Made by a program: the position numbers and the translations under genes. A DNA stretch of 64,000 bases. Origin: Candidatus Xianfuyuplasma coldseepsis (GTDB lineage: Bacteria > Bacillota_I > Bacilli_A > Izemoplasmatales > Izemoplasmataceae). The stretch is from the NCBI RefSeq assembly GCF_014023125.1, contig NZ_CP048914.1, positions 1 through 64,000 of the forward strand. Reading direction: 5' to 3'. Positions 1 through 64,000 of the stretch are shown in pieces. Each line of letters begins with the position of its first letter. Position 1 is the stretch's first letter. The notes beneath the pieces are model-generated. The model saw nothing but the letters and a program-made list of their open reading frames with translations. It searched no databases and was not told the DNA's origin.

Positions 1-847
1 CACCCTGACCGATTCCGACAATTTCTACCAATGGTTTTAAGTTGTATTTATCTACCGCTTCTTCACTTGCAACCAACATGAAACTAGCGCCATCATTAAT
101 ACCTGATGCATTACCAGCTGTCACACTTCCGTCTTTTTTAAACGCTGGGCGTAAATGACCTAATTTTTCCAAGTTGGTGCGACGATTTGGATATTCGTCT
201 GTATCAAACAATATCGTTTCTCGTCGTAATTTCACTTCAACTGGGACAATTTCGTCTTTGAATTTTCCAGCATCTACTGCCGCAATGGCTTTTTCTTGTG
301 ATGCAATCGCAAATTGATCTTGTTGTTCTCGCGATAGTTTGTAAAGATCCACAATATTTTCTGCAGTAATCCCCATATGATAATTGTTAAACACATCCAT
401 AAGAGCATCATCAATCATGTGATCTTTCACTGTAAACTGTCCAAATTTCAAACCTGAACGTGCTTTATCTGGGATAATATAAGGTGCTTTACTCATCGAC
501 TCCGTTCCACCAGCAATAACAAGATGATGGAATCCAGCTTTTATACTGGTATACGCATTCATAATGGTTTTCATACCACTACCACACACCATATTCACCG
601 TGTAAGCTGGTACTTCCGCTGGGATTCCCGCATGAATCGATACTTGACGAGCAATTCCTTGTCCTAATCCAGCAGGAAGAATATTTCCCACAATAACCTC
701 ATCAAGATCATTAGCTGGAACCTTCGTCTCTTGTAAAATCGCTTTCACAACATCACTACCAAATTGTGCAGGATGAACGGTACTCAATGACCCCAAAAAG
801 CTTCCTATTGGTGTCCGTTTTGCTGAAACAATAAATACTTTACTCAT
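1..847 (-). CDS. thlA: Acetyl-CoA acetyltransferase (thiolase), 3' end outside window
   Basis: Translating the minus strand from the ATG at 847 gives an uninterrupted 282-residue thiolase reading frame that runs off the left edge; full-length thiolases are about 390 residues, so the C-terminal third is missing. It opens with the typical thiolase start (SKVFIVSAKRTPIGSF) and contains the nucleophilic cysteine motif (NMVCGSGM, near residue 88) and the downstream GGTESMS motif. The family condenses two acetyl-CoA to acetoacetyl-CoA or does the reverse thiolysis in the cytosol. A GGAGGA ribosome-binding site precedes the ATG. It is divergent from the TetR gene at 1038, and the shared intergenic region holds two candidate operators. 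With buk/ptb nearby it could serve butyrate metabolism, but the other genes of that pathway are not in the window. Confidence 0.93.
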   Translation of the reverse strand, partial: MSKVFIVSAKRTPIGSFLGSLSTVHPAQFGSDVVKAILQETKVPANDLDEVIVGNILPAGLGQGIARQVSIHAGIPAEVPAYTVNMVCGSGMKTIMNAYTSIKAGFHHLVIAGGTESMSKAPYIIPDKARSGLKFGQFTVKDHMIDDALMDVFNNYHMGITAENIVDLYKLSREQQDQFAIASQEKAIAAVDAGKFKDEIVPVEVKLRRETILFDTDEYPNRRTNLEKLGHLRPAFKKDGSVTAGNASGINDGASFMLVASEEAVDKYNLKPLVEIVGIGQG

Positions 848-940
848 GATTCTCCTCCGTTTTAAAAATTAGTTTAAATCCTTTTGTTTCTTGCTTTTTT
901 ATGTTTTATTCGTTATACTTATTGTGTTCTGTAGTTTCGT

Positions 941-981
941 ATTATGAAGATATATTCATAATATGAAGACCCATTCAGTAT
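941..981. promoter_or_regulatory. Tandem inverted repeats, candidate TetR operators
   Basis: A perfect inverted repeat, ATTATGAA-N6-TTCATAAT, lies at 941-962. A second, imperfect copy with the same 6-bp spacer (AATATGAA-N6-TTCAGTAT) lies at 960-981, 19 bp centre to centre. They sit between the divergent thiolase and TetR genes, where TetR-family regulators usually bind to control themselves and the neighbour. A weak cre-like sequence (12 of 14 consensus positions) follows at 988-1001. Binding is inferred from symmetry and position only. Confidence 0.5.
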
Positions 982-1037
982 TATAACATAAAGCGTTTTC
1001 ACTGTCAACGCCATTTCGATACTATAGGAGGTTTCTA

Positions 1038-1637
1038 ATGGAACCAGAAATTAAAATTCCGAGAACTCGTAACGGAAAAGCAACATTTCAACTGATCATT
1101 GATACAACGATTGATTTATTTTACAAACAAGGGTATTTTAATACAACGATAACAGATATCACACAGAAAGCTGGAATTGCTGCTGGTACTTTTTATTTGT
1201 ACTTTCCGAATAAATTGAGTTTGTATAAGTATATATTGATGGAATTTCAACACGAAATTCGTCAACAAATTGCCATCAAGGTTTCTGCAGTTGAAGGTCG
1301 TTTTGAAAAAGAGAAAGCTGGTATAAAAACCTTCATCCGCTACGCACTACAAAACCCTCATGCATACAACATCATTTGGGAATCACTCTATATTGACAAG
1401 CAACTATTTATCGATTACTACGATGGATTTGCAAAACGATACGAACGCGGTCTCAAACAGTCGATTAAAGACGGTGAAATGCACGACGTAAATACGGAAC
1501 TTGTCTCATACATATTTATGGGGGTCTCCAATTTTGTCGGTCTCAAAATTTTGCTTAATTTGGGGAATAATAATGATGATGTCGATGCGATTGTTGATGA
1601 AGTCATGGACATTATTCGAACGGGAATATTTAAGTAA
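1038..1637 (+). CDS. TetR/AcrR-family transcriptional regulator
   Basis: The 199-residue protein has an N-terminal TetR helix-turn-helix at about residues 20-67, with the family signature TDITQKAGIAAGTFYLYF followed by NK. The C-terminal ligand domain is divergent, so the effector cannot be read. The ATG at 1038 follows a strong TAGGAGG ribosome-binding site at 1025-1031. The gene is divergent from a thiolase gene, and the operators between them make local control of acyl-CoA metabolism the simplest inference; FadR-type TetR proteins that sense acyl-CoA are the known analogue. It ends just before a bidirectional terminator shared with the convergent c-di-GMP gene. Confidence 0.9.
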   Translation: MEPEIKIPRTRNGKATFQLIIDTTIDLFYKQGYFNTTITDITQKAGIAAGTFYLYFPNKLSLYKYILMEFQHEIRQQIAIKVSAVEGRFEKEKAGIKTFIRYALQNPHAYNIIWESLYIDKQLFIDYYDGFAKRYERGLKQSIKDGEMHDVNTELVSYIFMGVSNFVGLKILLNLGNNNDDVDAIVDEVMDIIRTGIFK

Positions 1638-1659
1638 TATTATATATAGAAAGAAAAAA

Positions 1660-1689
1660 AATAGACTATCCATTAAAGGATGGTCTATT
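1660..1689. terminator. Bidirectional intrinsic terminator
   Basis: A 12-bp stem (AATAGACTATCC / GGATGGTCTATT, one mismatch or wobble) with a 6-nt loop lies between the convergent tetR and GGDEF/HD-GYP genes. On the minus strand it is followed by eight T residues. The stop codon of the minus-strand gene (1666-1668) lies inside the stem. Confidence 0.8.
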
Positions 1690-4185
1690 TTCAAGTGCTA
1701 ATCGGTTTAAATCACCATCGTTTGCTAACTCGATGAACAATTCTACTAATCCGGGATCAAACTGTGTTCCAGCGTTCTTCTTCAGTTCAAAGACAGCTTG
1801 TTCTAATGATAACCCTTTTCGATAAGGACGATCAGTTGTCATTGCATCAAAAGCATCGGCAATACAGATGACTCGTCCTAAGAGGGGAATATTCTCCCCT
1901 TTGATTCCTCGAGGATAACCTTTTCCGTCGTAGCGTTCGTGATGACTAATGACTACTGGTACCGTATCAATCAGATTGGGGATGTGCTTGATGATATTAA
2001 TTGATTGAACCACATGACCTTTCATGATTTCATATTCTTCATCATTTAAGAACCCTGGTTTCGACAAGACACTTTCAGGAATTCCCACTTTTCCAATGTC
2101 ATGGAGTAATCCTGCATTGCGAACAATATCGATTTTATCTTCATTGACTCCCGCTTTGCGAGCCAATGCCTCTGATAAAACCGCAACATTATTGGAATGT
2201 CCATAGGTATAGTGGTCTTTCGCATCAATCGTTGCCGCAAGCGCATAAATACTACTAACAAATGCATCCTTAATCTTATCTTGAACCGATGCGTTTTGTT
2301 CACTAGGTTCATCCGTTGCATTGTAGGTAATCGTCTTATTTCGTCCGGATTGTTTCCCTTGTAGTACAGCATGATCAGCCTTGGTAATTAATTCTTCAAG
2401 AGTATCACCATCAATATCGTAATTGCTGATACCTACGGTAACGGTTAGAAACTCTCGAATATCGGCACTGAGTAAAAATTCATGTTCCACTGTGCTGCGA
2501 ATCCGCTCTGCTTGCACAAACACTTCTTCAGGAGATAAATTGGGGTACAGAACAACAAATTCTTCCCCGCCAAAACGAACCAATAACTCATTTTCTGTGG
2601 TCACGCTCTTGATGATTTGAGCAATCCGTTTTAAAGCAATATCACCACTTGCATGTCCGTATAAGTCATTGTATATTTTGAATTGGTCGATATCGATGAT
2701 TGCCAAACCAAAACTGGTGTATCTACGTTCTCGTATCCATAGATTCGCTATTTCTTGAAAATGACGATGATTGTGAAATTTAGTTAGTTCATCGGTGATG
2801 GATTGTAATTGCATCATTTCCATTGTTTTTGCGTTTTCAATAATGGCAGCGGCATTGTTAAGAATCGTTTCTAAAAATTCGGTTTCCTCCACGCTATATG
2901 GTGTATCATCAATTCGACTGGAGATGATAATCATCCCAAGTAAGGTATCCGAATAGCGTATCGGGGCAATAATTTCAGTGTTCAACCATTTTATCAATGC
3001 TTTTTCCGAATCCCACATCCCTTTAAACAAAACATGATTATCTAGGTGTGTTTTTAATAATATTCCCGATTCACGTAAAAACCACTTAATAACGGGATGG
3101 TTCAATTTGAAGATGATATTGGCTTTGTTATGGATCACTTTTGTCGACGATTGCAAGTAGTATTTATTTGTGTTTCGTAGTAACAGGTGGACTTCTTTCG
3201 CATCCAATGCTTCTTTGATTGCATGGATTAATGAATCGGTAATCGTATCAAGTTCTAGTGACGAATTGATCAGTTCACTAAACTGTTTTAAAACGATTTG
3301 ACGATCCACCGTTTTTCGATAGAATATGTGTTCAACCAATCGCAGTAATCCAATCCGAATCGGTTCCATTAGTAAGAATATTGGGACTAAAATCAAGACG
3401 ACAGTCGATACGTCAGTAACCCCGAAATTAATCGTAATAATATCATATGCAAAAATCACAATGACAGCATAGACTGTAAACAAAATGATGTTATAAACCG
3501 ACAGTGATAATCCGCGTTTGACAATCAAGTTAATTTCTAAGAACTTGTTACGGTAGATGGCATACGTAATCAATAAGGCATTAATGGTATTGAATAGAAT
3601 ATCAATTCCATACTTTCCAATTGTCTCATTGATGTTTAATGCCCCGCCTATAACGACCATGGCAAACCCAATTAAGACCAATCCAACTTTGCGCAAAGCA
3701 ACCTCGCGCAAATACACTTTTTTAACTAAGATTGCAAATCCTAAACCAGAGTAAAATAACCCGATAACAGCAACAAAATAAGCTCCCCACGTAATTTTAT
3801 AGACAAACTCATCGTTGATGTATTCCGCATAATAAATGATTTGATCGGTATAAGCTAAGACAATTTGAAAGACGATTAAAATATAACCAAGACGAATAAT
3901 AAATCGTTTATCTGTATCTTCGGAAATTACGTAACTAAATCGTAATAACAATACCGGCACACTGACAAATCCAATTTGGAGGAGTTTATTCCAAAAAAGA
4001 CTGTTCGGTGGGACATTGGTTTTCATGAGGAAGGATCCTAATGACCACACCATCATTGCGATTATATATAGCGAAAAAGCACGGGACATGCGCGTGCGAT
4101 TCGATGTTAAGATTAGTACCAAAATAATACCATATAACACAAATGATATTAATGGTATGATATTGTATTGCGTAAGTACAATCAT
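1666..4185 (-). CDS. Membrane c-di-GMP enzyme: TM sensor-GAF-GGDEF-HD-GYP
   Basis: The 839-residue protein has about nine N-terminal membrane segments (residues 1-290; the first seven resemble the 7TM sensor region of histidine kinases), a GAF-like domain (about 305-450), a GGDEF domain (about 455-625) and an HD-GYP domain (about 640-830). The cyclase motif is an intact GGEEF near residue 540. The phosphodiesterase part has LLHDIGK near 698 and HHERYDGKGYP near 758, so both making and breaking of cyclic di-GMP look possible. The start is set at the ATG at 4185: a GTG nine bases upstream is part of the GAGGTG ribosome-binding site. It is the last gene of a three-gene operon and ends inside a terminator hairpin. 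Which activity dominates cannot be told from sequence. Confidence 0.92.
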   Translation of the reverse strand: MIVLTQYNIIPLISFVLYGIILVLILTSNRTRMSRAFSLYIIAMMVWSLGSFLMKTNVPPNSLFWNKLLQIGFVSVPVLLLRFSYVISEDTDKRFIIRLGYILIVFQIVLAYTDQIIYYAEYINDEFVYKITWGAYFVAVIGLFYSGLGFAILVKKVYLREVALRKVGLVLIGFAMVVIGGALNINETIGKYGIDILFNTINALLITYAIYRNKFLEINLIVKRGLSLSVYNIILFTVYAVIVIFAYDIITINFGVTDVSTVVLILVPIFLLMEPIRIGLLRLVEHIFYRKTVDRQIVLKQFSELINSSLELDTITDSLIHAIKEALDAKEVHLLLRNTNKYYLQSSTKVIHNKANIIFKLNHPVIKWFLRESGILLKTHLDNHVLFKGMWDSEKALIKWLNTEIIAPIRYSDTLLGMIIISSRIDDTPYSVEETEFLETILNNAAAIIENAKTMEMMQLQSITDELTKFHNHRHFQEIANLWIRERRYTSFGLAIIDIDQFKIYNDLYGHASGDIALKRIAQIIKSVTTENELLVRFGGEEFVVLYPNLSPEEVFVQAERIRSTVEHEFLLSADIREFLTVTVGISNYDIDGDTLEELITKADHAVLQGKQSGRNKTITYNATDEPSEQNASVQDKIKDAFVSSIYALAATIDAKDHYTYGHSNNVAVLSEALARKAGVNEDKIDIVRNAGLLHDIGKVGIPESVLSKPGFLNDEEYEIMKGHVVQSINIIKHIPNLIDTVPVVISHHERYDGKGYPRGIKGENIPLLGRVICIADAFDAMTTDRPYRKGLSLEQAVFELKKNAGTQFDPGLVELFIELANDGDLNRLALENRPSFNG

Positions 4186-4209
4186 CTGACCCACCTCATA
4201 TGATCTTCC

Positions 4210-5769
4210 TTATCCAAGTAGTGTGGACAATTCTTCCTTAGTTGGATTAATGTGTGAAATTGTCGTTCCTTGTTGTTCTTTATAACGATCAAATGCTCCA
4301 GTTTCAATTTGTTCGATTAATAAGGGATCGTATCCAAGCATCACATGGACATCGCGATAATCGGAATCTAGTCGCATAAGTTTTTCATTGATTTTTTCCT
4401 GCATAGTTTTTACATCTATTGTATTGTTCTCAATGTATAGTTTGATATAGGGTTGGTTTTCGCCATATTCCTTACAAGCGGTCCAGTGTTTCACGGGAAG
4501 CTCGGATAATTTAATGGCATCCCCCAGTATTTGCTTCGTGATTCGGGTAAAACCAGCGAGATCGATAATATTATTGACGCGATCAAGATATTTCACTTGC
4601 GGTAATCGAATACGATCCTCTGTATTCTCCAATCCAATGCAGCGTAACACATCACCGATGCGATAACGAACAAACGCACCACCACGTAATTTGGTAATAA
4701 CCAACTCATAGACCTGTCCCTCTTGTATTTCGTTGAGTAAGACCGTTCGTGGCTGATATCCAACTTGTTCTTGTTCTTTTTTCATCTCATCCTCAGGAAT
4801 AAACTCCAAAAAATTTACATCTGGGAAGAACGTTAACCCATTGCGACTCCATGTTTCCGTTGCAACCCCAGCACTCTCGGTACCACCGAAAATTTCAAGA
4901 GGGGTTGTCCCATACAAATATTCAATTTGACTCTTGTATGTATCGGAATCTGTACCACCACATACAATCCCTTTAAACTCAAATAAATCTTTTGGTAATA
5001 ACGGTTGCTTCTTGATGTTTTTCTTCCACCATGCTCGGATTAATTTGATCGCTTGTTTCGGATTACTAGGCATGATGAATCCACCTTCATGACTTGTCCC
5101 GTTAGCAAACGATTCCCCCATTTTCACCAAGACACTCGAGACCCCATAAAACAGATCTGCACCCTTTTTAATCGCCAACTTAAAGCCAACGACATTCCGT
5201 TCCTTAAAACCGAGTTTTTCCGCTTGATTCGTATCGGGTAAATACTCAAAATCGACTTCATGTTTTAAAATGTATGGCGCATAACCTGTTAAATATGGTC
5301 GTGGTGCCATACCATACAAAAATTTATCATAATTTCGCAAGGTGAAATGTCCTCGACCTTTTGATGTGGACAAGATCAATGTTGCCATAAACATTTTTGT
5401 ATTTTCCTCTACCATGCTTCGTGAATAGGGTGCTAATTTTATCGAATTCGACCCACCCTTCCAAGTTGTTTGAACCCAATGTAATGGTTCACTCGGAAGG
5501 TCTTCACTTCTCTTATTCAACAATGTGTCCGCATAATCATCATACGTCGTTAATGGGACATAATTGCGAAATTCTTGGACAGTTTTTATGCTGCGACGTC
5601 CAAGCAACTTCTTACCTAGCGTTGATTTTTTTAACAGATCGATTTGCTCTAATAAAAGCCTATTTTGAATTTCCATAAACTCATCGATCGATAAGTCCAA
5701 AAATCCTAAATAAGCTTTCCAGATCCGTTCGTAGTCTTGATCTCGAAGTAAATCACGCAGTGTTTTCAT
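4210..5769 (-). CDS. GH3 auxin-responsive-promoter family protein (acyl-adenylating)
   Basis: The 519-residue protein matches the bacterial GH3 family, members of the ANL adenylating superfamily related to plant acyl-acid amido synthetases. Recognisable parts are the ATP-binding stretch around FGGTESAGVATETW, the FVRYRIGDVLRC segment and a small C-terminal domain starting near LAGFTRITKQILGDAI. Plant GH3 enzymes adenylate a carboxylic acid and conjugate it to an amino acid; the bacterial substrate is unknown. The ATG at 5769 overlaps the stop of the upstream methyltransferase gene as ATGA and follows a GGAGGAAAG site; a TTG 12 bases upstream lies in that site and is rejected. The adjacent c-di-GMP gene begins 24 bp downstream, so the genes are probably co-transcribed. 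Confidence 0.85.
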   Translation of the reverse strand: MKTLRDLLRDQDYERIWKAYLGFLDLSIDEFMEIQNRLLLEQIDLLKKSTLGKKLLGRRSIKTVQEFRNYVPLTTYDDYADTLLNKRSEDLPSEPLHWVQTTWKGGSNSIKLAPYSRSMVEENTKMFMATLILSTSKGRGHFTLRNYDKFLYGMAPRPYLTGYAPYILKHEVDFEYLPDTNQAEKLGFKERNVVGFKLAIKKGADLFYGVSSVLVKMGESFANGTSHEGGFIMPSNPKQAIKLIRAWWKKNIKKQPLLPKDLFEFKGIVCGGTDSDTYKSQIEYLYGTTPLEIFGGTESAGVATETWSRNGLTFFPDVNFLEFIPEDEMKKEQEQVGYQPRTVLLNEIQEGQVYELVITKLRGGAFVRYRIGDVLRCIGLENTEDRIRLPQVKYLDRVNNIIDLAGFTRITKQILGDAIKLSELPVKHWTACKEYGENQPYIKLYIENNTIDVKTMQEKINEKLMRLDSDYRDVHVMLGYDPLLIEQIETGAFDRYKEQQGTTISHINPTKEELSTLLG

Positions 5770-6332
5770 TCTTTCCTCCAAATCGTAGATGTCATAAATT
5801 TTCGTAAGCTTTGAATGTTGGGAATTACCATCGGTGTTGTTAATGTGTATCGATCATATTCTTGAAAAATCTTCCGTAAGACGATTCGTTCTTGAAACAT
5901 GATGTATAAAGTGTTGACAAATGTCCACACAAACGCCGTAATCAAAAGTTCCGTGTTCATGAAGACTATACTGAGAAAGAAATACAGTAAGAATAACCAG
6001 ATTACACCCGGATGCCGTACCAGGGAATACGTTCCGTCCGTAACGAGTTCATGATGCGCTACTTTCTTGTATGTTTTAATGCCAACTTCAATGAAAACGG
6101 AGTAAATCAGTAATCCAAAAAACACTACGGACAATCCAAACGCGACAATTCGCGCCCCACTTGATACCAAAAACGATGGTGCTAAGTATGCCATTTGAAC
6201 GGTACTCCACACCATTAAAGAAATTCCAATCACGATGAACACATACTTCACAAAACTCCATTTTTTCATGGATGAAATGTCAAATAACAGAAAACTGACA
6301 AAACCAATCATACCGATAACCATGTAAACCAT
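5766..6332 (-). CDS. ICMT/phospholipid-methyltransferase-like membrane protein
   Basis: The 188-residue protein has about five hydrophobic segments. In its C-terminal half it carries the isoprenylcysteine carboxyl methyltransferase/PEMT-type signature: a DGTYSLVRHPG motif followed by a long membrane helix and a late conserved segment (EYDRYTLTTPMVIP). Family members are SAM-dependent methyltransferases of membrane lipids or prenylated products, but the bacterial substrate here is unknown. It is the first gene of an operon with the GH3 enzyme (ATGA overlap) and the GGDEF/HD-GYP protein. The ATG at 6332 follows GAGGTGAGT. A role in methylating a lipid-like or small hydrophobic product together with GH3 is conjecture. 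Confidence 0.75.
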   Translation of the reverse strand: MVYMVIGMIGFVSFLLFDISSMKKWSFVKYVFIVIGISLMVWSTVQMAYLAPSFLVSSGARIVAFGLSVVFFGLLIYSVFIEVGIKTYKKVAHHELVTDGTYSLVRHPGVIWLFLLYFFLSIVFMNTELLITAFVWTFVNTLYIMFQERIVLRKIFQEYDRYTLTTPMVIPNIQSLRKFMTSTIWRKE

Positions 6333-6390
6333 ATACTCACCTCATTATACTTACGTAGTATTATAATAATATATATATATTATTTCGAAA

Positions 6391-6404
6391 GGTCATATAT
6401 GACC
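6391..6404. promoter_or_regulatory. Perfect 14-bp palindrome upstream of the ICMT-GH3 operon
   Basis: GGTCATATATGACC is fully symmetric and lies 59 bp upstream of the ICMT start, near TATAAT-like sequences on the minus strand. It sits in the 237-bp region shared with the divergent buk promoter. It is a candidate operator; no binding protein can be named. Confidence 0.35.
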
Positions 6405-6502
6405 CATTTGTGATACAATGGTAGTAGTTTAGCAGTTTAAATTGTTTAATTATCCCTAATTTAAGCCGTTAATAAGGTGTTCTAATTTTCTTATTTGAAT
6501 GG

Positions 6503-6531
6503 TTGTAGTGTAAACGCTATCATGTTATAAT
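6503..6531 (+). promoter_or_regulatory. Sigma-A-type promoter of buk-ptb-pckA
   Basis: TTGTAG (6503-6508), a 17-bp spacer and TATAAT (6526-6531) lie 39 bp upstream of the buk start codon. The spacer contains a consensus cre site, annotated separately. Confidence 0.7.
6509..6522. promoter_or_regulatory. Consensus CcpA-binding (cre) site in the buk promoter
   Basis: TGTAAACGCTATCA matches every position of the cre consensus TGWAANCGNTNWCA. It fills most of the spacer between the -35 and -10 boxes, so bound CcpA would block RNA polymerase. This predicts carbon-catabolite repression of the operon. No ccpA gene lies in the window. Confidence 0.65.
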
Positions 6532-6569
6532 GTAGTCGTGTTTTAAATACCACATCAAGGAGGATTCAT

Positions 6570-7637
6570 ATGCATCGCATCTTAGCCATAAACCCCGGTA
6601 GTACATCTACCAAAATTACGATCTATGAAGACGAACAATTACAATATAAAAACAGTATAAAACACCCTGCGGAAGAACTCCAAAAATTTCCGCATGTATA
6701 CGACCAGTTTTCTTATCGCAAGCAAACCATACTCGATGCTATCGCCGATTCACCATACACCCTAGATCAAATGGATGCAATTGTCGGGCGAGGCGGTATG
6801 TTAAAGCCTATTGAAGGCGGTACTTATACGGTAAACAATGCGATGATCGAATACATGAAACAAGCTCCACGTGGAGAACATGCCAGTAATCTAGGTTGTG
6901 TAATCGCCAAAGATTTAGCAGCACAAATCAACGTTCCTGCCTACATCGTCGATCCAGTTGCGGTAGATGAAATGGACGATATCGCCCGTTATACTGGGAT
7001 GCCTCAAATTAAACGACAAAGTTTATTCCACGCCCTCAATCAAAAAGCCGTTGCCTTAAAAGCTTCTGATGATCTGGGAATTCCCTATCAAAAAGCACGC
7101 TTAATTGTCGCCCATCTCGGTGGTGGAATCAGCGTTGGTGTTCATAAAAACGGTCGTGTCATTGATGTCAACAATGCCCTCGATGGCGACGGTCCGATGT
7201 CCCCTGAACGCAGTGGTAGTGTTCCGCTTGGTCCACTGTATAAAATGGCATTTTCTGGGGACTATACACTGGCTGAAATCAAACGGATGAATTACGGTAA
7301 TGGTGGACTTTTAGCCTACCTTGGTACCAATGATGGTTTTACCATCAGTAAACGGATTGAAGCCGGGGATGAAGAGGCCAAATTCTTAGTCGAAGTCATG
7401 TGTTACCAAATCGCTAAAGAAATCGGAAGTTGTGCCACTGTATTAGAGGGTCAGATTGATGCAATCGTACTGACTGGAGGACTTGCGAAAGATCCCTTTA
7501 TTGTCGAAGAAATTTCAAAACGAGTTCGGTTTCTAGGAACTATACTACTCTTCCCCGGTGAGGATGAAATGGAAGCACTAACGTATGGTGCCCTTCGTGT
7601 TCTACGAGGGTTGGAACTACCGAAAACTTATTTGTAG
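6570..7637 (+). CDS. buk: Butyrate kinase
   Basis: The 355-residue protein has the usual length of butyrate kinase in the acetate/butyrate kinase (ASKHA) family. It starts with the phosphate-binding LAINPGSTSTK loop and has the GRGG, HLGGGIS and GPMSPERSG motifs and a C-terminal LTGGLA loop. It interconverts butyryl phosphate plus ADP with butyrate plus ATP in the cytosol; related branched-chain acids are often also used. It begins an operon with ptb (12-bp gap) and pckA. The gene order buk-ptb is the reverse of the ptb-buk order known from clostridia. A strong AAGGAGG site precedes the ATG. The promoter carries a consensus cre site. Confidence 0.95.
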   Translation: MHRILAINPGSTSTKITIYEDEQLQYKNSIKHPAEELQKFPHVYDQFSYRKQTILDAIADSPYTLDQMDAIVGRGGMLKPIEGGTYTVNNAMIEYMKQAPRGEHASNLGCVIAKDLAAQINVPAYIVDPVAVDEMDDIARYTGMPQIKRQSLFHALNQKAVALKASDDLGIPYQKARLIVAHLGGGISVGVHKNGRVIDVNNALDGDGPMSPERSGSVPLGPLYKMAFSGDYTLAEIKRMNYGNGGLLAYLGTNDGFTISKRIEAGDEEAKFLVEVMCYQIAKEIGSCATVLEGQIDAIVLTGGLAKDPFIVEEISKRVRFLGTILLFPGEDEMEALTYGALRVLRGLELPKTYL

Positions 7638-7649
7638 GAGGATATTGAT

Positions 7650-8549
7650 ATGATTCACACTATGCATGCTTTGGTTGAACAAGCTAAAACCAATACACCA
7701 CCGACATTAGTTGTCGCGTGTGCGGCCGATGAACACGTACTTACGGCGGTCCATAAAGCAGCTGAATTATCGATTGTCACACCGATACTCATCGGTGACA
7801 AAGAAGCAATTCAGTCATTATTACAATCGATGGACATTACCAATCACTATGACATTATTGATGAAGGTGATGACAAGGCAGCCTGTGAAAAAGCGGTACG
7901 ACTGGTCCATGATCATCCACATTATGTGCTAATGAAAGGACTCGTCGCAACGAGTACCATTCTTCGAGCTGCATTGGATAAAGAGTTCGGCCTCCGTACG
8001 CGTAATCGGATATCGCATGTATCCCTTATCGAAGTTCCAGATTATCCTAAACTTCTGATGATGAGTGATGGGGCTATGAATATTGCGCCGACCCTGGATG
8101 AGAAACGACAAATCATTGAAAACGCAGTCGGGATCGCACATGCAATTGGATTGGAACAACCTCATGTTGGTATCATCGGTGCAGTTGAAAAGGTCAATCC
8201 CCAAATGAACGCGACTTTGGACGCTGAAAAACTCGTTCAAATGAATCAAGAAGGAACCATCAAAAACTGTATTGTTGGCGGTCCATTTGCAATCGACAAC
8301 GCCGTTAATAAAGAAGCTGCTCTTCACAAAGGAATCACTGATCCTATTGCTGGAGAGGTTGATATACTAATCATGCCTCGTATCGAAGCTGGAAATGTTT
8401 TTTACAAAACATTGATGTTTTTAGGAAAAGCTAAAAGTGCTAGTGTTATCGCTGGAGCAACACATCCTATTGTGTTGACCAGTCGTGCAGATTCTGCAGA
8501 AAGTAAATTGTATTCCATCGCCTTGGCAGCATTGGTGGTGACCCACTAA
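7650..8549 (+). CDS. ptb: Phosphate butyryltransferase
   Basis: The 299-residue protein belongs to the phosphate acetyl/butyryltransferase family and has the length expected for Ptb. Family landmarks include the VLMKGLVAT segment, SHVSLIEVP, the MMSDGAMNIAPTLDEK stretch and the LIMPRIEAGNVFYK segment. It exchanges CoA and phosphate between butyryl-CoA and butyryl phosphate and so works directly with Buk. The stop overlaps the start of pckA by one base (TAATG), indicating translational coupling. Preference for butyryl over other short acyl groups is inferred from the pairing with buk. Confidence 0.94.
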   Translation: MIHTMHALVEQAKTNTPPTLVVACAADEHVLTAVHKAAELSIVTPILIGDKEAIQSLLQSMDITNHYDIIDEGDDKAACEKAVRLVHDHPHYVLMKGLVATSTILRAALDKEFGLRTRNRISHVSLIEVPDYPKLLMMSDGAMNIAPTLDEKRQIIENAVGIAHAIGLEQPHVGIIGAVEKVNPQMNATLDAEKLVQMNQEGTIKNCIVGGPFAIDNAVNKEAALHKGITDPIAGEVDILIMPRIEAGNVFYKTLMFLGKAKSASVIAGATHPIVLTSRADSAESKLYSIALAALVVTH

Positions 8550-10174
8550 TGGCTACAAAAAGCAATTTGTCAAAGGATGAAATCGGCAAATCAAACCCCC
8601 ATTTGTTTCATCGAATTCGAACCACTATTGAGACCGCATTTTATCGCAACAATGTGGTCCGTATCACATCCCTAGTGCAGGCATATGAACTAGCGAAAAA
8701 TGCACCAGGTACAATCATATCCGACTTACCTGTGCATCGGGCAAGCGAACTCGGTTTACCCGAAGACGCAAAGGTATTATTATTCAATGATGGAATCATA
8801 ACCGGACGCCAAGCAAAGGTTCGTAAGTTAATAAACCTTCATAATATGGAAGATTATGCAAATCTACTGCGAAATGCTGTTTTCGAAAGCAATCACAAGC
8901 GTATGTACCATGCGACCACCTATGTTGGGTTGCATCCTGATTTTATGGTGAAAGCCCATTTGTTAATCCCTGAAGGATATGAAAACACACTCTATTCCTG
9001 GATGCTGAATTTTCAACATCAAACGTATGAATTTGATACGATGTACAAATCCTCTACCCTGATTAATGAAGGGGATGTATTCTTATACTCTGACCCCGAC
9101 TTTTACCCACCTGGTTTTCAAGATGGATTGAGTTTATTTGATCACACTCATAACGTTGGGGCACTATTTGGTATGCGGTATTTTGGTGAACATAAAAAAG
9201 CGACGTTAACAATGAGTTGGTCAGTCGCTTCTCGATTTAATTATACAGCATGTCATGGTGGCCAAAAACGCTTTGTGTTACCCAATGATAAAACCTTTGT
9301 TGCTGGAGTCTTCGGACTAAGTGGTAGTGGAAAAAGCACCATCACCCATGCCTCTCATGGTGGAAAATATGACATCACGGTTCTTCACGATGATGCGTTC
9401 ATCATTTCGAATGAAGACGGTTCGAGTATTTCCTTAGAACCAGCGTACTTCGACAAAGTTCAAGATTATCCTACGAACAGTCCGGATAACAAATTCCTAT
9501 TAACAATGCAGAATGTCGGTGCAACTATTGATCAAAACAACCATGTTGTTCCGGTTACCGAAGACATACGTAATGGCAATGGACGAGCTCTTAAATCTCG
9601 ATTTTGGACACCAAAACGTGTGTTTAAATTCGATTCAAAGGTGAACGCGATATTCTGGATTATGAAAGATGAAACCCTTCCTCCAATTTTACGAGTTAAC
9701 TCCAGTGTTCTAGCGAGTACTTTAGGTGCAACTTTAGCAACAAAACGCTCTAGTGCCGAGCATGGTGCCGTGACCACCAAACTCGTTATTGAACCGTATG
9801 CAAATCCATTCCGTTTATACCCACTTCGTAACGATTATTTGAAGTTTAAGGACTTGTTTGAAAATCACAATGTGACCTGCTATGTGATTAATACGGGCTT
9901 CTTCTTGGATTCCAATATCACTCCGTCCATTACGCTTAATCTTATTGAACAAATCGTTGAAGGAACTCTAGAATTCGCTCCATTTGGAGGATTAGAGGAA
10001 TTATCGTATACTATAATTAAAGGATACAATCCCGACTTTACCAATAACGAGTACCTCAATCTATTCAAAGAACGAATGCAATCAAGAATCCATTTTATCG
10101 AACATTTATATTCCCATGATATATTGCCTTCTGAAGCGAAAAAAAGTTTACAAAACATCATAGATAAGCTATAA
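8549..10174 (+). CDS. pckA: Phosphoenolpyruvate carboxykinase (ATP), divergent
   Basis: The 541-residue protein has the length of ATP-dependent PEP carboxykinase and its distinctive P-loop, GVFGLSGSGKSTIT, near residues 251-264, followed by VLHDDAF, which places the metal-binding aspartates. PEPCK interconverts oxaloacetate plus ATP with PEP plus CO2. Several family motifs are altered compared with E. coli PckA (for example GLSGSGKST where GLSGTGKTT is usual), so this is a divergent branch and the assignment rests on the kinase core and length. It is the third gene of the buk-ptb operon. In a fermenter the enzyme may run toward oxaloacetate with ATP gain, which is an inference from context. 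Confidence 0.78.
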   Translation: MATKSNLSKDEIGKSNPHLFHRIRTTIETAFYRNNVVRITSLVQAYELAKNAPGTIISDLPVHRASELGLPEDAKVLLFNDGIITGRQAKVRKLINLHNMEDYANLLRNAVFESNHKRMYHATTYVGLHPDFMVKAHLLIPEGYENTLYSWMLNFQHQTYEFDTMYKSSTLINEGDVFLYSDPDFYPPGFQDGLSLFDHTHNVGALFGMRYFGEHKKATLTMSWSVASRFNYTACHGGQKRFVLPNDKTFVAGVFGLSGSGKSTITHASHGGKYDITVLHDDAFIISNEDGSSISLEPAYFDKVQDYPTNSPDNKFLLTMQNVGATIDQNNHVVPVTEDIRNGNGRALKSRFWTPKRVFKFDSKVNAIFWIMKDETLPPILRVNSSVLASTLGATLATKRSSAEHGAVTTKLVIEPYANPFRLYPLRNDYLKFKDLFENHNVTCYVINTGFFLDSNITPSITLNLIEQIVEGTLEFAPFGGLEELSYTIIKGYNPDFTNNEYLNLFKERMQSRIHFIEHLYSHDILPSEAKKSLQNIIDKL

Positions 10175-10199
10175 AAAAGAGTGATTCAATCACTCTTTT
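10175..10199. terminator. Bidirectional terminator after pckA
   Basis: AAAAGAGTGAT, a 3-nt loop and ATCACTCTTTT form an 11-bp stem. A T-rich tail follows on the plus strand and a run of A precedes it, so it also works for the convergent gene, whose stop codon (10190-10192) is in the hairpin. Confidence 0.85.
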
Positions 10200-11197
10200 G
10201 TTTTATTCCATCCAATGATTACATCGCTATATGAGAATGTCATCTTTAATTGATGTACTCCGGTTGCAAAGAAGAAAATCGCTCTTGATTTGGTAATTTT
10301 CCATTCGGCAATAACTGCATTTTCCAAGAACTCAGGAAGTGTGTCCAATGTTCGATCACATTTTTTATCTGGAACATTTGCATCATGCGTATTTTGTAAA
10401 ATCATGGACTCTATTTCTACTTTTTGGAAGATGGCAATACAATCCATTGCATCAATCGAGTCAAACTTGGTATTTTCCGGATGACCTTCTTTGACTTCAA
10501 AACGATCGATATGGAGTGCAAAACATTGTTGATCGTTAAGCACTTCTACTTTCTTAACATTACTATTTCTGAAGATAATGTAGTCGATGAATCCAGGTGT
10601 AAGCATCATATACTTATTACTGAATTGTTCATATAGATCATCAAGATCAGTCCGTACACTGATATCTCGTAAACGTATGTGATTGTCTTTAATGATGATT
10701 TCAACAGGGCGAATCATATAGTCTTTTTCTGGTTCAAAGGTTTTTCCTTTTGCTTCTAAGATATCGATTATCTGATCGATCTCTTCACGTGACAAGTTGA
10801 GGCCCAGCATAATTTTCTTTTGTTTTGATTCAATTCGAATCCCTTTATCGGTTAGTTTGAACGATGTGATTTCATCAAAATCAATCGCAACAAAATCATC
10901 CTTGGACTGTTGTTCAATCAAGTAGACTGGTGTGACGACAATCGATTGATATTTATTCCCTTTTTTCAGGGCTAATGGAAGCACAACGAGTACCACAAAA
11001 GCAATAATTAAAACAACATAGTTCACAACGTTCCATGAAAATATTAAATCAAGAAGAAATACGAGAAACACAATTACAAATAGGCTAAGTGAAAGGGGCA
11101 ACCAATTGGTTCGTCGATAGGTTGTGTCAAAATATGCATAATCCGTTAACTCATAATGATGGTTGGTTCTCATAAATTCTTTTAAATTCTCTAACAT
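10190..11197 (-). CDS. Hypothetical membrane protein, PH-like region
   Basis: The 335-residue protein has a short charged N-terminus, two adjacent membrane helices (about residues 34-75) and a large predicted cytosolic part. The region just after the helices (IVVTPVYLIEQQ, then DFDEITSFKLTDKGIRIE) looks like the beta-rich PH/YcxB-type domain found after two helices in many Firmicute membrane proteins. The rest is not recognised. The ATG at 11197 follows AGAGGTGATTCG. A promoter (TTGTAT-N16-TAAAAT) lies at 11217-11244 on the same strand. It stands alone and ends in a shared terminator with pckA. No function is proposed. Confidence 0.7.
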   Translation of the reverse strand: MLENLKEFMRTNHHYELTDYAYFDTTYRRTNWLPLSLSLFVIVFLVFLLDLIFSWNVVNYVVLIIAFVVLVVLPLALKKGNKYQSIVVTPVYLIEQQSKDDFVAIDFDEITSFKLTDKGIRIESKQKKIMLGLNLSREEIDQIIDILEAKGKTFEPEKDYMIRPVEIIIKDNHIRLRDISVRTDLDDLYEQFSNKYMMLTPGFIDYIIFRNSNVKKVEVLNDQQCFALHIDRFEVKEGHPENTKFDSIDAMDCIAIFQKVEIESMILQNTHDANVPDKKCDRTLDTLPEFLENAVIAEWKITKSRAIFFFATGVHQLKMTFSYSDVIIGWNKTKE

Positions 11198-11216
11198 CGA
11201 ATCACCTCTTATACAT

Positions 11217-11244
11217 ATTTTATCATAGAACGTAAAATATACAA
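11217..11244 (-). promoter_or_regulatory. Promoter of the PH-like membrane protein gene
   Basis: On the minus strand TTGTAT (11244-11239), a 16-bp spacer and TAAAAT (11222-11217) lie about 20 bp upstream of the start codon. Confidence 0.5.
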
Positions 11245-11311
11245 ATAATAATAAGTGATTTGTACTGTTTTATGAATAGCATCAAAAAGTACTGCATAAA
11301 GCGGTAAAAAA

Positions 11312-11320
11312 TGGTATAAT
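11312..11320 (+). promoter_or_regulatory. Extended -10 promoter of the class I aminotransferase gene
   Basis: TGGTATAAT is a TGn-extended consensus -10 element, 36 bp upstream of the chosen start. No good -35 is seen, as is common with extended -10 promoters. Confidence 0.5.
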
Positions 11321-11355
11321 GATACCAAATAAATTCAATGATTACAGGTGATATT

Positions 11356-12579
11356 ATGTCCTTCTTAAACTCCCATAGTGATGGCAAAAAAATGGTTGAT
11401 AAAGTTTTTAAAGCTGCGGTAAAAGCAAAGCAAGCAAAACTGGAAGTTGGTGATGATGCGGTTGTCGATGCAACCTTGGGAACGTTATTCGATGAACACG
11501 GTACATTTGTCGCCTTTGATAGTGTGTGGAATTCATTTCAATCATTATCCAATATTCAAAAAGCGAAGTACGCTGCTGGCATTCAAGGCAACCCCACATT
11601 TCGTAAAGCAGTTTATACCTGGTTGTTTGGTGATACGGACATTCCGTGTGAAATCATTGCAACTCCTGGTGGTGCCGGTGCGGTTAGCAGCACGATTAAA
11701 AACGTGCTAAATCCTGGGGATACACTAGTCAAACCACACATCGCTTGGGGACCATACAATACGATGGCAAACGAGTTTCAAGTCAATACCATGAACTATG
11801 AACTATTTGATGGTGATCAGTTTAATTGTGGCAGTTTTCTAGCGACATGCCAACAAGTCATGAATGAACAAGGCAAGGTACTAGCCATTATTAACGATCC
11901 TTGTCACAATCCTTCGGGCTACACCATGACAAGCGATGAATGGGATACCATATTACATGGATTAACCCAACTCAGTCATCAAGGACCCGTTATTATTCTT
12001 CACGATATCGCCTATGTGGACTTCTCTACGACACCTGAATGGAAATCCCATTTTCAAAAATATCAACAGTTATCACACAACATGATGGTGGTTATCGCGT
12101 TTTCATTATCCAAAACATTTACCGCCTATGGCATGCGAGTTGGTGCTGCAGTCGCGATTTCATCAAACATGGAGGAACTCGTTAAGTTCCGCGATGCGGA
12201 AATTTATTCAGCTCGAAGTATTTGGTCGACGGTAAACAATTCTGTAATGGACTTGTTTACGATGATTACGACCACCCCATCCATGCGGGAGGAGTACCTT
12301 GCCGAAAAGACTACTTATGTCGACATAATCAAACAACGGGCCGATATTTTTATTGAGGAAGCCAAGGACGTTGGATTGCCCCTATATCCATATAAGGAAG
12401 GTTTCTTTGCTACCATCAAAGTTGCTCAAGATCAGGTGGAGTATCTCGGTGAACAACTCCAAAAACATCATATTTACACCGTAGAAGTGGCACATGGTTT
12501 ACGCATTGCATTATGCAGTGTGCCCAAGCATAAACTCTATGGCCTTGCACAGCGAATTAAAACCATTATCGAGCAATAG
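11356..12579 (+). CDS. Pyridoxal-phosphate-dependent aminotransferase, class I/II
   Basis: The 407-residue protein is a fold-type I aminotransferase. The PLP-binding lysine lies in FSLSKTFTAYGMRVGA near residue 251. Other landmarks are the TPGGAGA cofactor-phosphate loop, the NDPCHNPSG motif and the LHDIAYVDF segment. It most resembles aspartate/aromatic-type aminotransferases, but the substrate cannot be fixed. The start is placed at the ATG at 11356 because the ACAGGTGA ribosome-binding site lies between it and an earlier in-frame ATG at 11338. An extended -10 (TGGTATAAT, 11312-11320) lies upstream. A strong terminator follows, separating it from the convergent ilvE operon. Confidence 0.9.
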   Translation: MSFLNSHSDGKKMVDKVFKAAVKAKQAKLEVGDDAVVDATLGTLFDEHGTFVAFDSVWNSFQSLSNIQKAKYAAGIQGNPTFRKAVYTWLFGDTDIPCEIIATPGGAGAVSSTIKNVLNPGDTLVKPHIAWGPYNTMANEFQVNTMNYELFDGDQFNCGSFLATCQQVMNEQGKVLAIINDPCHNPSGYTMTSDEWDTILHGLTQLSHQGPVIILHDIAYVDFSTTPEWKSHFQKYQQLSHNMMVVIAFSLSKTFTAYGMRVGAAVAISSNMEELVKFRDAEIYSARSIWSTVNNSVMDLFTMITTTPSMREEYLAEKTTYVDIIKQRADIFIEEAKDVGLPLYPYKEGFFATIKVAQDQVEYLGEQLQKHHIYTVEVAHGLRIALCSVPKHKLYGLAQRIKTIIEQ

Positions 12580-12580
12580 A

Positions 12581-12608
12581 AAAGGACTCTATCTGAGTCC
12601 TTTTTTTT
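12581..12608 (+). terminator. Intrinsic terminator after the aminotransferase gene
   Basis: AAAGGACTC, a 5-nt loop and GAGTCCTTT form a 9-bp stem followed by a T run. It lies in the 27-bp gap between convergent genes. Confidence 0.85.
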
Positions 12609-13599
12609 ATAGTTGTACTTCGTAAATCCAACCCTCAGGTGCTTCAATGTCACCATAGTAAATACCGAGTAATAAATCATAGAGTTTCTTAATCGTGGGT
12701 CCGACTTTTCCATCACCAAATTGGTGTCGTTTATCCTTGTGAGTAATGGCTTTGATCGGTGTAATAATTGCTGCGGTACCACATGCTCCTGCTTCTTTGA
12801 ACTCTTGAATATTATCAATGAAGCATTCGCGTTCTTCGACTTTCATACCCAAAACGTGTTCTGCTAAATACAAAATCGATTTTCGGGTGATACTTGGAAG
12901 AATACTGGAACTTTTTGGTGTTACAAGAACATTATCATGGGTTACACCAAAGAAGTTTGCAGCACCAACTTCATCAATTTTGGTATGCGTTGCTGGATCT
13001 AAATAGATGACACCGGCATATCCAGCGTCTTTGGCAAGTTGTCGTGGATATAAGCTCGAACCATAATTACCAGCGAATTTAACTTGTCCCATACCATTTG
13101 TGGCGGCACGATCATACTGTGTTGTCACAAACTCTAGTGCTTCCAATCCACCTTTAAAGTAGGTTCCTACTGGGGCACAAAATACACTAAACAAATACTC
13201 ATCGGATGGTTTGACACCAAGGTTCATCCCATGACCAATAACAAACGGTCTGATGTACAATGATTGTTGGGTTCCATACTCCGGTATATCATCAACATTG
13301 GATTTGACAATTTGTTCAATCGCTTCAAAGAACAATTCTCTTGGCATCGTTGGTCCAACGATCCGTTGCAGCCCACTTTGGAGACGTTCGTAATTCATTT
13401 CTGGACGGAATAATACAACTTTTCCGTCTTTTTGTTTATACGCTTTGAGTCCCTCAAATAACGCTTGTCCATAATGAAATACATTCGATCCTTCATGGAT
13501 TGTTATGGTCTTATCGGTTGTTAAATCCCCCGTTGTCCACACCCCATTTTTGGTCCAAGCACGATAACTGTATGTTGTTTCTTTTAAAGCATAGCCCAT
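12607..13599 (-). CDS. ilvE: Branched-chain amino acid aminotransferase
   Basis: The 330-residue protein is a fold-type IV branched-chain aminotransferase of the class II (BCAT-like) group. The PLP-binding lysine is in QVKFAGNYGSS. Other signatures are NVFHYGQALFEGLKAY near the N-terminus, PSITRKSIL and EAGACGTAAIITP. It transfers amino groups between glutamate and the Leu, Ile and Val keto acids. The start is placed at the ATG at 13599, preceded by AAAGGAGTGATTTG; an upstream ATG at 13638 would overlap the previous gene and lacks this site. It is the last gene of the serC-serA-DUF1015/GDH-ilvE operon, so glutamate made by the fused dehydrogenase is a direct amino donor. Confidence 0.94.
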   Translation of the reverse strand: MGYALKETTYSYRAWTKNGVWTTGDLTTDKTITIHEGSNVFHYGQALFEGLKAYKQKDGKVVLFRPEMNYERLQSGLQRIVGPTMPRELFFEAIEQIVKSNVDDIPEYGTQQSLYIRPFVIGHGMNLGVKPSDEYLFSVFCAPVGTYFKGGLEALEFVTTQYDRAATNGMGQVKFAGNYGSSLYPRQLAKDAGYAGVIYLDPATHTKIDEVGAANFFGVTHDNVLVTPKSSSILPSITRKSILYLAEHVLGMKVEERECFIDNIQEFKEAGACGTAAIITPIKAITHKDKRHQFGDGKVGPTIKKLYDLLLGIYYGDIEAPEGWIYEVQL

Positions 13600-13618
13600 C
13601 AAATCACTCCTTTGTTGT

Positions 13619-16249
13619 TTAATAAATACCTTGGGCAATCATCGCATCTGCGACTTTTACAAATCCGGCAATGTTGGCGCCAGCAATTAAATCATAGCCA
13701 AATCCGTAACGACTACTAGCACGGACACAGCTGTTGTAGATGTTTTTCATAATTTTGCGTAATCGTTCGTCGACTTCTTCCGCCGTCCAACTCATCCGCA
13801 TACTGTTTTGTGACATTTCAAGGGCACTTGTTGCCACCCCACCAGCATTGGCAGCTTTACCAGGTCCAATGATAACACCAGCATCTTGCAGCATCGCAAT
13901 CGCTTCATTGGTCGTCGGCATGTTGGCTCCCTCTACTATATATTTTACACCATTTTCAATGATTTGTTTGGCATCTTGCGGATAAATCTCATTTTGTGTC
14001 GCACATGGCATAATAATATCGACTTCGCGTTCCCATGGTTTTTTGCCCGGGAAGAACTCAACACCAAACTTGTCCGCATAATCTTGAATCTTACCATTGG
14101 TATTGGCACGCATTTCCAACATAAAATCTATTTTTTCTTGAGTGCTAATACCATCGGGGTCATAGATGTATCCTTCAGGTCCACTCAATGTGACAACTTT
14201 TCCACCTAAATCCCGTACTTTTTTACAAACTCCCCATGCAACGTTCCCAAATCCGCTCACTGCGACGGTTTTGTTTTTAAAGCTTAGATTATCGTGTTTT
14301 AACATTTGATGTGCGTAATAAGTCGCACCATATCCGGTTGCTTCAGGACGAATTAATGATCCACCGTACTCCAATCCTTTTCCGGTGAGGACACCATTTT
14401 CAAACGCACCACGAATGCGACGATATTGTCCAAATAAGTATCCTATTTCACGACCACCAACACCAATGTCTCCTGCAGGTACATCGACATCCGGTCCAAT
14501 GTGACGATAGAGTTCGGTCATAAAGCTTTCAGCAAAACGACGAATTTCTTCATTGCTTTTCCCTAGTGGGTTAAAATCACTTCCACCTTTTCCCCCACCA
14601 ATGGGAAGTCCGGTTAGACTATTCTTGAAGATTTGTTCAAATCCAAGAAATTTGATTAATCCCAAGTACACCGATGGATGGAATCGTAATCCACCTTTGT
14701 ATGGGCCGATTGCCCCATTAAATTGCACACGGAATCCACGATTTACTTGGATACTACCTTCGTCATCCACCCATGGTACACGAAACTGGATTGCCCGTTC
14801 CGGTTCCACAATGCGTTCCAAAATATTGTTTTCAATGTATTCCGGATGTTGTTCCAAAACGGGACCTAAACTATGAAGTACTTCCGTAACTGCTTGAACA
14901 AATTCAGTTTGATTTCCATCTTTGGAACGGACATTGTCCAGTACTTGTTCGATGTATTCTTTGGTACGAGACGATACTTTTCCGTCGGTCTCGGTTGTAT
15001 GCGCAAAACTGTCAAACTTATGAACAAACAGTCCACTGCGTAGTTTTGGTTCAAACCATGTGGATTTCGCCGGCATGATCAATCCAGCATCGGCTACCTC
15101 CATGATTTCTTGCATGGTTACTGGGAACATAGCAAAGCCTACACCATTTAACTCATCGGTTTTTTCTTTTAATCCTTTTAATCCTCGAATTCCACCAACA
15201 AAACTGATCCGTGATGAATTACGCAAATTGCGAATTCCAAGAATATCGTTCAATACATATTGTTCTAAGATGGCTGCATCAATGTTTTCTAAGACGTTAT
15301 CAACATCAACAAATCCATCTTTCAAGGTTAATTTATACCACGTATTATTCACATACATCCCAAATGTATTACGTTTTACTGGTTTGTACGGATGGGTGTG
15401 TTTTTCAACCGTAAAGGTTGGTTCTAGTAGTTTCAAAAATTCATCTACTGTTAATCCATTCAAATCATGAACAACACGATTGTACGGCATAATGTTCAGT
15501 GTCGATTCTGGGAAGATGACGCTCATAAAGAAGTTGAATTCTTCTTCACCGGTATAGTTTGGAAACTCACTGCGTCGTTTGAGTGCAACTTTTGCAGCAG
15601 AAGCCGAACGGTGATGTCCATCGGCTATATACAAACTATTAATCGATTGAAACTCATCTTGAATTTCTTGAACAATATCCAAATCATTGATTGTCCATAC
15701 CGAATGTCCAACACCATCATCGGTCACCATATCAAAATCTGGGTCGTGGTCCGTTGTCCATGAAGTCAAGATTTCTTGGAGACGATTTTGATCCCGATAA
15801 GTTAAGAAAATTGGTGCTGTGTTGGCATCACAGCGATCAAAATGGTCGAGACGATCTTTTTCTTTACTTAAAATCGTTAACTCGTGCTTTTTAATGATGT
15901 TGTTGACATAATCATCCACGGATGTACAAGCGACAAATCCAGTTTGTTCCATCCCGTTCATCACTTGACGATAAATGTAAATCATTGGTACTTCATCTTG
16001 TACCATAATTCCGTCATCTTCAAAGATCTTTAGGTTCTTCTGTGCTTTCTTGTACACTTTAATATCATACGGATCGGTCGATGATGGAAAATCAATCTCC
16101 GAACGAATGATGTGGAGGAAACTATAGGGGTTTCCTTTTGCCATTAATTTTGCTTCTTTACGATCCATTACATCATATGGCAATGATGCAACGCGTTCCA
16201 CTAAGTCTGGTCGTGGTCTTAGTGCTTTAAAAGGTCTTACTACAGCCAT
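13619..16249 (-). CDS. Fusion protein: DUF1015 + NADP-type glutamate dehydrogenase
   Basis: One 876-residue frame contains two complete proteins. Residues 1 to about 415 are DUF1015 (COG4198), with its start VRPFKALRP and the ADGHHR motif near 211. Residues about 428-876 are a full hexameric-type glutamate dehydrogenase (GdhA) with GPYKGGLRFHP near 516, the GGGKGG lysine near 552, DVPAGDIGVGGRE and the GFGNVAWG nucleotide-binding loop. A linker of about 15 residues joins them, and no ATG or ribosome-binding site is visible there. GDH aminates 2-oxoglutarate with ammonia and NAD(P)H. DUF1015 is of unknown function but is typically encoded beside serC and serA, exactly the genes preceding this one (15-bp gap). 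The coupling may link serine synthesis and nitrogen assimilation; that is inference. Confidence 0.93.
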   Translation of the reverse strand: MAVVRPFKALRPRPDLVERVASLPYDVMDRKEAKLMAKGNPYSFLHIIRSEIDFPSSTDPYDIKVYKKAQKNLKIFEDDGIMVQDEVPMIYIYRQVMNGMEQTGFVACTSVDDYVNNIIKKHELTILSKEKDRLDHFDRCDANTAPIFLTYRDQNRLQEILTSWTTDHDPDFDMVTDDGVGHSVWTINDLDIVQEIQDEFQSINSLYIADGHHRSASAAKVALKRRSEFPNYTGEEEFNFFMSVIFPESTLNIMPYNRVVHDLNGLTVDEFLKLLEPTFTVEKHTHPYKPVKRNTFGMYVNNTWYKLTLKDGFVDVDNVLENIDAAILEQYVLNDILGIRNLRNSSRISFVGGIRGLKGLKEKTDELNGVGFAMFPVTMQEIMEVADAGLIMPAKSTWFEPKLRSGLFVHKFDSFAHTTETDGKVSSRTKEYIEQVLDNVRSKDGNQTEFVQAVTEVLHSLGPVLEQHPEYIENNILERIVEPERAIQFRVPWVDDEGSIQVNRGFRVQFNGAIGPYKGGLRFHPSVYLGLIKFLGFEQIFKNSLTGLPIGGGKGGSDFNPLGKSNEEIRRFAESFMTELYRHIGPDVDVPAGDIGVGGREIGYLFGQYRRIRGAFENGVLTGKGLEYGGSLIRPEATGYGATYYAHQMLKHDNLSFKNKTVAVSGFGNVAWGVCKKVRDLGGKVVTLSGPEGYIYDPDGISTQEKIDFMLEMRANTNGKIQDYADKFGVEFFPGKKPWEREVDIIMPCATQNEIYPQDAKQIIENGVKYIVEGANMPTTNEAIAMLQDAGVIIGPGKAANAGGVATSALEMSQNSMRMSWTAEEVDERLRKIMKNIYNSCVRASSRYGFGYDLIAGANIAGFVKVADAMIAQGIY

Positions 16250-16264
16250 TTTTTTCGTATCCTC

Positions 16265-17179
16265 CTACGATAGTATTTCTTGAATAACGGCAATGGTTTC
16301 CAGGCCGATTCTAGCTTGAGCTTCTATTGTTGACGCACCAATATGTGGAGTCAATGAGATGCGTTCATGCGTATAAATTCGTTCATTTTTTGTGGGTTCT
16401 TCTTCGTACACATCAAGTGCAGCAAATGCGACAGTATGATTATCGAGTGCATTCAGTAATGCAGTTTCATCAACAACACCACCACGTGCCGTATGAACGA
16501 TATACATACCAGGTTTCATTTTAGAGAATTCTTCTTCTCCAAGATAGGGCCCCATCTCTGGTTTAAATGGAATGTGCAAACTTATGAAATCGGATTGTTG
16601 GAGTAGGTCGTCCTTACAGACTTCTTTGCATTGTGGTAGGACCTCTTGTTGTCCCCGAATATCGTTGTAGATAACCTTCATTCCAAGCGCCATCGCCTTT
16701 TCAGCAACCTTTTGCGCAATTCGGCCAAAACCAACCAAACCGAGGGTCTTGCCTGAAAGTTCGATGCCTTTGTACTGTTTTTTATGCCATTGTCCTTGAC
16801 GCATCGTGACATTCGCGTGATAGATGTGACGAGCGATGGCAAACATGTGTCCAATGGCTAGTTCGGCCACCGCATCACTACTAGAGTTCGGTGTATTGCG
16901 AACAAGGATTCCATGATTTTCCGCATATTCATGATCGATATTATCAATCCCAACGCCAGCACGAATAATCAATCGTAATTTTTTTGTGAGCAATGCTTGA
17001 TCGATATCCACAGTACGAATTTTCGTAGCGGATCGTACAATGATACAATCAACTTGTTGCAATTGCTCATGTAATTCAGCTCCGTCATAATGGGTTGTAT
17101 CGACTACATAACCTAAGGATTCTAATTCTAATTTCGCATTGTGGTCAATACCGTCATTTGCAAGAATTTTAATCATCAT
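16265..17179 (-). CDS. serA: D-3-phosphoglycerate dehydrogenase (short form)
   Basis: The 304-residue protein is a D-isomer-specific 2-hydroxyacid dehydrogenase with the NAD-binding motif GLVGFGRIAQ near residue 150 and the catalytic set Arg (TARGGVVD), Glu (DVYEEEP) and His (LTPHIGAST). The short length shows that it lacks the C-terminal regulatory ACT domain of longer SerA proteins. It oxidises 3-phosphoglycerate to 3-phosphohydroxypyruvate, the first step of serine synthesis. That specificity, rather than another hydroxyacid, is assigned from its position 5 bp after the serC-like gene. Two ATG codons in a row (17179 and 17176) follow the AGGTGAT site; either could be used. Confidence 0.9.
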   Translation of the reverse strand: MMIKILANDGIDHNAKLELESLGYVVDTTHYDGAELHEQLQQVDCIIVRSATKIRTVDIDQALLTKKLRLIIRAGVGIDNIDHEYAENHGILVRNTPNSSSDAVAELAIGHMFAIARHIYHANVTMRQGQWHKKQYKGIELSGKTLGLVGFGRIAQKVAEKAMALGMKVIYNDIRGQQEVLPQCKEVCKDDLLQQSDFISLHIPFKPEMGPYLGEEEFSKMKPGMYIVHTARGGVVDETALLNALDNHTVAFAALDVYEEEPTKNERIYTHERISLTPHIGASTIEAQARIGLETIAVIQEILS

Positions 17180-17184
17180 ATCAC

Positions 17185-18255
17185 CTACAAATTCCAGATT
17201 TCTTCGATGATTGACAACAAATCTAATAAATCGTCTTCTTGCCGATCAGCCATATGGGCAATGCGGAACGCTTTTTCCTTTAATGATCCATATCCATTGG
17301 ATATCATATAGCCACGTTCCATTAACGCTTGATTAAGTTCTGCAACACTATATCCTTTGGTATTTAAAATGGTGGTTACCGTATGCGAACGAAATCCATC
17401 TTCCGCATATAAATCAAAATGTTTTAACGCCCACTTTTGGACGATGTTTGCTAGTTTTTCATGACGAGCAAACCGGTGGTCTAATCCTTCTTGTTCCAAG
17501 ATTTTATCTAGTTTATAATCCAGTGCCCACATCAACGGTGTAACTGGTGTGGTTGGATATTGATAGTTCTTTTTGACACGATCGACGACATTGACTAAAT
17601 CCAAATAATATCCACGATAAGGAACGTCTTTAGCACGGTTGTATGCTCGTTCACTTACTGACGCAACGCTTAATCCTGGAGGAAGACCCAAACACTTTTG
17701 AGTGGACGTTAAGCAGATATCAATTCCGCATTTGTCCACTTCGATTTTGGCCCCACCCAGGCTGCTTACTGCATCTACTAAGTAGAGTACATCTGGATAC
17801 TGTTTGACAACTTCGCCAATCGTATCAACTGGATTCATAATTCCGGATGACGTTTCATTGTGTGTGATGGTAACCACATCGTATTTTCCTGTTTTTAAAA
17901 CGTCTTCAACCATTTCTGGTCGTACTCCTTTACCGGGTTCAGGAGTAAAGATATCAGCAGGTATATTATTGCGTTTCGCCATATCAAACCAACGATTACC
18001 AAACGCCCCTACACTAAAAACAGCTGCACGTTTTTGTGTACAAGAACGAATCGCCATTTCCATAATTCCGCTCCCTGATGAGGTCGATAAAATAATCGTA
18101 TTATCGGTATACATCAGTTTCTGCAATTTTTCAGAAATTCGTTTTTGTAACTCCGTCGCTGTTTTTGATCGGTGTCCAATTTGTGTTGTTGCTAGTTGTT
18201 GCAATACATCTGGTTCCACATCAGTAGGACCAGGAATAAATAGTTTAATAGACAT
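17185..18255 (-). CDS. serC: Phosphoserine aminotransferase (class V, alanine-glyoxylate type)
   Basis: The 356-residue protein is a class V aminotransferase of the alanine/serine-glyoxylate family, starting with FIPGPTDVEPDVL and carrying the PLP lysine in TSTQKCLGLPPG near residue 187. In many Firmicutes this subgroup replaces classical SerC and makes phosphoserine from phosphohydroxypyruvate and glutamate. That role is assigned here from the operon with serA and DUF1015. The ATG at 18255 follows GAAAGGAGATTCCT. The gene is first in its operon, behind a good promoter at 18296-18324 that overlaps a weak cre-like sequence. No separate phosphoserine phosphatase is visible in the window. Confidence 0.87.
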   Translation of the reverse strand: MSIKLFIPGPTDVEPDVLQQLATTQIGHRSKTATELQKRISEKLQKLMYTDNTIILSTSSGSGIMEMAIRSCTQKRAAVFSVGAFGNRWFDMAKRNNIPADIFTPEPGKGVRPEMVEDVLKTGKYDVVTITHNETSSGIMNPVDTIGEVVKQYPDVLYLVDAVSSLGGAKIEVDKCGIDICLTSTQKCLGLPPGLSVASVSERAYNRAKDVPYRGYYLDLVNVVDRVKKNYQYPTTPVTPLMWALDYKLDKILEQEGLDHRFARHEKLANIVQKWALKHFDLYAEDGFRSHTVTTILNTKGYSVAELNQALMERGYMISNGYGSLKEKAFRIAHMADRQEDDLLDLLSIIEEIWNL

Positions 18256-18295
18256 AGGAATCTCCTTTCAATGAAGAATACTTCAACACATTAGC

Positions 18296-18324
18296 ATTTT
18301 AACAATTCACGAAGCGAATTACAA
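18296..18324 (-). promoter_or_regulatory. Promoter of the serC-serA-GDH-ilvE operon
   Basis: On the minus strand TTGTAA (18324-18319), a 17-bp spacer and TAAAAT (18301-18296) lie about 40 bp upstream of the serC start. The -35 box overlaps the cre-like sequence at 18320-18333. Confidence 0.65.
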
Positions 18325-18424
18325 GCGTTTTCATTAAAAATTCTAAAGTTTTTTACTATTTCCTTAAAATGGCTATTTTTAGCCTTTTTAAATTTATATT
18401 TTCATGAATTTTCACGTTTTTTTA

Positions 18425-18440
18425 ATGAAAATATTTTCAT
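18425..18440. promoter_or_regulatory. Perfect 16-bp palindrome, candidate operator
   Basis: ATGAAAATATTTTCAT is fully symmetric and sits roughly midway between the divergent serC and aminotransferase promoters. The related half-site GTGAAAATTCATGAAAA lies close by on the minus strand. It is AT-rich, so chance is not excluded. Confidence 0.35.
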
Positions 18441-18508
18441 CTATTTTTGTAACATCAAATATTTATGGTTTGCATATATACATATCATTACTATTACTTC
18501 TGGAAGTA

Positions 18509-18537
18509 TTGATTTTGGGTATTCTAAGTGATACAAT
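18509..18537 (+). promoter_or_regulatory. Promoter of the aminotransferase gene at 18567
   Basis: TTGATT (18509-18514), a 17-bp spacer and TACAAT (18532-18537) lie 29 bp upstream of the start codon. Confidence 0.65.
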
Positions 18538-18566
18538 ATAGTTGATTTTAGGAAAGAGGGAATACG

Positions 18567-19757
18567 ATGAAACTATCCGATCGAATACAAGCGATGCAAG
18601 CATCTCCTGTACGTAAGCTAGTGCCCTATGCTACAAAGGCAAAGAAAGCTGGTAAAAAAGTGTATCATTTGAATATTGGTCAACCCGATATTCAGACTCC
18701 TTCTGTCTTCATGGAAGCCATCAATGCCTATGATACAGAAGTCATAAAATATTCATTCAGCCAAGGTGAACCAATTTTAATCGATGCCATCTGCGATTAT
18801 TTTAGACGTGATGACATCCATTTTGAACCAGAAGATATTCTTATTACCAACGGTGGTAGCGAAGCGATTACCTTTGCTGCAATTGCCATTTGCAATCCTG
18901 GTGATGAACTATTGGTTCCCGAACCATTTTATACAAACTATAATGGATTTACCGGAGAAGTAAATGTCAATATCGTACCGATTACGACCAAAGCCGAAGA
19001 CGGATTCCATCTTCCTTCTGAAAAGGAAATTGAAGCACTAATCACCCCTAAAACAAAGGGGATTCTATTTAGTAATCCCGGGAATCCTACAGGAACCATA
19101 CTTCGATCTGACGAAATGGAGATGATTGCGCGAATTGCAATTAAGCACCATCTTTTCATTATTAGTGATGAAGTATATCGCGGAATGGCATTTGACGGAT
19201 TAGAAGCCCAGTCCATGGCATCCATTAAAGGGATTGAAGATCATTTAATCATAACAGAAAGCGTATCAAAACGATACAGTGCCTGTGGTGCCCGAATTGG
19301 TGCCATCTGTTCTCATAACAAAGATCTGATGAAAAATATCCTTAAATTAGGACAAGCCCGACTATGTGTTGCTACACTTGAGCAAATTGGTGCAGCTGCC
19401 TTATATCGGTTACCCGACTCCTATACCAAAGAAATACGTGACGAGTATCAAGCACGCCGTGACATTGTGTTTGATGCACTACAACAAATCCCTGGAGTTC
19501 TTGTACAAAAACCAACTGGAGCTTTTTATATGGTCGTTAAACTACCCGTAGACGATGCTGAAAAGTTCATCATTTGGATGCTTGAACACTTTGATGTAAA
19601 TGGAGAAACCATTATGCTTTCTCCTGCCGAGGGCTTCTATGCTACCAAAGGGCTTGGAAAAGATGAAGCGCGCATTGCATATGTTTTGAATAAAGACGAC
19701 ATGCAAAAAGCAATGAAGATTTTACAAGCTGGATTACTTGCTTATAATAATCAATAA
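18567..19757 (+). CDS. Aspartate/aromatic-type aminotransferase, class I
   Basis: The 396-residue protein is a standard fold-type I aminotransferase. It shows LNIGQPDIQTP near the N-terminus, ITNGGSEA for cofactor phosphate binding, NPGNPTGT with the conserved Asn, ISDEVYRGM and the PLP lysine in SVSKRYSACGARIGA near residue 234. The length and motif spacing match the aspartate aminotransferase subgroup Ib common in Firmicutes. Substrate is not certain (aspartate, alanine or aromatic). The ATG at 18567 is preceded by AAAGAGGG. A hairpin terminator follows it, so the dipeptidase gene downstream is at most partly co-transcribed. Confidence 0.9.
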   Translation: MKLSDRIQAMQASPVRKLVPYATKAKKAGKKVYHLNIGQPDIQTPSVFMEAINAYDTEVIKYSFSQGEPILIDAICDYFRRDDIHFEPEDILITNGGSEAITFAAIAICNPGDELLVPEPFYTNYNGFTGEVNVNIVPITTKAEDGFHLPSEKEIEALITPKTKGILFSNPGNPTGTILRSDEMEMIARIAIKHHLFIISDEVYRGMAFDGLEAQSMASIKGIEDHLIITESVSKRYSACGARIGAICSHNKDLMKNILKLGQARLCVATLEQIGAAALYRLPDSYTKEIRDEYQARRDIVFDALQQIPGVLVQKPTGAFYMVVKLPVDDAEKFIIWMLEHFDVNGETIMLSPAEGFYATKGLGKDEARIAYVLNKDDMQKAMKILQAGLLAYNNQ

Positions 19758-19779
19758 CTGAGGATTTCCTCAGTTTTTT
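19756..19779 (+). terminator. Terminator between the aminotransferase and dipeptidase genes
   Basis: ACTGAGG / CCTCAGT forms the stem with a 4-nt loop and a run of six T. Only about 14 bp separate it from the next start codon, and no independent promoter fits there, so it may act as a partial (read-through) terminator. Confidence 0.75.
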
Positions 19780-19792
19780 AGGAGGTTTTACT

Positions 19793-20734
19793 ATGTTTTT
19801 CGATGCCCATGCTGATATTCTAACTGACATGTATCAAGAGCATCTAAAAGGAGACTCATCCTCATTCAAAACCCGTCATCTAACTGCATACAAAACAGCC
19901 GGTATTACCCACTCCATTTTCGTTAACTGGACGGATCCTACTACTACTGATGCATCATTATTTGATACAATATTTAATTATGCTTTTCAAGAATTAGATA
20001 ATCACCAAGATATCTTTCATGTCATTAAAAATGTTTGTGATATTGATGAATCAGCTTCTTTAAATAAGATTGGTGTTATTATAGGAATGGAAGGTATACA
20101 TCAATTACGAGATGTCAATCATCTACGTGAATTGTATCAAAAAGGTGTCCGTCATGCAGGTTTAACCTGGAATGAAGTCAATCGATATGCCGCCGGTCTC
20201 TCAAGTGAAACCGAAGGACTAACCATCCATGGACAAGACATACTGCATGAGATGGAACAACTGGGAATGATTATCGACTTAGCTCATGCAAATGAACGAA
20301 CTTTTCAGGATATTTTTAATCACACCACGCAACCACTCATTATTTCTCATGGAAATACCAAGTCGGTTTGTGATCACATACGCAATTACACGGATAGTCA
20401 ATTGATTCAATTACAACAACGCGGCGGTGTCATCGGTGTATGTGGAATCAAGCAATTTATCTCATCGGAGCCATCCGGACAAACGGTTGAAGGGATGGTC
20501 GATCACATTGATTATATTGTAAGCAAAATCGGAATTAACCACGTTGGTTTAGGTCTTGACATATGTTACTATCTGCGTGATATTAACGTAAGCAATGGTG
20601 TTGATGGACTACAGACCATAGCCGATGCTCCAAATATAATAATTGAACTGAAGAAACGCGGATACTCGGATACCGAAATAGAGAAAATTACATATGGCAA
20701 TTTCATGCGTGTCATACGAACCATTTTGAGGTGA
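19793..20734 (+). CDS. Membrane-dipeptidase family (peptidase M19)
   Basis: The 313-residue protein belongs to the renal-dipeptidase family M19, metal-dependent hydrolases of the amidohydrolase fold. Seen motifs are the N-terminal FDAHADILTD, IGMEGIHQL, HAGLTWNEVN, IDLAHANE and LIISHGNTKSV, which carry the metal ligands, and GLGLDI near the end. It has no signal peptide, so it is probably cytosolic despite the family name. Members cleave dipeptides, including those with D-residues. A strong AGGAGG site precedes the ATG. The next gene follows after 4 bp. Confidence 0.9.
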   Translation: MFFDAHADILTDMYQEHLKGDSSSFKTRHLTAYKTAGITHSIFVNWTDPTTTDASLFDTIFNYAFQELDNHQDIFHVIKNVCDIDESASLNKIGVIIGMEGIHQLRDVNHLRELYQKGVRHAGLTWNEVNRYAAGLSSETEGLTIHGQDILHEMEQLGMIIDLAHANERTFQDIFNHTTQPLIISHGNTKSVCDHIRNYTDSQLIQLQQRGGVIGVCGIKQFISSEPSGQTVEGMVDHIDYIVSKIGINHVGLGLDICYYLRDINVSNGVDGLQTIADAPNIIIELKKRGYSDTEIEKITYGNFMRVIRTILR

Positions 20735-20738
20735 TAAT

Positions 20739-21242
20739 ATGAGTTTTGAACAATATAAACATTCCAGTCCTACCATTGCATCTACTGCAAAAATATTCGA
20801 TAGTGCCGTCATAGCCGGTGATGTCACCATTAAAGATTATGTGAATATTTGGTTTAATGTTAGTATTCGGGGAGATATGGCTCCTGTTACTATTGGTGAA
20901 AATACCAATATACAAGATAATGCTGTTGTCCATACAAACACAAACCTTCCAACAGTTATCGGTCGAAATGTTACAGTCGGTCACGGCGCAATCATTCATG
21001 CTTGTACCGTTGAGGATAACTGTTTAATCGGAATGGGCAGCATCCTATTGGATGGATGCATAATTGGTACAGATACTCTAATCGGTGCCGGGGCACTTAT
21101 TCCACCTGGTAAACACATCCCAAGTGGTGTGTTAGTCGTTGGTAATCCCATGCGAATTGTTCGGGATTTAACCATCCAAGAAAAAGAGGCGATGAAAGCC
21201 AATAAGGATGCCTATATTACCTTGATGAAGAACTACATCTAA
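20739..21242 (+). CDS. Gamma-carbonic-anhydrase-like hexapeptide protein
   Basis: The 167-residue protein is made of left-handed beta-helix hexapeptide repeats and matches the gamma-carbonic anhydrase/YrdA family. The zinc-ligand histidines are visible in NAVVHTN and VGHGAIIHAC, with the conserved SIRGD and NIQDN segments before them. Family members bind Zn or Fe as trimers; many bacterial YrdA-type proteins have no proven activity. The gene starts 4 bp after the M19 dipeptidase gene and is probably co-transcribed. A strong terminator follows directly. Confidence 0.9.
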   Translation: MSFEQYKHSSPTIASTAKIFDSAVIAGDVTIKDYVNIWFNVSIRGDMAPVTIGENTNIQDNAVVHTNTNLPTVIGRNVTVGHGAIIHACTVEDNCLIGMGSILLDGCIIGTDTLIGAGALIPPGKHIPSGVLVVGNPMRIVRDLTIQEKEAMKANKDAYITLMKNYI

Positions 21243-21246
21243 CCCT

Positions 21247-21277
21247 AAGAGCGCTTTTGCTAAAAGCGCTCTTTTTT
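21247..21277 (+). terminator. Strong terminator after the gamma-CA gene
   Basis: AAGAGCGCTTTT, a 3-nt loop and AAAAGCGCTCTT form a 12-bp perfect stem with a T run. It overlaps the -35 box of the next gene's candidate promoter. Confidence 0.9.
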
Positions 21278-21285
21278 GTTATACT
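21257..21285 (+). promoter_or_regulatory. Promoter of the KamA-like gene, overlapping the upstream terminator
   Basis: TTGCTA (21257-21262), a 17-bp spacer and TATACT (21280-21285) lie 22 bp before the start. The -35 is in the terminator loop, and the predicted leader would be only about 15 nt. Confidence 0.45.
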
Positions 21286-21307
21286 GAAAGTACAAGGGAG
21301 TGATTTC

Positions 21308-22534
21308 ATGAGTCCAAACATCGAATCGATACGACGATCGGATGAACTACAGGAAAAAACAACCCAATATCTTCAATTCAAATCCAATATCCACCAAAAA
21401 ATAATGAATAGCGAGGACGAATATACCAAGCGAAAACAACGCTTACTGGATTACTTTAATGGTACTGAAGACGACTGGGAAAACTGGCATTGGCAAATGA
21501 AAAACCGGATCCAAGATGTGGCCACATTATCATTGTTTGTCGACCTATCTACTACAGATTACAACGAGATTGCACGCGTCGTAAAACACAATCGATTTGC
21601 GATTGTTCCTTATTATGTAGCTATTGCCTCAAGAGATATCCATCATCCAGTGAATATGCTCAGTATTCCACGGGTTGCTGAAATTGTAGATACTACCGGA
21701 TATGATGACCCCATGGCAGAGGAGTTTACCAATCCAGCTGGGAGTATTACCAGACGTTATCCCGATCGCCTAATTATCAACGTCACCAACATTTGTGCGA
21801 TGTATTGTCGTCATTGTCAACGTCGTCGCCTTATCGGGGAGAGTGATCATCATACACCAGTTGAAATCATCAATGAATCCATCGAATTTATACGCAATCA
21901 TCCTGAAATACGAGATGTTTTGCTAACAGGAGGAGACGCCTTACTATTATCAGATCATCAGCTGGAATCGATCTTACAGCAACTACGAGCAATCCCCCAT
22001 GTGGAAATTATTCGTATTGGCAGTCGCACACCTGTAACCATGCCGATGCGAATCACACCAGAATTAGTACAGATGATAAAGCAGTATCATCCCGTCTATC
22101 TTAACACCCACTATAATCACCCATATGAACTAACCACTCGAAGCATGAAAGCATGTGAAGTCTTAGCAAACCATGGTATCGTTGTTGGCAATCAAGCCGT
22201 TCTACTGCGTGGCATTAATGACGATCCCTACATCATGACCTATTTGAATCAACGCTTATTACAAGCACGAGTACGACCGTACTATTTATTCCATGCCAAA
22301 AGCGTAAAAGGTACATCCCATTTCATTCCATCCCTTTCAAGAGGATTGGAGATTATGGACTTCATGCGTGGTTTTACAAGTGGTCTTGCCATCCCAACCT
22401 ACATTATGAATGCTCCTGGTGGTCTAGGCAAGGTTCCTCTATTGCCACAATACATTGTCAACAAATCAAAAAACACCTATACAATCCGTACTTGGGAAGA
22501 CAAAACATTTGAGTACGCGGATAGCGAGTATTAA
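21308..22534 (+). CDS. kamA: Lysine 2,3-aminomutase family radical SAM protein
   Basis: The 408-residue protein has the radical SAM cluster CAMYCRHC near residues 163-170, preceded by YPDRLIINVTN. The N-terminal WENWHWQMKNRI segment is typical of KamA-type aminomutases, and LLTGGDALLL and IRIGSRTPV follow. These enzymes use a [4Fe-4S] cluster, SAM and PLP to move an amino group between carbons 2 and 3. Lysine and glutamate 2,3-aminomutases are hard to separate by eye, so the substrate is open. The ATG at 21308 follows AAGGGAGTG; an earlier in-frame ATG at 21257 lies inside the upstream terminator and is rejected. No other lysine-fermentation genes lie in the window. Confidence 0.85.
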   Translation: MSPNIESIRRSDELQEKTTQYLQFKSNIHQKIMNSEDEYTKRKQRLLDYFNGTEDDWENWHWQMKNRIQDVATLSLFVDLSTTDYNEIARVVKHNRFAIVPYYVAIASRDIHHPVNMLSIPRVAEIVDTTGYDDPMAEEFTNPAGSITRRYPDRLIINVTNICAMYCRHCQRRRLIGESDHHTPVEIINESIEFIRNHPEIRDVLLTGGDALLLSDHQLESILQQLRAIPHVEIIRIGSRTPVTMPMRITPELVQMIKQYHPVYLNTHYNHPYELTTRSMKACEVLANHGIVVGNQAVLLRGINDDPYIMTYLNQRLLQARVRPYYLFHAKSVKGTSHFIPSLSRGLEIMDFMRGFTSGLAIPTYIMNAPGGLGKVPLLPQYIVNKSKNTYTIRTWEDKTFEYADSEY

Positions 22535-22550
22535 ATACTCGCTTTTTTTT
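22524..22550 (+). terminator. Terminator containing the kamA stop codon
   Basis: GCGAGTAT / ATACTCGC form a perfect 8-bp stem around the TAA stop, followed by nine T. Confidence 0.88.
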
Positions 22551-22573
22551 TGGGGTTCACAAGTTATTCACAA

Positions 22574-22609
22574 TATCCAGTTTGTAATATTCTATAATTA
22601 AACTGGATA
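22574..22609. promoter_or_regulatory. 10-bp-arm inverted repeat enclosing the -10 of the giant lipoprotein gene
   Basis: TATCCAGTTT (22574-22583) and AAACTGGATA (22600-22609) are perfect reverse complements separated by 16 bp. The only good -10 box, TATAAT at 22593-22598, lies between the arms. This layout suggests an operator that occludes the promoter, or a structured RNA leader. The -35 is not clear. Confidence 0.45.
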
Positions 22610-22631
22610 ATTATATAGAAGGAGGGTTTCT

Positions 22632-25600
22632 ATGAAACGATTGTTATTACTCTTCACCACGTTATTGGCGATGATTGCATTAAGTGCTTGCGATTTTTTT
22701 ACACCGGATGTCGTCGAAGAACTCAGTGAAGAATACTGTCGGGAAAATCCCAGCAGTGAAATTTGTACAGGTGATGCCGTTGGCGAATTGACAACGGAAT
22801 ACATCATAAACATTTTTAACACGATTCTAAATGAATACAACGATGCTACTAACACTACTTTTTGTGATGATTACTTCTCACTAAGTAATCTTACCCTACT
22901 CGACTCTTGTCGCGCAAATCGGGATGGACTGTTCCCTGAGGATGTCTCTAGTTATACCATACTCAGTGTCGATAGCGTCCTTGATTTTGGTACACAAGAT
23001 GAATATGAAATGGTGGTCGCAAGTCCCGACGGACTAACTCAATACACCTTTACCATTGGATTAACGAAGTTGGACGGGGACATCTTATTACAAGAATGGT
23101 CCTATGTTCAAGACCCAGTAGATCCAACAACGATTGCCGTAATTATGGAAGTTGCTATCCCATATTTTGAGCAGTTTATTGATGATTACACAAACGATAA
23201 CATTCAATCATCTACCGTTTGTCAAACCTACTTCCCAGATCAGGAATTAAATGACTGCGAAGCCGAACGGGATGAAGCGATTGCTGCAAATTTAACCGCT
23301 ACAATCATCAGGTTTGATGAAGTAGCAGAAGGGTTCTCGGTGACTCTATCACTTACCGATGATAGTGGATCAAAAACCGAAGTACTATTGTTAACCTTCG
23401 CATATGATAGCAACGCAAACATCATTATGACTTGGCCTGAGGACAACGGTATGTCCGACGAAGAAACCTGTCGTGAAAATCCTGACGATCCTATTTGCAC
23501 AGGTGCAGAAGCCAATATGAATACCGAGGATCTCCTCACGTTATTCCAACAAGCTGCTATCGATTTTGATGATGAAACGATAACGGATTTTTGTGATGTT
23601 TATTTTGGCATCTCCAATATCCCATTACTCGACGAATGTCGCGCTGATCGCACAAGTCTATTCCCGACAGATATTTCAACCTATGACATTGATTCGATTA
23701 CGGTTGTTGGAACCGATTTATATGAGATTGATGTAGTGAACCCCGCTCAACCGTTAACGCACTACGTATTCAAAGTGGGCGTCACATCAATCCAATCAAC
23801 CGTAGTCTTTGATGAATGGTCCTATGTTATCGAAACCATTGATCCAGCGACACTCACCGTTCCACTTGAAGATGCCGAACTATATTTTATAGGCTTTATC
23901 GACGCCTATACAAACGGTAATCTTGATTCTGAATCGGTTTGTTCAAACTACCTAGGATCAATGGATCAAACAGAATGTACCGAGCAGCGAGACAATGATT
24001 TGCTCAATGAACTTACTGTCGAATTACTTGATTTTGTTCCAGTGGATGACGTCGTTCATGTAACCATGAAAATGACCTCCATCGAGGGCGTAAAAGATCA
24101 AACCATCATCGTCAAGTTCTACTACGACTTTGGCTTATTCATTCAAATGGATATCCTAGGTGACCTATACAATTTAGATTATGATACGTTATGGAATTTC
24201 ACCGTAGATCTGTTTAACGATTTCTTCTTCAGTACAATCCCTGCTGAGACCGTTTGTATGACCTATTTCGATGAAGACCAATACGAGTTCTGTATGGAAG
24301 GGTACGCGGAAAAAGAAGCGTCTGGTTATACCCAAACACCAATCAACCTTGAAGAATACGACGATCATTATCTGATTACCCTAGAAACATGGAGTGAAGG
24401 ACAACTGCAACACACAATGACCATCCAAGCGTGGTTCTTCTATGTGGGCAACGAACTAAAAATCCACATTGATCCCGAGTCTGGTAATAATTCCGATTAT
24501 GAGTTCTACCACAACTTCTTCAAACAAATGATTCTAGATTATCACACGACATCCATTGATGATGAAACCTTCTGTAGCACATACTTCGAAGCGGAACACT
24601 ATGATATGTGTGTCAGTGATCGTAGTCAAGATGATTTTGATTATGAATGGAGCATTGAACTCTTTGAACAATTAATGAATCCAAACGAGTTTCATGTCAT
24701 TCTCTATTGGGATAATGGCTCAGATAACTATACCGAAGACTTATTAGTAACCTTCTATGATGTCGACGGTCATACAAAAATCAAAATGGATGGTTTCACC
24801 AATGACGACTATACCTATTATTATGATTTGATGCAAACCTTTATCGCTCAGTGGAATGATGAATACAACACCAGTGAGTGGGTTTGTACTACATTCATGG
24901 CTGGTGAAAGTTACCAAGGATGTATGGATAATCGCGAACAATTTCGTCCATTGGGATATACCATCTCGATCCTACAGTTCGAAGCCCCATATGACAATCA
25001 TAGTTGGATGACATCTCTCTTGTATGACAACGGTGACGATTCCTTCGTCCTACATGCAGAAATATACTTTGTCGAACTCAGTGGCGAAACATTCATCGAT
25101 TTTGTAAATGTCTGGATTGAAGATGAGCGAATTGATCAGTTATTCATCAATTTCATTAATGATTTCAACAATGACACAATCGATGATGAAACGCTGTGTA
25201 CCTCCTACTTCCGTTTTGAGGAAGACAAACAAAAATGTTATGACATGCGTGCTGGAGACCTGGGCGAAACCTTTGTCCGCTTAGATCATATCGAAGCTCT
25301 AGAACCTGGATTCTTTGCCCTTCACCTTACCCTTGAATACATGGGCAATACGTGGAACGAAACCTGGTTGTTTATGACATTTGAGGAAGATGGACAGTGG
25401 TTCCTAACCTTTGAAGATGACCCTTACCATGAGGACATCATTGCACTCTTTACCATGTATGTCGAAGAACTCATGAATCCGGATATCCCAGACGATGAAT
25501 TCTGTCACAAATACTTTAGTATGGAAGAAGCAACGCAATGTATCACACAACGTACTGCATTTGATTATAGTTATGTTGTCGAAATATCCTACATGATGCA

Positions 25601-28600
25601 AGTAGATGAGATGAATTTACAAGTACAACTCCACTTCTACAATAATGACAACGACTATTTCGAAGACTTCTTTGTCCAGTTCTACTATGATGAAAACAAT
25701 GAGTTAAGCATGCATTTCATGCCACTTGATGATACCTATGAACAAGATTTACAATTCTTCAATCAAATGATTACCGACTATCACAACATGGACTTTACCA
25801 ACGAAGAATTCTGTAGTATGTACTTCGAAGCCGACTTGTATACCCAATGTATCAATGATCGCAGCAACGACGATTTCACGTATGCATTAACCATTCAACA
25901 GTTTGCACCGTTAATGGGTGATCGTGAATACCACGCCATCCTCTATTGGGACAACGGAGTGGATAGCTATACCGAAGACCTACGAATTATATTCTACATT
26001 GTCGAAGGATCCACAAAAATAATCATGGAACCCTTCAACAACAATCCTGATATCGGATCCTTCATCGAAGGATTTATGCAGCAACTACTCGACTCATCGA
26101 TTAGTGATGATGCCTTCTGTAACGCATTCTTTATCGATTCAACCGATCCCCAGTGTTATGATTTACGCAATGCATACATCAATGGCTTCTGGATTGATTG
26201 GTACGAGTTCTATCCCCATAACGAATATTGGGTGATGACGATTGGCTTTACTGATGGATTTGATTACTTTGACGAAGAATTCGCCTTTGTTGTAGAACCG
26301 CAACATGATGGTAGTTATCGCCTGAAATTTATCGATGCGACCATCATTGATTTCGATGCGATATGGAATCGCCTTTATGAATTTGTTGACGATTTCAATG
26401 ATTACAGCATGATAACCGATGATATCGCTGCAATCTATCTCGTCCCCAATACATCTTTTGACATTATTAACTTACGGGAAATGACCCGCGAAAACAATAT
26501 CTATATCAATTACTACAGTCTCTTTGAAGAGTATGGAAACTATAGTATCCAACTCGATTTTGATGATGGTACTAGTTACCGCTATACACTGTATGTTCAT
26601 GAAATGAACGGACACCTATTCTTTGAATTGTTCGAAGACTTTAGCGGTATTGACATCACCGAAGGGGACGTCTCCGGTGTTGCGTATTCCATTTTCTGGG
26701 ATTTGGCCAATGGGTATACCATCGATGATATTTGCAACAACTACTTCGCCTATCATCAACACGAAATGTGTGCAACGATGCTTAGTGGCTTCCAATCATC
26801 GGACATCACTGTTGAAGTATCCAATGTGTGGTTCAATGTTGATCACTTTGAAATCGAACTTCGATACATCTATTCCGATATGACGGAAGAATATTATTAC
26901 TGGAATGTATACGCATTCTATGACAGTGATGATTTATTGAAATTAGAATTTACCGAAGATGACTACATACCACGTGAAGATAAAGATATCTTTATGCAAA
27001 ACTTTATAACGGATTTCAACGATAATTCATTTGATGCCGATGTCCTCTGTAATTTATACATGGCACCGGACTCCTATGATTTATGTACCGAGATCTACAC
27101 AACCCTCTCAACTAACAACTACATGCTGAACTGGTATACATATGATTTATGGAATGAACCAAATTGGGTTGAATTTGGTGTCTATGATAGCACGTATCAA
27201 ATGATTCATTACTTCTTCTATGTTCAAGTCGAGTTTCGTCTCGATGAGTTCAATAATATGACGATCTCGTTATGGGATTATACCGAATATCAACGAGTTA
27301 GTGAAGCCCAAGCAATTGCCGCCATTGATGGTATATTTGCAGCGCTTCATGACCTTACAATCACCGATGATGAATTCTGCAATGAGTGGGGCTACATCTT
27401 TAATGACTGTTATGGATTACGCCAACTAATTCGTGATGAAGGTGGTACTTTACTTCGCGGAGAAACCAATGTGGAAGACGAACTGCAATATTACGTGCAA
27501 GCAACTCTAACTACAAATAGTTATACCGAAGAATACTACTTCCACTTCTATGTTAAAAGTGATTTACAAGGATTCGTGTATGTCGATGGTTATCAAGAAG
27601 ATCACAGCTACATGGTTCCATTATCCGTCGCAACGGAGTTTATCACAGCATTCTTTACAGATTACCTTGATCCGTCGATTCTAGAACCCGACTTCATAGC
27701 GTTATACAATGATAACTACTGGGTTCCAGGAGTCGAAGATCGACAACGTTATCTCGATCAAGGTTACGGTATTACCGTGACTGATGTGCGACTTGCGCTG
27801 TACGACGGATACTATATCTTTGAAGCTGATTTGGCCGTATTTAATGGTACTGATACGTACTATTACACAATGCCAATCGATGTCTATTACAAAGACAACA
27901 ATGAACTAGCAATTGGACCGCGTATGGACTATTTAAGTGCGGGAACCGACTATATGACTACGTTAGCTCAAGGATTCTATGATGGACTCCTTGACGATAC
28001 AGTCGACGATATCACCTTCTGTACCGACTTGTTTGGACCAGACGGAGAATATCCTTGTGCCGATATCCGACGTCAATTAATCGATTCCAATTACACCTTA
28101 GATTTAGTCGACATCAGTGCCGATGACTACAATGCAATGTTAATCATCGATGTCTATAGTGGTACAAACTTAGTCACTACATTTGATTGGACAATTTATT
28201 CCTATTCAACCCTCTTAGGAGAAATGAAGTTTCATTTAGAAATCTGGTCCGATGAAATAGCAGCTGAAAGTCTTGCATTATGGGTCGAACAATTCACAAC
28301 AACCTATGCTGTTGGTTATTCCATCACCGACATCTGTGCATTGGACAACATCGATTGCAATGGTATATGGATTGATGAAGGACAAGTCATTGATTCAATT
28401 TACTTCCAAGAGTTCTATCACAATTACGAAGATGTCCTCGGTCTTGAATTTGAACTAAATATCATGTTCTTCTATACCGATGGTAGCGAACAATCGATTG
28501 GATTTAATGTAACATACGCAGTCAACGAAAACGGCGTGTACACCTGGTACTTCGTAGTAGAACGACTAAAAGCACCACTGCCGGATGATGCAATGGCATT

Positions 28601-28937
28601 ACCACTAACAGTTGTTGAAGTAGTCCTTGATCAATTTATGCTTGACATCAAAGACGGAAGCATCGATGCAAGAACATTCTGCGATACGTACTTCGGTGGT
28701 AATTTCGAGAATCCTGATTGCTTGGAAGGACGACCTGAAATCATCCTAACCAATCCAACGATAACTCGTTCGGATATCGGAACAACCGTCATTGACAATG
28801 TCACATATTACACGGTAACCTTCTATATTGATAATGGTGTAAATGTGGAAGAACAATTTGTCACTCTGCGTATCTTCCAGATTGCAGAAAACCAGTTTTT
28901 TATTCAATTTTATGACGACATGCCAAATAATATGTAA
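22632..28937 (+). CDS. Giant repeat lipoprotein, about 19 Cys-pair repeats
   Basis: The 2101-residue protein begins with a lipoprotein signal (LSAC, lipid-bearing Cys at residue 20), so it is anchored outside the cell membrane. The rest is about 19 degenerate repeats of 103-125 residues. Each repeat starts near a signature FC-x2-YF-x7-8-C-x3-R and continues into a beta-rich stretch with alternating hydrophobic and acidic residues. Signatures lie near residues 75, 194, 319, 435, 540, 646, 751, 854, 956, 1059, 1162, 1266, 1367, 1472, 1582, 1686, 1795, 1901 and 2015. In the 12th and 16th repeats both Cys are lost together, which points to an intra-repeat disulfide. Repeats 6 and 10 are especially alike, as are 1 and 3. 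It is strongly acidic, and I do not recognise the family. It is monocistronic, with a terminator after it. Adhesin, binding scaffold or stalk are possibilities only. Confidence 0.9.
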   Translation: MKRLLLLFTTLLAMIALSACDFFTPDVVEELSEEYCRENPSSEICTGDAVGELTTEYIINIFNTILNEYNDATNTTFCDDYFSLSNLTLLDSCRANRDGLFPEDVSSYTILSVDSVLDFGTQDEYEMVVASPDGLTQYTFTIGLTKLDGDILLQEWSYVQDPVDPTTIAVIMEVAIPYFEQFIDDYTNDNIQSSTVCQTYFPDQELNDCEAERDEAIAANLTATIIRFDEVAEGFSVTLSLTDDSGSKTEVLLLTFAYDSNANIIMTWPEDNGMSDEETCRENPDDPICTGAEANMNTEDLLTLFQQAAIDFDDETITDFCDVYFGISNIPLLDECRADRTSLFPTDISTYDIDSITVVGTDLYEIDVVNPAQPLTHYVFKVGVTSIQSTVVFDEWSYVIETIDPATLTVPLEDAELYFIGFIDAYTNGNLDSESVCSNYLGSMDQTECTEQRDNDLLNELTVELLDFVPVDDVVHVTMKMTSIEGVKDQTIIVKFYYDFGLFIQMDILGDLYNLDYDTLWNFTVDLFNDFFFSTIPAETVCMTYFDEDQYEFCMEGYAEKEASGYTQTPINLEEYDDHYLITLETWSEGQLQHTMTIQAWFFYVGNELKIHIDPESGNNSDYEFYHNFFKQMILDYHTTSIDDETFCSTYFEAEHYDMCVSDRSQDDFDYEWSIELFEQLMNPNEFHVILYWDNGSDNYTEDLLVTFYDVDGHTKIKMDGFTNDDYTYYYDLMQTFIAQWNDEYNTSEWVCTTFMAGESYQGCMDNREQFRPLGYTISILQFEAPYDNHSWMTSLLYDNGDDSFVLHAEIYFVELSGETFIDFVNVWIEDERIDQLFINFINDFNNDTIDDETLCTSYFRFEEDKQKCYDMRAGDLGETFVRLDHIEALEPGFFALHLTLEYMGNTWNETWLFMTFEEDGQWFLTFEDDPYHEDIIALFTMYVEELMNPDIPDDEFCHKYFSMEEATQCITQRTAFDYSYVVEISYMMQVDEMNLQVQLHFYNNDNDYFEDFFVQFYYDENNELSMHFMPLDDTYEQDLQFFNQMITDYHNMDFTNEEFCSMYFEADLYTQCINDRSNDDFTYALTIQQFAPLMGDREYHAILYWDNGVDSYTEDLRIIFYIVEGSTKIIMEPFNNNPDIGSFIEGFMQQLLDSSISDDAFCNAFFIDSTDPQCYDLRNAYINGFWIDWYEFYPHNEYWVMTIGFTDGFDYFDEEFAFVVEPQHDGSYRLKFIDATIIDFDAIWNRLYEFVDDFNDYSMITDDIAAIYLVPNTSFDIINLREMTRENNIYINYYSLFEEYGNYSIQLDFDDGTSYRYTLYVHEMNGHLFFELFEDFSGIDITEGDVSGVAYSIFWDLANGYTIDDICNNYFAYHQHEMCATMLSGFQSSDITVEVSNVWFNVDHFEIELRYIYSDMTEEYYYWNVYAFYDSDDLLKLEFTEDDYIPREDKDIFMQNFITDFNDNSFDADVLCNLYMAPDSYDLCTEIYTTLSTNNYMLNWYTYDLWNEPNWVEFGVYDSTYQMIHYFFYVQVEFRLDEFNNMTISLWDYTEYQRVSEAQAIAAIDGIFAALHDLTITDDEFCNEWGYIFNDCYGLRQLIRDEGGTLLRGETNVEDELQYYVQATLTTNSYTEEYYFHFYVKSDLQGFVYVDGYQEDHSYMVPLSVATEFITAFFTDYLDPSILEPDFIALYNDNYWVPGVEDRQRYLDQGYGITVTDVRLALYDGYYIFEADLAVFNGTDTYYYTMPIDVYYKDNNELAIGPRMDYLSAGTDYMTTLAQGFYDGLLDDTVDDITFCTDLFGPDGEYPCADIRRQLIDSNYTLDLVDISADDYNAMLIIDVYSGTNLVTTFDWTIYSYSTLLGEMKFHLEIWSDEIAAESLALWVEQFTTTYAVGYSITDICALDNIDCNGIWIDEGQVIDSIYFQEFYHNYEDVLGLEFELNIMFFYTDGSEQSIGFNVTYAVNENGVYTWYFVVERLKAPLPDDAMALPLTVVEVVLDQFMLDIKDGSIDARTFCDTYFGGNFENPDCLEGRPEIILTNPTITRSDIGTTVIDNVTYYTVTFYIDNGVNVEEQFVTLRIFQIAENQFFIQFYDDMPNNM

Positions 28938-28942
28938 TAAAT

Positions 28943-28973
28943 AAAAGAATCTTCTCACGAAGATTCTTTTTTT
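28943..28973. terminator. Terminator between the giant lipoprotein and YczE-like genes
   Basis: AAAAGAATCTTC, loop TCAC and GAAGATTCTTTT form a 12-bp perfect stem with a T run on the plus strand. The stop codon of the convergent gene (28955-28957) is in the loop. Confidence 0.88.
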
Positions 28974-29611
28974 GGGCGCATGTAATCGACAATACTGTGA
29001 TTGTGATGTTCCTTGGGATTGTACCCCAATATGGCAAAATAACCCTGAATCATATAGCCAGAAGCAACGACCACAATCGCGGTTCCAATAAAGACGTCGC
29101 CACCCATTAAATACCCAAGCAATAAGACAATAAACTCAACCCCAAGTTTCACATATTTTACTGGGATAGGAGTTGTCCGTGCAATTCCAATAAATAGTCC
29201 ATCTCTAGGTCCTTGTCCTAAATTGCTTGATATGTATAATGCGCGGCCAAAGGTCATACAGATAAAACCAAGAAGAAACACGACAATATCACGAAAGAGC
29301 GTATGATGTATTTCATCAACAATGAGACGAAGGAGTTCAATAAACGGTCCGACAAGGAGTACATTGAGGATCGTTGCAATGCCGACTTTCGTCCGAAACA
29401 CGATGATTGAAAACACCAATACAATCACGCCAACAATCAGTGTATTGTAGCCAAATGGTACTTGTAACGATTGTTCAATCCCGTCATGTAGAACCGCCCA
29501 TGGTGGTAATCCAAACGATGATAATCGAATCGTGTGAATACCAAGACCAAGCAATAATAATCCGGCGATAAGACGCGGTACATGTTTGATGTCATGACGA
29601 AGCAATTCCAT
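28955..29611 (-). CDS. YczE/YitT-type integral membrane protein
   Basis: The protein of about 218 residues has five to six membrane helices and matches the YczE/YyaS group of Firmicute membrane proteins: a conserved SSFGLPPWAVLHDGI segment after the first helix and SSNLGQGPRDGL in the middle. Function is unknown; YczE has been linked to non-ribosomal peptide production in Bacillus, but the role is not defined. The start is taken as the ATG at 29611. A GTG six codons upstream lies almost at the predicted transcription start of the extended -10 promoter (TGGTATAAT) on the minus strand. It is a single gene convergent with the giant lipoprotein. Confidence 0.75.
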   Translation of the reverse strand: MELLRHDIKHVPRLIAGLLLLGLGIHTIRLSSFGLPPWAVLHDGIEQSLQVPFGYNTLIVGVIVLVFSIIVFRTKVGIATILNVLLVGPFIELLRLIVDEIHHTLFRDIVVFLLGFICMTFGRALYISSNLGQGPRDGLFIGIARTTPIPVKYVKLGVEFIVLLLGYLMGGDVFIGTAIVVVASGYMIQGYFAILGYNPKEHHNHSIVDYMRPKKESS

Positions 29612-29715
29612 ACTATCACTCTTTTCCACTGCAATTATACCACTTTTTTTAATTTTTTGAGCACCTATCTACACAAAAACACATTTCTTTCATATAATAG
29701 TAAAGAGGTGATTAT

Positions 29716-30195
29716 ATGATTCACGCCATCAAAAAAGAAGCAACTACAAAATACAATCTCATCATGTTTGGAGCCTTATTCGTGATATTCATGAGTCTTT
29801 ATGTTTTTTTAGACTTTGAAGGGAACACCAACTACATCATCATGACGAATAATTTCGGACTGGGTATTACGCTTATTCATATCCTAATCAACGGTATCAT
29901 TGCCGTATTAACATCGATTATGGTAGGCTTCTCCATTATCAACTACAAACTTACCAATGTCGAACCAGTTGGATCTAATGCGATTCCATTTGTAACCTTT
30001 ATATTCGGGATTCTAACCTTTGGTTGTACATCCTGCGTGGTCGCCTTTCTCGGAGCTATCGGGATTGCCTTTACACCTCTGATTCTTCCCAATGGGAATC
30101 TGTTATGGAAAGTCCTTGCCCTTCTCATTGTTGTGCTTGGTTTTATATGGATTATGTACTCCATCCAACATTCAAAATGTAAAATTAAACAATAA
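29716..30195 (+). CDS. Small membrane protein with a CxxC-like pair in a helix
   Basis: The 159-residue protein has four predicted membrane helices (about residues 17-33, 45-72, 88-118 and 127-150). The third contains FGCTSCVVAFLGAIGI, a cysteine pair just before a glycine-rich helix, and the C-terminus has one more Cys in a basic tail. The pattern recalls small multi-helix membrane proteins with redox or metal cysteines, but I do not recognise a named family. The ATG follows AAAGAGGTGAT. A terminator with a UUCG tetraloop follows the stop. Confidence 0.65.
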   Translation: MIHAIKKEATTKYNLIMFGALFVIFMSLYVFLDFEGNTNYIIMTNNFGLGITLIHILINGIIAVLTSIMVGFSIINYKLTNVEPVGSNAIPFVTFIFGILTFGCTSCVVAFLGAIGIAFTPLILPNGNLLWKVLALLIVVLGFIWIMYSIQHSKCKIKQ

Positions 30196-30213
30196 GCTTC
30201 GGCTTATTTTTTT
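30191..30213 (+). terminator. UUCG-tetraloop terminator
   Basis: AATAAGC-TTCG-GCTTATT is followed by T residues. The stop codon of the small membrane protein gene (30193-30195) is within the stem. Confidence 0.85.
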
Positions 30214-30261
30214 CTTTTTATTACGAGATTATTATACTATAATAGATACGAGGTGTTCCCT

Positions 30262-31809
30262 ATGAAAACTGTTGACTTTCAAGTTCTCCATACATCCGAT
30301 ATTCATGGTTACGTGTATCCGTATCACTATGCGACAATGGAAGCCGCCAATATCGGATTGGCAAAATTATCGACGTTAATTAAACAACGTGCCAAACACA
30401 ATCATCTATTAATCGATACCGGTGACACAATCCAAGGCAGCCCCTTGACGTATTATTATGCAAGGCAATGTGACAAAACAGTTCACCCTATGACTACGGT
30501 CATGAATGCCCTTGGCTATGACTATGTTGCCATTGGTAATCACGAGTTTAATTACGGTCTCGACAATCTTCATAGCTATCTTGATCATCTTGATGCGACC
30601 ATTCTCAATGCGAACTTATTGGATGATCTAACAACGAATCCATTTGTCGGTGTATCGCACGCGATTACGTCGTTTGACAATGGACCTACTGTGGGAATTA
30701 TCGGTGTAACAACCCACTACATTCCCAACTGGGAACAACCATCTCATATTGCACATCTACACTTTCAAGATGCCTTTGAAACCACGAAAAGATTAGTCGG
30801 TGAACTACGCAATCACGTCGATTATCTCATCGTCAATTATCACGGTGGATTTGAACGAGATTTGACAACGTTTGAATTGTCCACCGATGATACCGGTGAA
30901 AACCAAGGAGCCAAAATGCTGCAAGAGATTGACGGCATCGATTTACTACTTACCGGTCACCAACATCGATTACTCACAGGTTCACACAAGAATACATTCT
31001 ACAGTCAACCAGGATTCAACGCGCAACACCTAGTAGAAATCAATATTCGTGCTACATACGATAATGGATGGACCTTTCACCATGAAGCAACGATCCATGA
31101 TACCAAAGGAATCGCTGCGGATAATCATATCCTCAACTTACTCCATGATGTGGAATCAAATACACAAGCATATTTGGATACAACGGTTGGATATCTCGAT
31201 CAACCTTACTTGATTACCGATCAACTTCAAGCACGTCTACATAAACACCCCTTGGTATCGTTTATCAATCAGGTGCAACTGGAATATACCAATGCGGATA
31301 TCTCCTCCTGCAGTCTTGGTAATAGTGTATCAGGCTTTAATCAACACATCACCATCCGTGATATCATCAGCACCTACATCTTTCCCAATACACTTGTTGT
31401 CAAAGAGTGCACTGGTAAAGAGTTACGAAAAGCCCTTGAAAAAACGGCTACATTCTTTGATATCGATGGTGATGACATCATCATTTCATCGGAGTACAAT
31501 GATCCGAAACTCCAACTGTACGCCTATGACATGTACGATCCGATTCACTACACCATCAACGTTTCGAAACCCCATGGTTCTCGCGTTGAAAACCTAACAT
31601 TCCATAATCAACCAATCAACGATACGGATGTGTTTTCAATCGTCATGAACAATTATCGCGCCAGTGGTGGCGGCGAATATACATTTATCAAGGACTGTCC
31701 TGTACTGAACGATACCCAAATGGAAGTCATTGAAATCCTCATTGATTACATCCAAGAACATCCCCAGTTATCGATTAACCATACAAAAAACATTACCGTT
31801 ACAAAATAG
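30262..31809 (+). CDS. Cytosolic 5'-nucleotidase / 2',3'-cyclic phosphodiesterase family
   Basis: The 515-residue protein has the two-domain layout of the UshA/YunD family. The N-terminal calcineurin-like metallophosphatase domain shows HTSDIHG, DTGDTIQGSP, IGNHEFNYG, NYHGGFE and LTGHQH, covering the metal ligands. The C-terminal 5'-nucleotidase domain starts near residue 330 and contains the substrate-clamping NYRASGGGEY segment. It has no signal peptide, unlike the lipoprotein relative at 37774, so it should act in the cytosol on nucleotides. The ATG at 30262 is preferred; the GTG nine bases upstream is part of the GAGGTG ribosome-binding site. It lies next to a DNase lipoprotein gene. Confidence 0.9.
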   Translation: MKTVDFQVLHTSDIHGYVYPYHYATMEAANIGLAKLSTLIKQRAKHNHLLIDTGDTIQGSPLTYYYARQCDKTVHPMTTVMNALGYDYVAIGNHEFNYGLDNLHSYLDHLDATILNANLLDDLTTNPFVGVSHAITSFDNGPTVGIIGVTTHYIPNWEQPSHIAHLHFQDAFETTKRLVGELRNHVDYLIVNYHGGFERDLTTFELSTDDTGENQGAKMLQEIDGIDLLLTGHQHRLLTGSHKNTFYSQPGFNAQHLVEINIRATYDNGWTFHHEATIHDTKGIAADNHILNLLHDVESNTQAYLDTTVGYLDQPYLITDQLQARLHKHPLVSFINQVQLEYTNADISSCSLGNSVSGFNQHITIRDIISTYIFPNTLVVKECTGKELRKALEKTATFFDIDGDDIIISSEYNDPKLQLYAYDMYDPIHYTINVSKPHGSRVENLTFHNQPINDTDVFSIVMNNYRASGGGEYTFIKDCPVLNDTQMEVIEILIDYIQEHPQLSINHTKNITVTK

Positions 31810-31812
31810 AGG

Positions 31813-31841
31813 TTGCGAAACGTCCCTATCTTTTGTACAAT
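31813..31841 (+). promoter_or_regulatory. Promoter of the endonuclease lipoprotein gene
   Basis: TTGCGA (31813-31818), a 17-bp spacer and TACAAT (31836-31841) lie 21 bp before the start codon, so this gene has its own promoter although the nucleotidase gene lies close upstream. Confidence 0.6.
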
Positions 31842-31862
31842 GAACTGTTATGAGGTGACCCT

Positions 31863-32945
31863 ATGAAACGACTATTTATCCTATTTTCAATGCTTATCAT
31901 AATTGGAACATTATCCGCTTGTATACAGACCACCGTTGAACCGGGTGACGATGTAGTTGAGACTCCGGTAGAATCTGAAATTGAAGCTTTCTTAAAGGAA
32001 TACTTTAATGGTGCCGAATCCGCGATAAGCGTTACCGAGAACATCACTCTACCAACATCGTATAACGGAACAACCGTTATCTGGTTTTCCCCCAACCAAG
32101 ATGTTATCAATAGCACCGGAACCATCCATCGACCATTGTATGGCGAGGATGCGGTTGAAGTAACCTTAAGTTTTACGATGTACGGTGATACCAATACCTA
32201 CAGTGGCAATGTGACTTTTTTGGTTCTTCCAGAAGAGGAACCCATTGAAAACTGGGGCTACTATGAAGGGGCCCAATCCTTGACAGGAGAATCATTAAAA
32301 TCGTTCTTGCATGAGTTGATTGATGATCATGATGAACTTACATACGGTGAACTATGGGAAGCATTAGCCGATACCGATGAAGATCCCAATAATTCGAATA
32401 ATGTTCTTTTACTATACAGTGAAGTTAGTATCTCAAAAGATTCGATATGCAGTGTCACTTGTCCCTCAACGACCTCGTGGAATCGTGAGCATGTGTGGCC
32501 TAAATCCCATGGTGGTTTTGACACAAGTGATATTGAAGGAACCGATTTACACCATATACGCCCATCACTAGTTGTCGTCAATAGTGGCCGTGGAAATCTT
32601 GACTTTGATGATGGTGGATCATTACAGGACTATACAACAGATAGTTTTAAAGATGGAGATTCCTTTGAACCCGCAGACAGCGTCAAGGGCGATGTCGCTC
32701 GAATGATTTTCTACATGGCTGTACGCTATGAAGGGGATTCAGGAGAACTGGATTTGGAATTGAATAATCTCGTGAACAACAGTGGTCCTTATGTTGGAAA
32801 ACTAAGTGTTTTACTCGAATGGCATTTAAACGATTTACCCGATGCCTTTGAAATCGAACGTAACAATCGTATTTATGAAAAACAAGGTAATCGGAATCCG
32901 TTTATCGACCATCCCGAATTTGTTGAACTGATTTGGACATCATAA
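31863..32945 (+). CDS. Endonuclease I-family DNase lipoprotein
   Basis: The 360-residue protein has a lipoprotein signal (LSAC, Cys20), an Ig-like domain (about residues 38-118, the atypical bacterial Ig type) and an endonuclease I/NucM domain (about 130-355). The catalytic beta-beta-alpha-metal motif is NREHVWPKSHG near residue 206, followed by DLHHIRPS and NSGRGN. Two Cys flank the motif (ICSVTC). The family degrades DNA, sometimes RNA, non-specifically outside the cell. Anchoring to the cell surface and nearby nucleotidases suggest use of environmental DNA as food. AGGTGACCCT precedes the ATG. A hairpin terminator follows. Confidence 0.92.
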   Translation: MKRLFILFSMLIIIGTLSACIQTTVEPGDDVVETPVESEIEAFLKEYFNGAESAISVTENITLPTSYNGTTVIWFSPNQDVINSTGTIHRPLYGEDAVEVTLSFTMYGDTNTYSGNVTFLVLPEEEPIENWGYYEGAQSLTGESLKSFLHELIDDHDELTYGELWEALADTDEDPNNSNNVLLLYSEVSISKDSICSVTCPSTTSWNREHVWPKSHGGFDTSDIEGTDLHHIRPSLVVVNSGRGNLDFDDGGSLQDYTTDSFKDGDSFEPADSVKGDVARMIFYMAVRYEGDSGELDLELNNLVNNSGPYVGKLSVLLEWHLNDLPDAFEIERNNRIYEKQGNRNPFIDHPEFVELIWTS

Positions 32946-32948
32946 GAA

Positions 32949-32972
32949 AAAGGAGCTGAAAGGCTCCTTTTA
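32949..32972. terminator. Terminator after the DNase gene
   Basis: AAAGGAGC, a 6-nt loop and GCTCCTTT form the stem with T-rich ends on both strands. It can also serve the convergent 122-residue gene. Confidence 0.8.
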
Positions 32973-32995
32973 TTGTGTAGGTGTATGCTACATAT

Positions 32996-33364
32996 TTATT
33001 CTTCGATTTCTTCTTCGATTTCAATCTCGACATCTTCGTCGATGTCTATTGGATCAAAATCACGCATTTTTACAACGACTTTATACAAATCCGTCTCAAT
33101 TTTGTAGACATCAATGTGGTGACCTTTTTCACCCAGTTCGTTGACATATTGCACTAGTTCTTCTCTACTTGTTAATAGCTTTGTGATGGTTTTTCCAAAC
33201 GGTCTGTGAGGCCGTTTCATAATGTGTACATGTTTCTGTTTCCGGTCGCGATCACGATCATGACGATCCCGATGGAAACGAAACTCTTTTTCAAATCGCT
33301 TACGGAACTCATCCTCATCAAAATAACGATGATGGCGATCCTCGTGTTTTCTCTTATTGTCCAT
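32996..33364 (-). CDS. Small charge-segregated protein, unknown
   Basis: The 122-residue protein has three parts. Residues 1-50 are extremely rich in His, Arg, Asp and Lys. Residues about 55-100 form a compact alpha/beta segment (around LTSREELVQYVNELG and then a beta hairpin). The last 20 residues are almost all Asp, Glu and Ile. I do not recognise a family. The opposite charges of the two tails suggest binding between copies, or to nucleic acid or metal through the His/Arg part; that is speculation. The gene is single, between convergent and divergent neighbours. The repetitive upstream sequence (33365-33390) is CT-rich, so the reverse strand gives a purine-rich ribosome-binding region. Confidence 0.65.
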   Translation of the reverse strand: MDNKRKHEDRHHRYFDEDEFRKRFEKEFRFHRDRHDRDRDRKQKHVHIMKRPHRPFGKTITKLLTSREELVQYVNELGEKGHHIDVYKIETDLYKVVVKMRDFDPIDIDEDVEIEIEEEIEE

Positions 33365-33447
33365 GTGTTTTCTCTCTCACTCTCTCACACACCTACACCT
33401 ATAGCATATCACTCGTTGTTTTTCTCGTCAATATCCAATGAAAACCC

Positions 33448-33476
33448 TTTACAAAAACAGCACATTGTTATAAAAT
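33448..33476 (+). promoter_or_regulatory. Promoter of the nucleoside kinase gene
   Basis: TTTACA (33448-33453), a 17-bp spacer and TAAAAT (33471-33476) lie 26 bp upstream of the ATG, which follows GGAGGTGGCACC. Confidence 0.65.
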
Positions 33477-33502
33477 GAAAGGTCCCACTAGGAGGTGGCA
33501 CC

Positions 33503-35143
33503 ATGTTTACTATCCATATTAATGATGACACGAAAACATTCGACAGCGCAATCACCTTGCGCGATGTGGTTATGGACCCAAACAAGGAATTTCCAGTAGC
33601 ACGCGTCAATAATCGGTTGCGCGAAATGTCGTATAAATTCGCTTATGATGCAGAAGTTGTTCCACTGACACTTGATCATACTGAGGTGGTTCATGTCTAT
33701 GAAGCCAGTCTACGGTACTTGATTGCGATGGCTTTTTCACGCGTTTATCCAACCTATAATATAAAATTTAAATATTCTGTTTCGCGAGCAATTTTTTGTT
33801 ATATAACAAATGTAGAACAACCAAATATAGAAGACATCATTCAACATGTAACCGCAGAAATGAAGACTTTAGTTGAAGCGGATTTACCCTTTGAACGGAT
33901 CACGACAACCGTGGAGGAAGCCAAAGAGTTTTACCGGGAGAACAATTATCAAGACCGCAATGATATTCTGCAATACCGTCCCGAAAAAACGGTTCACTTC
34001 TACCGTTGCGATTCGTACCAAAACTACATGTACAGTTATATGGTACCCAGCACAGGATATCTGTCCAAGTTTCATATGTTCCCATTTGATATTGGTTTTC
34101 TTATTCAATATCCACGTAGTGAAACCAATCGAGAAATCCCACCGTATCAAGGAGCACCCAAATATATTGATACATTGCGCAAAGCAAGTGTATGGGCTCA
34201 TATTGTTGAAGCGGACTATATCAGTAATTTGAATTCAAAAATTCACAATCAACATACCGTTGATTTCATCCATATGTGTGAAGCCAAGCACAATGCGATG
34301 CTTACCGAGTTAGGTGATCGCATCGCCGATAACAAACATCAAATACGGTTGATTGCGATTGCAGGACCATCCAGTTCCGGGAAAACAACGTTTGCCAATC
34401 GCCTCCGAATCGAACTGATGACGCGTGGTCTACGACCAATCCGAATCAGCCTCGATGATTACTATCTCAATCGCGAAGACATTCCAGTTGAACCCGATGG
34501 ATCAATCGATTTGGAATCCATCAACGCACTCGATGTTGCACTATTCAATGCGAATATGAAAGATCTCATCGCTGGTAAAACGGTTGAATTGCCAGTATTC
34601 GATTTCGCTTCGAAGAAACGCGGTGGTTATCGGACGATGCACGTTACGGAGGATAATCCCATCATCATTGAAGGGATTCACGCTCTCAATGATCTAATGA
34701 CTAGCAGTATTCACAAAAATCAAACCTACAAGATATACATCTCACCACAATTACAACTAAATCTTGATAATCACAATCCAATCAGCATTACGAATCTTCG
34801 TTTATTGCGACGTATTGTACGCGATAAACAATTTCGAAACGCTAGCGCTCTGCGAACCTTGTCAATGTGGCAAAGCGTACGAAACGGAGAATTCAAATGG
34901 ATTTATCCCAACCAAGAACATGCGGACTATGTGTACAACTCCGGACTACAGTATGAACTGAACGTCTTAAAGAAATACGCATTGCCTACACTACAAGAAA
35001 TTCCAAATGATAGTGAATACTACATGATGGCAAACCGCTTAATTAAATTCTTGAAATACTTCAAGGACATTAACGATGATCTCGTACCAAACAATAGTTT
35101 ACTCCGTGAATTTATTGGTGGTAGTTGTTTCCATGAAGAATAG
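33503..35143 (+). CDS. TGS-domain nucleoside (uridine-type) kinase
   Basis: The 546-residue protein combines an N-terminal TGS-like and threonyl-tRNA-synthetase-like region (residues 1 to about 200) with a uridine-kinase/phosphoribulokinase-type P-loop domain. The Walker A motif is GPSSSGKTT near residue 290, and ISLDDYYLNRED follows. This architecture is a conserved Firmicute family annotated as nucleoside kinase; its exact substrate is not known. It fits the nearby nucleases and nucleotidases as the step that re-phosphorylates imported or released nucleosides, which is inference. A terminator with a perfect GCACACA stem follows. Confidence 0.88.
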   Translation: MFTIHINDDTKTFDSAITLRDVVMDPNKEFPVARVNNRLREMSYKFAYDAEVVPLTLDHTEVVHVYEASLRYLIAMAFSRVYPTYNIKFKYSVSRAIFCYITNVEQPNIEDIIQHVTAEMKTLVEADLPFERITTTVEEAKEFYRENNYQDRNDILQYRPEKTVHFYRCDSYQNYMYSYMVPSTGYLSKFHMFPFDIGFLIQYPRSETNREIPPYQGAPKYIDTLRKASVWAHIVEADYISNLNSKIHNQHTVDFIHMCEAKHNAMLTELGDRIADNKHQIRLIAIAGPSSSGKTTFANRLRIELMTRGLRPIRISLDDYYLNREDIPVEPDGSIDLESINALDVALFNANMKDLIAGKTVELPVFDFASKKRGGYRTMHVTEDNPIIIEGIHALNDLMTSSIHKNQTYKIYISPQLQLNLDNHNPISITNLRLLRRIVRDKQFRNASALRTLSMWQSVRNGEFKWIYPNQEHADYVYNSGLQYELNVLKKYALPTLQEIPNDSEYYMMANRLIKFLKYFKDINDDLVPNNSLLREFIGGSCFHEE

Positions 35144-35166
35144 CACACAGATGTGTGCTTTTTTTT
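35143..35166 (+). terminator. Terminator after the nucleoside kinase gene
   Basis: GCACACA-GA-TGTGTGC is followed by eight T. Confidence 0.85.
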
Positions 35167-35179
35167 ATGAACTATTCGA

Positions 35180-35205
35180 CAAAAAAAAGAGGACATCAGT
35201 CCTCT
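35180..35205 (-). terminator. Terminator after the GNAT gene
   Basis: AGAGGAC-ATCA-GTCCTCT lies next to nine A, a T run on the minus strand. The GNAT stop codon (35196-35198) is in the hairpin. Confidence 0.85.
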
Positions 35206-35678
35206 TGTGCAAATTTTTTCAACTCTTCGCCATCCATGCGGAATGGAATCCACCCTCGCAATGGTTTTGCCCCGAGGTTTTCATAGAACCGAATCGATGG
35301 TTTGTTCCATTCAAGACAGTCCCACTCAAACCGCAAACAATGATTTTCTAGTGCGGTTTTTGCCAAGTACTTCAATACCATTTTCCCGTATCCTTTTCCA
35401 CGTTCTTCATCACTGACAAAGAAATCTTCTAGATGCAGTGTCGGACGAGCTAAAAAGGTCGAAAATTTGTAGAAGTATACGGCAAATCCAATTGGTTTTT
35501 CATCGCGGCGTAAGAAAATGACTTCGGCACGATTCATATCGAAAATATTGCGTTCTATATCTTCCACGCTTGCTTTTACATATTTTCGCATCCGTTCATA
35601 TTTTGCCAATCCTTTGATAAATTCCAGTATGATTGGTGCTTCTTCTCGTTTTGCTTTTGAAATGGTTACATCATTCAT
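35196..35678 (-). CDS. GNAT acetyltransferase, spermidine/spermine acetyltransferase-like
   Basis: The 160-residue protein is a GNAT fold enzyme whose closest recognisable pattern is the diamine (spermidine/spermine) N1-acetyltransferase group: LHLEDFFVSDEERGKGYG, the acetyl-CoA-binding loop, followed by FEWDCLEWNKPSIRFYENLGA and a C-terminal WIPFRMDGEELKKFA. The family acetylates polyamines or related amines such as thialysine in the cytosol. The substrate here is inferred from motif similarity only. It is a single gene, with AAGGAGTGACCAT before the ATG, and it ends in its own terminator. Confidence 0.85.
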   Translation of the reverse strand: MNDVTISKAKREEAPIILEFIKGLAKYERMRKYVKASVEDIERNIFDMNRAEVIFLRRDEKPIGFAVYFYKFSTFLARPTLHLEDFFVSDEERGKGYGKMVLKYLAKTALENHCLRFEWDCLEWNKPSIRFYENLGAKPLRGWIPFRMDGEELKKFAQED

Positions 35679-35766
35679 ATGGTCACTCCTTCTTTGTAAT
35701 TGATAATCCTTACACTAATATTGTATCATAGAACCGAAAAAATCAATATCATTTGATTTAAAAAAA

Positions 35767-35780
35767 AGAGCCATGGCTCT
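35767..35780 (-). terminator. Terminator after the NYN-domain gene
   Basis: AGAGCCATGGCTCT is a perfect palindrome next to an A run (T run on the minus strand). It overlaps the stop codon at 35779-35781. Confidence 0.8.
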
Positions 35781-36624
35781 ATTTTTTAGATTGAATTCGA
35801 TTTAAATACTGAATAATTTTTTGGCGATCATTAATTGTAAATTGATGCGAACTGTCTTTTTGAAATTCAATCACTTTCGCTTCTTCTAAAACTTTATATA
35901 CCGCTTTGAATTTTTTAAATTTCGTTTGCGATAGATTTAAATTGTCATCAATTTGACGAAATCGATTGTTTGTATCAAGGGTCGTATAAACCTTTTCTTC
36001 TTGATAGGAACGCATAACTTTCAAAATACCTGCAACTGCTCGAATATTAAGATCCGTTGTTAAATACGGCTTGATTTTCATAAAATCAGTGGTCTTACGC
36101 TTGGTTGTTGTTGCTGTCGTTGTTGTTTTCTTCGTTGGTTTTGGTGTTGGAATCACTTTGAAATCATCCATGATTAGAATTTTATCCGTCGATGATTTGA
36201 ACACTGTTCGTTGCGAGTCTTCTGGTGTCGCAACCAACCATACTTGACGATTGAACTTACGCAGCGTATTCATTACAATCGAATAATCGGAATCACTTGT
36301 TAAGAATACAAACAAGTCAAATTCGGGATTACCGACATGCAGTTTTTCGAGTGCATCAACACTAATCATTAAATCCGCTCGATTTTTCTTATTAGCGATG
36401 TGCGGTGCGTCTTCAATCGTGAAATTAAGTTCACTTAACTGATTGCGGAATCGCTTTAAGTTATTCGAATCTCCAATTGCTTTTTTTAGTCCAAATACTG
36501 CTTTATCTACGTCATCAAACTCATTACTTACTTGCAAGCGAATATCATCAAGTAAGTCTTCAAAACTGATCATACCTTGAATATTCTCAACATCTAAATA
36601 GATGGCTATTGATATTTGTTTCAT
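35779..36624 (-). CDS. NYN-domain (PIN-like) ribonuclease-type protein with C-terminal winged helix
   Basis: The 281-residue protein has an N-terminal NYN/LabA-like domain (about residues 1-155). The acidic residues expected for metal binding are in YLDVENIQG, KKNRADLMISVDAL and FLTSDSDYSIV. A linker rich in Thr and Lys (about 158-180) leads to a C-terminal helical domain resembling a winged helix (about 185-278). NYN proteins are RNA-processing or RNA-degrading nucleases; the specific target is unknown. It is a single gene, with AGAAGGAGGTACAC before the ATG and a terminator overlapping its stop. Confidence 0.85.
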   Translation of the reverse strand: MKQISIAIYLDVENIQGMISFEDLLDDIRLQVSNEFDDVDKAVFGLKKAIGDSNNLKRFRNQLSELNFTIEDAPHIANKKNRADLMISVDALEKLHVGNPEFDLFVFLTSDSDYSIVMNTLRKFNRQVWLVATPEDSQRTVFKSSTDKILIMDDFKVIPTPKPTKKTTTTATTTKRKTTDFMKIKPYLTTDLNIRAVAGILKVMRSYQEEKVYTTLDTNNRFRQIDDNLNLSQTKFKKFKAVYKVLEEAKVIEFQKDSSHQFTINDRQKIIQYLNRIQSKK

Positions 36625-36686
36625 GTGTACCTCCTTCTATATGTACGCTAGTATTATAACACACTTATTGATTGGGACAAAGAGTA

Positions 36687-36710
36687 CAAAAAAAACTCAT
36701 TTCTGAGTTT
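36687..36710 (-). terminator. Terminator after the thioredoxin gene
   Basis: AAACTCA-TTTC-TGAGTTT lies next to an A run, giving a T run on the minus strand. The trx stop codon begins in the stem at 36709. Confidence 0.8.
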
Positions 36711-37044
36711 AGTTTGCTAATTCTTCACGTTCTAATTTTTTCAAGAAATCATGCAATGGTTTTTCAGGAACAAACCCAACGTTTTGACCCAATACTTCTT
36801 GCCCATTAAAGAACAATAATGTTGGTACGCTAGACACACCATATTGATAGGCCTGTGGATGTTCATTGGCATCCGCTGCGATAAATACAACATCTTGTAA
36901 GTCTTCATTCGTAGCCAATTTTTCAAAGATTGGTTTTAACATTTTACATGGTGGACATGTTGTAGTTGCAAATTTAACAATCCCAATTTTTCCATCTTGC
37001 AAGTAATCTTGAACGGTTTCGTTCGCTTTTAGTTCAACAAACAT
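36709..37044 (-). CDS. trxA: Thioredoxin-like protein, CPPC active site
   Basis: The 111-residue protein is a single thioredoxin domain. The active site is C30-P-P-C33 instead of the usual CGPC, within FATTTCPPCKML; the cis-proline loop is VSSVPTLLFF. CPPC is found in some thioredoxin-like oxidoreductases and shifts redox potential, so the role may differ from general thioredoxin. The ATG at 37044 follows AAAAGGAGTGTGATTCAC; a longer reading frame reaches 37095 but lacks a ribosome-binding site. No thioredoxin reductase is nearby. It has no signal peptide, so it is cytosolic. Confidence 0.9.
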   Translation of the reverse strand: MFVELKANETVQDYLQDGKIGIVKFATTTCPPCKMLKPIFEKLATNEDLQDVVFIAADANEHPQAYQYGVSSVPTLLFFNGQEVLGQNVGFVPEKPLHDFLKKLEREELAN

Positions 37045-37176
37045 GTGAATCACACTCCTTTTATATTTACGTAGATATTGTACTCTTATTTGCATCTTTT
37101 TTCAAATAGTTTGCTCACAAACCAAAAATCGATAAATTCAATCCGATATCATGGTATAATAAGCTGAGGTGGTTCG

Positions 37177-37716
37177 ATGGAAACCAATGTAAATCAATAC
37201 GTTCATCAGGTCTTACAATCGCATATAACTCCCAGTACAGTTGCCATTGATGCGACATGTGGGAATGGTCACGATACGCTCTTTTTAGCCAATCACTGTC
37301 TCCACGTTCACGCGTTTGACATTCAAGCACAAGCAATCCAGGCTACCAAAAACAAGATACCAACAAAGAATGTTACCTTTTATCATCAGTCCCATGATAC
37401 GTTCTTGACACTATTTAAACCGCAGTCCATTGATCTTATCGTATACAACTTAGGTTACTTACCAGGAACGGATCATGCCATTACCACAACCCCACAAACC
37501 ACCCTTACGTCACTCCAACAAGCTCTTGATATCCTATCGATTCACGGTCTAATATCATTGACAATCTATATTGGACATGCGGGGGGAAAACAGGAAGCTG
37601 AAACAATAGAAAATTTTCTTTGTACACTCGACAAACATGACTACACGATTCAAAAAGTCACCTACTTTAATCGAAAACAATCCCCGTATGTAGTTTTTAT
37701 TCAAAAAGAGAAATAA
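37177..37716 (+). CDS. mnmM: tRNA methyltransferase MnmM (YtqB family)
   Basis: The 179-residue protein is a class I SAM-dependent methyltransferase with the SAM-binding loop AIDATCGNGHDT (near residues 23-34) and the NLGYLPGTDH motif (near 91-100) that is characteristic of the YtqB family. YtqB has been shown in Bacillus to be MnmM, which methylates nm5s2U to mnm5s2U at tRNA position 34. The same function is expected here. An extended -10 (TGGTATAAT, 37152-37160) lies 16 bp before the ATG. It is a single gene, with no clear terminator before the nucleotidase lipoprotein gene. Confidence 0.88.
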   Translation: METNVNQYVHQVLQSHITPSTVAIDATCGNGHDTLFLANHCLHVHAFDIQAQAIQATKNKIPTKNVTFYHQSHDTFLTLFKPQSIDLIVYNLGYLPGTDHAITTTPQTTLTSLQQALDILSIHGLISLTIYIGHAGGKQEAETIENFLCTLDKHDYTIQKVTYFNRKQSPYVVFIQKEK

Positions 37717-37773
37717 ATCGTTCACAACGTCATTTTTATGGTACAATATTGTGTTACACGAAAGGTGATATAT

Positions 37774-39243
37774 ATGAAAAAAATAGTTTCAGTAATGCTG
37801 CTATTAATTACGTCTCTCATTCTAACAGCCTGCACCAAAGAAGACCCGATAGTATGTAAGAACGGGTACATCCTTGAAGAGGATACTTGTGTCTTAGAGT
37901 CAGATTATATCGACATTTATTACATTAACGATTTTCATGGTGCGTTGCTTCCAACGACTGAGCAAATCGGAATCAGTTATATTGCAAACTTAATCAACAC
38001 TCGAAAAATTGAGAATCCGGATCAAGTATTGTTTTTAGCTGGGGGAGACATTCTCCAGGGAAGCGCATTGTCGAACTACTACAACGGATTATCGACAATT
38101 AATCTCCTGAATTTATCCTCATTGGATGCATTCACAATAGGAAATCATGAATTTGATTGGGGAATCGATGTCGTCACCCAATACGCTGATGGAAACATCG
38201 ATAATGGCGAAGCTGATTTTCCATTCTTAGGAGCGAATATCTACTTGGACGGAACAACCACCATCCCCGATGGTATTGAACCGTATACGATCATTGAAAA
38301 AGGAGAACACAAAATCGGTATTATCGGTACCATTGGATATGGACTAGAATATTCGATCGCGACCTCTAAAATTGAAGGATATTACTTCGGTTCACCAACC
38401 GATGCTGTCGAAGAATACGCGACTCTTTTACGAACGGAACATCAGTGCGATACAGTCATCGTTATTGCTCATGATACAGGTACACTAAATAATACCGTGA
38501 CCCAACTAACTGGTGATGCTCGCGTCGATGCCATTTTCAACGGTCACTCCCATAGTGATTACACGACAACCATCAATGGTATTCCGGTCATGCAATCCGG
38601 TGCTAGTGGTGAGTTTGTCGGACAACTACGATTAAATTATGAAAACGGACAAATCACCAGTACCCAAACGCGAAATTTAACCAGTGCTGATGATGACTTG
38701 TTACTATATGAAGACACAACAGTACAAGCATTGCTTCAAGAATATATTGATGAAACTGATCCCTTATTTAACACCCCAATCATTACATCGGAAGCCCGAT
38801 TCTCCAGTTATGATTTAACCGATTGGATTGCTCAATTAATCCGTATCAAAACCGGCAGTGATATTGCATTCCATAATTATGGTGGTACACGTACCGATGT
38901 CGCTAGTGGTGAGGTACTTTCTCTCGGTAAGTTGTATGAAATATGGCCATTTGATAATGTCATTAAAACAGTTGAACTAACCGGCACAGAAGTAAACTGG
39001 TTAATCAGTAGTGGTGGTTTAGGGTACAATACAACCATCACAACATTTAATCCAAGTAGTACGTATCTCGTTGCGACAAATGATTATGTTTTTGATAAAG
39101 ATTCGAATCCATTCTTAGATGGTGAGAACATCAATAACACGGGTCTGCTCCTACGAGACCTCGCTGAAGCGGAACTACTACTTCAATCCGAGACCTATGA
39201 TCTATTTAATACGAGCAACACAATATTAAGCACATCCGAATAA
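37774..39243 (+). CDS. 5'-nucleotidase lipoprotein (surface)
   Basis: The 489-residue protein has a lipoprotein signal (LTAC, Cys20), one short Cys module (CKNGYILEEDTCV) also seen in tandem in the pullulanase, then a UshA-like two-domain nucleotidase. Metallophosphatase motifs are YINDFHG, GGDILQGS, IGNHEFDWG, VIAHD and NGHSH; the C-terminal domain begins near residue 310. It should remove phosphate from extracellular nucleotides at the membrane surface. A TGGTACAAT extended -10 lies at 37739-37747. The ATG at 37774 follows GAAAGGTGATATAT; an earlier in-frame ATG at 37738 overlaps the promoter and is rejected. A terminator shared with the NTF2-like gene contains its stop. Confidence 0.91.
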   Translation: MKKIVSVMLLLITSLILTACTKEDPIVCKNGYILEEDTCVLESDYIDIYYINDFHGALLPTTEQIGISYIANLINTRKIENPDQVLFLAGGDILQGSALSNYYNGLSTINLLNLSSLDAFTIGNHEFDWGIDVVTQYADGNIDNGEADFPFLGANIYLDGTTTIPDGIEPYTIIEKGEHKIGIIGTIGYGLEYSIATSKIEGYYFGSPTDAVEEYATLLRTEHQCDTVIVIAHDTGTLNNTVTQLTGDARVDAIFNGHSHSDYTTTINGIPVMQSGASGEFVGQLRLNYENGQITSTQTRNLTSADDDLLLYEDTTVQALLQEYIDETDPLFNTPIITSEARFSSYDLTDWIAQLIRIKTGSDIAFHNYGGTRTDVASGEVLSLGKLYEIWPFDNVIKTVELTGTEVNWLISSGGLGYNTTITTFNPSSTYLVATNDYVFDKDSNPFLDGENINNTGLLLRDLAEAELLLQSETYDLFNTSNTILSTSE

Positions 39244-39267
39244 AAAAGAGGACAGCGTCCTCTTTTT
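39243..39267. terminator. Bidirectional terminator shared by convergent genes
   Basis: AAAAAGAGGAC-AGC-GTCCTCTTTTT is a perfect 11-bp stem. It overlaps the stop codons of both convergent genes (39241-39243 plus strand, 39266-39268 minus strand). Confidence 0.9.
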
Positions 39268-39640
39268 AGTTACCCATGTCAAATACAATTGTCCATTGAT
39301 TACTGATTTTTCGCCATACATTGACATACTTACCATGTTGTTTTTTGGTTTCCCCATTGGTGAGATAGGTACGTTCATACAATCCAGTTGTGACACCCAA
39401 AGAGTTGTCGCCACTAACAAATGCATATGTGGGTGACCATGTGAAGATTACATGATCCAAACTATATAACTCTTGTAGTGATGGTTCGATAGACGACCAT
39501 CCCTCTACATACGGATTGTGTTCACTTGTTGCCATAAGGACATCATCGGCACAATAACGTCTCCATGCAAAGACCCCTTCTGTTTGCGCTAATCGTGCAA
39601 ATTGACGATCGATTTCTAATAATTGTTCTTCCTTTGTCAT
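39266..39640 (-). CDS. NTF2-like / DUF4440 family protein
   Basis: The 124-residue protein has the size and pattern of SnoaL/DUF4440 proteins of the NTF2-like fold: an N-terminal helix pair with WRRYCADDVLM, a central helix and four C-terminal strands ending in YVNVWRKISNQWTIVFDM. Such proteins are small cone-shaped ligand binders or isomerase-like enzymes, and the function cannot be predicted. It has no signal peptide. The ATG at 39640 is preceded by GAGGTGAAGAC. Confidence 0.75.
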   Translation of the reverse strand: MTKEEQLLEIDRQFARLAQTEGVFAWRRYCADDVLMATSEHNPYVEGWSSIEPSLQELYSLDHVIFTWSPTYAFVSGDNSLGVTTGLYERTYLTNGETKKQHGKYVNVWRKISNQWTIVFDMGN

Positions 39641-39759
39641 ATGTCTTCACCTCAATTTGATTGTACCACGACACAACGAAACATGAAACAGGTTTCGCAT
39701 TCATTATCAAGTCTCGTTTTTATCACACAATATGATATACTATATGTGAGGTGTTTCCC

Positions 39760-41976
39760 ATGAAAAAATTAGTAATCATACTATCATTCACACTACTTAT
39801 TATCGGGTTATCCGCATGTACAGAGGAACCTGATTATTCTATATTCGTAAACCTAGAAGATGGACATACCATCGAGCAATACGTTGGTGAAGAGTCGATT
39901 CAACTAGAGGATATCACGGTAACCGATGCAGATGACAACGTTCTTGAAGCAACGTTAAGTTGGGAAGGTACCTACGATTTACAAGTTGTCGGTTCCTACG
40001 CATTAACCCTCAGTATTGTGGTAGATGAAAATCGACAAACATCACGGCAAATGACACTCAATGTCATTCCCGAAACCTGTGAAATGAACCCCAATCAAGA
40101 ACAATGTGTAATACCTGTTGCAGGGGTTTCATATCGTGCATCAACCTTAAGTATGAGTTCCATCTACATTGGTGATTTCGTTCTCCTTCAATGGGACGTT
40201 ACGCCACTCAATGCTGATAATACTGATGTTACTTTTTCCTCAAGTAATCCATTGGTTGCAGAAGTTAATGACTTTGGTTATGTTTTTGCAAAGCTAGAAG
40301 GTACTGTCGATATCACCATTACTACGGTTGACGGTTCGTATACAGCAACTCATACATTTAGTATTATCGAGAAATCATGTGAGGTGGATCCTCTGCAAGA
40401 CAAATGCGTCAACATCTTCTTAGATGATGACAGTCGTATTGTTGATTTAAGTGATGGCTACGTCTCTCAAACCAACTATGATGCAATCTATCCGAACAAC
40501 AAGATCTACTATGAGATTTTTGTTCGACGCTTCGCTGATACCGATGGCGACTACACCGGTGACTTGAATGGGATTATTGAGAACATTCCGTATCTAGAAA
40601 TGCTTGGTGTCGGTGGACTATGGTTGATGCCAATTATGGAAACCACTAGTGATCACGGCTATGATATCAGCGACTATTACAGTATTAATCCTGAATATGG
40701 AACAATGAGTGATTTTGACGATTTAATCACGGCGACTTCCGCTGCAAATATCGATGTCATTATCGACCTTGTTGTCAATCATATGGGGGCTCACAACAAC
40801 ATCTTTCAAGATGTCCTTAAATATGGCACATCAAGTGATTATTACGATTGGTTCACCTGGGCTAGTTTAGGAGATGGTGTCATCAATCAAACCGGTAGTT
40901 GGGGACAGCCCATTTGGTATAACCCGAATGACTCAACATGGTGGCTGAAAGCCTCCAGTTTCAACATTCATGAGTCTTTGGATGACAAGTATTACTTTGG
41001 CTACTTCTCCGATTGGATGCCAGACTTAAACTTGGAGAATCCCGATGTTGTTGACTACATCTATGATGTCGCTGAGTTTTGGTTAAACAAAGGCGTTACT
41101 GGATTTCGTATGGATGCGACAAGCCATCTATATGCCCTTCATGAACATCCCGATATTATCGATCGTGATCAAGCAAACATTGACTTTCTAACTGGTTTCA
41201 ATCAACATGTTACATCGATAAATAATGATGCATTCGTGGTCATAGAAGCATGGGAATCCTATAGTGTCTTGGATTATTACCAATCCGGAAACAGCGTTTT
41301 TAACTTCCCGTTTAATTATGGCATCAAAGATATCGTTCGGGGATACAATACCGAAAGTTTATTGGATTCCATGAATTCCACCTACGATGTCATCTATGGT
41401 TACAATAGTGATGCTGTCGATTCCACATTTATTTCCAACCATGATATGGATCGTGCAGCAACACAGTTATCCGATGAACAAATACGACAAGCCTCCGAGC
41501 TACTACTGACAATTCCGAGTAATCCATTTATTTACTATGGCGATGAGATTGGTATGCTTGGAACAAGGACCAATATGGTTTGGGGTAGTTATTTTTCAGG
41601 ACTGGCTACCAACAGTGCGGATTATAGTGTCGATAGTGTTGCCGTTCAACTAAACGATGACGAGTCCCTTCTTAACACTTACATTCAAATTGGTGAACTC
41701 CGAAACAATAGCTTAGCATTACAATACGGAGATTTTACTCCTTATCACAACCAACAACTACACGGATATTTCCGTTACTTTGAAAACGGTGAGGATGCAC
41801 AACTGGTTCTCGTATTATTCAATTTCTCTAGTTCATCATCCTACCCAATCCCATCGGAGTTTACGAGTTATGAAATATTGTATTCCTCAACACCATCCAA
41901 TCTCGGTGGTCTATCTCCTGAATCAACCATGATTCTCCAGTTACCACTCGATTTGTTAGATGATGTATTGCAATAG
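39760..41976 (+). CDS. Alpha-amylase-family (GH13) lipoprotein with Ig-like domains
   Basis: The 738-residue protein has a lipoprotein signal (LSAC, Cys20), an Ig-like domain, a Cys-pair linker (CEMNPNQEQC), a BIG2-type domain (about 115-200), a second linker (CEVDPLQDKC) and a GH13 barrel from about residue 235. Catalytic residues are visible: nucleophile Asp in GFRMDATS near 451, acid/base Glu in VIEAWE near 495 and the third Asp in SNHDMDR near 561; IDLVVNH precedes them. It should hydrolyse alpha-1,4-glucans at the cell surface. The ATG at 39760 is chosen; the GTG nine bases upstream is part of GAGGTG. It is convergent with the starch transport operon. A terminator follows. Confidence 0.92.
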   Translation: MKKLVIILSFTLLIIGLSACTEEPDYSIFVNLEDGHTIEQYVGEESIQLEDITVTDADDNVLEATLSWEGTYDLQVVGSYALTLSIVVDENRQTSRQMTLNVIPETCEMNPNQEQCVIPVAGVSYRASTLSMSSIYIGDFVLLQWDVTPLNADNTDVTFSSSNPLVAEVNDFGYVFAKLEGTVDITITTVDGSYTATHTFSIIEKSCEVDPLQDKCVNIFLDDDSRIVDLSDGYVSQTNYDAIYPNNKIYYEIFVRRFADTDGDYTGDLNGIIENIPYLEMLGVGGLWLMPIMETTSDHGYDISDYYSINPEYGTMSDFDDLITATSAANIDVIIDLVVNHMGAHNNIFQDVLKYGTSSDYYDWFTWASLGDGVINQTGSWGQPIWYNPNDSTWWLKASSFNIHESLDDKYYFGYFSDWMPDLNLENPDVVDYIYDVAEFWLNKGVTGFRMDATSHLYALHEHPDIIDRDQANIDFLTGFNQHVTSINNDAFVVIEAWESYSVLDYYQSGNSVFNFPFNYGIKDIVRGYNTESLLDSMNSTYDVIYGYNSDAVDSTFISNHDMDRAATQLSDEQIRQASELLLTIPSNPFIYYGDEIGMLGTRTNMVWGSYFSGLATNSADYSVDSVAVQLNDDESLLNTYIQIGELRNNSLALQYGDFTPYHNQQLHGYFRYFENGEDAQLVLVLFNFSSSSSYPIPSEFTSYEILYSSTPSNLGGLSPESTMILQLPLDLLDDVLQ

Positions 41977-42006
41977 AAAAGGTCTGAAAATTTCAGACCT
42001 TTTTTT
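41977..42006. terminator. Terminator between the amylase and transport operon ends
   Basis: AAAAGGTCTGA / TCAGACCTTTT form an 11-bp stem with T runs on both strands; it lies between the two convergent stop codons. Confidence 0.88.
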
Positions 42007-42012
42007 ATTGTT

Positions 42013-43206
42013 TTATTCGCCAGCGATTCCGGATTTATCAATACTTTCAATAAAGTATCGTTGCACAAATCCGTACATGATGACGAGGGGAATAATTGAC
42101 AATATTGTACCGGCAAAGGATTTTGCTTCGGTAAAGTCAACCTCGGTATAATCACTACCAACACTGTAGTCGGCCACCGCTCCCCACTGGGCTTGTAAGT
42201 TTTGCAAGTTCATCGGTATCGTTTTGATATAACCATCCAAATACGCATTGGATAAGAACAATTCATTCCAGTTTACTGCGAATCCATAGGTTAGGGCAAT
42301 AACAAATGCCGGCAATGCCATCGGAATCGCAATCTTGACGAATATATTGAAGCTGTTCGCACCATCCAAGAAGGCACTTTCCTCAATTTGAGCCGGAATC
42401 ATGCGGAAGAATTGGAAGAAAATCAAGATGAAGAATGTTGCTTGAACACCTTGTCCAAAAAATGCCGGTAACCAGAGGGCTAATATCGTTCCACGGATAC
42501 CCAAGTTGGTATAAATCAACCACCGTGGGATGAACAATAACATCTTCGGTAAGATGTAAATCAAAATCATCATCGCAAAGATAAATCCTTTTCCTTTGAA
42601 TGAGAAACGAGCTAAACCGTAGCCAATGAAGGCGCTACTGATGACGGTTACCAAGGTTGTCGTTCCTGCCAAGTAAATACTATTGACATAACTTACAGGT
42701 AAGATCATGACAAAGGCGACAAACAATACCGTTACACCTAAAATCTTTCCAGGTTCTTTGGTGTATATACTACCAAACAATGTTACCGTAATCGGTAAGG
42801 TAATAAAGAAGAAAAACTTACGTAATTCAACGCCTACTGGAGCTTCTAATGCCGTTAATTCCAGTAATTCTTCTGGTGTCGCATTAATCGCTTGGAAGGT
42901 TTCACTCACCACTTGATAATACGGTATGTGTAGTTTTAATCCCCGTAAACTAAACAAATAGTTGTTCCAATAGATTTTTGATGGAATCCAGAGAATCGTA
43001 CTATCCACCAAATCGGTATTGGACATCAAACTGATCATAAACATATAGAAAATCGGATAGATAAAGACAAAGGAGAATGTAATACTTAGGAAATAGATAA
43101 TGATGTAATACAATAATCCTTTCCGACCTCCACTACCTAGTAAACGTGCTCGATAGGACGGCCAATGCGTCCGCATATGTTTCATAAATGATTGCCATCT
43201 ATTCAT
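42013..43206 (-). CDS. MalG-type sugar ABC permease with extra internal segment
   Basis: The 397-residue protein is a carbohydrate ABC permease of the MalG type. The EAA loop, which contacts the ATPase, is near residues 305-325 (EESAFLDGANSFNIF then KIAIP). MalG-type proteins are usually about 280 residues. Here about 110 residues with two extra hydrophobic segments (FFFFITLPITVTLFGSIY and KILGVTVLFVAFVMILP) lie between the first helix and the core. Part of this block (near residues 110-145) looks like a second, degenerate EAA-loop-plus-helix. It is the last gene of the operon and starts 2 bp after the MalF-type gene. Substrate is inferred as alpha-glucan oligosaccharide from context. Confidence 0.88.
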   Translation of the reverse strand: MNRWQSFMKHMRTHWPSYRARLLGSGGRKGLLYYIIIYFLSITFSFVFIYPIFYMFMISLMSNTDLVDSTILWIPSKIYWNNYLFSLRGLKLHIPYYQVVSETFQAINATPEELLELTALEAPVGVELRKFFFFITLPITVTLFGSIYTKEPGKILGVTVLFVAFVMILPVSYVNSIYLAGTTTLVTVISSAFIGYGLARFSFKGKGFIFAMMILIYILPKMLLFIPRWLIYTNLGIRGTILALWLPAFFGQGVQATFFILIFFQFFRMIPAQIEESAFLDGANSFNIFVKIAIPMALPAFVIALTYGFAVNWNELFLSNAYLDGYIKTIPMNLQNLQAQWGAVADYSVGSDYTEVDFTEAKSFAGTILSIIPLVIMYGFVQRYFIESIDKSGIAGE

Positions 43207-43208
43207 GA

Positions 43209-44255
43209 TTACGCCCTACCTTTCTGTGGTTTTTGACGGGCAATGAAATAGAGTACTGTAATGACCACTATTTGGACAAAGCTATAGATTAGTGCCATCG
43301 CACTAGCGTATCCTTCACGCCTTGATCCGTCTCGATTGGAACTCAGGATAATACCGTTGATTGGATTCCCATCGAAGTTTGCCAAGAAGACCACAATAAA
43401 GATAATCGATACGGTAATCGCTGGTCGAATAATCGGTAATGTGATTTTCCAGAAAATACTCCACGCATTTGCCCCATCAATACTCGCTGCTTCGTACAAG
43501 CTGCGATCGATTTTTTGTAGCATTGCTAAGAAGATTAGGATCGGAACACCGGTATACCACAGAATTTCCACAATGTACGCAAACATCTCAATGAAGATTG
43601 ATACCATACTTCGTGGAACAATCGTTGTGATGATATCAAGAACAAAGAAACTAATCTCAATATCCATTCCCCCGTAATCACTCATATTTTGCAACAATTC
43701 ACCATTTAAAATGATGATTGGCAAGAAGAATATCATCCGGAAGAATCCTTTTCCTTTGATGCTTTGGTTTAATAACATCGCTATAATAATCGCAAGTGTA
43801 ATAATGACAGGGGTGTATAACAATACACGGACAACGAAATTTTGGACTTCAATCACAAAGTCGATATCTTCAAATAGAATCCGACGATAATTGTCAAAAT
43901 TCACCCATGCGTATTCATACTCACCCTGATTTAAGAATACATTGTTAAAACTCATAAATACAATTTGTCCAAACGGGTACAACACCAATCCGACAAACCC
44001 AATAATCCACGGCAAGACAAAGAGATAACCTGTATGTGCTTTTCGTTGGGCCATTGTCACCCTTGAGGACGATAACTTTTTCTGTTTTGTGCTTTCTCCT
44101 GTATAAGGATGTTTTTCTTGATACGTTTGCATCAGCTTTTTAAAGGGATAGGAAACACCAAAGATGATGTAATCCATACCTTTGAAATACACCGATACCA
44201 CTGCAGTTGCGGCTCGCTTAATCGCGTCACCGACTCGACGGAGGAATTGTTTCAT
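43209..44255 (-). CDS. MalF-type sugar ABC permease (second pair)
   Basis: The 348-residue protein is an ABC sugar permease with the EAA loop YEAASIDGANAWSIFWKITLP near its C-terminal third. It has an N-terminal extension of about 85 mostly charged residues before the first membrane helix (LFVLPWIIGFVGLVLYPFG). It has an extra stretch between the second and third core helices, making it longer than the MalF-type partner at 49864. The start overlaps the DUF5696 stop as ATGA, and the MalG-type partner follows after 2 bp. Together they form the second permease pair of this operon. The substrate is unproven. Confidence 0.9.
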   Translation of the reverse strand: MKQFLRRVGDAIKRAATAVVSVYFKGMDYIIFGVSYPFKKLMQTYQEKHPYTGESTKQKKLSSSRVTMAQRKAHTGYLFVLPWIIGFVGLVLYPFGQIVFMSFNNVFLNQGEYEYAWVNFDNYRRILFEDIDFVIEVQNFVVRVLLYTPVIITLAIIIAMLLNQSIKGKGFFRMIFFLPIIILNGELLQNMSDYGGMDIEISFFVLDIITTIVPRSMVSIFIEMFAYIVEILWYTGVPILIFLAMLQKIDRSLYEAASIDGANAWSIFWKITLPIIRPAITVSIIFIVVFLANFDGNPINGIILSSNRDGSRREGYASAMALIYSFVQIVVITVLYFIARQKPQKGRA

Positions 44256-46558
44256 GATCCCACCACATAACTGGATGCCTCAATCGTCAGTGTATCCACG
44301 GTGACATCCGTTGTATTGTAATTCAATATAATGTAGGTTCCATCCGCATAATCAACACGAACAACACCGGTATCTAAGAAGGTGTGGTCAACCATTTCAT
44401 TATCAATGGTAGCTGTTAATCCTTCATCGATAAAATCATAGTAGGTTGCAATCCGTGATTCTAAGACATCATACTCACTGATATAGATATTGCTAGAGTT
44501 CGTATGTTTTAAATCATAGGTAGAACCACCGGTTAATACATACGATGGGAATACCCCAAACTCGACCATTCGCATTAACGAATACGTTTCATCAGAGATG
44601 AAGTTTAAATACGGAGAATACATATCCACATAGCCACCAATAACCAACTGTAGGAATGGTATGGAAGCGGCTGATATTTGATAATCACTCGATGATATCG
44701 GTGCATCATAATAGGTATCCATATAGCCATACAAATAGGCATCTGGGTTGTATAATCCTGTTGTTATACCTTGATTATTGAATTGCGCTAGTACATTTTG
44801 CACATCGGTCATATTCCGTGATGAATAGACAACACCGCGATCATGACTCGTATAAATAGAGCGATCAAAACCATTGAAGGAAACGCCATCAATACCATAC
44901 TTGGTCAAATCCTCAATATCATTCTCAGCGAACTCGGAATAATACTCGGTATCATTGACGAGATGCGCAAAGAACATCCGTGTTAATTCAATATGATAGA
45001 TGTTGCGTTTACTCAACGTTTGCGCGTGTTGTTTTGAAAAATCATCATAACTGCGGACATAATCCAAATAGTAACTAAAATCAATATTATGGTCGTCCAT
45101 GTAGGCTATCATTTCACGGAAGTCGTTACGGCCACCAAGAGCACGATAGACATCAAATCGATAGCCCCATTCGTCTTTATTAAATGTTTTGAGTGATAAA
45201 ACTAGATCACTATAACCATCTTGTTGCATCACTTTTACCATATCCGTAATTTCTTGATAGGTAGTTATTTCTTTGGTTTTCAAGCGTAAAATACCTTCAA
45301 TGATTTCCGCACCAATCACATCCACATGCGTTGGTGTCCCGGCAAAGGTTTTCCGTCTTGAAGGTCCTAATTGTGAGCTTTCTAGTAAATCTTGTTGGTA
45401 CCGTTTGGCGACCCCAACATAACTCGCTTCTGCTCCACTTAGGAACGTATATCGCGTTGTCACGTCATAATCATTGACATCATCTTGGAACGAAATCCGA
45501 TACTGATCTTCATTGGTTCTAGATTGATATTGTTCGTAACTTTGACGATAACGGAAACTAAAATAGGTGTTGTAATAATCATTGATAACACCGGTAGATT
45601 TAAAGTTTAGTACCGCATAGTTAGCCCCTTGTTCATTTACTACATAGAATCCGGTATTATCGACATCATGAATCATCGCATAAAGGGGCATCGTCACTCG
45701 TGCTGGAGCTTTGGTACTGATCGTACGTTGTGGTGTAACGTTGGACATATAACCCGGGTCGGATCCATAGACATTTAAGCTAAACGATGCTTTTTCAAGC
45801 GGAGCACTGTCCAGTGTGATTAGGGCCCCACTTCCATCCGGTATAATCACGTATCCATCGGTTTCCTGCTTCGTCGATCCAAAGTATGGGAAGAGGACAA
45901 TATTCCGTAGAATATAGTATTGTTCTTGCGAGTTCCATATTTTTTCGTTGTACTCAATGACGGAATCCGCGGGTACATTAACCAATACTTGATCGTCTTC
46001 AATCGTTACATAGAGATCAAACTTGATTTTTAAGAACTCATGATTAAAATCAATCGCCGCTTTGAAACCATTGGTTTGTGAAGTAATCGTAGCCTCAGCA
46101 ACATCGATGTCTTCCCCTAAATCATTGGCTAATGTATCTAAGAACGACACACTTGTTGGGGTTGTTTCTTTGTATAAATCAATCGTTACACCCGATTTTA
46201 TCGGATTGACAACAGCCGCTGCCTTACCTGCAAAGGAATCACTGTAATTATAGGATGAATACACATATCCATTTTCTTTGACACGTACAGCAATCGCTAA
46301 CGTTTCTTCTTCTAAATACAGTTCTAACGCTTCATTTTCGGCCATTTTGTCAAACGATGCCGGAATGAATTCCAGATATGTCTTCTCAATTTTATCCGGT
46401 TCTTCTATATACACGTTTGAATCGTAGGTTATATCACTTAGCTGATTGCCAAGTGCAAGATCATAATTAAGTTCTTCTTTAGCAACAATATCCGCGACGC
46501 TGATGATCATGAAGAATACTGCGGGGAGCAGTAATAGAGCAATTAATTTTTTCATCAT
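44252..46558 (-). CDS. DUF5696 family exported protein
   Basis: The 768-residue protein starts with a signal peptide (KLIALLLLPAVFFMIISV) and matches the DUF5696 family, large exported proteins found in Firmicute sugar-transport clusters beside ABC permeases and Yip1-type proteins. Visible features are a beta-rich N-terminal half (about 30-380) and a barrel-like C-terminal half. The latter has alternating strands and helices, including GRNDFREMIAYMDDH, GIDGVSFNGFDRS-type and VFPSYVLTGGS-type segments, which recalls glycoside-hydrolase TIM barrels. No activity is known, so hydrolase function is only a suggestion. It overlaps its neighbours by 4 bp on both sides (ATGA), showing tight translational coupling. 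The ATG pair at 46558/46555 leaves the start uncertain by one codon. Confidence 0.82.
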   Translation of the reverse strand: MMKKLIALLLLPAVFFMIISVADIVAKEELNYDLALGNQLSDITYDSNVYIEEPDKIEKTYLEFIPASFDKMAENEALELYLEEETLAIAVRVKENGYVYSSYNYSDSFAGKAAAVVNPIKSGVTIDLYKETTPTSVSFLDTLANDLGEDIDVAEATITSQTNGFKAAIDFNHEFLKIKFDLYVTIEDDQVLVNVPADSVIEYNEKIWNSQEQYYILRNIVLFPYFGSTKQETDGYVIIPDGSGALITLDSAPLEKASFSLNVYGSDPGYMSNVTPQRTISTKAPARVTMPLYAMIHDVDNTGFYVVNEQGANYAVLNFKSTGVINDYYNTYFSFRYRQSYEQYQSRTNEDQYRISFQDDVNDYDVTTRYTFLSGAEASYVGVAKRYQQDLLESSQLGPSRRKTFAGTPTHVDVIGAEIIEGILRLKTKEITTYQEITDMVKVMQQDGYSDLVLSLKTFNKDEWGYRFDVYRALGGRNDFREMIAYMDDHNIDFSYYLDYVRSYDDFSKQHAQTLSKRNIYHIELTRMFFAHLVNDTEYYSEFAENDIEDLTKYGIDGVSFNGFDRSIYTSHDRGVVYSSRNMTDVQNVLAQFNNQGITTGLYNPDAYLYGYMDTYYDAPISSSDYQISAASIPFLQLVIGGYVDMYSPYLNFISDETYSLMRMVEFGVFPSYVLTGGSTYDLKHTNSSNIYISEYDVLESRIATYYDFIDEGLTATIDNEMVDHTFLDTGVVRVDYADGTYIILNYNTTDVTVDTLTIEASSYVVGS

Positions 46559-48984
46559 CGTTCCAACAACTCCCTTGAAATCTCGAGAGAAACCCGAAAG
46601 ATTTGTGAATTTAATGAATAGATTACAAAGAGGAAAATACCCATAATCAACATCGTAAACATGCTGACAAAGATAACACTAAATGTTTCTCCTACTTCAT
46701 AATTGTGAATTTCTTTAATCATAAAGAAGAAATAAATCGTTACCCAAATAAAGGTAAAGGTCAATGGCACACTATAAAATACCATTTCTTGATAGGTTAA
46801 TACATTGCTTAATACCGTGACAACTGGCACCACCAACAACAGTGGTGTAAAACTCATTGCCGTTGCCACAAAGACATTTTTAAACGATCCTTCCCCATCA
46901 CGAATCAAACAGACAAAGTAGTTCGCTACGACCCATAATGTGAGAATCAATCCTAAAATAATCAATCGATACAAGACATTAATATTAGGATCAGCTAAGA
47001 AGATATCATTGGTTACTTCAATATAAAAGACATACAATGCAGCTAATAAGATGTAAACAACGCCAGCCGTCTTGACACTAACACGGTTGTGTCGTTTGAT
47101 TTCATAATAACCATCCAGTGGATGTTTAATGAAAGTTGGAATATAACTTAGTTCATCAATCACTGACACATTTTTTCGCAGATTGCGATACCATGTTTCG
47201 AGTCCTTTGGTATAATGATATTTCTTGTTCAGCAACCGTAAGAACCATCGAACAATCATCAGTAACAACAACCCGAGTATGACGGTATCCAAATGTTGTT
47301 CCATCCAGTCTTGACGAACTTGCCAATACGTATCACTAATACCCTCGTTATAGGCTGCTAAGCTGTACTCGCGCAGCGCTCCTTCATAATCGTCCTGACG
47401 AACCAATGCATTTCCGAGACCTTCATGGGCAATATCAAATACGGTCGCATATTTTAAACTATACGTCCAGAGTTCTTTGGCGAGATCTTCATCACCATCC
47501 TGATAAGCTTGTAACGCACTGTGTATGGCATTGGTAAATTCTGTTGGTTCATATACTTGTAATAAACGGTTTCCACTATCGACTATAAACAAGCGATCAT
47601 TGGAATCCGCAGCAATGGACTTCGGCAAGGCCAGTAACCCAGCACGATCGACACCACGATCGGCTACATTAAAGGTAAAAATAAGTTCCCCATTTGCCGA
47701 GTATTCCGTAACCCAACCATACTCTTCAACAATAAAGACATTGCCGTAATTACCAACCCATAAATCCGTTGCTCCAGGGAATCCTGGGGCATCACTGTTA
47801 AAGTAGTTGGTACCCGATACGTTGAATTTTTTAATAACTTGTTCTTCTAACGTTGAGGTTACGGTATAGACAAATCCTTTTTCATCGATTGCAACACTAC
47901 TGATGTAATCGATGTAAATATCGGAATCTTCCCGTAATTCTTCTTTTTGAACTTCGGTTAATAACAACGAACGAATTTGATCAATCAACGGCGTTCTCAG
48001 TGGATTTCCACCAAAGAATGTCATAAACTCACCATCTTCATTCAACATGATCAATCCATTGGAACTCCGAGCTCCAACGATATACATATTGCCGCGTTTA
48101 TCGACAACAAGGCGTTGTGGTGCAAACGTATACCCGATTTCATCCTCACTACCTTGGAAAACGGGGGCACTCGGTTTGGATATGACTTGAATCGGTTCAA
48201 TTGTTTCGGCTAGTACCGACAACTTATACACCGTTGTTTCGTCATAATCCGCCGTTGTCCACGCAAATACTTTACCAAACATTTCTTCGGTTAATGTTTT
48301 TTGGAAGACGAGTTCATCGGTAGCGATATCGACAAAGCCTATAATATCATTATTGGAAGAACTCTTACCGAGTTTTTCAATATAGTATACCGCTTCTCCA
48401 ATTGGTTCATCGGTATCGGCGTCGGCAAGATATACCAAATCGCCATCACTGAGTGTTAGATTATCATTGGTTGCGCCACTTTGATCGGTGTCTGCAAACC
48501 ACAGACTGTAATCACTTTCGAGTAAGTCACGATTTAACACAACTTCACGATCAAAGATGTACACGACAGCACTAAAACTATCGGCAACATAGACTTTGTC
48601 TTCGGTGACGTACACACTATTGACAGCAAAGAATGGATCGATACCTGCTTCATCGTTCCCATCGTATTCCAGTTCATCAATATAGTTTAATTGATTATCA
48701 AAAATAAACACTTTCTCATGCCCGCTATCGGTCATATACACATAATCCTCATGATCGATATAGACATATTCTAAGTTCCGGAATGGTTCCCCATCAATCT
48801 CGCTAATGGAAATACTTGGTGTATACGAGTCCGAGGTTTTAATCCATCCGTTTTCATTATCGGTTGTCCACGTATTGAACGGTGTAGCTGTTGCAAATAC
48901 GCTCGTTGTCGCACTGATGAGCACTAACAGTACAACAACCCCAAACATCATCATCGTCGCGATGGATAATAATTTCTTTTTCAT
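46555..48984 (-). CDS. NHL-propeller / TPR-like / Yip1 membrane protein
   Basis: The 809-residue protein has a signal peptide (residues 1-32), an NHL-type beta-propeller (about 45-480) with blade motifs such as VYVADSFSAVVYIFD, NMYIVGA and LFIVDSGNRLLQVYEP, a short TPR-like helical part (about 490-550), one membrane helix (near 568) and a C-terminal Yip1-type domain of about five helices (about 590-805). A segment at about 145-255 interrupts the propeller. The propeller should face outside the cell and the Yip1 part lies in the membrane. This gene type accompanies DUF5696 and sugar permeases in several Firmicutes, and its role is unknown. A scaffold or sensor of the transport complex is an inference. 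Starts with a TAATG overlap after the MalG-type gene. Confidence 0.83.
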   Translation of the reverse strand: MKKKLLSIATMMMFGVVVLLVLISATTSVFATATPFNTWTTDNENGWIKTSDSYTPSISISEIDGEPFRNLEYVYIDHEDYVYMTDSGHEKVFIFDNQLNYIDELEYDGNDEAGIDPFFAVNSVYVTEDKVYVADSFSAVVYIFDREVVLNRDLLESDYSLWFADTDQSGATNDNLTLSDGDLVYLADADTDEPIGEAVYYIEKLGKSSSNNDIIGFVDIATDELVFQKTLTEEMFGKVFAWTTADYDETTVYKLSVLAETIEPIQVISKPSAPVFQGSEDEIGYTFAPQRLVVDKRGNMYIVGARSSNGLIMLNEDGEFMTFFGGNPLRTPLIDQIRSLLLTEVQKEELREDSDIYIDYISSVAIDEKGFVYTVTSTLEEQVIKKFNVSGTNYFNSDAPGFPGATDLWVGNYGNVFIVEEYGWVTEYSANGELIFTFNVADRGVDRAGLLALPKSIAADSNDRLFIVDSGNRLLQVYEPTEFTNAIHSALQAYQDGDEDLAKELWTYSLKYATVFDIAHEGLGNALVRQDDYEGALREYSLAAYNEGISDTYWQVRQDWMEQHLDTVILGLLLLMIVRWFLRLLNKKYHYTKGLETWYRNLRKNVSVIDELSYIPTFIKHPLDGYYEIKRHNRVSVKTAGVVYILLAALYVFYIEVTNDIFLADPNINVLYRLIILGLILTLWVVANYFVCLIRDGEGSFKNVFVATAMSFTPLLLVVPVVTVLSNVLTYQEMVFYSVPLTFTFIWVTIYFFFMIKEIHNYEVGETFSVIFVSMFTMLIMGIFLFVIYSLNSQIFRVSLEISRELLER

Positions 48985-49859
48985 TATTTAATACCTGATG
49001 TTGCCATCGATGCCATCACTTTGTTTTGCATGATGATAAAAATGAGTAGATTTGGAATAAACATAATCAAGTTGGCGGCAGCACCAATCCCTGCCGTCAC
49101 AACAATGTTTCCTTGTTGACTAATAACTGTGCTCATATAAAATGGTAAATTACGCAAGGCTTCCTGATCGATATAGAGATTTGATCCATCTTGGAAAGCC
49201 CATGACATTTGAAATGCTAAAATCGCCACAGTAACGAGTGCGGGACTGACAAGTGGAATCGCAATATTCCACCAAATTCGCCAGTTTCCGGCCCCATCAA
49301 TTTTGGCTGCTTCGAGTAATTCTTGAGGAACATTTGTGTCCATAAATTGTTTCACTAGGAACAAGCCAACCGGCATTGCTAGTAGTGGTAAAATATGGGC
49401 CCAATAGGTATTGTATATCCCAATGTTAATCAAAATCAAGAATCGTGGAATCGCCACAGCGATTGGGACAAACATCAAACTGTATTGATTGATTTTATTC
49501 AATACATATTTTCCTTTAAATTCCAGTTTACTTAACGCGAATGCTGCTAAACTACTCAACATAATCGACAATACTACAACCGCAATTGTGGTGTAGACAC
49601 TGTTGAAGATGTAGCGGCTAATTGGAATCCCTGATTCTTGAGAAAACGCAATCAATCTCGTAAAGTTTTCCAAGGTCGGATTGCGAACAAAGAAACGAGG
49701 GGGATACATAAAGAGTTCACTAAAGGGCTTAAATGCGTGATTGAATAAGAAGACAATCGGTGAACCCATGAAGATACTCAGGATAATCAAGAAGGCATGA
49801 AAGCCATTTTGGTCTTTGTTATAACGGTCTGGGTTAAACGTTATTCCGCTGCGTGCCAT
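48984..49859 (-). CDS. MalG-type sugar ABC permease (first pair)
   Basis: The 291-residue protein has the normal size of MalG-type permeases and six membrane helices. The EAA loop LLEAAKIDGAGNWRIWWNIAIP lies in its second half, split here as LLEAAKIDGAG then NWRIWWNIAIP. The ATG at 49859 is chosen; a TTG seven codons upstream is inside the GGAGAAAGGG ribosome-binding region. It follows the MalF-type gene by 4 bp and overlaps the NHL/Yip1 gene by one base. It pairs with the 49864 permease to form one translocation channel. No ATP-binding subunit is encoded in the window. Confidence 0.92.
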   Translation of the reverse strand: MARSGITFNPDRYNKDQNGFHAFLIILSIFMGSPIVFLFNHAFKPFSELFMYPPRFFVRNPTLENFTRLIAFSQESGIPISRYIFNSVYTTIAVVVLSIMLSSLAAFALSKLEFKGKYVLNKINQYSLMFVPIAVAIPRFLILINIGIYNTYWAHILPLLAMPVGLFLVKQFMDTNVPQELLEAAKIDGAGNWRIWWNIAIPLVSPALVTVAILAFQMSWAFQDGSNLYIDQEALRNLPFYMSTVISQQGNIVVTAGIGAAANLIMFIPNLLIFIIMQNKVMASMATSGIK

Positions 49860-49863
49860 ACGA

Positions 49864-50766
49864 TCAATCCCTTTCTCCAAAGAGTTTGTATGAAATTTGG
49901 TTAAACATCACTACAATCAACAGCAAAATCACCGTAATTGCTGATGCATACCCCATTTCAAAGCGGGTAAATCCAAAGTCGTTGGCATGGTCGACAATCA
50001 ACCATCCCGCATATTGTGGTGGTGCAGTACCACCGGCTAGCGCTGCTGCAAGCCCTGCACTATTAAAGGTACCGATGATTGCCATAACCGCTCCAAAGAG
50101 CATTTGTGGTTTCATCGATGGAATCGTAATGTAGAAGATTTCTTGCCAACGATTGCGCATTCCATCAATCGCTGCTGCTTCATATAAACTACGATCAATA
50201 TTGAGTACCCCTGCTAACATCGCTAAGAACCCAAGACCCATACTACTCCATAGCGATACAACAATCATGATTGGGAACAACCAATCGGCGTCCTGCATAA
50301 ATTGAATCGGGGTATCAATAATACCAAATACATTCATTAATAAATTGTTTAAATGACCGGTTTCATCCCCACTGAACAAGATGCGCCAGACATTGGCCAT
50401 CATAATCGGGCCAGTGATTGAGGGGGAATAAATAATTACGGCATATATGGTTCGTGCTTTATGTGGTACTTGTGCCAGCATCCATGCCAAGACAAAACTA
50501 AGCATGTATCCAATCGGGCCGACAACAACACTGAATAAAATCGTATTCGATAGCGCTTTTTGTAAGAAGACCGAGTCTCCAGTAAAAATATCAACATAGT
50601 TCTTCAAACCGATAAAAACCGGTGCTTGAATCGTATTAAAATAGGTAAAACTGAGGAACATTGCTACCAAAACGGGTAATGCAATCAAAAGAATGAATAA
50701 TAATGCATAGGGTGCGACAAATGTATACGGCGATTGCAACCATTTTTTAACGCCTTTCTCATTCAT
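49864..50766 (-). CDS. MalF-type sugar ABC permease (first pair)
   Basis: The 300-residue protein is a MalF-type carbohydrate permease with six helices and the EAA loop SLYEAAAIDGMRNRWQEIF followed by YITIP near residues 195-220. Length and layout match classical oligosaccharide transporters. Its start overlaps the end of the 1011-residue solute-binding protein gene by 8 bp. The MalG-type partner follows after 4 bp. It probably takes substrate from one of the two solute-binding proteins encoded upstream. Confidence 0.92.
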   Translation of the reverse strand: MNEKGVKKWLQSPYTFVAPYALLFILLIALPVLVAMFLSFTYFNTIQAPVFIGLKNYVDIFTGDSVFLQKALSNTILFSVVVGPIGYMLSFVLAWMLAQVPHKARTIYAVIIYSPSITGPIMMANVWRILFSGDETGHLNNLLMNVFGIIDTPIQFMQDADWLFPIMIVVSLWSSMGLGFLAMLAGVLNIDRSLYEAAAIDGMRNRWQEIFYITIPSMKPQMLFGAVMAIIGTFNSAGLAAALAGGTAPPQYAGWLIVDHANDFGFTRFEMGYASAITVILLLIVVMFNQISYKLFGERD

Positions 50767-53700
50767 TGCTATCGCCTCCTTCTACCATCCACTGATCGAT
50801 GTTTTCAAACGTCGGAATGATAAATGGTTTCACGAGTTCACCATCTTGATAATATCCAAATTCTTCAAGTTTCCGGCGCAGCTCACGATTCATAATAACC
50901 ACTGCGTCATCAATCGCAACCCGTGGATTGGTACCATCATTGACAACAGTATTCCATGCATTGGATAATTCCCGTTCAACAAGATAATCTCCGGGAACTT
51001 TACCAGTTGTACGAACCCACTCCCATTGTTCCAATACTTGGTACTTACTATCGCTTGGCCAGGCACTGGTACGGAACGCTTCGACATTAGCCGTCATATG
51101 CAAAAACTCATCACCGAGTAACGATTGCAGTTGATAGGTGAATTCGCTTTGAACATCGCTGCTAAACCACCATTTGTAGTATTCCCACACTTTGTCAATC
51201 TTCGAACTATCGTTGAAGATGACACTACTGGTTCCATAGGTTGGATCCCATCGTTCAATACAGACCCCATCGGTGAGTGGTCCGGGACAATCATCGGGAT
51301 CATCGTATTCATATTCAATTCCTGGAATCGGCATGACTTCCCATTGTCCAGCAAGTTCTGGAGCCGCATATTTTAGCTGAATATACATGTTCCCATCGCC
51401 AATCCCAATCGGACTAATTCCATCACGGAATTTTTGGAAGAAATTTGATGTTGTAATTGGGACATTGTATACACTAAACAAATCGGTCATAAACTCAAAG
51501 GCATCGTAAGCACCAGCTTCATCCAGTACCACTTTGTCACCTGTATCGTTATAAATTACACCTTGATGTTGATAGATAAACGGTGTGGTTTCACCAAAGG
51601 TTTTAAACGCTAAATCGCCACCAAGCGGTGTATAGAAATAATAGTTATATTTTTGCATGACCGGAATCAAACTGACAACTTCTTCCCATGTTTGGGGTGG
51701 TTCAACCCCAAGAAATTCTAAGACATCAGTCCGGTAGAACAACAACTTCACATCCATGGTTTCGGGGATGGAATACACCCCATCTTCATAGATGAAGGGG
51801 ATAAAACTGTTTTTGTTAAATTCACTGGTGACATCGTAGAATCCATCGAGTGTTTTTAGATCTACAACCATGTCACGAATCGCAAATTCAAACGGGCGTG
51901 TTACACTGAGACCCATCGCCGCATCCGGTGTCGTATTGGCCGCATTTGCCAAAACGATTTTTTGTTCATCCGGCATAACGGATAGTTGTACTTTAATGCC
52001 GCTATCCTCGGTAAAATCATCATCGATCATCCGCTGCATAACCTGAATATACAGCCGTGATTGACGCACCCAGATTTCCACAGTATCGTCATCAATTTCA
52101 TCGATGTCGTTGTATTTCGGATCAAAGAAAGAATAGACAAATGAACGAACACTTTCCCACATCCGGACAAAGACACTCGCATTGGCTTTTGGTAATTCAT
52201 ATGCTTGATCATGAAGCATAATTGTATCGAGTTGTAGCGGTGCATCGACTAAGAATGGCAAATTCTTATTGATGATTCCGTAAATACTTTGGTCTCCCTC
52301 GTTAAATCGCGATTTAAAGGGAGGAATCTCATCGGGATCTTCAATAAATTCACCCAAATAGCGTTGCGCCAATTCCAAATCATTGATAATGGCCATATCA
52401 TTGTCGTCATAAATGTCGATGATTGCTTGTTTTGACAGTTCAATTTGTTCATCAATCAACTGCAAATCATCCACTAAATTCGGAATATATAGATCCAGTT
52501 TATAATCGCGATACCGGTCGGTTAATCCCCCGGTAATTTTATTAATTTCACGTGCTAAATCATCAATGATTTCTAACACGCCAACAAGGGTGTGATAGAC
52601 GTCACGGATTTCACTATTGATAACTGCCATTTCCAGCGTATGCGTTCCCGCATCCAAATAGATTTCATAGGCTTCGCCATTCTCACCTAGTGTGATGTTG
52701 TCCCAGCGTCTCGTAAATGGGAAGGCAAAACTTTCCAATTCTTTAAACGGGATTTCATCATCAATACGGATCGTTCGATAACTGGATAATTCATCGTTTT
52801 CAAATTGTTGATACTTAAAGGAAAACTGATAATACCCTGCTGTTTCAACGGTAAAGGTATAAGAAATACTATCCCCCGCTTTACGGTAAGACGTTTGATC
52901 CACCACGTTTAACACCCGGTTCTTATACGTATATGGTGTTAACGAGGGGTCACGCACAAATTTCGAACGAATATTTTGACGGCTCTCTAACTGATACCGC
53001 TCGGCATCCAAGGTAATTAGTGGTACGTCACTTGTTGCTGTGGGTTGATTATCCAGATACTCCGTATAGGGCACAGGATCTGTGTATAGATTACCAACGG
53101 TAATATCACCAAATAAGACATAGCCTTCATTGATGGTGATGTCAATTGTGTTCTCCCCTTCAGCAAGATAAATTTTTAATGGCTCCACAAAGAAATAGTT
53201 CGGATCGGATAATCCAAAATTACTCCATTCAGAGAACAACTGACTATTGGGTGTCAACTCATCTCCGTAGCGATCATAAACCGGTTCATCGTCAATTTCC
53301 CATTTAATTGGAATCTCCAAGTTTGCCATCTCATTGTACTGAAACTCGTTATTCACTTTGAATTCAATCGCTGGGCGAAGTTTGGTGTCGTCCAATAGGT
53401 AATAGTCAAAATAGAACTCATAGAGTCCTGCTTCCGATACATCGACAACGAATGTCATTGTATCATTAGGATTAAACTGGCGTACGGATGTATCATAGCC
53501 GAAACTATCTGCCGTATCAACAACCTCACCTCCGGTAACAAAATCCGGTGTGATGGTGTAGGTGCCTTGCGGCAGTTCTTCACCAATACTCATCCAGTTG
53601 TTATATACACCATAATAACTACTACTTTCATCATATGCTTCAATGTAGGTTATACTATCGGACATCAAGTCACTCAGCTTCATGTCAGATAACAAGTCAT

Positions 53701-53794
53701 CCTCTTCGGCAGCTCGAATGGTGTAACTGTCGACGAAAATACTTATTATAAAAACAAATGATAGAAGCAGTGGTAATATGAGGATTTTCTTCAT
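50759..53794 (-). CDS. Exported solute-binding protein with N-terminal CBM-like domains
   Basis: The 1011-residue protein has a signal peptide without a lipobox (cleavage likely near residue 28) and an unusual layout. Two beta-sandwich, CBM6/35-like domains lie at about 55-250 and 265-415 (for example GLYEFYFDYYLLDD and AGYYQFSFKYQQF). A helical region spans about 420-590. An extracellular solute-binding domain of the sugar type follows from about 600 to 1000 (IPETMDVKLLFYRTDVLEFLG, WEEVVSLIP, then GTSSVIFNDSSKIDKVWEYY). Ordinary binding proteins are about 420 residues. It may bind a polymer with its front part and an oligosaccharide with its back part. The lack of lipobox leaves its attachment open; the uncleaved signal could anchor it. 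The ATG follows AAGGAGTGATATT. Confidence 0.83.
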   Translation of the reverse strand: MKKILILPLLLSFVFIISIFVDSYTIRAAEEDDLLSDMKLSDLMSDSITYIEAYDESSSYYGVYNNWMSIGEELPQGTYTITPDFVTGGEVVDTADSFGYDTSVRQFNPNDTMTFVVDVSEAGLYEFYFDYYLLDDTKLRPAIEFKVNNEFQYNEMANLEIPIKWEIDDEPVYDRYGDELTPNSQLFSEWSNFGLSDPNYFFVEPLKIYLAEGENTIDITINEGYVLFGDITVGNLYTDPVPYTEYLDNQPTATSDVPLITLDAERYQLESRQNIRSKFVRDPSLTPYTYKNRVLNVVDQTSYRKAGDSISYTFTVETAGYYQFSFKYQQFENDELSSYRTIRIDDEIPFKELESFAFPFTRRWDNITLGENGEAYEIYLDAGTHTLEMAVINSEIRDVYHTLVGVLEIIDDLAREINKITGGLTDRYRDYKLDLYIPNLVDDLQLIDEQIELSKQAIIDIYDDNDMAIINDLELAQRYLGEFIEDPDEIPPFKSRFNEGDQSIYGIINKNLPFLVDAPLQLDTIMLHDQAYELPKANASVFVRMWESVRSFVYSFFDPKYNDIDEIDDDTVEIWVRQSRLYIQVMQRMIDDDFTEDSGIKVQLSVMPDEQKIVLANAANTTPDAAMGLSVTRPFEFAIRDMVVDLKTLDGFYDVTSEFNKNSFIPFIYEDGVYSIPETMDVKLLFYRTDVLEFLGVEPPQTWEEVVSLIPVMQKYNYYFYTPLGGDLAFKTFGETTPFIYQHQGVIYNDTGDKVVLDEAGAYDAFEFMTDLFSVYNVPITTSNFFQKFRDGISPIGIGDGNMYIQLKYAAPELAGQWEVMPIPGIEYEYDDPDDCPGPLTDGVCIERWDPTYGTSSVIFNDSSKIDKVWEYYKWWFSSDVQSEFTYQLQSLLGDEFLHMTANVEAFRTSAWPSDSKYQVLEQWEWVRTTGKVPGDYLVERELSNAWNTVVNDGTNPRVAIDDAVVIMNRELRRKLEEFGYYQDGELVKPFIIPTFENIDQWMVEGGDSNE

Positions 53795-53828
53795 AATATC
53801 ACTCCTTAATAAGAATAAACCAACAACC

Positions 53829-53846
53829 CTTCAACTAGTGTTGAAG
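53829..53846 (-). other. Intercistronic hairpin between the two solute-binding protein genes
   Basis: CTTCAAC-4 nt-GTTGAAG is a perfect 7-bp stem in the 91-bp gap, the largest gap in the operon. No T run follows on the minus strand, so it is not a typical terminator. A hairpin here may stabilise the upstream transcript and raise the level of the binding protein over the permeases, as known for malE-malF in E. coli. That role is inferred. Confidence 0.5.
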
Positions 53847-53885
53847 AGTCATTGGTCGTTTACATGCTGCGCTTAAACTAGTCGT

Positions 53886-55811
53886 TTACTTAGAATATTG
53901 TTGTAAGAATTTATCAACATCTTCGTTCAATGTTGCTTCAATTTCTGGTGCAATGTTTTCCCAACTTAAACTTAAATCGCGCATATCATCTTTAATATCC
54001 CATGGTTCAAAATCGTTGGCGACACTAGCAAATGCCGGAATTTGTCGTGGATATGGATTGGCGTTTGACATTTGAAATTGGAATTCAGGTAAGTTGAACG
54101 CCTCAAATTCATAACGATCTAATCCACCACTGTTTTCTCCAAAGCCAGCAACGAGGGGATGGATTGCCATAACATTCGGATTCGATGTAATTGGCCATCC
54201 TTGGATGAAGTCCATCAAATAACGGTCACCAGTAATGAATGGTGATACAAATGCTCCAAGTTCAGGATCATCTAGTAATGCGAGTTCATGTGCGTCACGT
54301 GCTTCTTCATTGATTTCATCAATTAAGCCCCAGCGTGACTCCAATCCTTCTTCACCATAGGTTAACCACTTGACAAGCTCATATGCTGCTTGTGCGCGTA
54401 CCCAATCTTCATCAGCTTCTAGTTTTTTCGATAAACTGTAATAATCATGATAGGTATAGGTTGCTGTTGTTCCACCTTCAGGTGCAACTGGATAAGGATA
54501 AATATCAATTTCTTGGCCTTTGGTAACCATCGAGTTTACTTCGGCATTGAATGCCCATAAGTAAATCGTATTGATTCCGCGGCGACCATCGGTCCACGAG
54601 TTGGTAATGTCTTCACAACCTTGAAGTCCATCAAGAATCGCTTGTCCACCAGGCATAACGGTTAAGTCGTACCAGTGAAGTCCAGCTTTGGCTTCTGCAG
54701 CTACTTCTTGTAACCAATTACCATAATTGGTGGCGCCGGCAAAATCAAAATACCCAGTATCAATATTGTATCCACGATATCCATTTGGTACACTGTCAAA
54801 GTAGTTAGCTCCAAAGTAACTGAAGTCGATGACTCCAGGGAATACGCATTGTCCAAACTCGTTAATCGCAGCAATGCGGTCACGAAGTTCTTCGTACTCT
54901 TCGTAGGTCCAGTCATATCCAGGCAGGTTGTCATTATCAGGGTCAGTGGGATTATAAATACCCAATTCTTCTAATAACGTCAAGTTGATGGCAGTGATTG
55001 GTCCAACCCCTTGCCATGGAATACCCCAAATTTCACTGTTGTCGTACGTTCTCATACCAGTGAGCGCATTTGGTGTAATGTATTGAGCTTCCTCATCGGT
55101 CTCAATGTACATTGATAAATCAAGAGTCATCCCTTTGTCGAAGGTTTCGGCACCTTTGGGATTGAAGAAAATCTCAGGTAGTTCACCTGACTGCGATGCG
55201 GCGATTTGAATTTCTAATAAACCGTCATCGCCATCTTCCCAACCACTGGTAAAGGTTGGATTACGCGTAACAGAGATGTTTGGATATTTTTCCATGAATT
55301 TTTGTACATTCATCCAAACTGCATTGGTTGCATCATCTGCTCCATAATAGCTGAATCCCATATCAAGTTCAATGGTATCTTCTTGCCAGTCTGGAACATC
55401 ATTGTTGTTGTCATCGACATTATATTTCCCTAATGCTTCGTACATTTCAGCCGCTTTTTCAGCATCGGATTTACAGATTTCTTGATCGGGATTTTCCTCA
55501 CAAGTTTCCGCACGAACACTCAATTTAATTGGGAGTGAGATCGTGAATCCGTCCGCATCTTTCGCACGTAATGAAACATCGTACTCATCGATAACGTTGA
55601 TGTCATAAAATCCGATGATGGTGATTGTTAATTCATTACCATCTTTATCGGTTGCGGTGATTGCCCCTAAATCGACTTGTTCACCGACTTTAACTTCCAA
55701 GGTTTGACCCTCGGATATTCCACTAATCGTTGGCGGCGTGGTGTCCGTCGAACATCCGAAAAGGATGAACGACAGAACCATTGCAACGCTAACTAATGCT
55801 AATTTTTTCAT
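53886..55811 (-). CDS. Sugar-binding lipoprotein (MalE-like) with Ig-like domain
   Basis: The 641-residue protein has a lipoprotein signal (LFGC, Cys20), an Ig-like domain of the DUF5011 type (about 25-105), a Cys-pair linker (CEENPDQEIC), a short Asp/Asn-rich TSP3-like stretch (VDDNNNDVPDWQED) that could bind calcium, and a family 1 solute-binding domain (about 150-635; PEIFFNPKGAETFD, IWGIPWQGVGPITAIN). It should capture oligosaccharides for one of the two downstream permease pairs. It follows the multi-CBM protein gene by 15 bp. The ATG is preceded by AGGAGGACAAACT. Confidence 0.9.
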   Translation of the reverse strand: MKKLALVSVAMVLSFILFGCSTDTTPPTISGISEGQTLEVKVGEQVDLGAITATDKDGNELTITIIGFYDINVIDEYDVSLRAKDADGFTISLPIKLSVRAETCEENPDQEICKSDAEKAAEMYEALGKYNVDDNNNDVPDWQEDTIELDMGFSYYGADDATNAVWMNVQKFMEKYPNISVTRNPTFTSGWEDGDDGLLEIQIAASQSGELPEIFFNPKGAETFDKGMTLDLSMYIETDEEAQYITPNALTGMRTYDNSEIWGIPWQGVGPITAINLTLLEELGIYNPTDPDNDNLPGYDWTYEEYEELRDRIAAINEFGQCVFPGVIDFSYFGANYFDSVPNGYRGYNIDTGYFDFAGATNYGNWLQEVAAEAKAGLHWYDLTVMPGGQAILDGLQGCEDITNSWTDGRRGINTIYLWAFNAEVNSMVTKGQEIDIYPYPVAPEGGTTATYTYHDYYSLSKKLEADEDWVRAQAAYELVKWLTYGEEGLESRWGLIDEINEEARDAHELALLDDPELGAFVSPFITGDRYLMDFIQGWPITSNPNVMAIHPLVAGFGENSGGLDRYEFEAFNLPEFQFQMSNANPYPRQIPAFASVANDFEPWDIKDDMRDLSLSWENIAPEIEATLNEDVDKFLQQYSK

Positions 55812-55826
55812 AGTTTGTCCTCCTAT

Positions 55827-58800
55827 TTATTTCTTGCGGACAAAGAATAATACGGCTCCACCTAATACTGCGGTAATCATAATCAATGAGCTACCTAATG
55901 AGAAGCTTGAGAAGCATCCTGTTTCAGGTGCAGCTTCAATGGTTACTTCTAGTGTATGAGTCGCTGTATTACCAGCTTCATCAACAGCAGAGAATAATAC
56001 GAAGAATGTTCCTTCAGTATCCATATCTACTTGGTCGGTGTTAACACTTAGTGTTCCACCTTCAACCGTTACATAATCTTCCCATGTAGGTTCTGCATCA
56101 CCAGCGGTAAATGTGACTTCGGTATCACCAGTAATAACAGGATCCCAAATATCGATTACGTCAATAACGATTTCAAAGGTACCTTTGTTACCCCATGAAT
56201 CGGTTGCGCTAATGACAACGGTTTGTTCACCAGGTGTAGTGGCATCAAGATTGGTATCAATCGTGTATTCTAATACACCGTCACGGTTATCGATGAATCG
56301 TAAGACAGTGTAATAATCCATTATGTCAAATGCATCACCACTAGGATCATAAGTGAAGGTTACACCAACAACTTCTTTTTGATCAATTGCAGGAGCTTGA
56401 TTGTCAATTAATAATGGAATGCTTACTTCAAATCCGCTTCCATCCATAAAGACTAATTCATATTCTCCATCTTTGGTAAATGCGTCTGCAGTAGCAACAC
56501 TGATAAAGTGCATATAATCAACATCCGCAGCACTTTGTCCTTCAACAACCAATACATGATCGCCGTTTGCGAAGTTGAATAAGATGTTACCAGGTGTGAT
56601 TTCAGGGTCAGATGAACCATCCCATGTGAATCCATCACCAGCGGTATCAAACTTCACTTTAAACTCTCCAGAAGGAGCTGCAAGTGCATGTTCACCAAGA
56701 CCATCAAAGGTATTTTGTTCTGCTACGACCCATTCACTTGGATCAAATACAGGGTTACCAGAGGCTACGTTTGATGCACGATATAGTGTATGTTCACCAG
56801 TTGATCCGTCACCTACAGGCCAGTTTGATCCTGGATCTTCACCAACGAGTCCAATAATATCAATGACAACACCGTCTTTTTTCAAGACAACTGCATCGTC
56901 ACCATTGAAGTAGGTAATGGTTGAATCAATATCACCAACATCAAGAATTGCTTGGTCAGCGCCAGAGTTATAGATTACAAATGTTCCGCCAGCAGGAATC
57001 ACTTGTCCTGTAAGGTCTAAACTGTTTGTAACTTCTGTACTACCATTATTATAAGCTTCAACGGTATAGCCAGTTAAATCAATTTCTGCATCCGTTGGGT
57101 TGAATAACTCAACAGCTTTGTTGCTGCTTGATCCTTCGATATATTCACTAATGAATACTTCATCACCAGCAATATCTGGGACACAAACTTCAAATACAAC
57201 ATTTCCTTTAGAATCCAATCCTGTAGGAGCTAATGATCCACCGACATCCCATCCATTGATGGTTCCAACAATACCAAACTTCGTTAAGTCGGTTGTATCG
57301 TATGTACGAGTATCTACATGGACAGTAAGCAATAAATTACCAGCATCACATGTTACAGTTGATGTATAATCACCAACCATTGCAGCGGTCATGTATGTAT
57401 CCATTAAGATCTCAGTTCCATCCGTCATTTGAAGCATTAAGCCTTCCATTGGAAGAACTGCATTTTCAAAGACTACTTGGATGTTTTCTTGATCGATTGC
57501 GAATGTTCCAGTACCTTCAACGAAGTTTCCTTCAACGAAGTTATTGTCGAGGATAACTGGTACATTTTCAAACATAATTTCGCTTATAGCTGTCGAACTT
57601 GACAACGTAGCTTCTAAAATTTCAAATTGTCCTGATACATTATCGGTTCCAGGAGCACCAAAGATTAATAACCATGTAAAGGCATCTTCAGTCCATGTAT
57701 GAGTAACTGGTTCATCACCAAATGTAACCCATTCTTCAATTGCACTGTTATCATTTGGTTTAATGATTACTTGTTCACCACTAGGTCCATCAACGGTAAC
57801 CGTTAAGGTATCCATACCAGCAACCGTGTCAGCGTCAAAGTTTACTTTAATGAAAGCCCAACCTTGACCAATTCCTTTTGTAAAATCAACAGTGGTGATA
57901 TCGGTATATGTAAAGTCGTATACATTACCATCATTGTCTACCCACATTTGATTGATATCATATGGAGGAATATCTTCATAATAAACGGTATATGCACCAT
58001 CAAACATAAAGGCTTCATCCGCAAACATTAAGGTTACAGAGCTTGCTACATATTCACTTATGTCTGCACCTAAATCAGTAAATGTCATTGCCATTTCAGC
58101 ATCAATGGTCGCAAGTTGAACTAATGTTGCATCTCCACCTAGATCGAATGCGATATTGTCATTTCCAGAAATTTTGTCATCCCAGTCAAATCCAGATTCA
58201 TCTACTTCTGTAGTTGCAGGATCATCTACTTCATCATCGTATACTATGGCGTATTCACCAGTTTTTGAATTTAATTCTACATCAAAGATATAATGTCCAA
58301 AGGCATCCATTTTATTTGCTAAGATTGGATTTTCAACATCCCATCCATTAACCGTACCAACAAGACCTAATTTAGTTGGATCAAGATCGCCTTCAATATC
58401 AACGTATACACTTAAGCGATAAATAGATGTAGCAGTTAAGGTAGGAGTATAGGCATTTAGATGTGTTACAGGAGCATCAATCAAGTGTGCAATTTCTCCA
58501 CCTGTAGTTCCATCTCCAAAGTCTAATGCAACATTTGCACGAACTAATTCAGGATCTACAGTTGAATCCCAAATCCATCCATCTCCATCTGGATCATACA
58601 ATACTTTGTATTCAAACGATGTACCTGTTGCACATACTTCAAATACAACTTCTCCACCATCAGTAACTCCGGTAGACATAATCGGTGTTGCAGGTGTCCA
58701 TGGAGTAGCTTCTTGGATAGAACCAACTAATCCAATTTTTGCAGGATCAAGTTCTGTATCTAAGAATAATGTGAATAAGTTTTCTTCAGCAGCGCAGGTT

Positions 58801-60284
58801 ACGCCTGATGTATATGTGAAGTTTGCAATATCTACATCTTGAGGAGCTAACTCAGAAACAGTAGCTGTATCAGTAGCATCATCAATTACAACTTCAATCG
58901 TTCCACCAGCACTTAAATCAACAACGACATTGTCGTTTCCACTAACACTTGTGTCTCCCCAGTCAAATCCGACATCTTCTACTACCCAATCGGTAGCAGG
59001 ATCATCGGTTTGTACGTCATCGGTTAAGATTTTGAATTCGGCAACAGCATCAAAACTAGTAAATTCAAATACTGCATAACCATTGACATCACCAAAAGAT
59101 AAGATGGCATTTTCAGGAGCCCATCCTTGCATACTTCCAACAAGTCCTAAGTTCGTGTGATCCACTTCGGTATCCAAATAGACAACCACTAGGGTTTCTG
59201 TTTGTACAACAACACCACTTTCATATGCCCCAATTGCCATACCTGGATAGTCAATTCCAGTAACAGGAATATCATTACCATCGGCATCGGTAACACGGAA
59301 ACGATCTGCTAATAATTCATCGTATGGTTTTGCCATTAACATGGACACTTCCATTTCGTTTGGAGCAACAATTTGTGTACCTTCAACTAAGCGGTTTCCA
59401 GAGTTGATTTCAAATTGTGTTGCCACATTTCCGATGAATGTTGCATAATCTGGTGCAAAATCACATGCACCATGTTCATAATACACAACTTGTGCTTTCC
59501 CATCGGCAGCTAGTAAATCATTGGTGCTAAAGTACATATTGTCGGCACATGATTTTTCATCACCTTTATGAGCGATAAATCCAGCATCACCAACAGCTGA
59601 CACACCAACTTCTAGCATTCCTAAACGTGCGGGAATCCATCCAACAGAACTTTCAAGTTCCATTTCGATTTCGTATTGCAATGGATTTTCTCCCCAGTCA
59701 ACGTCTGGTTGGTCATTGTTCCATGTATGCATTCCCCAACCGTCATAAACCATATCATCAGCGGCTACTTCTGGGTTTGCATATACATTGAAGAACATAC
59801 CATTTACAGGAGTTCCTTCAACAACATAAAAATCTTTTGCACCTTCTACATAATATGCATGTAGTTCTGTTTCAGAACCATCTTTTAATGCAGTAACATC
59901 AAGGAACACTTTCCCCTCGATACTGTCTGGTGCTAAATAGTTCATGTTTGCTGCTAATCCACCTTCAAGAGTGTTGTCATCATTGTTGACATTTCTTGTC
60001 GGCTTGAACTCTACTAAGTCCGCAACAGCATTGATTTCAGCAGCAGTATAATTTTTGACAATTACTGCTCCAAAATCATCAACAGAAGATTGTACATCGT
60101 TCCAATCATTCCACGTTACACCATCCCAAATACCGGTACCAGTATTGGTATAGTCACCATCAAATTGGTGGACGTGTAATGTAATTGTCACAGCTTCGGT
60201 TGCTTCTGCTTGTAAAACGTCAGTAGTTGCAACAACAAACAGTGACAGGACGAAAATAAGCATAACACTTAAAATCTTTTTCAT
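55827..60284 (-). CDS. Multi-domain starch-binding surface protein (PUD, 4 CBM-like, LTD, Ig, C-terminal anchor)
   Basis: The 1485-residue protein has a signal peptide, a pullulanase-associated (CBM41-like) domain (about 30-150) and four related starch-binding-type modules starting near 365, 502, 620 and 983. Each has a GLVGS or GLVGT motif, most with NGW or QGW, like the modules of SusE/F and CBM20/48. Another beta-rich region lies at about 735-975. A lamin-tail domain (about 1035-1195, ISEYIEGSSSNKAVELFNP) interrupts the fourth module. Two Ig-like domains (about 1290-1455) follow, then a C-terminal GCFS, a membrane helix and RKK. No catalytic domain is seen, so it is likely a surface glucan-binding scaffold. 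It is the first gene of the transport operon, with a strong promoter and a cre-like site. Confidence 0.87.
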   Translation of the reverse strand: MKKILSVMLIFVLSLFVVATTDVLQAEATEAVTITLHVHQFDGDYTNTGTGIWDGVTWNDWNDVQSSVDDFGAVIVKNYTAAEINAVADLVEFKPTRNVNNDDNTLEGGLAANMNYLAPDSIEGKVFLDVTALKDGSETELHAYYVEGAKDFYVVEGTPVNGMFFNVYANPEVAADDMVYDGWGMHTWNNDQPDVDWGENPLQYEIEMELESSVGWIPARLGMLEVGVSAVGDAGFIAHKGDEKSCADNMYFSTNDLLAADGKAQVVYYEHGACDFAPDYATFIGNVATQFEINSGNRLVEGTQIVAPNEMEVSMLMAKPYDELLADRFRVTDADGNDIPVTGIDYPGMAIGAYESGVVVQTETLVVVYLDTEVDHTNLGLVGSMQGWAPENAILSFGDVNGYAVFEFTSFDAVAEFKILTDDVQTDDPATDWVVEDVGFDWGDTSVSGNDNVVVDLSAGGTIEVVIDDATDTATVSELAPQDVDIANFTYTSGVTCAAEENLFTLFLDTELDPAKIGLVGSIQEATPWTPATPIMSTGVTDGGEVVFEVCATGTSFEYKVLYDPDGDGWIWDSTVDPELVRANVALDFGDGTTGGEIAHLIDAPVTHLNAYTPTLTATSIYRLSVYVDIEGDLDPTKLGLVGTVNGWDVENPILANKMDAFGHYIFDVELNSKTGEYAIVYDDEVDDPATTEVDESGFDWDDKISGNDNIAFDLGGDATLVQLATIDAEMAMTFTDLGADISEYVASSVTLMFADEAFMFDGAYTVYYEDIPPYDINQMWVDNDGNVYDFTYTDITTVDFTKGIGQGWAFIKVNFDADTVAGMDTLTVTVDGPSGEQVIIKPNDNSAIEEWVTFGDEPVTHTWTEDAFTWLLIFGAPGTDNVSGQFEILEATLSSSTAISEIMFENVPVILDNNFVEGNFVEGTGTFAIDQENIQVVFENAVLPMEGLMLQMTDGTEILMDTYMTAAMVGDYTSTVTCDAGNLLLTVHVDTRTYDTTDLTKFGIVGTINGWDVGGSLAPTGLDSKGNVVFEVCVPDIAGDEVFISEYIEGSSSNKAVELFNPTDAEIDLTGYTVEAYNNGSTEVTNSLDLTGQVIPAGGTFVIYNSGADQAILDVGDIDSTITYFNGDDAVVLKKDGVVIDIIGLVGEDPGSNWPVGDGSTGEHTLYRASNVASGNPVFDPSEWVVAEQNTFDGLGEHALAAPSGEFKVKFDTAGDGFTWDGSSDPEITPGNILFNFANGDHVLVVEGQSAADVDYMHFISVATADAFTKDGEYELVFMDGSGFEVSIPLLIDNQAPAIDQKEVVGVTFTYDPSGDAFDIMDYYTVLRFIDNRDGVLEYTIDTNLDATTPGEQTVVISATDSWGNKGTFEIVIDVIDIWDPVITGDTEVTFTAGDAEPTWEDYVTVEGGTLSVNTDQVDMDTEGTFFVLFSAVDEAGNTATHTLEVTIEAAPETGCFSSFSLGSSLIMITAVLGGAVLFFVRKK

Positions 60285-60311
60285 TCTTTCTTCTCTCCAT
60301 TCTTAGAATAT

Positions 60312-60325
60312 TTAAAACGCTTACA
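60312..60325. promoter_or_regulatory. cre-like site just downstream of the starch operon promoter
   Basis: On the minus strand TGTAAGCGTTTTAA matches the cre consensus at 13 of 14 positions. It lies about 16-29 bp downstream of the -10 box, a typical roadblock position for CcpA or a LacI-type maltose regulator. Confidence 0.55.
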
Positions 60326-60340
60326 TTTTTTACTATGTTT

Positions 60341-60369
60341 ATTGTACTATTTTTGGAATTATTAGTCAA
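60341..60369 (-). promoter_or_regulatory. Strong promoter of the starch-binding/transport operon
   Basis: On the minus strand TTGACT (60369-60364), a 17-bp spacer and TACAAT (60346-60341) lie about 57 bp upstream of the start codon. It is the best promoter match in the region. Confidence 0.75.
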
Positions 60370-60497
60370 CGTATAGATACAAATGTGATAGCGGTTCCAC
60401 ATTGTAAAATAGGCCATTTCGAACGCTTTAGCTAATCAAAGTACAACCATTTATAATTAAAAAATACCACCGTGTGGCCATCCCCTTTGGTTTTGTA

Positions 60498-60511
60498 TGT
60501 AAGTGGTTACA
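60498..60511. promoter_or_regulatory. Second cre/LacI-type operator upstream of the starch operon
   Basis: TGTAAGTGGTTACA matches the cre consensus at 13 of 14 positions and is a near-perfect palindrome. It lies about 130 bp upstream of the -35 box and 186 bp from the first cre-like site, so a looping or two-site arrangement is possible. Confidence 0.45.
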
Positions 60512-60533
60512 TTTATTTATAAATATAAATAAA

Positions 60534-60555
60534 AAAGTGCAGAAATCTGCACTTT
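60534..60555 (-). terminator. Terminator after the pullulanase gene
   Basis: AAAGTGCAGA-AA-TCTGCACTTT is a 10-bp stem with a T-rich tail on the minus strand. The pullulanase stop codon (60554-60556) is at its edge. Confidence 0.85.
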
Positions 60556-63500
60556 ATTGTTTTTTACGAAGTAGATACAAGCCAATCGCCCCAGAAAGGG
60601 AGGTTATAATGATGACTGAACTCGGGATGATAGCTCGAGAGAAACATCCTGAATCTACTGGTTTATCATCGATTTTAACACATTCTGTCCCACTGATTAC
60701 ATATCCTTCTTCACAAGTGAGAACATCCGATACACATTCGGTTCCTTCTTGATGATAGCCTTCATCACAGGTTAGCGGAGTCAACACGCACTCGGTTCCC
60801 TCTTGGTGATACCCCTCATCACAAGTCAGAACATCTAGGACACAATCATCGCCTTCTAAATGGTAGCCTTCATCACAAGTGATCGGATCGTTTTCCAAGA
60901 CGGTTATCGTAAATGGTTCACTTTCTGAGCCATACATGTCTTGGATACGAATGTCATATGTTCCTGGCGTCAAACCCTCGATATCAACCGATGAGAGATG
61001 CGTATTGTTTGGTACGAACGCACCACCATTTATGCTGTAGGCGTAAATATCTGTGGTTGAGTTAATTGTATAACTTTGACCTTCATATGTAATACCAAAA
61101 CGATTGGTTATGATTGGTTGTAAACGTGGTGATTCGATTACATCTGCTTCATCGCCACGGACAAATACCAGGGTTTCGGCTTCGTAGATTGGATAGCGCG
61201 TTGCATAGGTTCCAAGGCCATCTAATCCCGCTTCATCACGGTCGGATAAAAGTTTCCATGCACCAGCTGGTAACGTAATATCATTGTCATATGCCCCACC
61301 ATTGTGATACACGAGAATGTCTTCACCGTTTTTTGTTAATCGATACCCAATCATTCCAAATCCAGGTGGATTGAGGAAATCTAAATTGGCTTCAATATCG
61401 GCTTTGTCAACCATTTTGAAACTATCGTATTCTTTACGGATTTCAATAATGCCCTTGTAGTATTCAAAGGAATCCACATATTTCGCTTTACGACTCCAAT
61501 CCAATTGGTTAACCGAATCGCTCGCACTGTAGCTGTTATGATCTCCATATTTTGTACGAAGGAAATCCACCCCAGCATGCAAGAATGGTGTCCCTTGTGA
61601 AAACATCACAATCGAATTGGCAAGGCGTGCTTCATAATCGACATCTAGTGGGACATTGAGATAGTATGTATTACTATCCAAACCTTTTGTCTTCAATAGT
61701 TTATCGATTAGTGTCAAATTATCATGGGCACTGACATAATTAACGGATTGTGCCGAATTTGGGAAGCCCCAGTTGATACTACCTTCAATTCCTCGCATGA
61801 TATCTGTGATTCCGGTTCCGGTTGAAATATATCCAGGATCATCACCATCAGGGGATCCTTTGATTGCATTTCGGATTTGATCGTTAAATGCGGCGATAAG
61901 AGGCATCCGGTACAAGTTTTGTTTTCCTGCTTGAAGACTATAATCAATCGCGATTGCGCCACCACCCCATGGTTCACCATAGACAAAGATGTCTGGATCA
62001 ATCGCCTCGACTGCATTGGCGACATTGTTCATGTTGTGGTAATCATGGACTGCCATCAAATCAAAACGGAATCCATCAATATGATACTCTTCCGCCCAGT
62101 AGGTAACACTATCAACAATAAATTTATCTACCATATAGCGTTCGGTAGCCGTTTCGTTTCCGACACCAGTTCCATTACTGAAACTACCATCGCTGTTAAA
62201 ACGATAGAAGTAATTTGGAACAATGCGATTAAAACTATACGACGCACCTGGTCCAGTGTGGTTATAGACTACATCGTTAATCACATTGATACCATTACTA
62301 TGTAACGCCATTACCATTTGTTTGTATTCGTTTACTCGGACAGCGCCATCATAGGGATCGGTGGAGTATCCACCTTCAGGACTATTGTAATTTTGAGGAT
62401 TATATCCCCAGTTGAATTGGAAGTCACGTTCGTCATTCCAATCTTGATCATAGGTTGGCAACAAATGGACATGGGTGATTCCAAGTTCAATTAAGTGGTC
62501 CAGCCCAGTACTAACGGAAACCCCCGTATTGGAATTTGTATAAGATGTTCCTGCTACGGTGAATCCCATGTACAATCCCGCATATTCATCCGGACCATTC
62601 CAACCACCATCACTGGTTAAATCACGTACATGCAATTCATAAATAATCGCTTCATTGGGATTGGTAAATCCATCAACTCCACTGTCGGTATCCCATCCCT
62701 CAGGATCGGTACTATCCAAATCAAGGACCATTGCCCGTTGTCCATTCAAACCAAATGTAACACCATACGGATCTTGAATATCAATGACTTTCGATCCACT
62801 ATTCACAACATTATACGTATAATACACACCATTCAAATCACCATCAACGCTTGCTTCCCAGACCCCTTCACCAATGTACTCCATTGGGATCGTATCGTAG
62901 GGATCATTCGCTCCATCACTACGCATCGAAAGGGGGTGTCCCTCTTCATAGAGATTGACTTCAGCGGCACTAGAAAGGGGAGCCCACACACGGAATGTTG
63001 TACCAGTGGCTGAATAATCAAAACCTAGCCAGCCATCATAGTGATACGCATCCGCAAAGAGCGATGACTCAAAGGCGGCATCGATACGGATTACTTGTTG
63101 TACGACGGTATCTCCATACTGCACTTCCATCATATACGTGTTGCTTACATTCACAGTCGTGTCTAGTGCCAAGGTTCCCGTTGTTCCACTGATAAATCCT
63201 GTAAAACCAACAGGTACATCATTTTCTAATATTGTTATATCTGCCGCATCTATGCTATCCGTCGCCAGAAAATTCACATCCAAACTGGTATCAAAATAGG
63301 CATCTAATATCCCCGTAGAGAGTTCTTGTGCACACAAAAACGGATCGAGATTATCACGATCACATCCGACTTCGTCGGTCGCAACATAACTGATAAACTC
63401 CACACCTTGCAAGACATATGCATGGACTTCTCCACTTAGATTGGGACTTGAGATATCAAGATATCGATCCATATCAATATCTTTAATCCATGCGCCACCA

Positions 63501-63793
63501 CCATCCGGTATTTGCGCGACGATAATTCCAATGTCCATACCGAGATTGAAGTTGTTTGCAACCAGATCCACGGTAACGAATTTACCGTATTCATCTTCTC
63601 CGGTAAAGTCCACTTCGATTCCTTGGATTCCATCTTGCCAAAGCCAGACAGACCATTCATCATAGCTTCCATCGTAACGATGATAATGGACAACCAGATC
63701 ATTGGCATCGGCACTTAATAAGTTTGTATAATTAACTCCTAGTAGGATCACAATAAACAATAAGATACTGCTCATCACACGTATTCGTTTCAT
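60554..63793 (-). CDS. pulA: Secreted type I pullulanase with Cys repeats and C-terminal anchor
   Basis: The 1079-residue protein has a signal peptide, a pullulanase-associated domain (about 33-125), a CBM48-type domain (about 255-350) and a GH13 barrel (about 385-760). The type I pullulanase signature appears as FNWGYNPQNYNSPEGGYS near 464. Other motifs are VVYNHTG near 508, the nucleophile Asp in FRFDLMAVHD near 576, the Glu in VYGEPWGG near 606 and VSAHDN near 691. It should cut alpha-1,6 branches of pullulan, starch or glycogen. After a beta domain come four 18-residue repeats of the type C-x2-GY-x6-CV, then GCFS, a membrane helix and RKK. A candidate -10 lies at 63816-63821 on the minus strand. 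The ATG follows ACTGGAGGTAGATT. Confidence 0.94.
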   Translation of the reverse strand: MKRIRVMSSILLFIVILLGVNYTNLLSADANDLVVHYHRYDGSYDEWSVWLWQDGIQGIEVDFTGEDEYGKFVTVDLVANNFNLGMDIGIIVAQIPDGGGAWIKDIDMDRYLDISSPNLSGEVHAYVLQGVEFISYVATDEVGCDRDNLDPFLCAQELSTGILDAYFDTSLDVNFLATDSIDAADITILENDVPVGFTGFISGTTGTLALDTTVNVSNTYMMEVQYGDTVVQQVIRIDAAFESSLFADAYHYDGWLGFDYSATGTTFRVWAPLSSAAEVNLYEEGHPLSMRSDGANDPYDTIPMEYIGEGVWEASVDGDLNGVYYTYNVVNSGSKVIDIQDPYGVTFGLNGQRAMVLDLDSTDPEGWDTDSGVDGFTNPNEAIIYELHVRDLTSDGGWNGPDEYAGLYMGFTVAGTSYTNSNTGVSVSTGLDHLIELGITHVHLLPTYDQDWNDERDFQFNWGYNPQNYNSPEGGYSTDPYDGAVRVNEYKQMVMALHSNGINVINDVVYNHTGPGASYSFNRIVPNYFYRFNSDGSFSNGTGVGNETATERYMVDKFIVDSVTYWAEEYHIDGFRFDLMAVHDYHNMNNVANAVEAIDPDIFVYGEPWGGGAIAIDYSLQAGKQNLYRMPLIAAFNDQIRNAIKGSPDGDDPGYISTGTGITDIMRGIEGSINWGFPNSAQSVNYVSAHDNLTLIDKLLKTKGLDSNTYYLNVPLDVDYEARLANSIVMFSQGTPFLHAGVDFLRTKYGDHNSYSASDSVNQLDWSRKAKYVDSFEYYKGIIEIRKEYDSFKMVDKADIEANLDFLNPPGFGMIGYRLTKNGEDILVYHNGGAYDNDITLPAGAWKLLSDRDEAGLDGLGTYATRYPIYEAETLVFVRGDEADVIESPRLQPIITNRFGITYEGQSYTINSTTDIYAYSINGGAFVPNNTHLSSVDIEGLTPGTYDIRIQDMYGSESEPFTITVLENDPITCDEGYHLEGDDCVLDVLTCDEGYHQEGTECVLTPLTCDEGYHQEGTECVSDVLTCEEGYVISGTECVKIDDKPVDSGCFSRAIIPSSVIIITSLSGAIGLYLLRKKQ
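60695..60895 (-). repeat. Four tandem 54-bp coding repeats in pulA
   Basis: The C-terminal part of the pullulanase holds four copies of an 18-residue unit (consensus LTCDEGYHQEGTECVLD). The middle two copies are almost identical in protein and close in DNA, pointing to recent tandem duplication. One related unit occurs near the N-terminus of the nucleotidase lipoprotein at 37774. Confidence 0.85.
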
Positions 63794-63873
63794 AATCTAC
63801 CTCCAGTTCATTCTTATTGTACAAGATTCTGTCGGAGAATGCTACAAAGAAGATTTCTCTCATGATCACAAAA

Positions 63874-63893
63874 AAACGACTCAATAGCCGTTT
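63874..63893 (-). terminator. Terminator of the gene at the right window edge
   Basis: On the minus strand AAACGGCT-4 nt-AGTCGTTT forms an 8-bp stem with one G-T pair, followed by a T run. On the plus strand the same pair would be an A-C mismatch, so it is specific for the minus strand. Confidence 0.7.
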
Positions 63894-63942
63894 CTTATGT
63901 AATAAAGCGATTCATCAATTTGTTGAAACCCTTTACATCTTT

Positions 63943-64000
63943 TTACAGTGCATAGAGGAACACGAGACCCATACCGAGAAACGTTCCAACAGCATACCCT
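63943..64000 (-). CDS. C-terminal end of a membrane protein gene (partial)
   Basis: The minus strand is open from the window edge to a TAA at 63943-63945 and encodes the last 18 residues (GYAVGTFLGMGLVFLYAL), which are strongly hydrophobic and look like a final membrane helix. A terminator follows 50 bp later on the same strand, supporting a real gene end. The family cannot be named from this fragment. Confidence 0.5.
   Translation of the reverse strand, partial: GYAVGTFLGMGLVFLYAL

Follow-up and report, generated by a model that had tools for sequence, protein, structure and literature searches.

Proteins of the NTF2-like fold usually carry one domain per chain; to our knowledge they have no conserved Cys pair and are not built into long arrays. 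In iota-carbonic anhydrase NTF2-like domains occur in repeat. Surface lipoproteins of the Vsp/Vlp type in Mollicutes belong to wall-less cells, and their length is changed by the number of short near-identical repeats. How the cell surface is covered or extended in wall-less free-living bacteria is poorly known. Xianfuyuplasma coldseepsis zrk13 (Izemoplasmatales) is a cultured deep-sea organism, free-living, wall-less and strictly anaerobic, that uses extracellular DNA in sediments (PMC8397711), and it is of the small-genome type of bacterium expected earlier for this DNA.

The analyzed window is a stretch of 64,000 nucleotides from the X. coldseepsis genome (positions 1 to 64,000 of contig NZ_CP048914.1). 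It contains a gene for a large repeat protein, the features of which are as follows:

22523..22543, + strand, intrinsic-terminator-like hairpin 3′ of the upstream aminomutase gene (1 found against 0.1 expected in shuffles)
22582..22611, + strand, weak sigma-70-like promoter match TTGTAA-18-GATAAT (consensus match only)
22619..22626, + strand, strong Shine-Dalgarno sequence AAGGAGGG, 5 bases upstream of the ATG
22632..28937, + strand, gene for the 2101-aa repeat lipoprotein, an open reading frame with an ATG start
22632..22691, + strand, signal peptide and lipobox ALSA-C, with Cys20 as the predicted lipidated residue
22737..22766, + strand, N-terminal CRENPSSEIC motif with Cys36/Cys45, both invariant in 22 aligned sequences
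22773..23129, + strand, R1 (aa 48-166), Cys78/93, the most conserved unit
23130..23468, + strand, R2 (aa 167-279), Cys197/209
23469..23498, + strand, second CRENP motif, Cys280/289, which travelled with the R1-R2 to R3-R4 duplication
23502..23849, + strand, R3, copy of R1
23850..24164, + strand, R4, copy of R2
24165..24482, + strand, R5
24483..24794, + strand, R6, 56% identical to R10
24795..25106, + strand, R7
25107..25412, + strand, R8
25413..25721, + strand, R9
25722..26027, + strand, R10, close copy of R6
26028..26336, + strand, R11
26337..26642, + strand, R12, without Cys, orthologous to the Cys-less unit 12 of L032
26643..26957, + strand, R13
26958..27287, + strand, R14
27288..27605, + strand, R15
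27606..27929, + strand, R16, without Cys, orthologous to the Cys-less unit 17 of L032
27930..28244, + strand, R17
28245..28589, + strand, R18, divergent, Cys1902/1909 (C-x6-C), not significant in the jackknife
28590..28934, + strand, R19, C-terminal, Cys2017/2030
28943..28970, - strand, terminator-like 12-bp hairpin lying between the repeat gene and the yczE-like gene, which are convergent

The ALSA-C sequence at residues 16-20 marks the 2101-aa protein as a predicted bacterial lipoprotein. Asp and Glu make up 19.5% of its residues and Lys and Arg 3.2%, a strongly acidic composition, in agreement with the acidic character ascribed to it earlier. Since a terminator-like hairpin lies upstream and the downstream gene is convergent, the repeat gene is probably transcribed alone, in a one-gene transcript. 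The flanking genes are metabolic and are set apart by the terminator and the convergent gene, on which grounds a functional link via neighbours was rejected; no enzyme or transporter partner was found among the neighbouring genes.

Cutting the protein at the Cys signature delimited 19 units of 102-124 aa, typically ~105 aa. Each unit was scored with a leave-one-out (jackknife) HMM and compared with 100 shuffles. Eighteen of the 19 scored above all shuffles (16.8-71 bits against shuffle maxima of 4-15), and R18 alone fell below them (3.9 bits against 9.2). The original prediction of a 2101-residue lipoprotein with 19 divergent repeats was thereby upheld, the open reading frame and the lipobox both being present. 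The median identity between units is ~21% over ~105 residues, and blastp comparison of the repeat protein with itself gave the trivial self match only. The signature FC-x2-YF, which had been described in all 19 repeats, has to be relaxed to C-x2-[YFWL], as its literal form occurs only 6 times.

The unit similarity matrix revealed high scores between R1-R2 and R3-R4 (z 29 and 21), the CRENP motif being included. Judged by sequence, this is a real two-unit block duplication. A duplication of four units had been suggested earlier from the similarity of R6 and R10. That similarity was confirmed, but only this pair is close: at the same offset of 4 the values are z 0 for R5/R9, 3 for R7/R11 and 0 for R8/R12. 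As the units around R6 and those around R10 are not similar at this offset, the four-unit block was rejected.

Searches with sequence profiles did not connect the repeat with a described family. No Pfam or NCBIfam family was over the cut-off for the 2101-aa protein, which is the outcome that had been anticipated for a repeat outside known families, and neither database gave a consistent match when 87 units and 22 N-terminal modules were searched. No named Pfam NTF2-like family was reached by sequence profile. A PDB sequence search gave nothing below E 0.1; the designed curved-sheet protein 5kpe came first in the profile search at E 0.11, insignificant alone.

AlphaFold2 was run on R5-R8 with a 31-row alignment of non-overlapping four-unit windows. 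The resulting model had a mean pLDDT of 84 and a pTM of 0.55, with the relative orientation of the units poorly determined. The N-terminal module, residues 21-269, was modelled from 22 rows with a pLDDT of 92.5 and a pTM of 0.75; a helix comes first, then the CRENP loop, and R1 and R2 share the fold of R5-R8. DSSP of both models gave H-H-H-E-E-E-E, i.e. three helices and four strands, in each of R1, R2 and R5-R8, and a repeated fold, as envisaged in the original prediction, was thus predicted in all of these units. The three helices and four strands agree with the NTF2-like fold, for which sheet curvature and packing are judged from the Foldseek matches. Among the top 50 PDB matches of the N-terminal module, most were NTF2-like/cystatin-like proteins, with probabilities up to 1.00, target-normalised TM of ~0.5 and modest E-values (best 3.7e-4, single-domain matches ~1e-2). 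Neighbours of the two models included VirB8-like OrfG, TcpC, NTF2, the CaMKII association domain, ketosteroid-isomerase-like proteins and designed NTF2-like proteins. We therefore describe the repeat unit as having a predicted NTF2-like (cystatin-like) fold. The earlier view that the repeat is no known domain holds for sequence families, but the fold is recognisable by structure prediction.

Fifteen further large proteins of this family were found, one of them a paralogue in the X. coldseepsis genome (L039, C1:598750-602346, its second large family protein) and the others all from members of its taxonomic family. Large members have 801-2192 aa and 6-19 detectable units, and a predicted lipobox in 16 cases out of 16. 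Five orthologues (L032-L036) occupy the same locus, beside gamma-carbonic-anhydrase-like and yczE-like genes, and have 2192, 2043, 1722, 1559 and 1162 aa with ~9-19 detected units. R1 and R2 are matched by counterparts in all five (best reciprocal matches). R12-R17 and R19 are colinear with L032, the closest orthologue, and R6-R11 are not; colinearity of C-terminal units is clear for this orthologue only. There are four units in L033 where L034 has one. Conserved ends and shifting middle units indicate that the number of units varies within a framework that is itself maintained. The repeat gene also diverges faster than its surroundings, as within one species pair the units share mostly 24-57% identity and the flanking genes 52-81%.

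With the N-terminal-module profile, strong members were detected in several genera of the same taxonomic family and a weaker one (G066, E 3e-28) in another family of the same order; most weak matches of this profile cover the lipobox region only. The unit profile found nothing outside the taxonomic family at E 1e-5 in 296 genomes of the class. Named relatives from the genome scan were Candidatus Izemoplasma/Izimaplasma and other Tenericutes assemblies, and the large repeat proteins are present in only part of the taxonomic family's genomes. In L064-L067 (~260-271 aa) an N-terminal membrane helix replaces the lipobox and is followed by the C-x8-C motif and the R1-R2 region, both units being detected in three of the four and the first unit only in L067. 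These proteins look like the minimal form of the family, and their neighbour genes are unrelated to each other. A phage protein or a defence system was also considered and rejected: PHROGs and PADLOC gave no convincing match, and no relative carrying the repeat was found in viral contigs.

The 38 Cys residues after the lipobox are accounted for by 17 unit pairs (34) and two pairs in CRENPxxxIC motifs (4). The latter, a second kind of pair with C-x8-C spacing at residues 36/45 and 280/289, had been missed in the original prediction. The proposed joint loss of both Cys in R12 and R16 was correct, and the corresponding units of L032, 12 and 17, are likewise Cys-less. Among the 175 alignable units of the 16 large proteins, both Cys were present in 117, neither in 58 and a single one in none, although units are related by descent and these counts are not independent. 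A strict column count gave 111/58/6, the second Cys being displaced by a few residues from its column in those six. The number of Cys after the lipobox was even in all 16 large proteins, two of which are shortened by contig ends. This is the paired loss expected of a disulfide-stapled repeat domain. In the models, one Cys of a unit lies on helix 2 and the other on helix 3, with a usual spacing of 12 residues. As the two Cys are kept or lost together, we infer a disulfide in the unit; the lack of single-Cys units in 16 proteins would be hard to explain otherwise. One Arg is conserved across 80% of the units, and its co-variation with the helix-1 Asp and other columns was not significant in any case (p 0.05-0.28).

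In L039, L042 and L044 nearly all units are without the Cys pair, and many linkers have a closely spaced pair, often inside acidic DxDxDG-like loops. These linkers recall calcium-binding type-3 repeats, a resemblance only. Such a swap of Cys pairs from units to linkers would be expected if the joints were stiffened.

Searches for VKOR, DsbB and DsbD gave no match in the X. coldseepsis genome, control genomes being positive. The sole DSBA match is a 237-aa protein with CPFC and without signal peptide, which is FrnE-like and probably cytosolic. Four other proteins belong to the thioredoxin superfamily: three are small, have a membrane helix at the N terminus and carry CGAC or CPYC, and the fourth is a lipoprotein with CSHC. 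All four are probably exported and would be natural candidates for disulfide formation in the units. Obligate anaerobes tend to exclude Cys from exported proteins (review, PMC12453122). All-or-none Cys pairs in a strict anaerobe run contrary to this tendency and put the source of the disulfides in question.

The most likely explanation of the data is a lipid-anchored, length-variable, disulfide-stapled surface stalk on the bare membrane, to which we assign a probability of about 0.5. Given the lipobox and the wall-less lineage, the signal peptide and Cys20 would tether the protein, exposed at the surface, to the outer face of the cell's only membrane. A conserved base (the CRENP Cys-pair loop, R1 and R2) would be followed by another ~17 NTF2-like domains joined by short linkers, with helix 2 linked to helix 3 by a disulfide in most units. 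Units would be gained or lost in the middle of the array, so that their number determines how long the rod is; the N-terminal base and several C-terminal units would persist. From 19 domains of ~4 nm, full extension would be ~75-85 nm. The stalk would most likely coat the bare membrane, or hold the C-terminal end off for contact with particles or cells. More tentatively, and falling short of even odds, we suggest a new family of length-tunable stalks of disulfide-stapled NTF2-like domains, largely in one Izemoplasmatales family, in strict anaerobes that would make numerous disulfides in exported proteins with no DsbB, VKOR or DsbD, probably via membrane-anchored thioredoxin-like CxxC proteins.

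Ligand binding is frequent among NTF2-like domains, so that passive spacing need not be the sole reading. A pocket is common in this fold, and each cone could retain a peptide or small molecule close to the membrane, to be taken over by uptake transporters, the whole protein being a multivalent ligand-capture array. The conserved Arg and the pocketed enzymes and designed binders among the Foldseek matches are in line with this; however, beyond that Arg and structural aromatics the units are ~20% identical and share no polar pocket set, and no transporter genes adjoin the repeat gene. We consider such an array unlikely. Still less probable is an S-layer-like or glycocalyx-like acidic layer of many copies without a special tip. 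It would suit the excess of acidic residues, the lipid anchor in a wall-less lineage (PMC8397711) and the two large family members in X. coldseepsis, with more in relatives, but presence in only part of the family's genomes argues against a universal coat and no assembly signature was seen.

The original prediction named an adhesin, a scaffold or a stalk. Of these the stalk can reasonably be regarded as best supported, through the length variation; an adhesive role may be supposed. A specific adhesin, with C-terminal units as the binding sites for cells, minerals or extracellular DNA, could account for the order of R12-R17 and R19 being kept in L032, in an organism that lives on extracellular DNA in sediments (PMC8397711). 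Yet no lectin, Ig-like or other binding domain was recognised at the C terminus, and the extreme acidity disfavours direct DNA binding. This is the least probable of the readings considered.

Comparison with known systems places the proposed stalk as follows. NTF2 (1oun), PA1314 (1tp6) and the designs 5kpe and 9r0t have, like the modelled units, three helices on a curved antiparallel sheet (Foldseek probabilities of 0.96-1.00, target-normalised TM of 0.43-0.56), but NTF2-like/cystatin-like proteins show no significant sequence match to the units. TcpC (3ub1) and VirB8-like OrfG (7pkw) of Gram-positive conjugation, which are among the best Foldseek matches, also have exported tandem NTF2-like domains near the membrane. 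They have two domains and belong to conjugation machinery, whereas here up to 19 units are found in a lipidated protein; no conjugation genes were found among the tested neighbours of the repeat gene. Iota-carbonic anhydrase (7c5y), another Foldseek match to the units, is an enzyme, and no catalytic signature is common to the units. As in the Vsp/Vlp type, the repeat protein is a lipoprotein on a wall-less cell and its length varies with unit number. However, the repeats are not short and near-identical (median identity ~21%) but folded domains of ~105 aa, ~20% identical. No description of tandem arrays of this kind was found in the open-licence literature. Thus the fold is known, and the long lipidated disulfide-stapled NTF2-like array appears to be new. 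With it the NTF2-like fold, which as a rule forms one pocketed domain, joins the folds that build long tandem arrays, and the family offers, in a cultured strain, a testable answer to the question of wall-less surfaces.

The second large member of the lipoprotein family in the window's own genome (G000) lies at locus L039 and has relatives at L042 and L044.

L039, 7750-11346 (G000 contig C1:598750-602346): paralogue
L042, 8150-11449: paralogue
L073, 3-3551 (genome G011, contig C77): distinct, very large repeat protein

The units of the L039, L042 and L044 paralogues are Cys-poor; Cys pairs are present instead in the linkers, often within acidic DxDxDG-like loops, which are perhaps calcium-binding. 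In L042, identity reaches 78% between units 3 and 7 and 70% between units 4 and 6, values pointing to recent copying of units. The protein at L073 has long, nearly identical repeats containing similar C..Y..C units.

Four thioredoxin-like proteins with CGAC, CPYC and CSHC motifs are encoded in G000, and these are probably exported and anchored by membrane or lipid. No matches to DsbB, VKOR or DsbD were found in this genome.

C1:85632 (L079), 612873 (L080), 1169200 (L078) and 1172069 (L081): thioredoxin-like proteins

Three further features lie in the window itself.

13619-16249 (-): 876-aa ORF
21257-22534 (+): KamA-type gene
30253-32945 (+): 5'-nucleotidase, then Endonuclease I lipoprotein with aBig_2 domain

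By eye, we take the 876-aa ORF to be an apparent fusion of a DUF1015-like N-terminal half and a glutamate dehydrogenase C-terminal half. This putative fusion would be conserved, since identity with its counterpart at L036, a locus with a syntenic lipoprotein orthologue, is 79% across the entire length. For the KamA-type gene the top-scoring model was glutamate 2,3-aminomutase (608.7 bits, below the cut-off of 650); with this activity its product would make beta-glutamate, an osmolyte. The nucleotidase and endonuclease genes are both kept, in unchanged order, at the syntenic loci L032 and L034, and their likely role is use of extracellular DNA.
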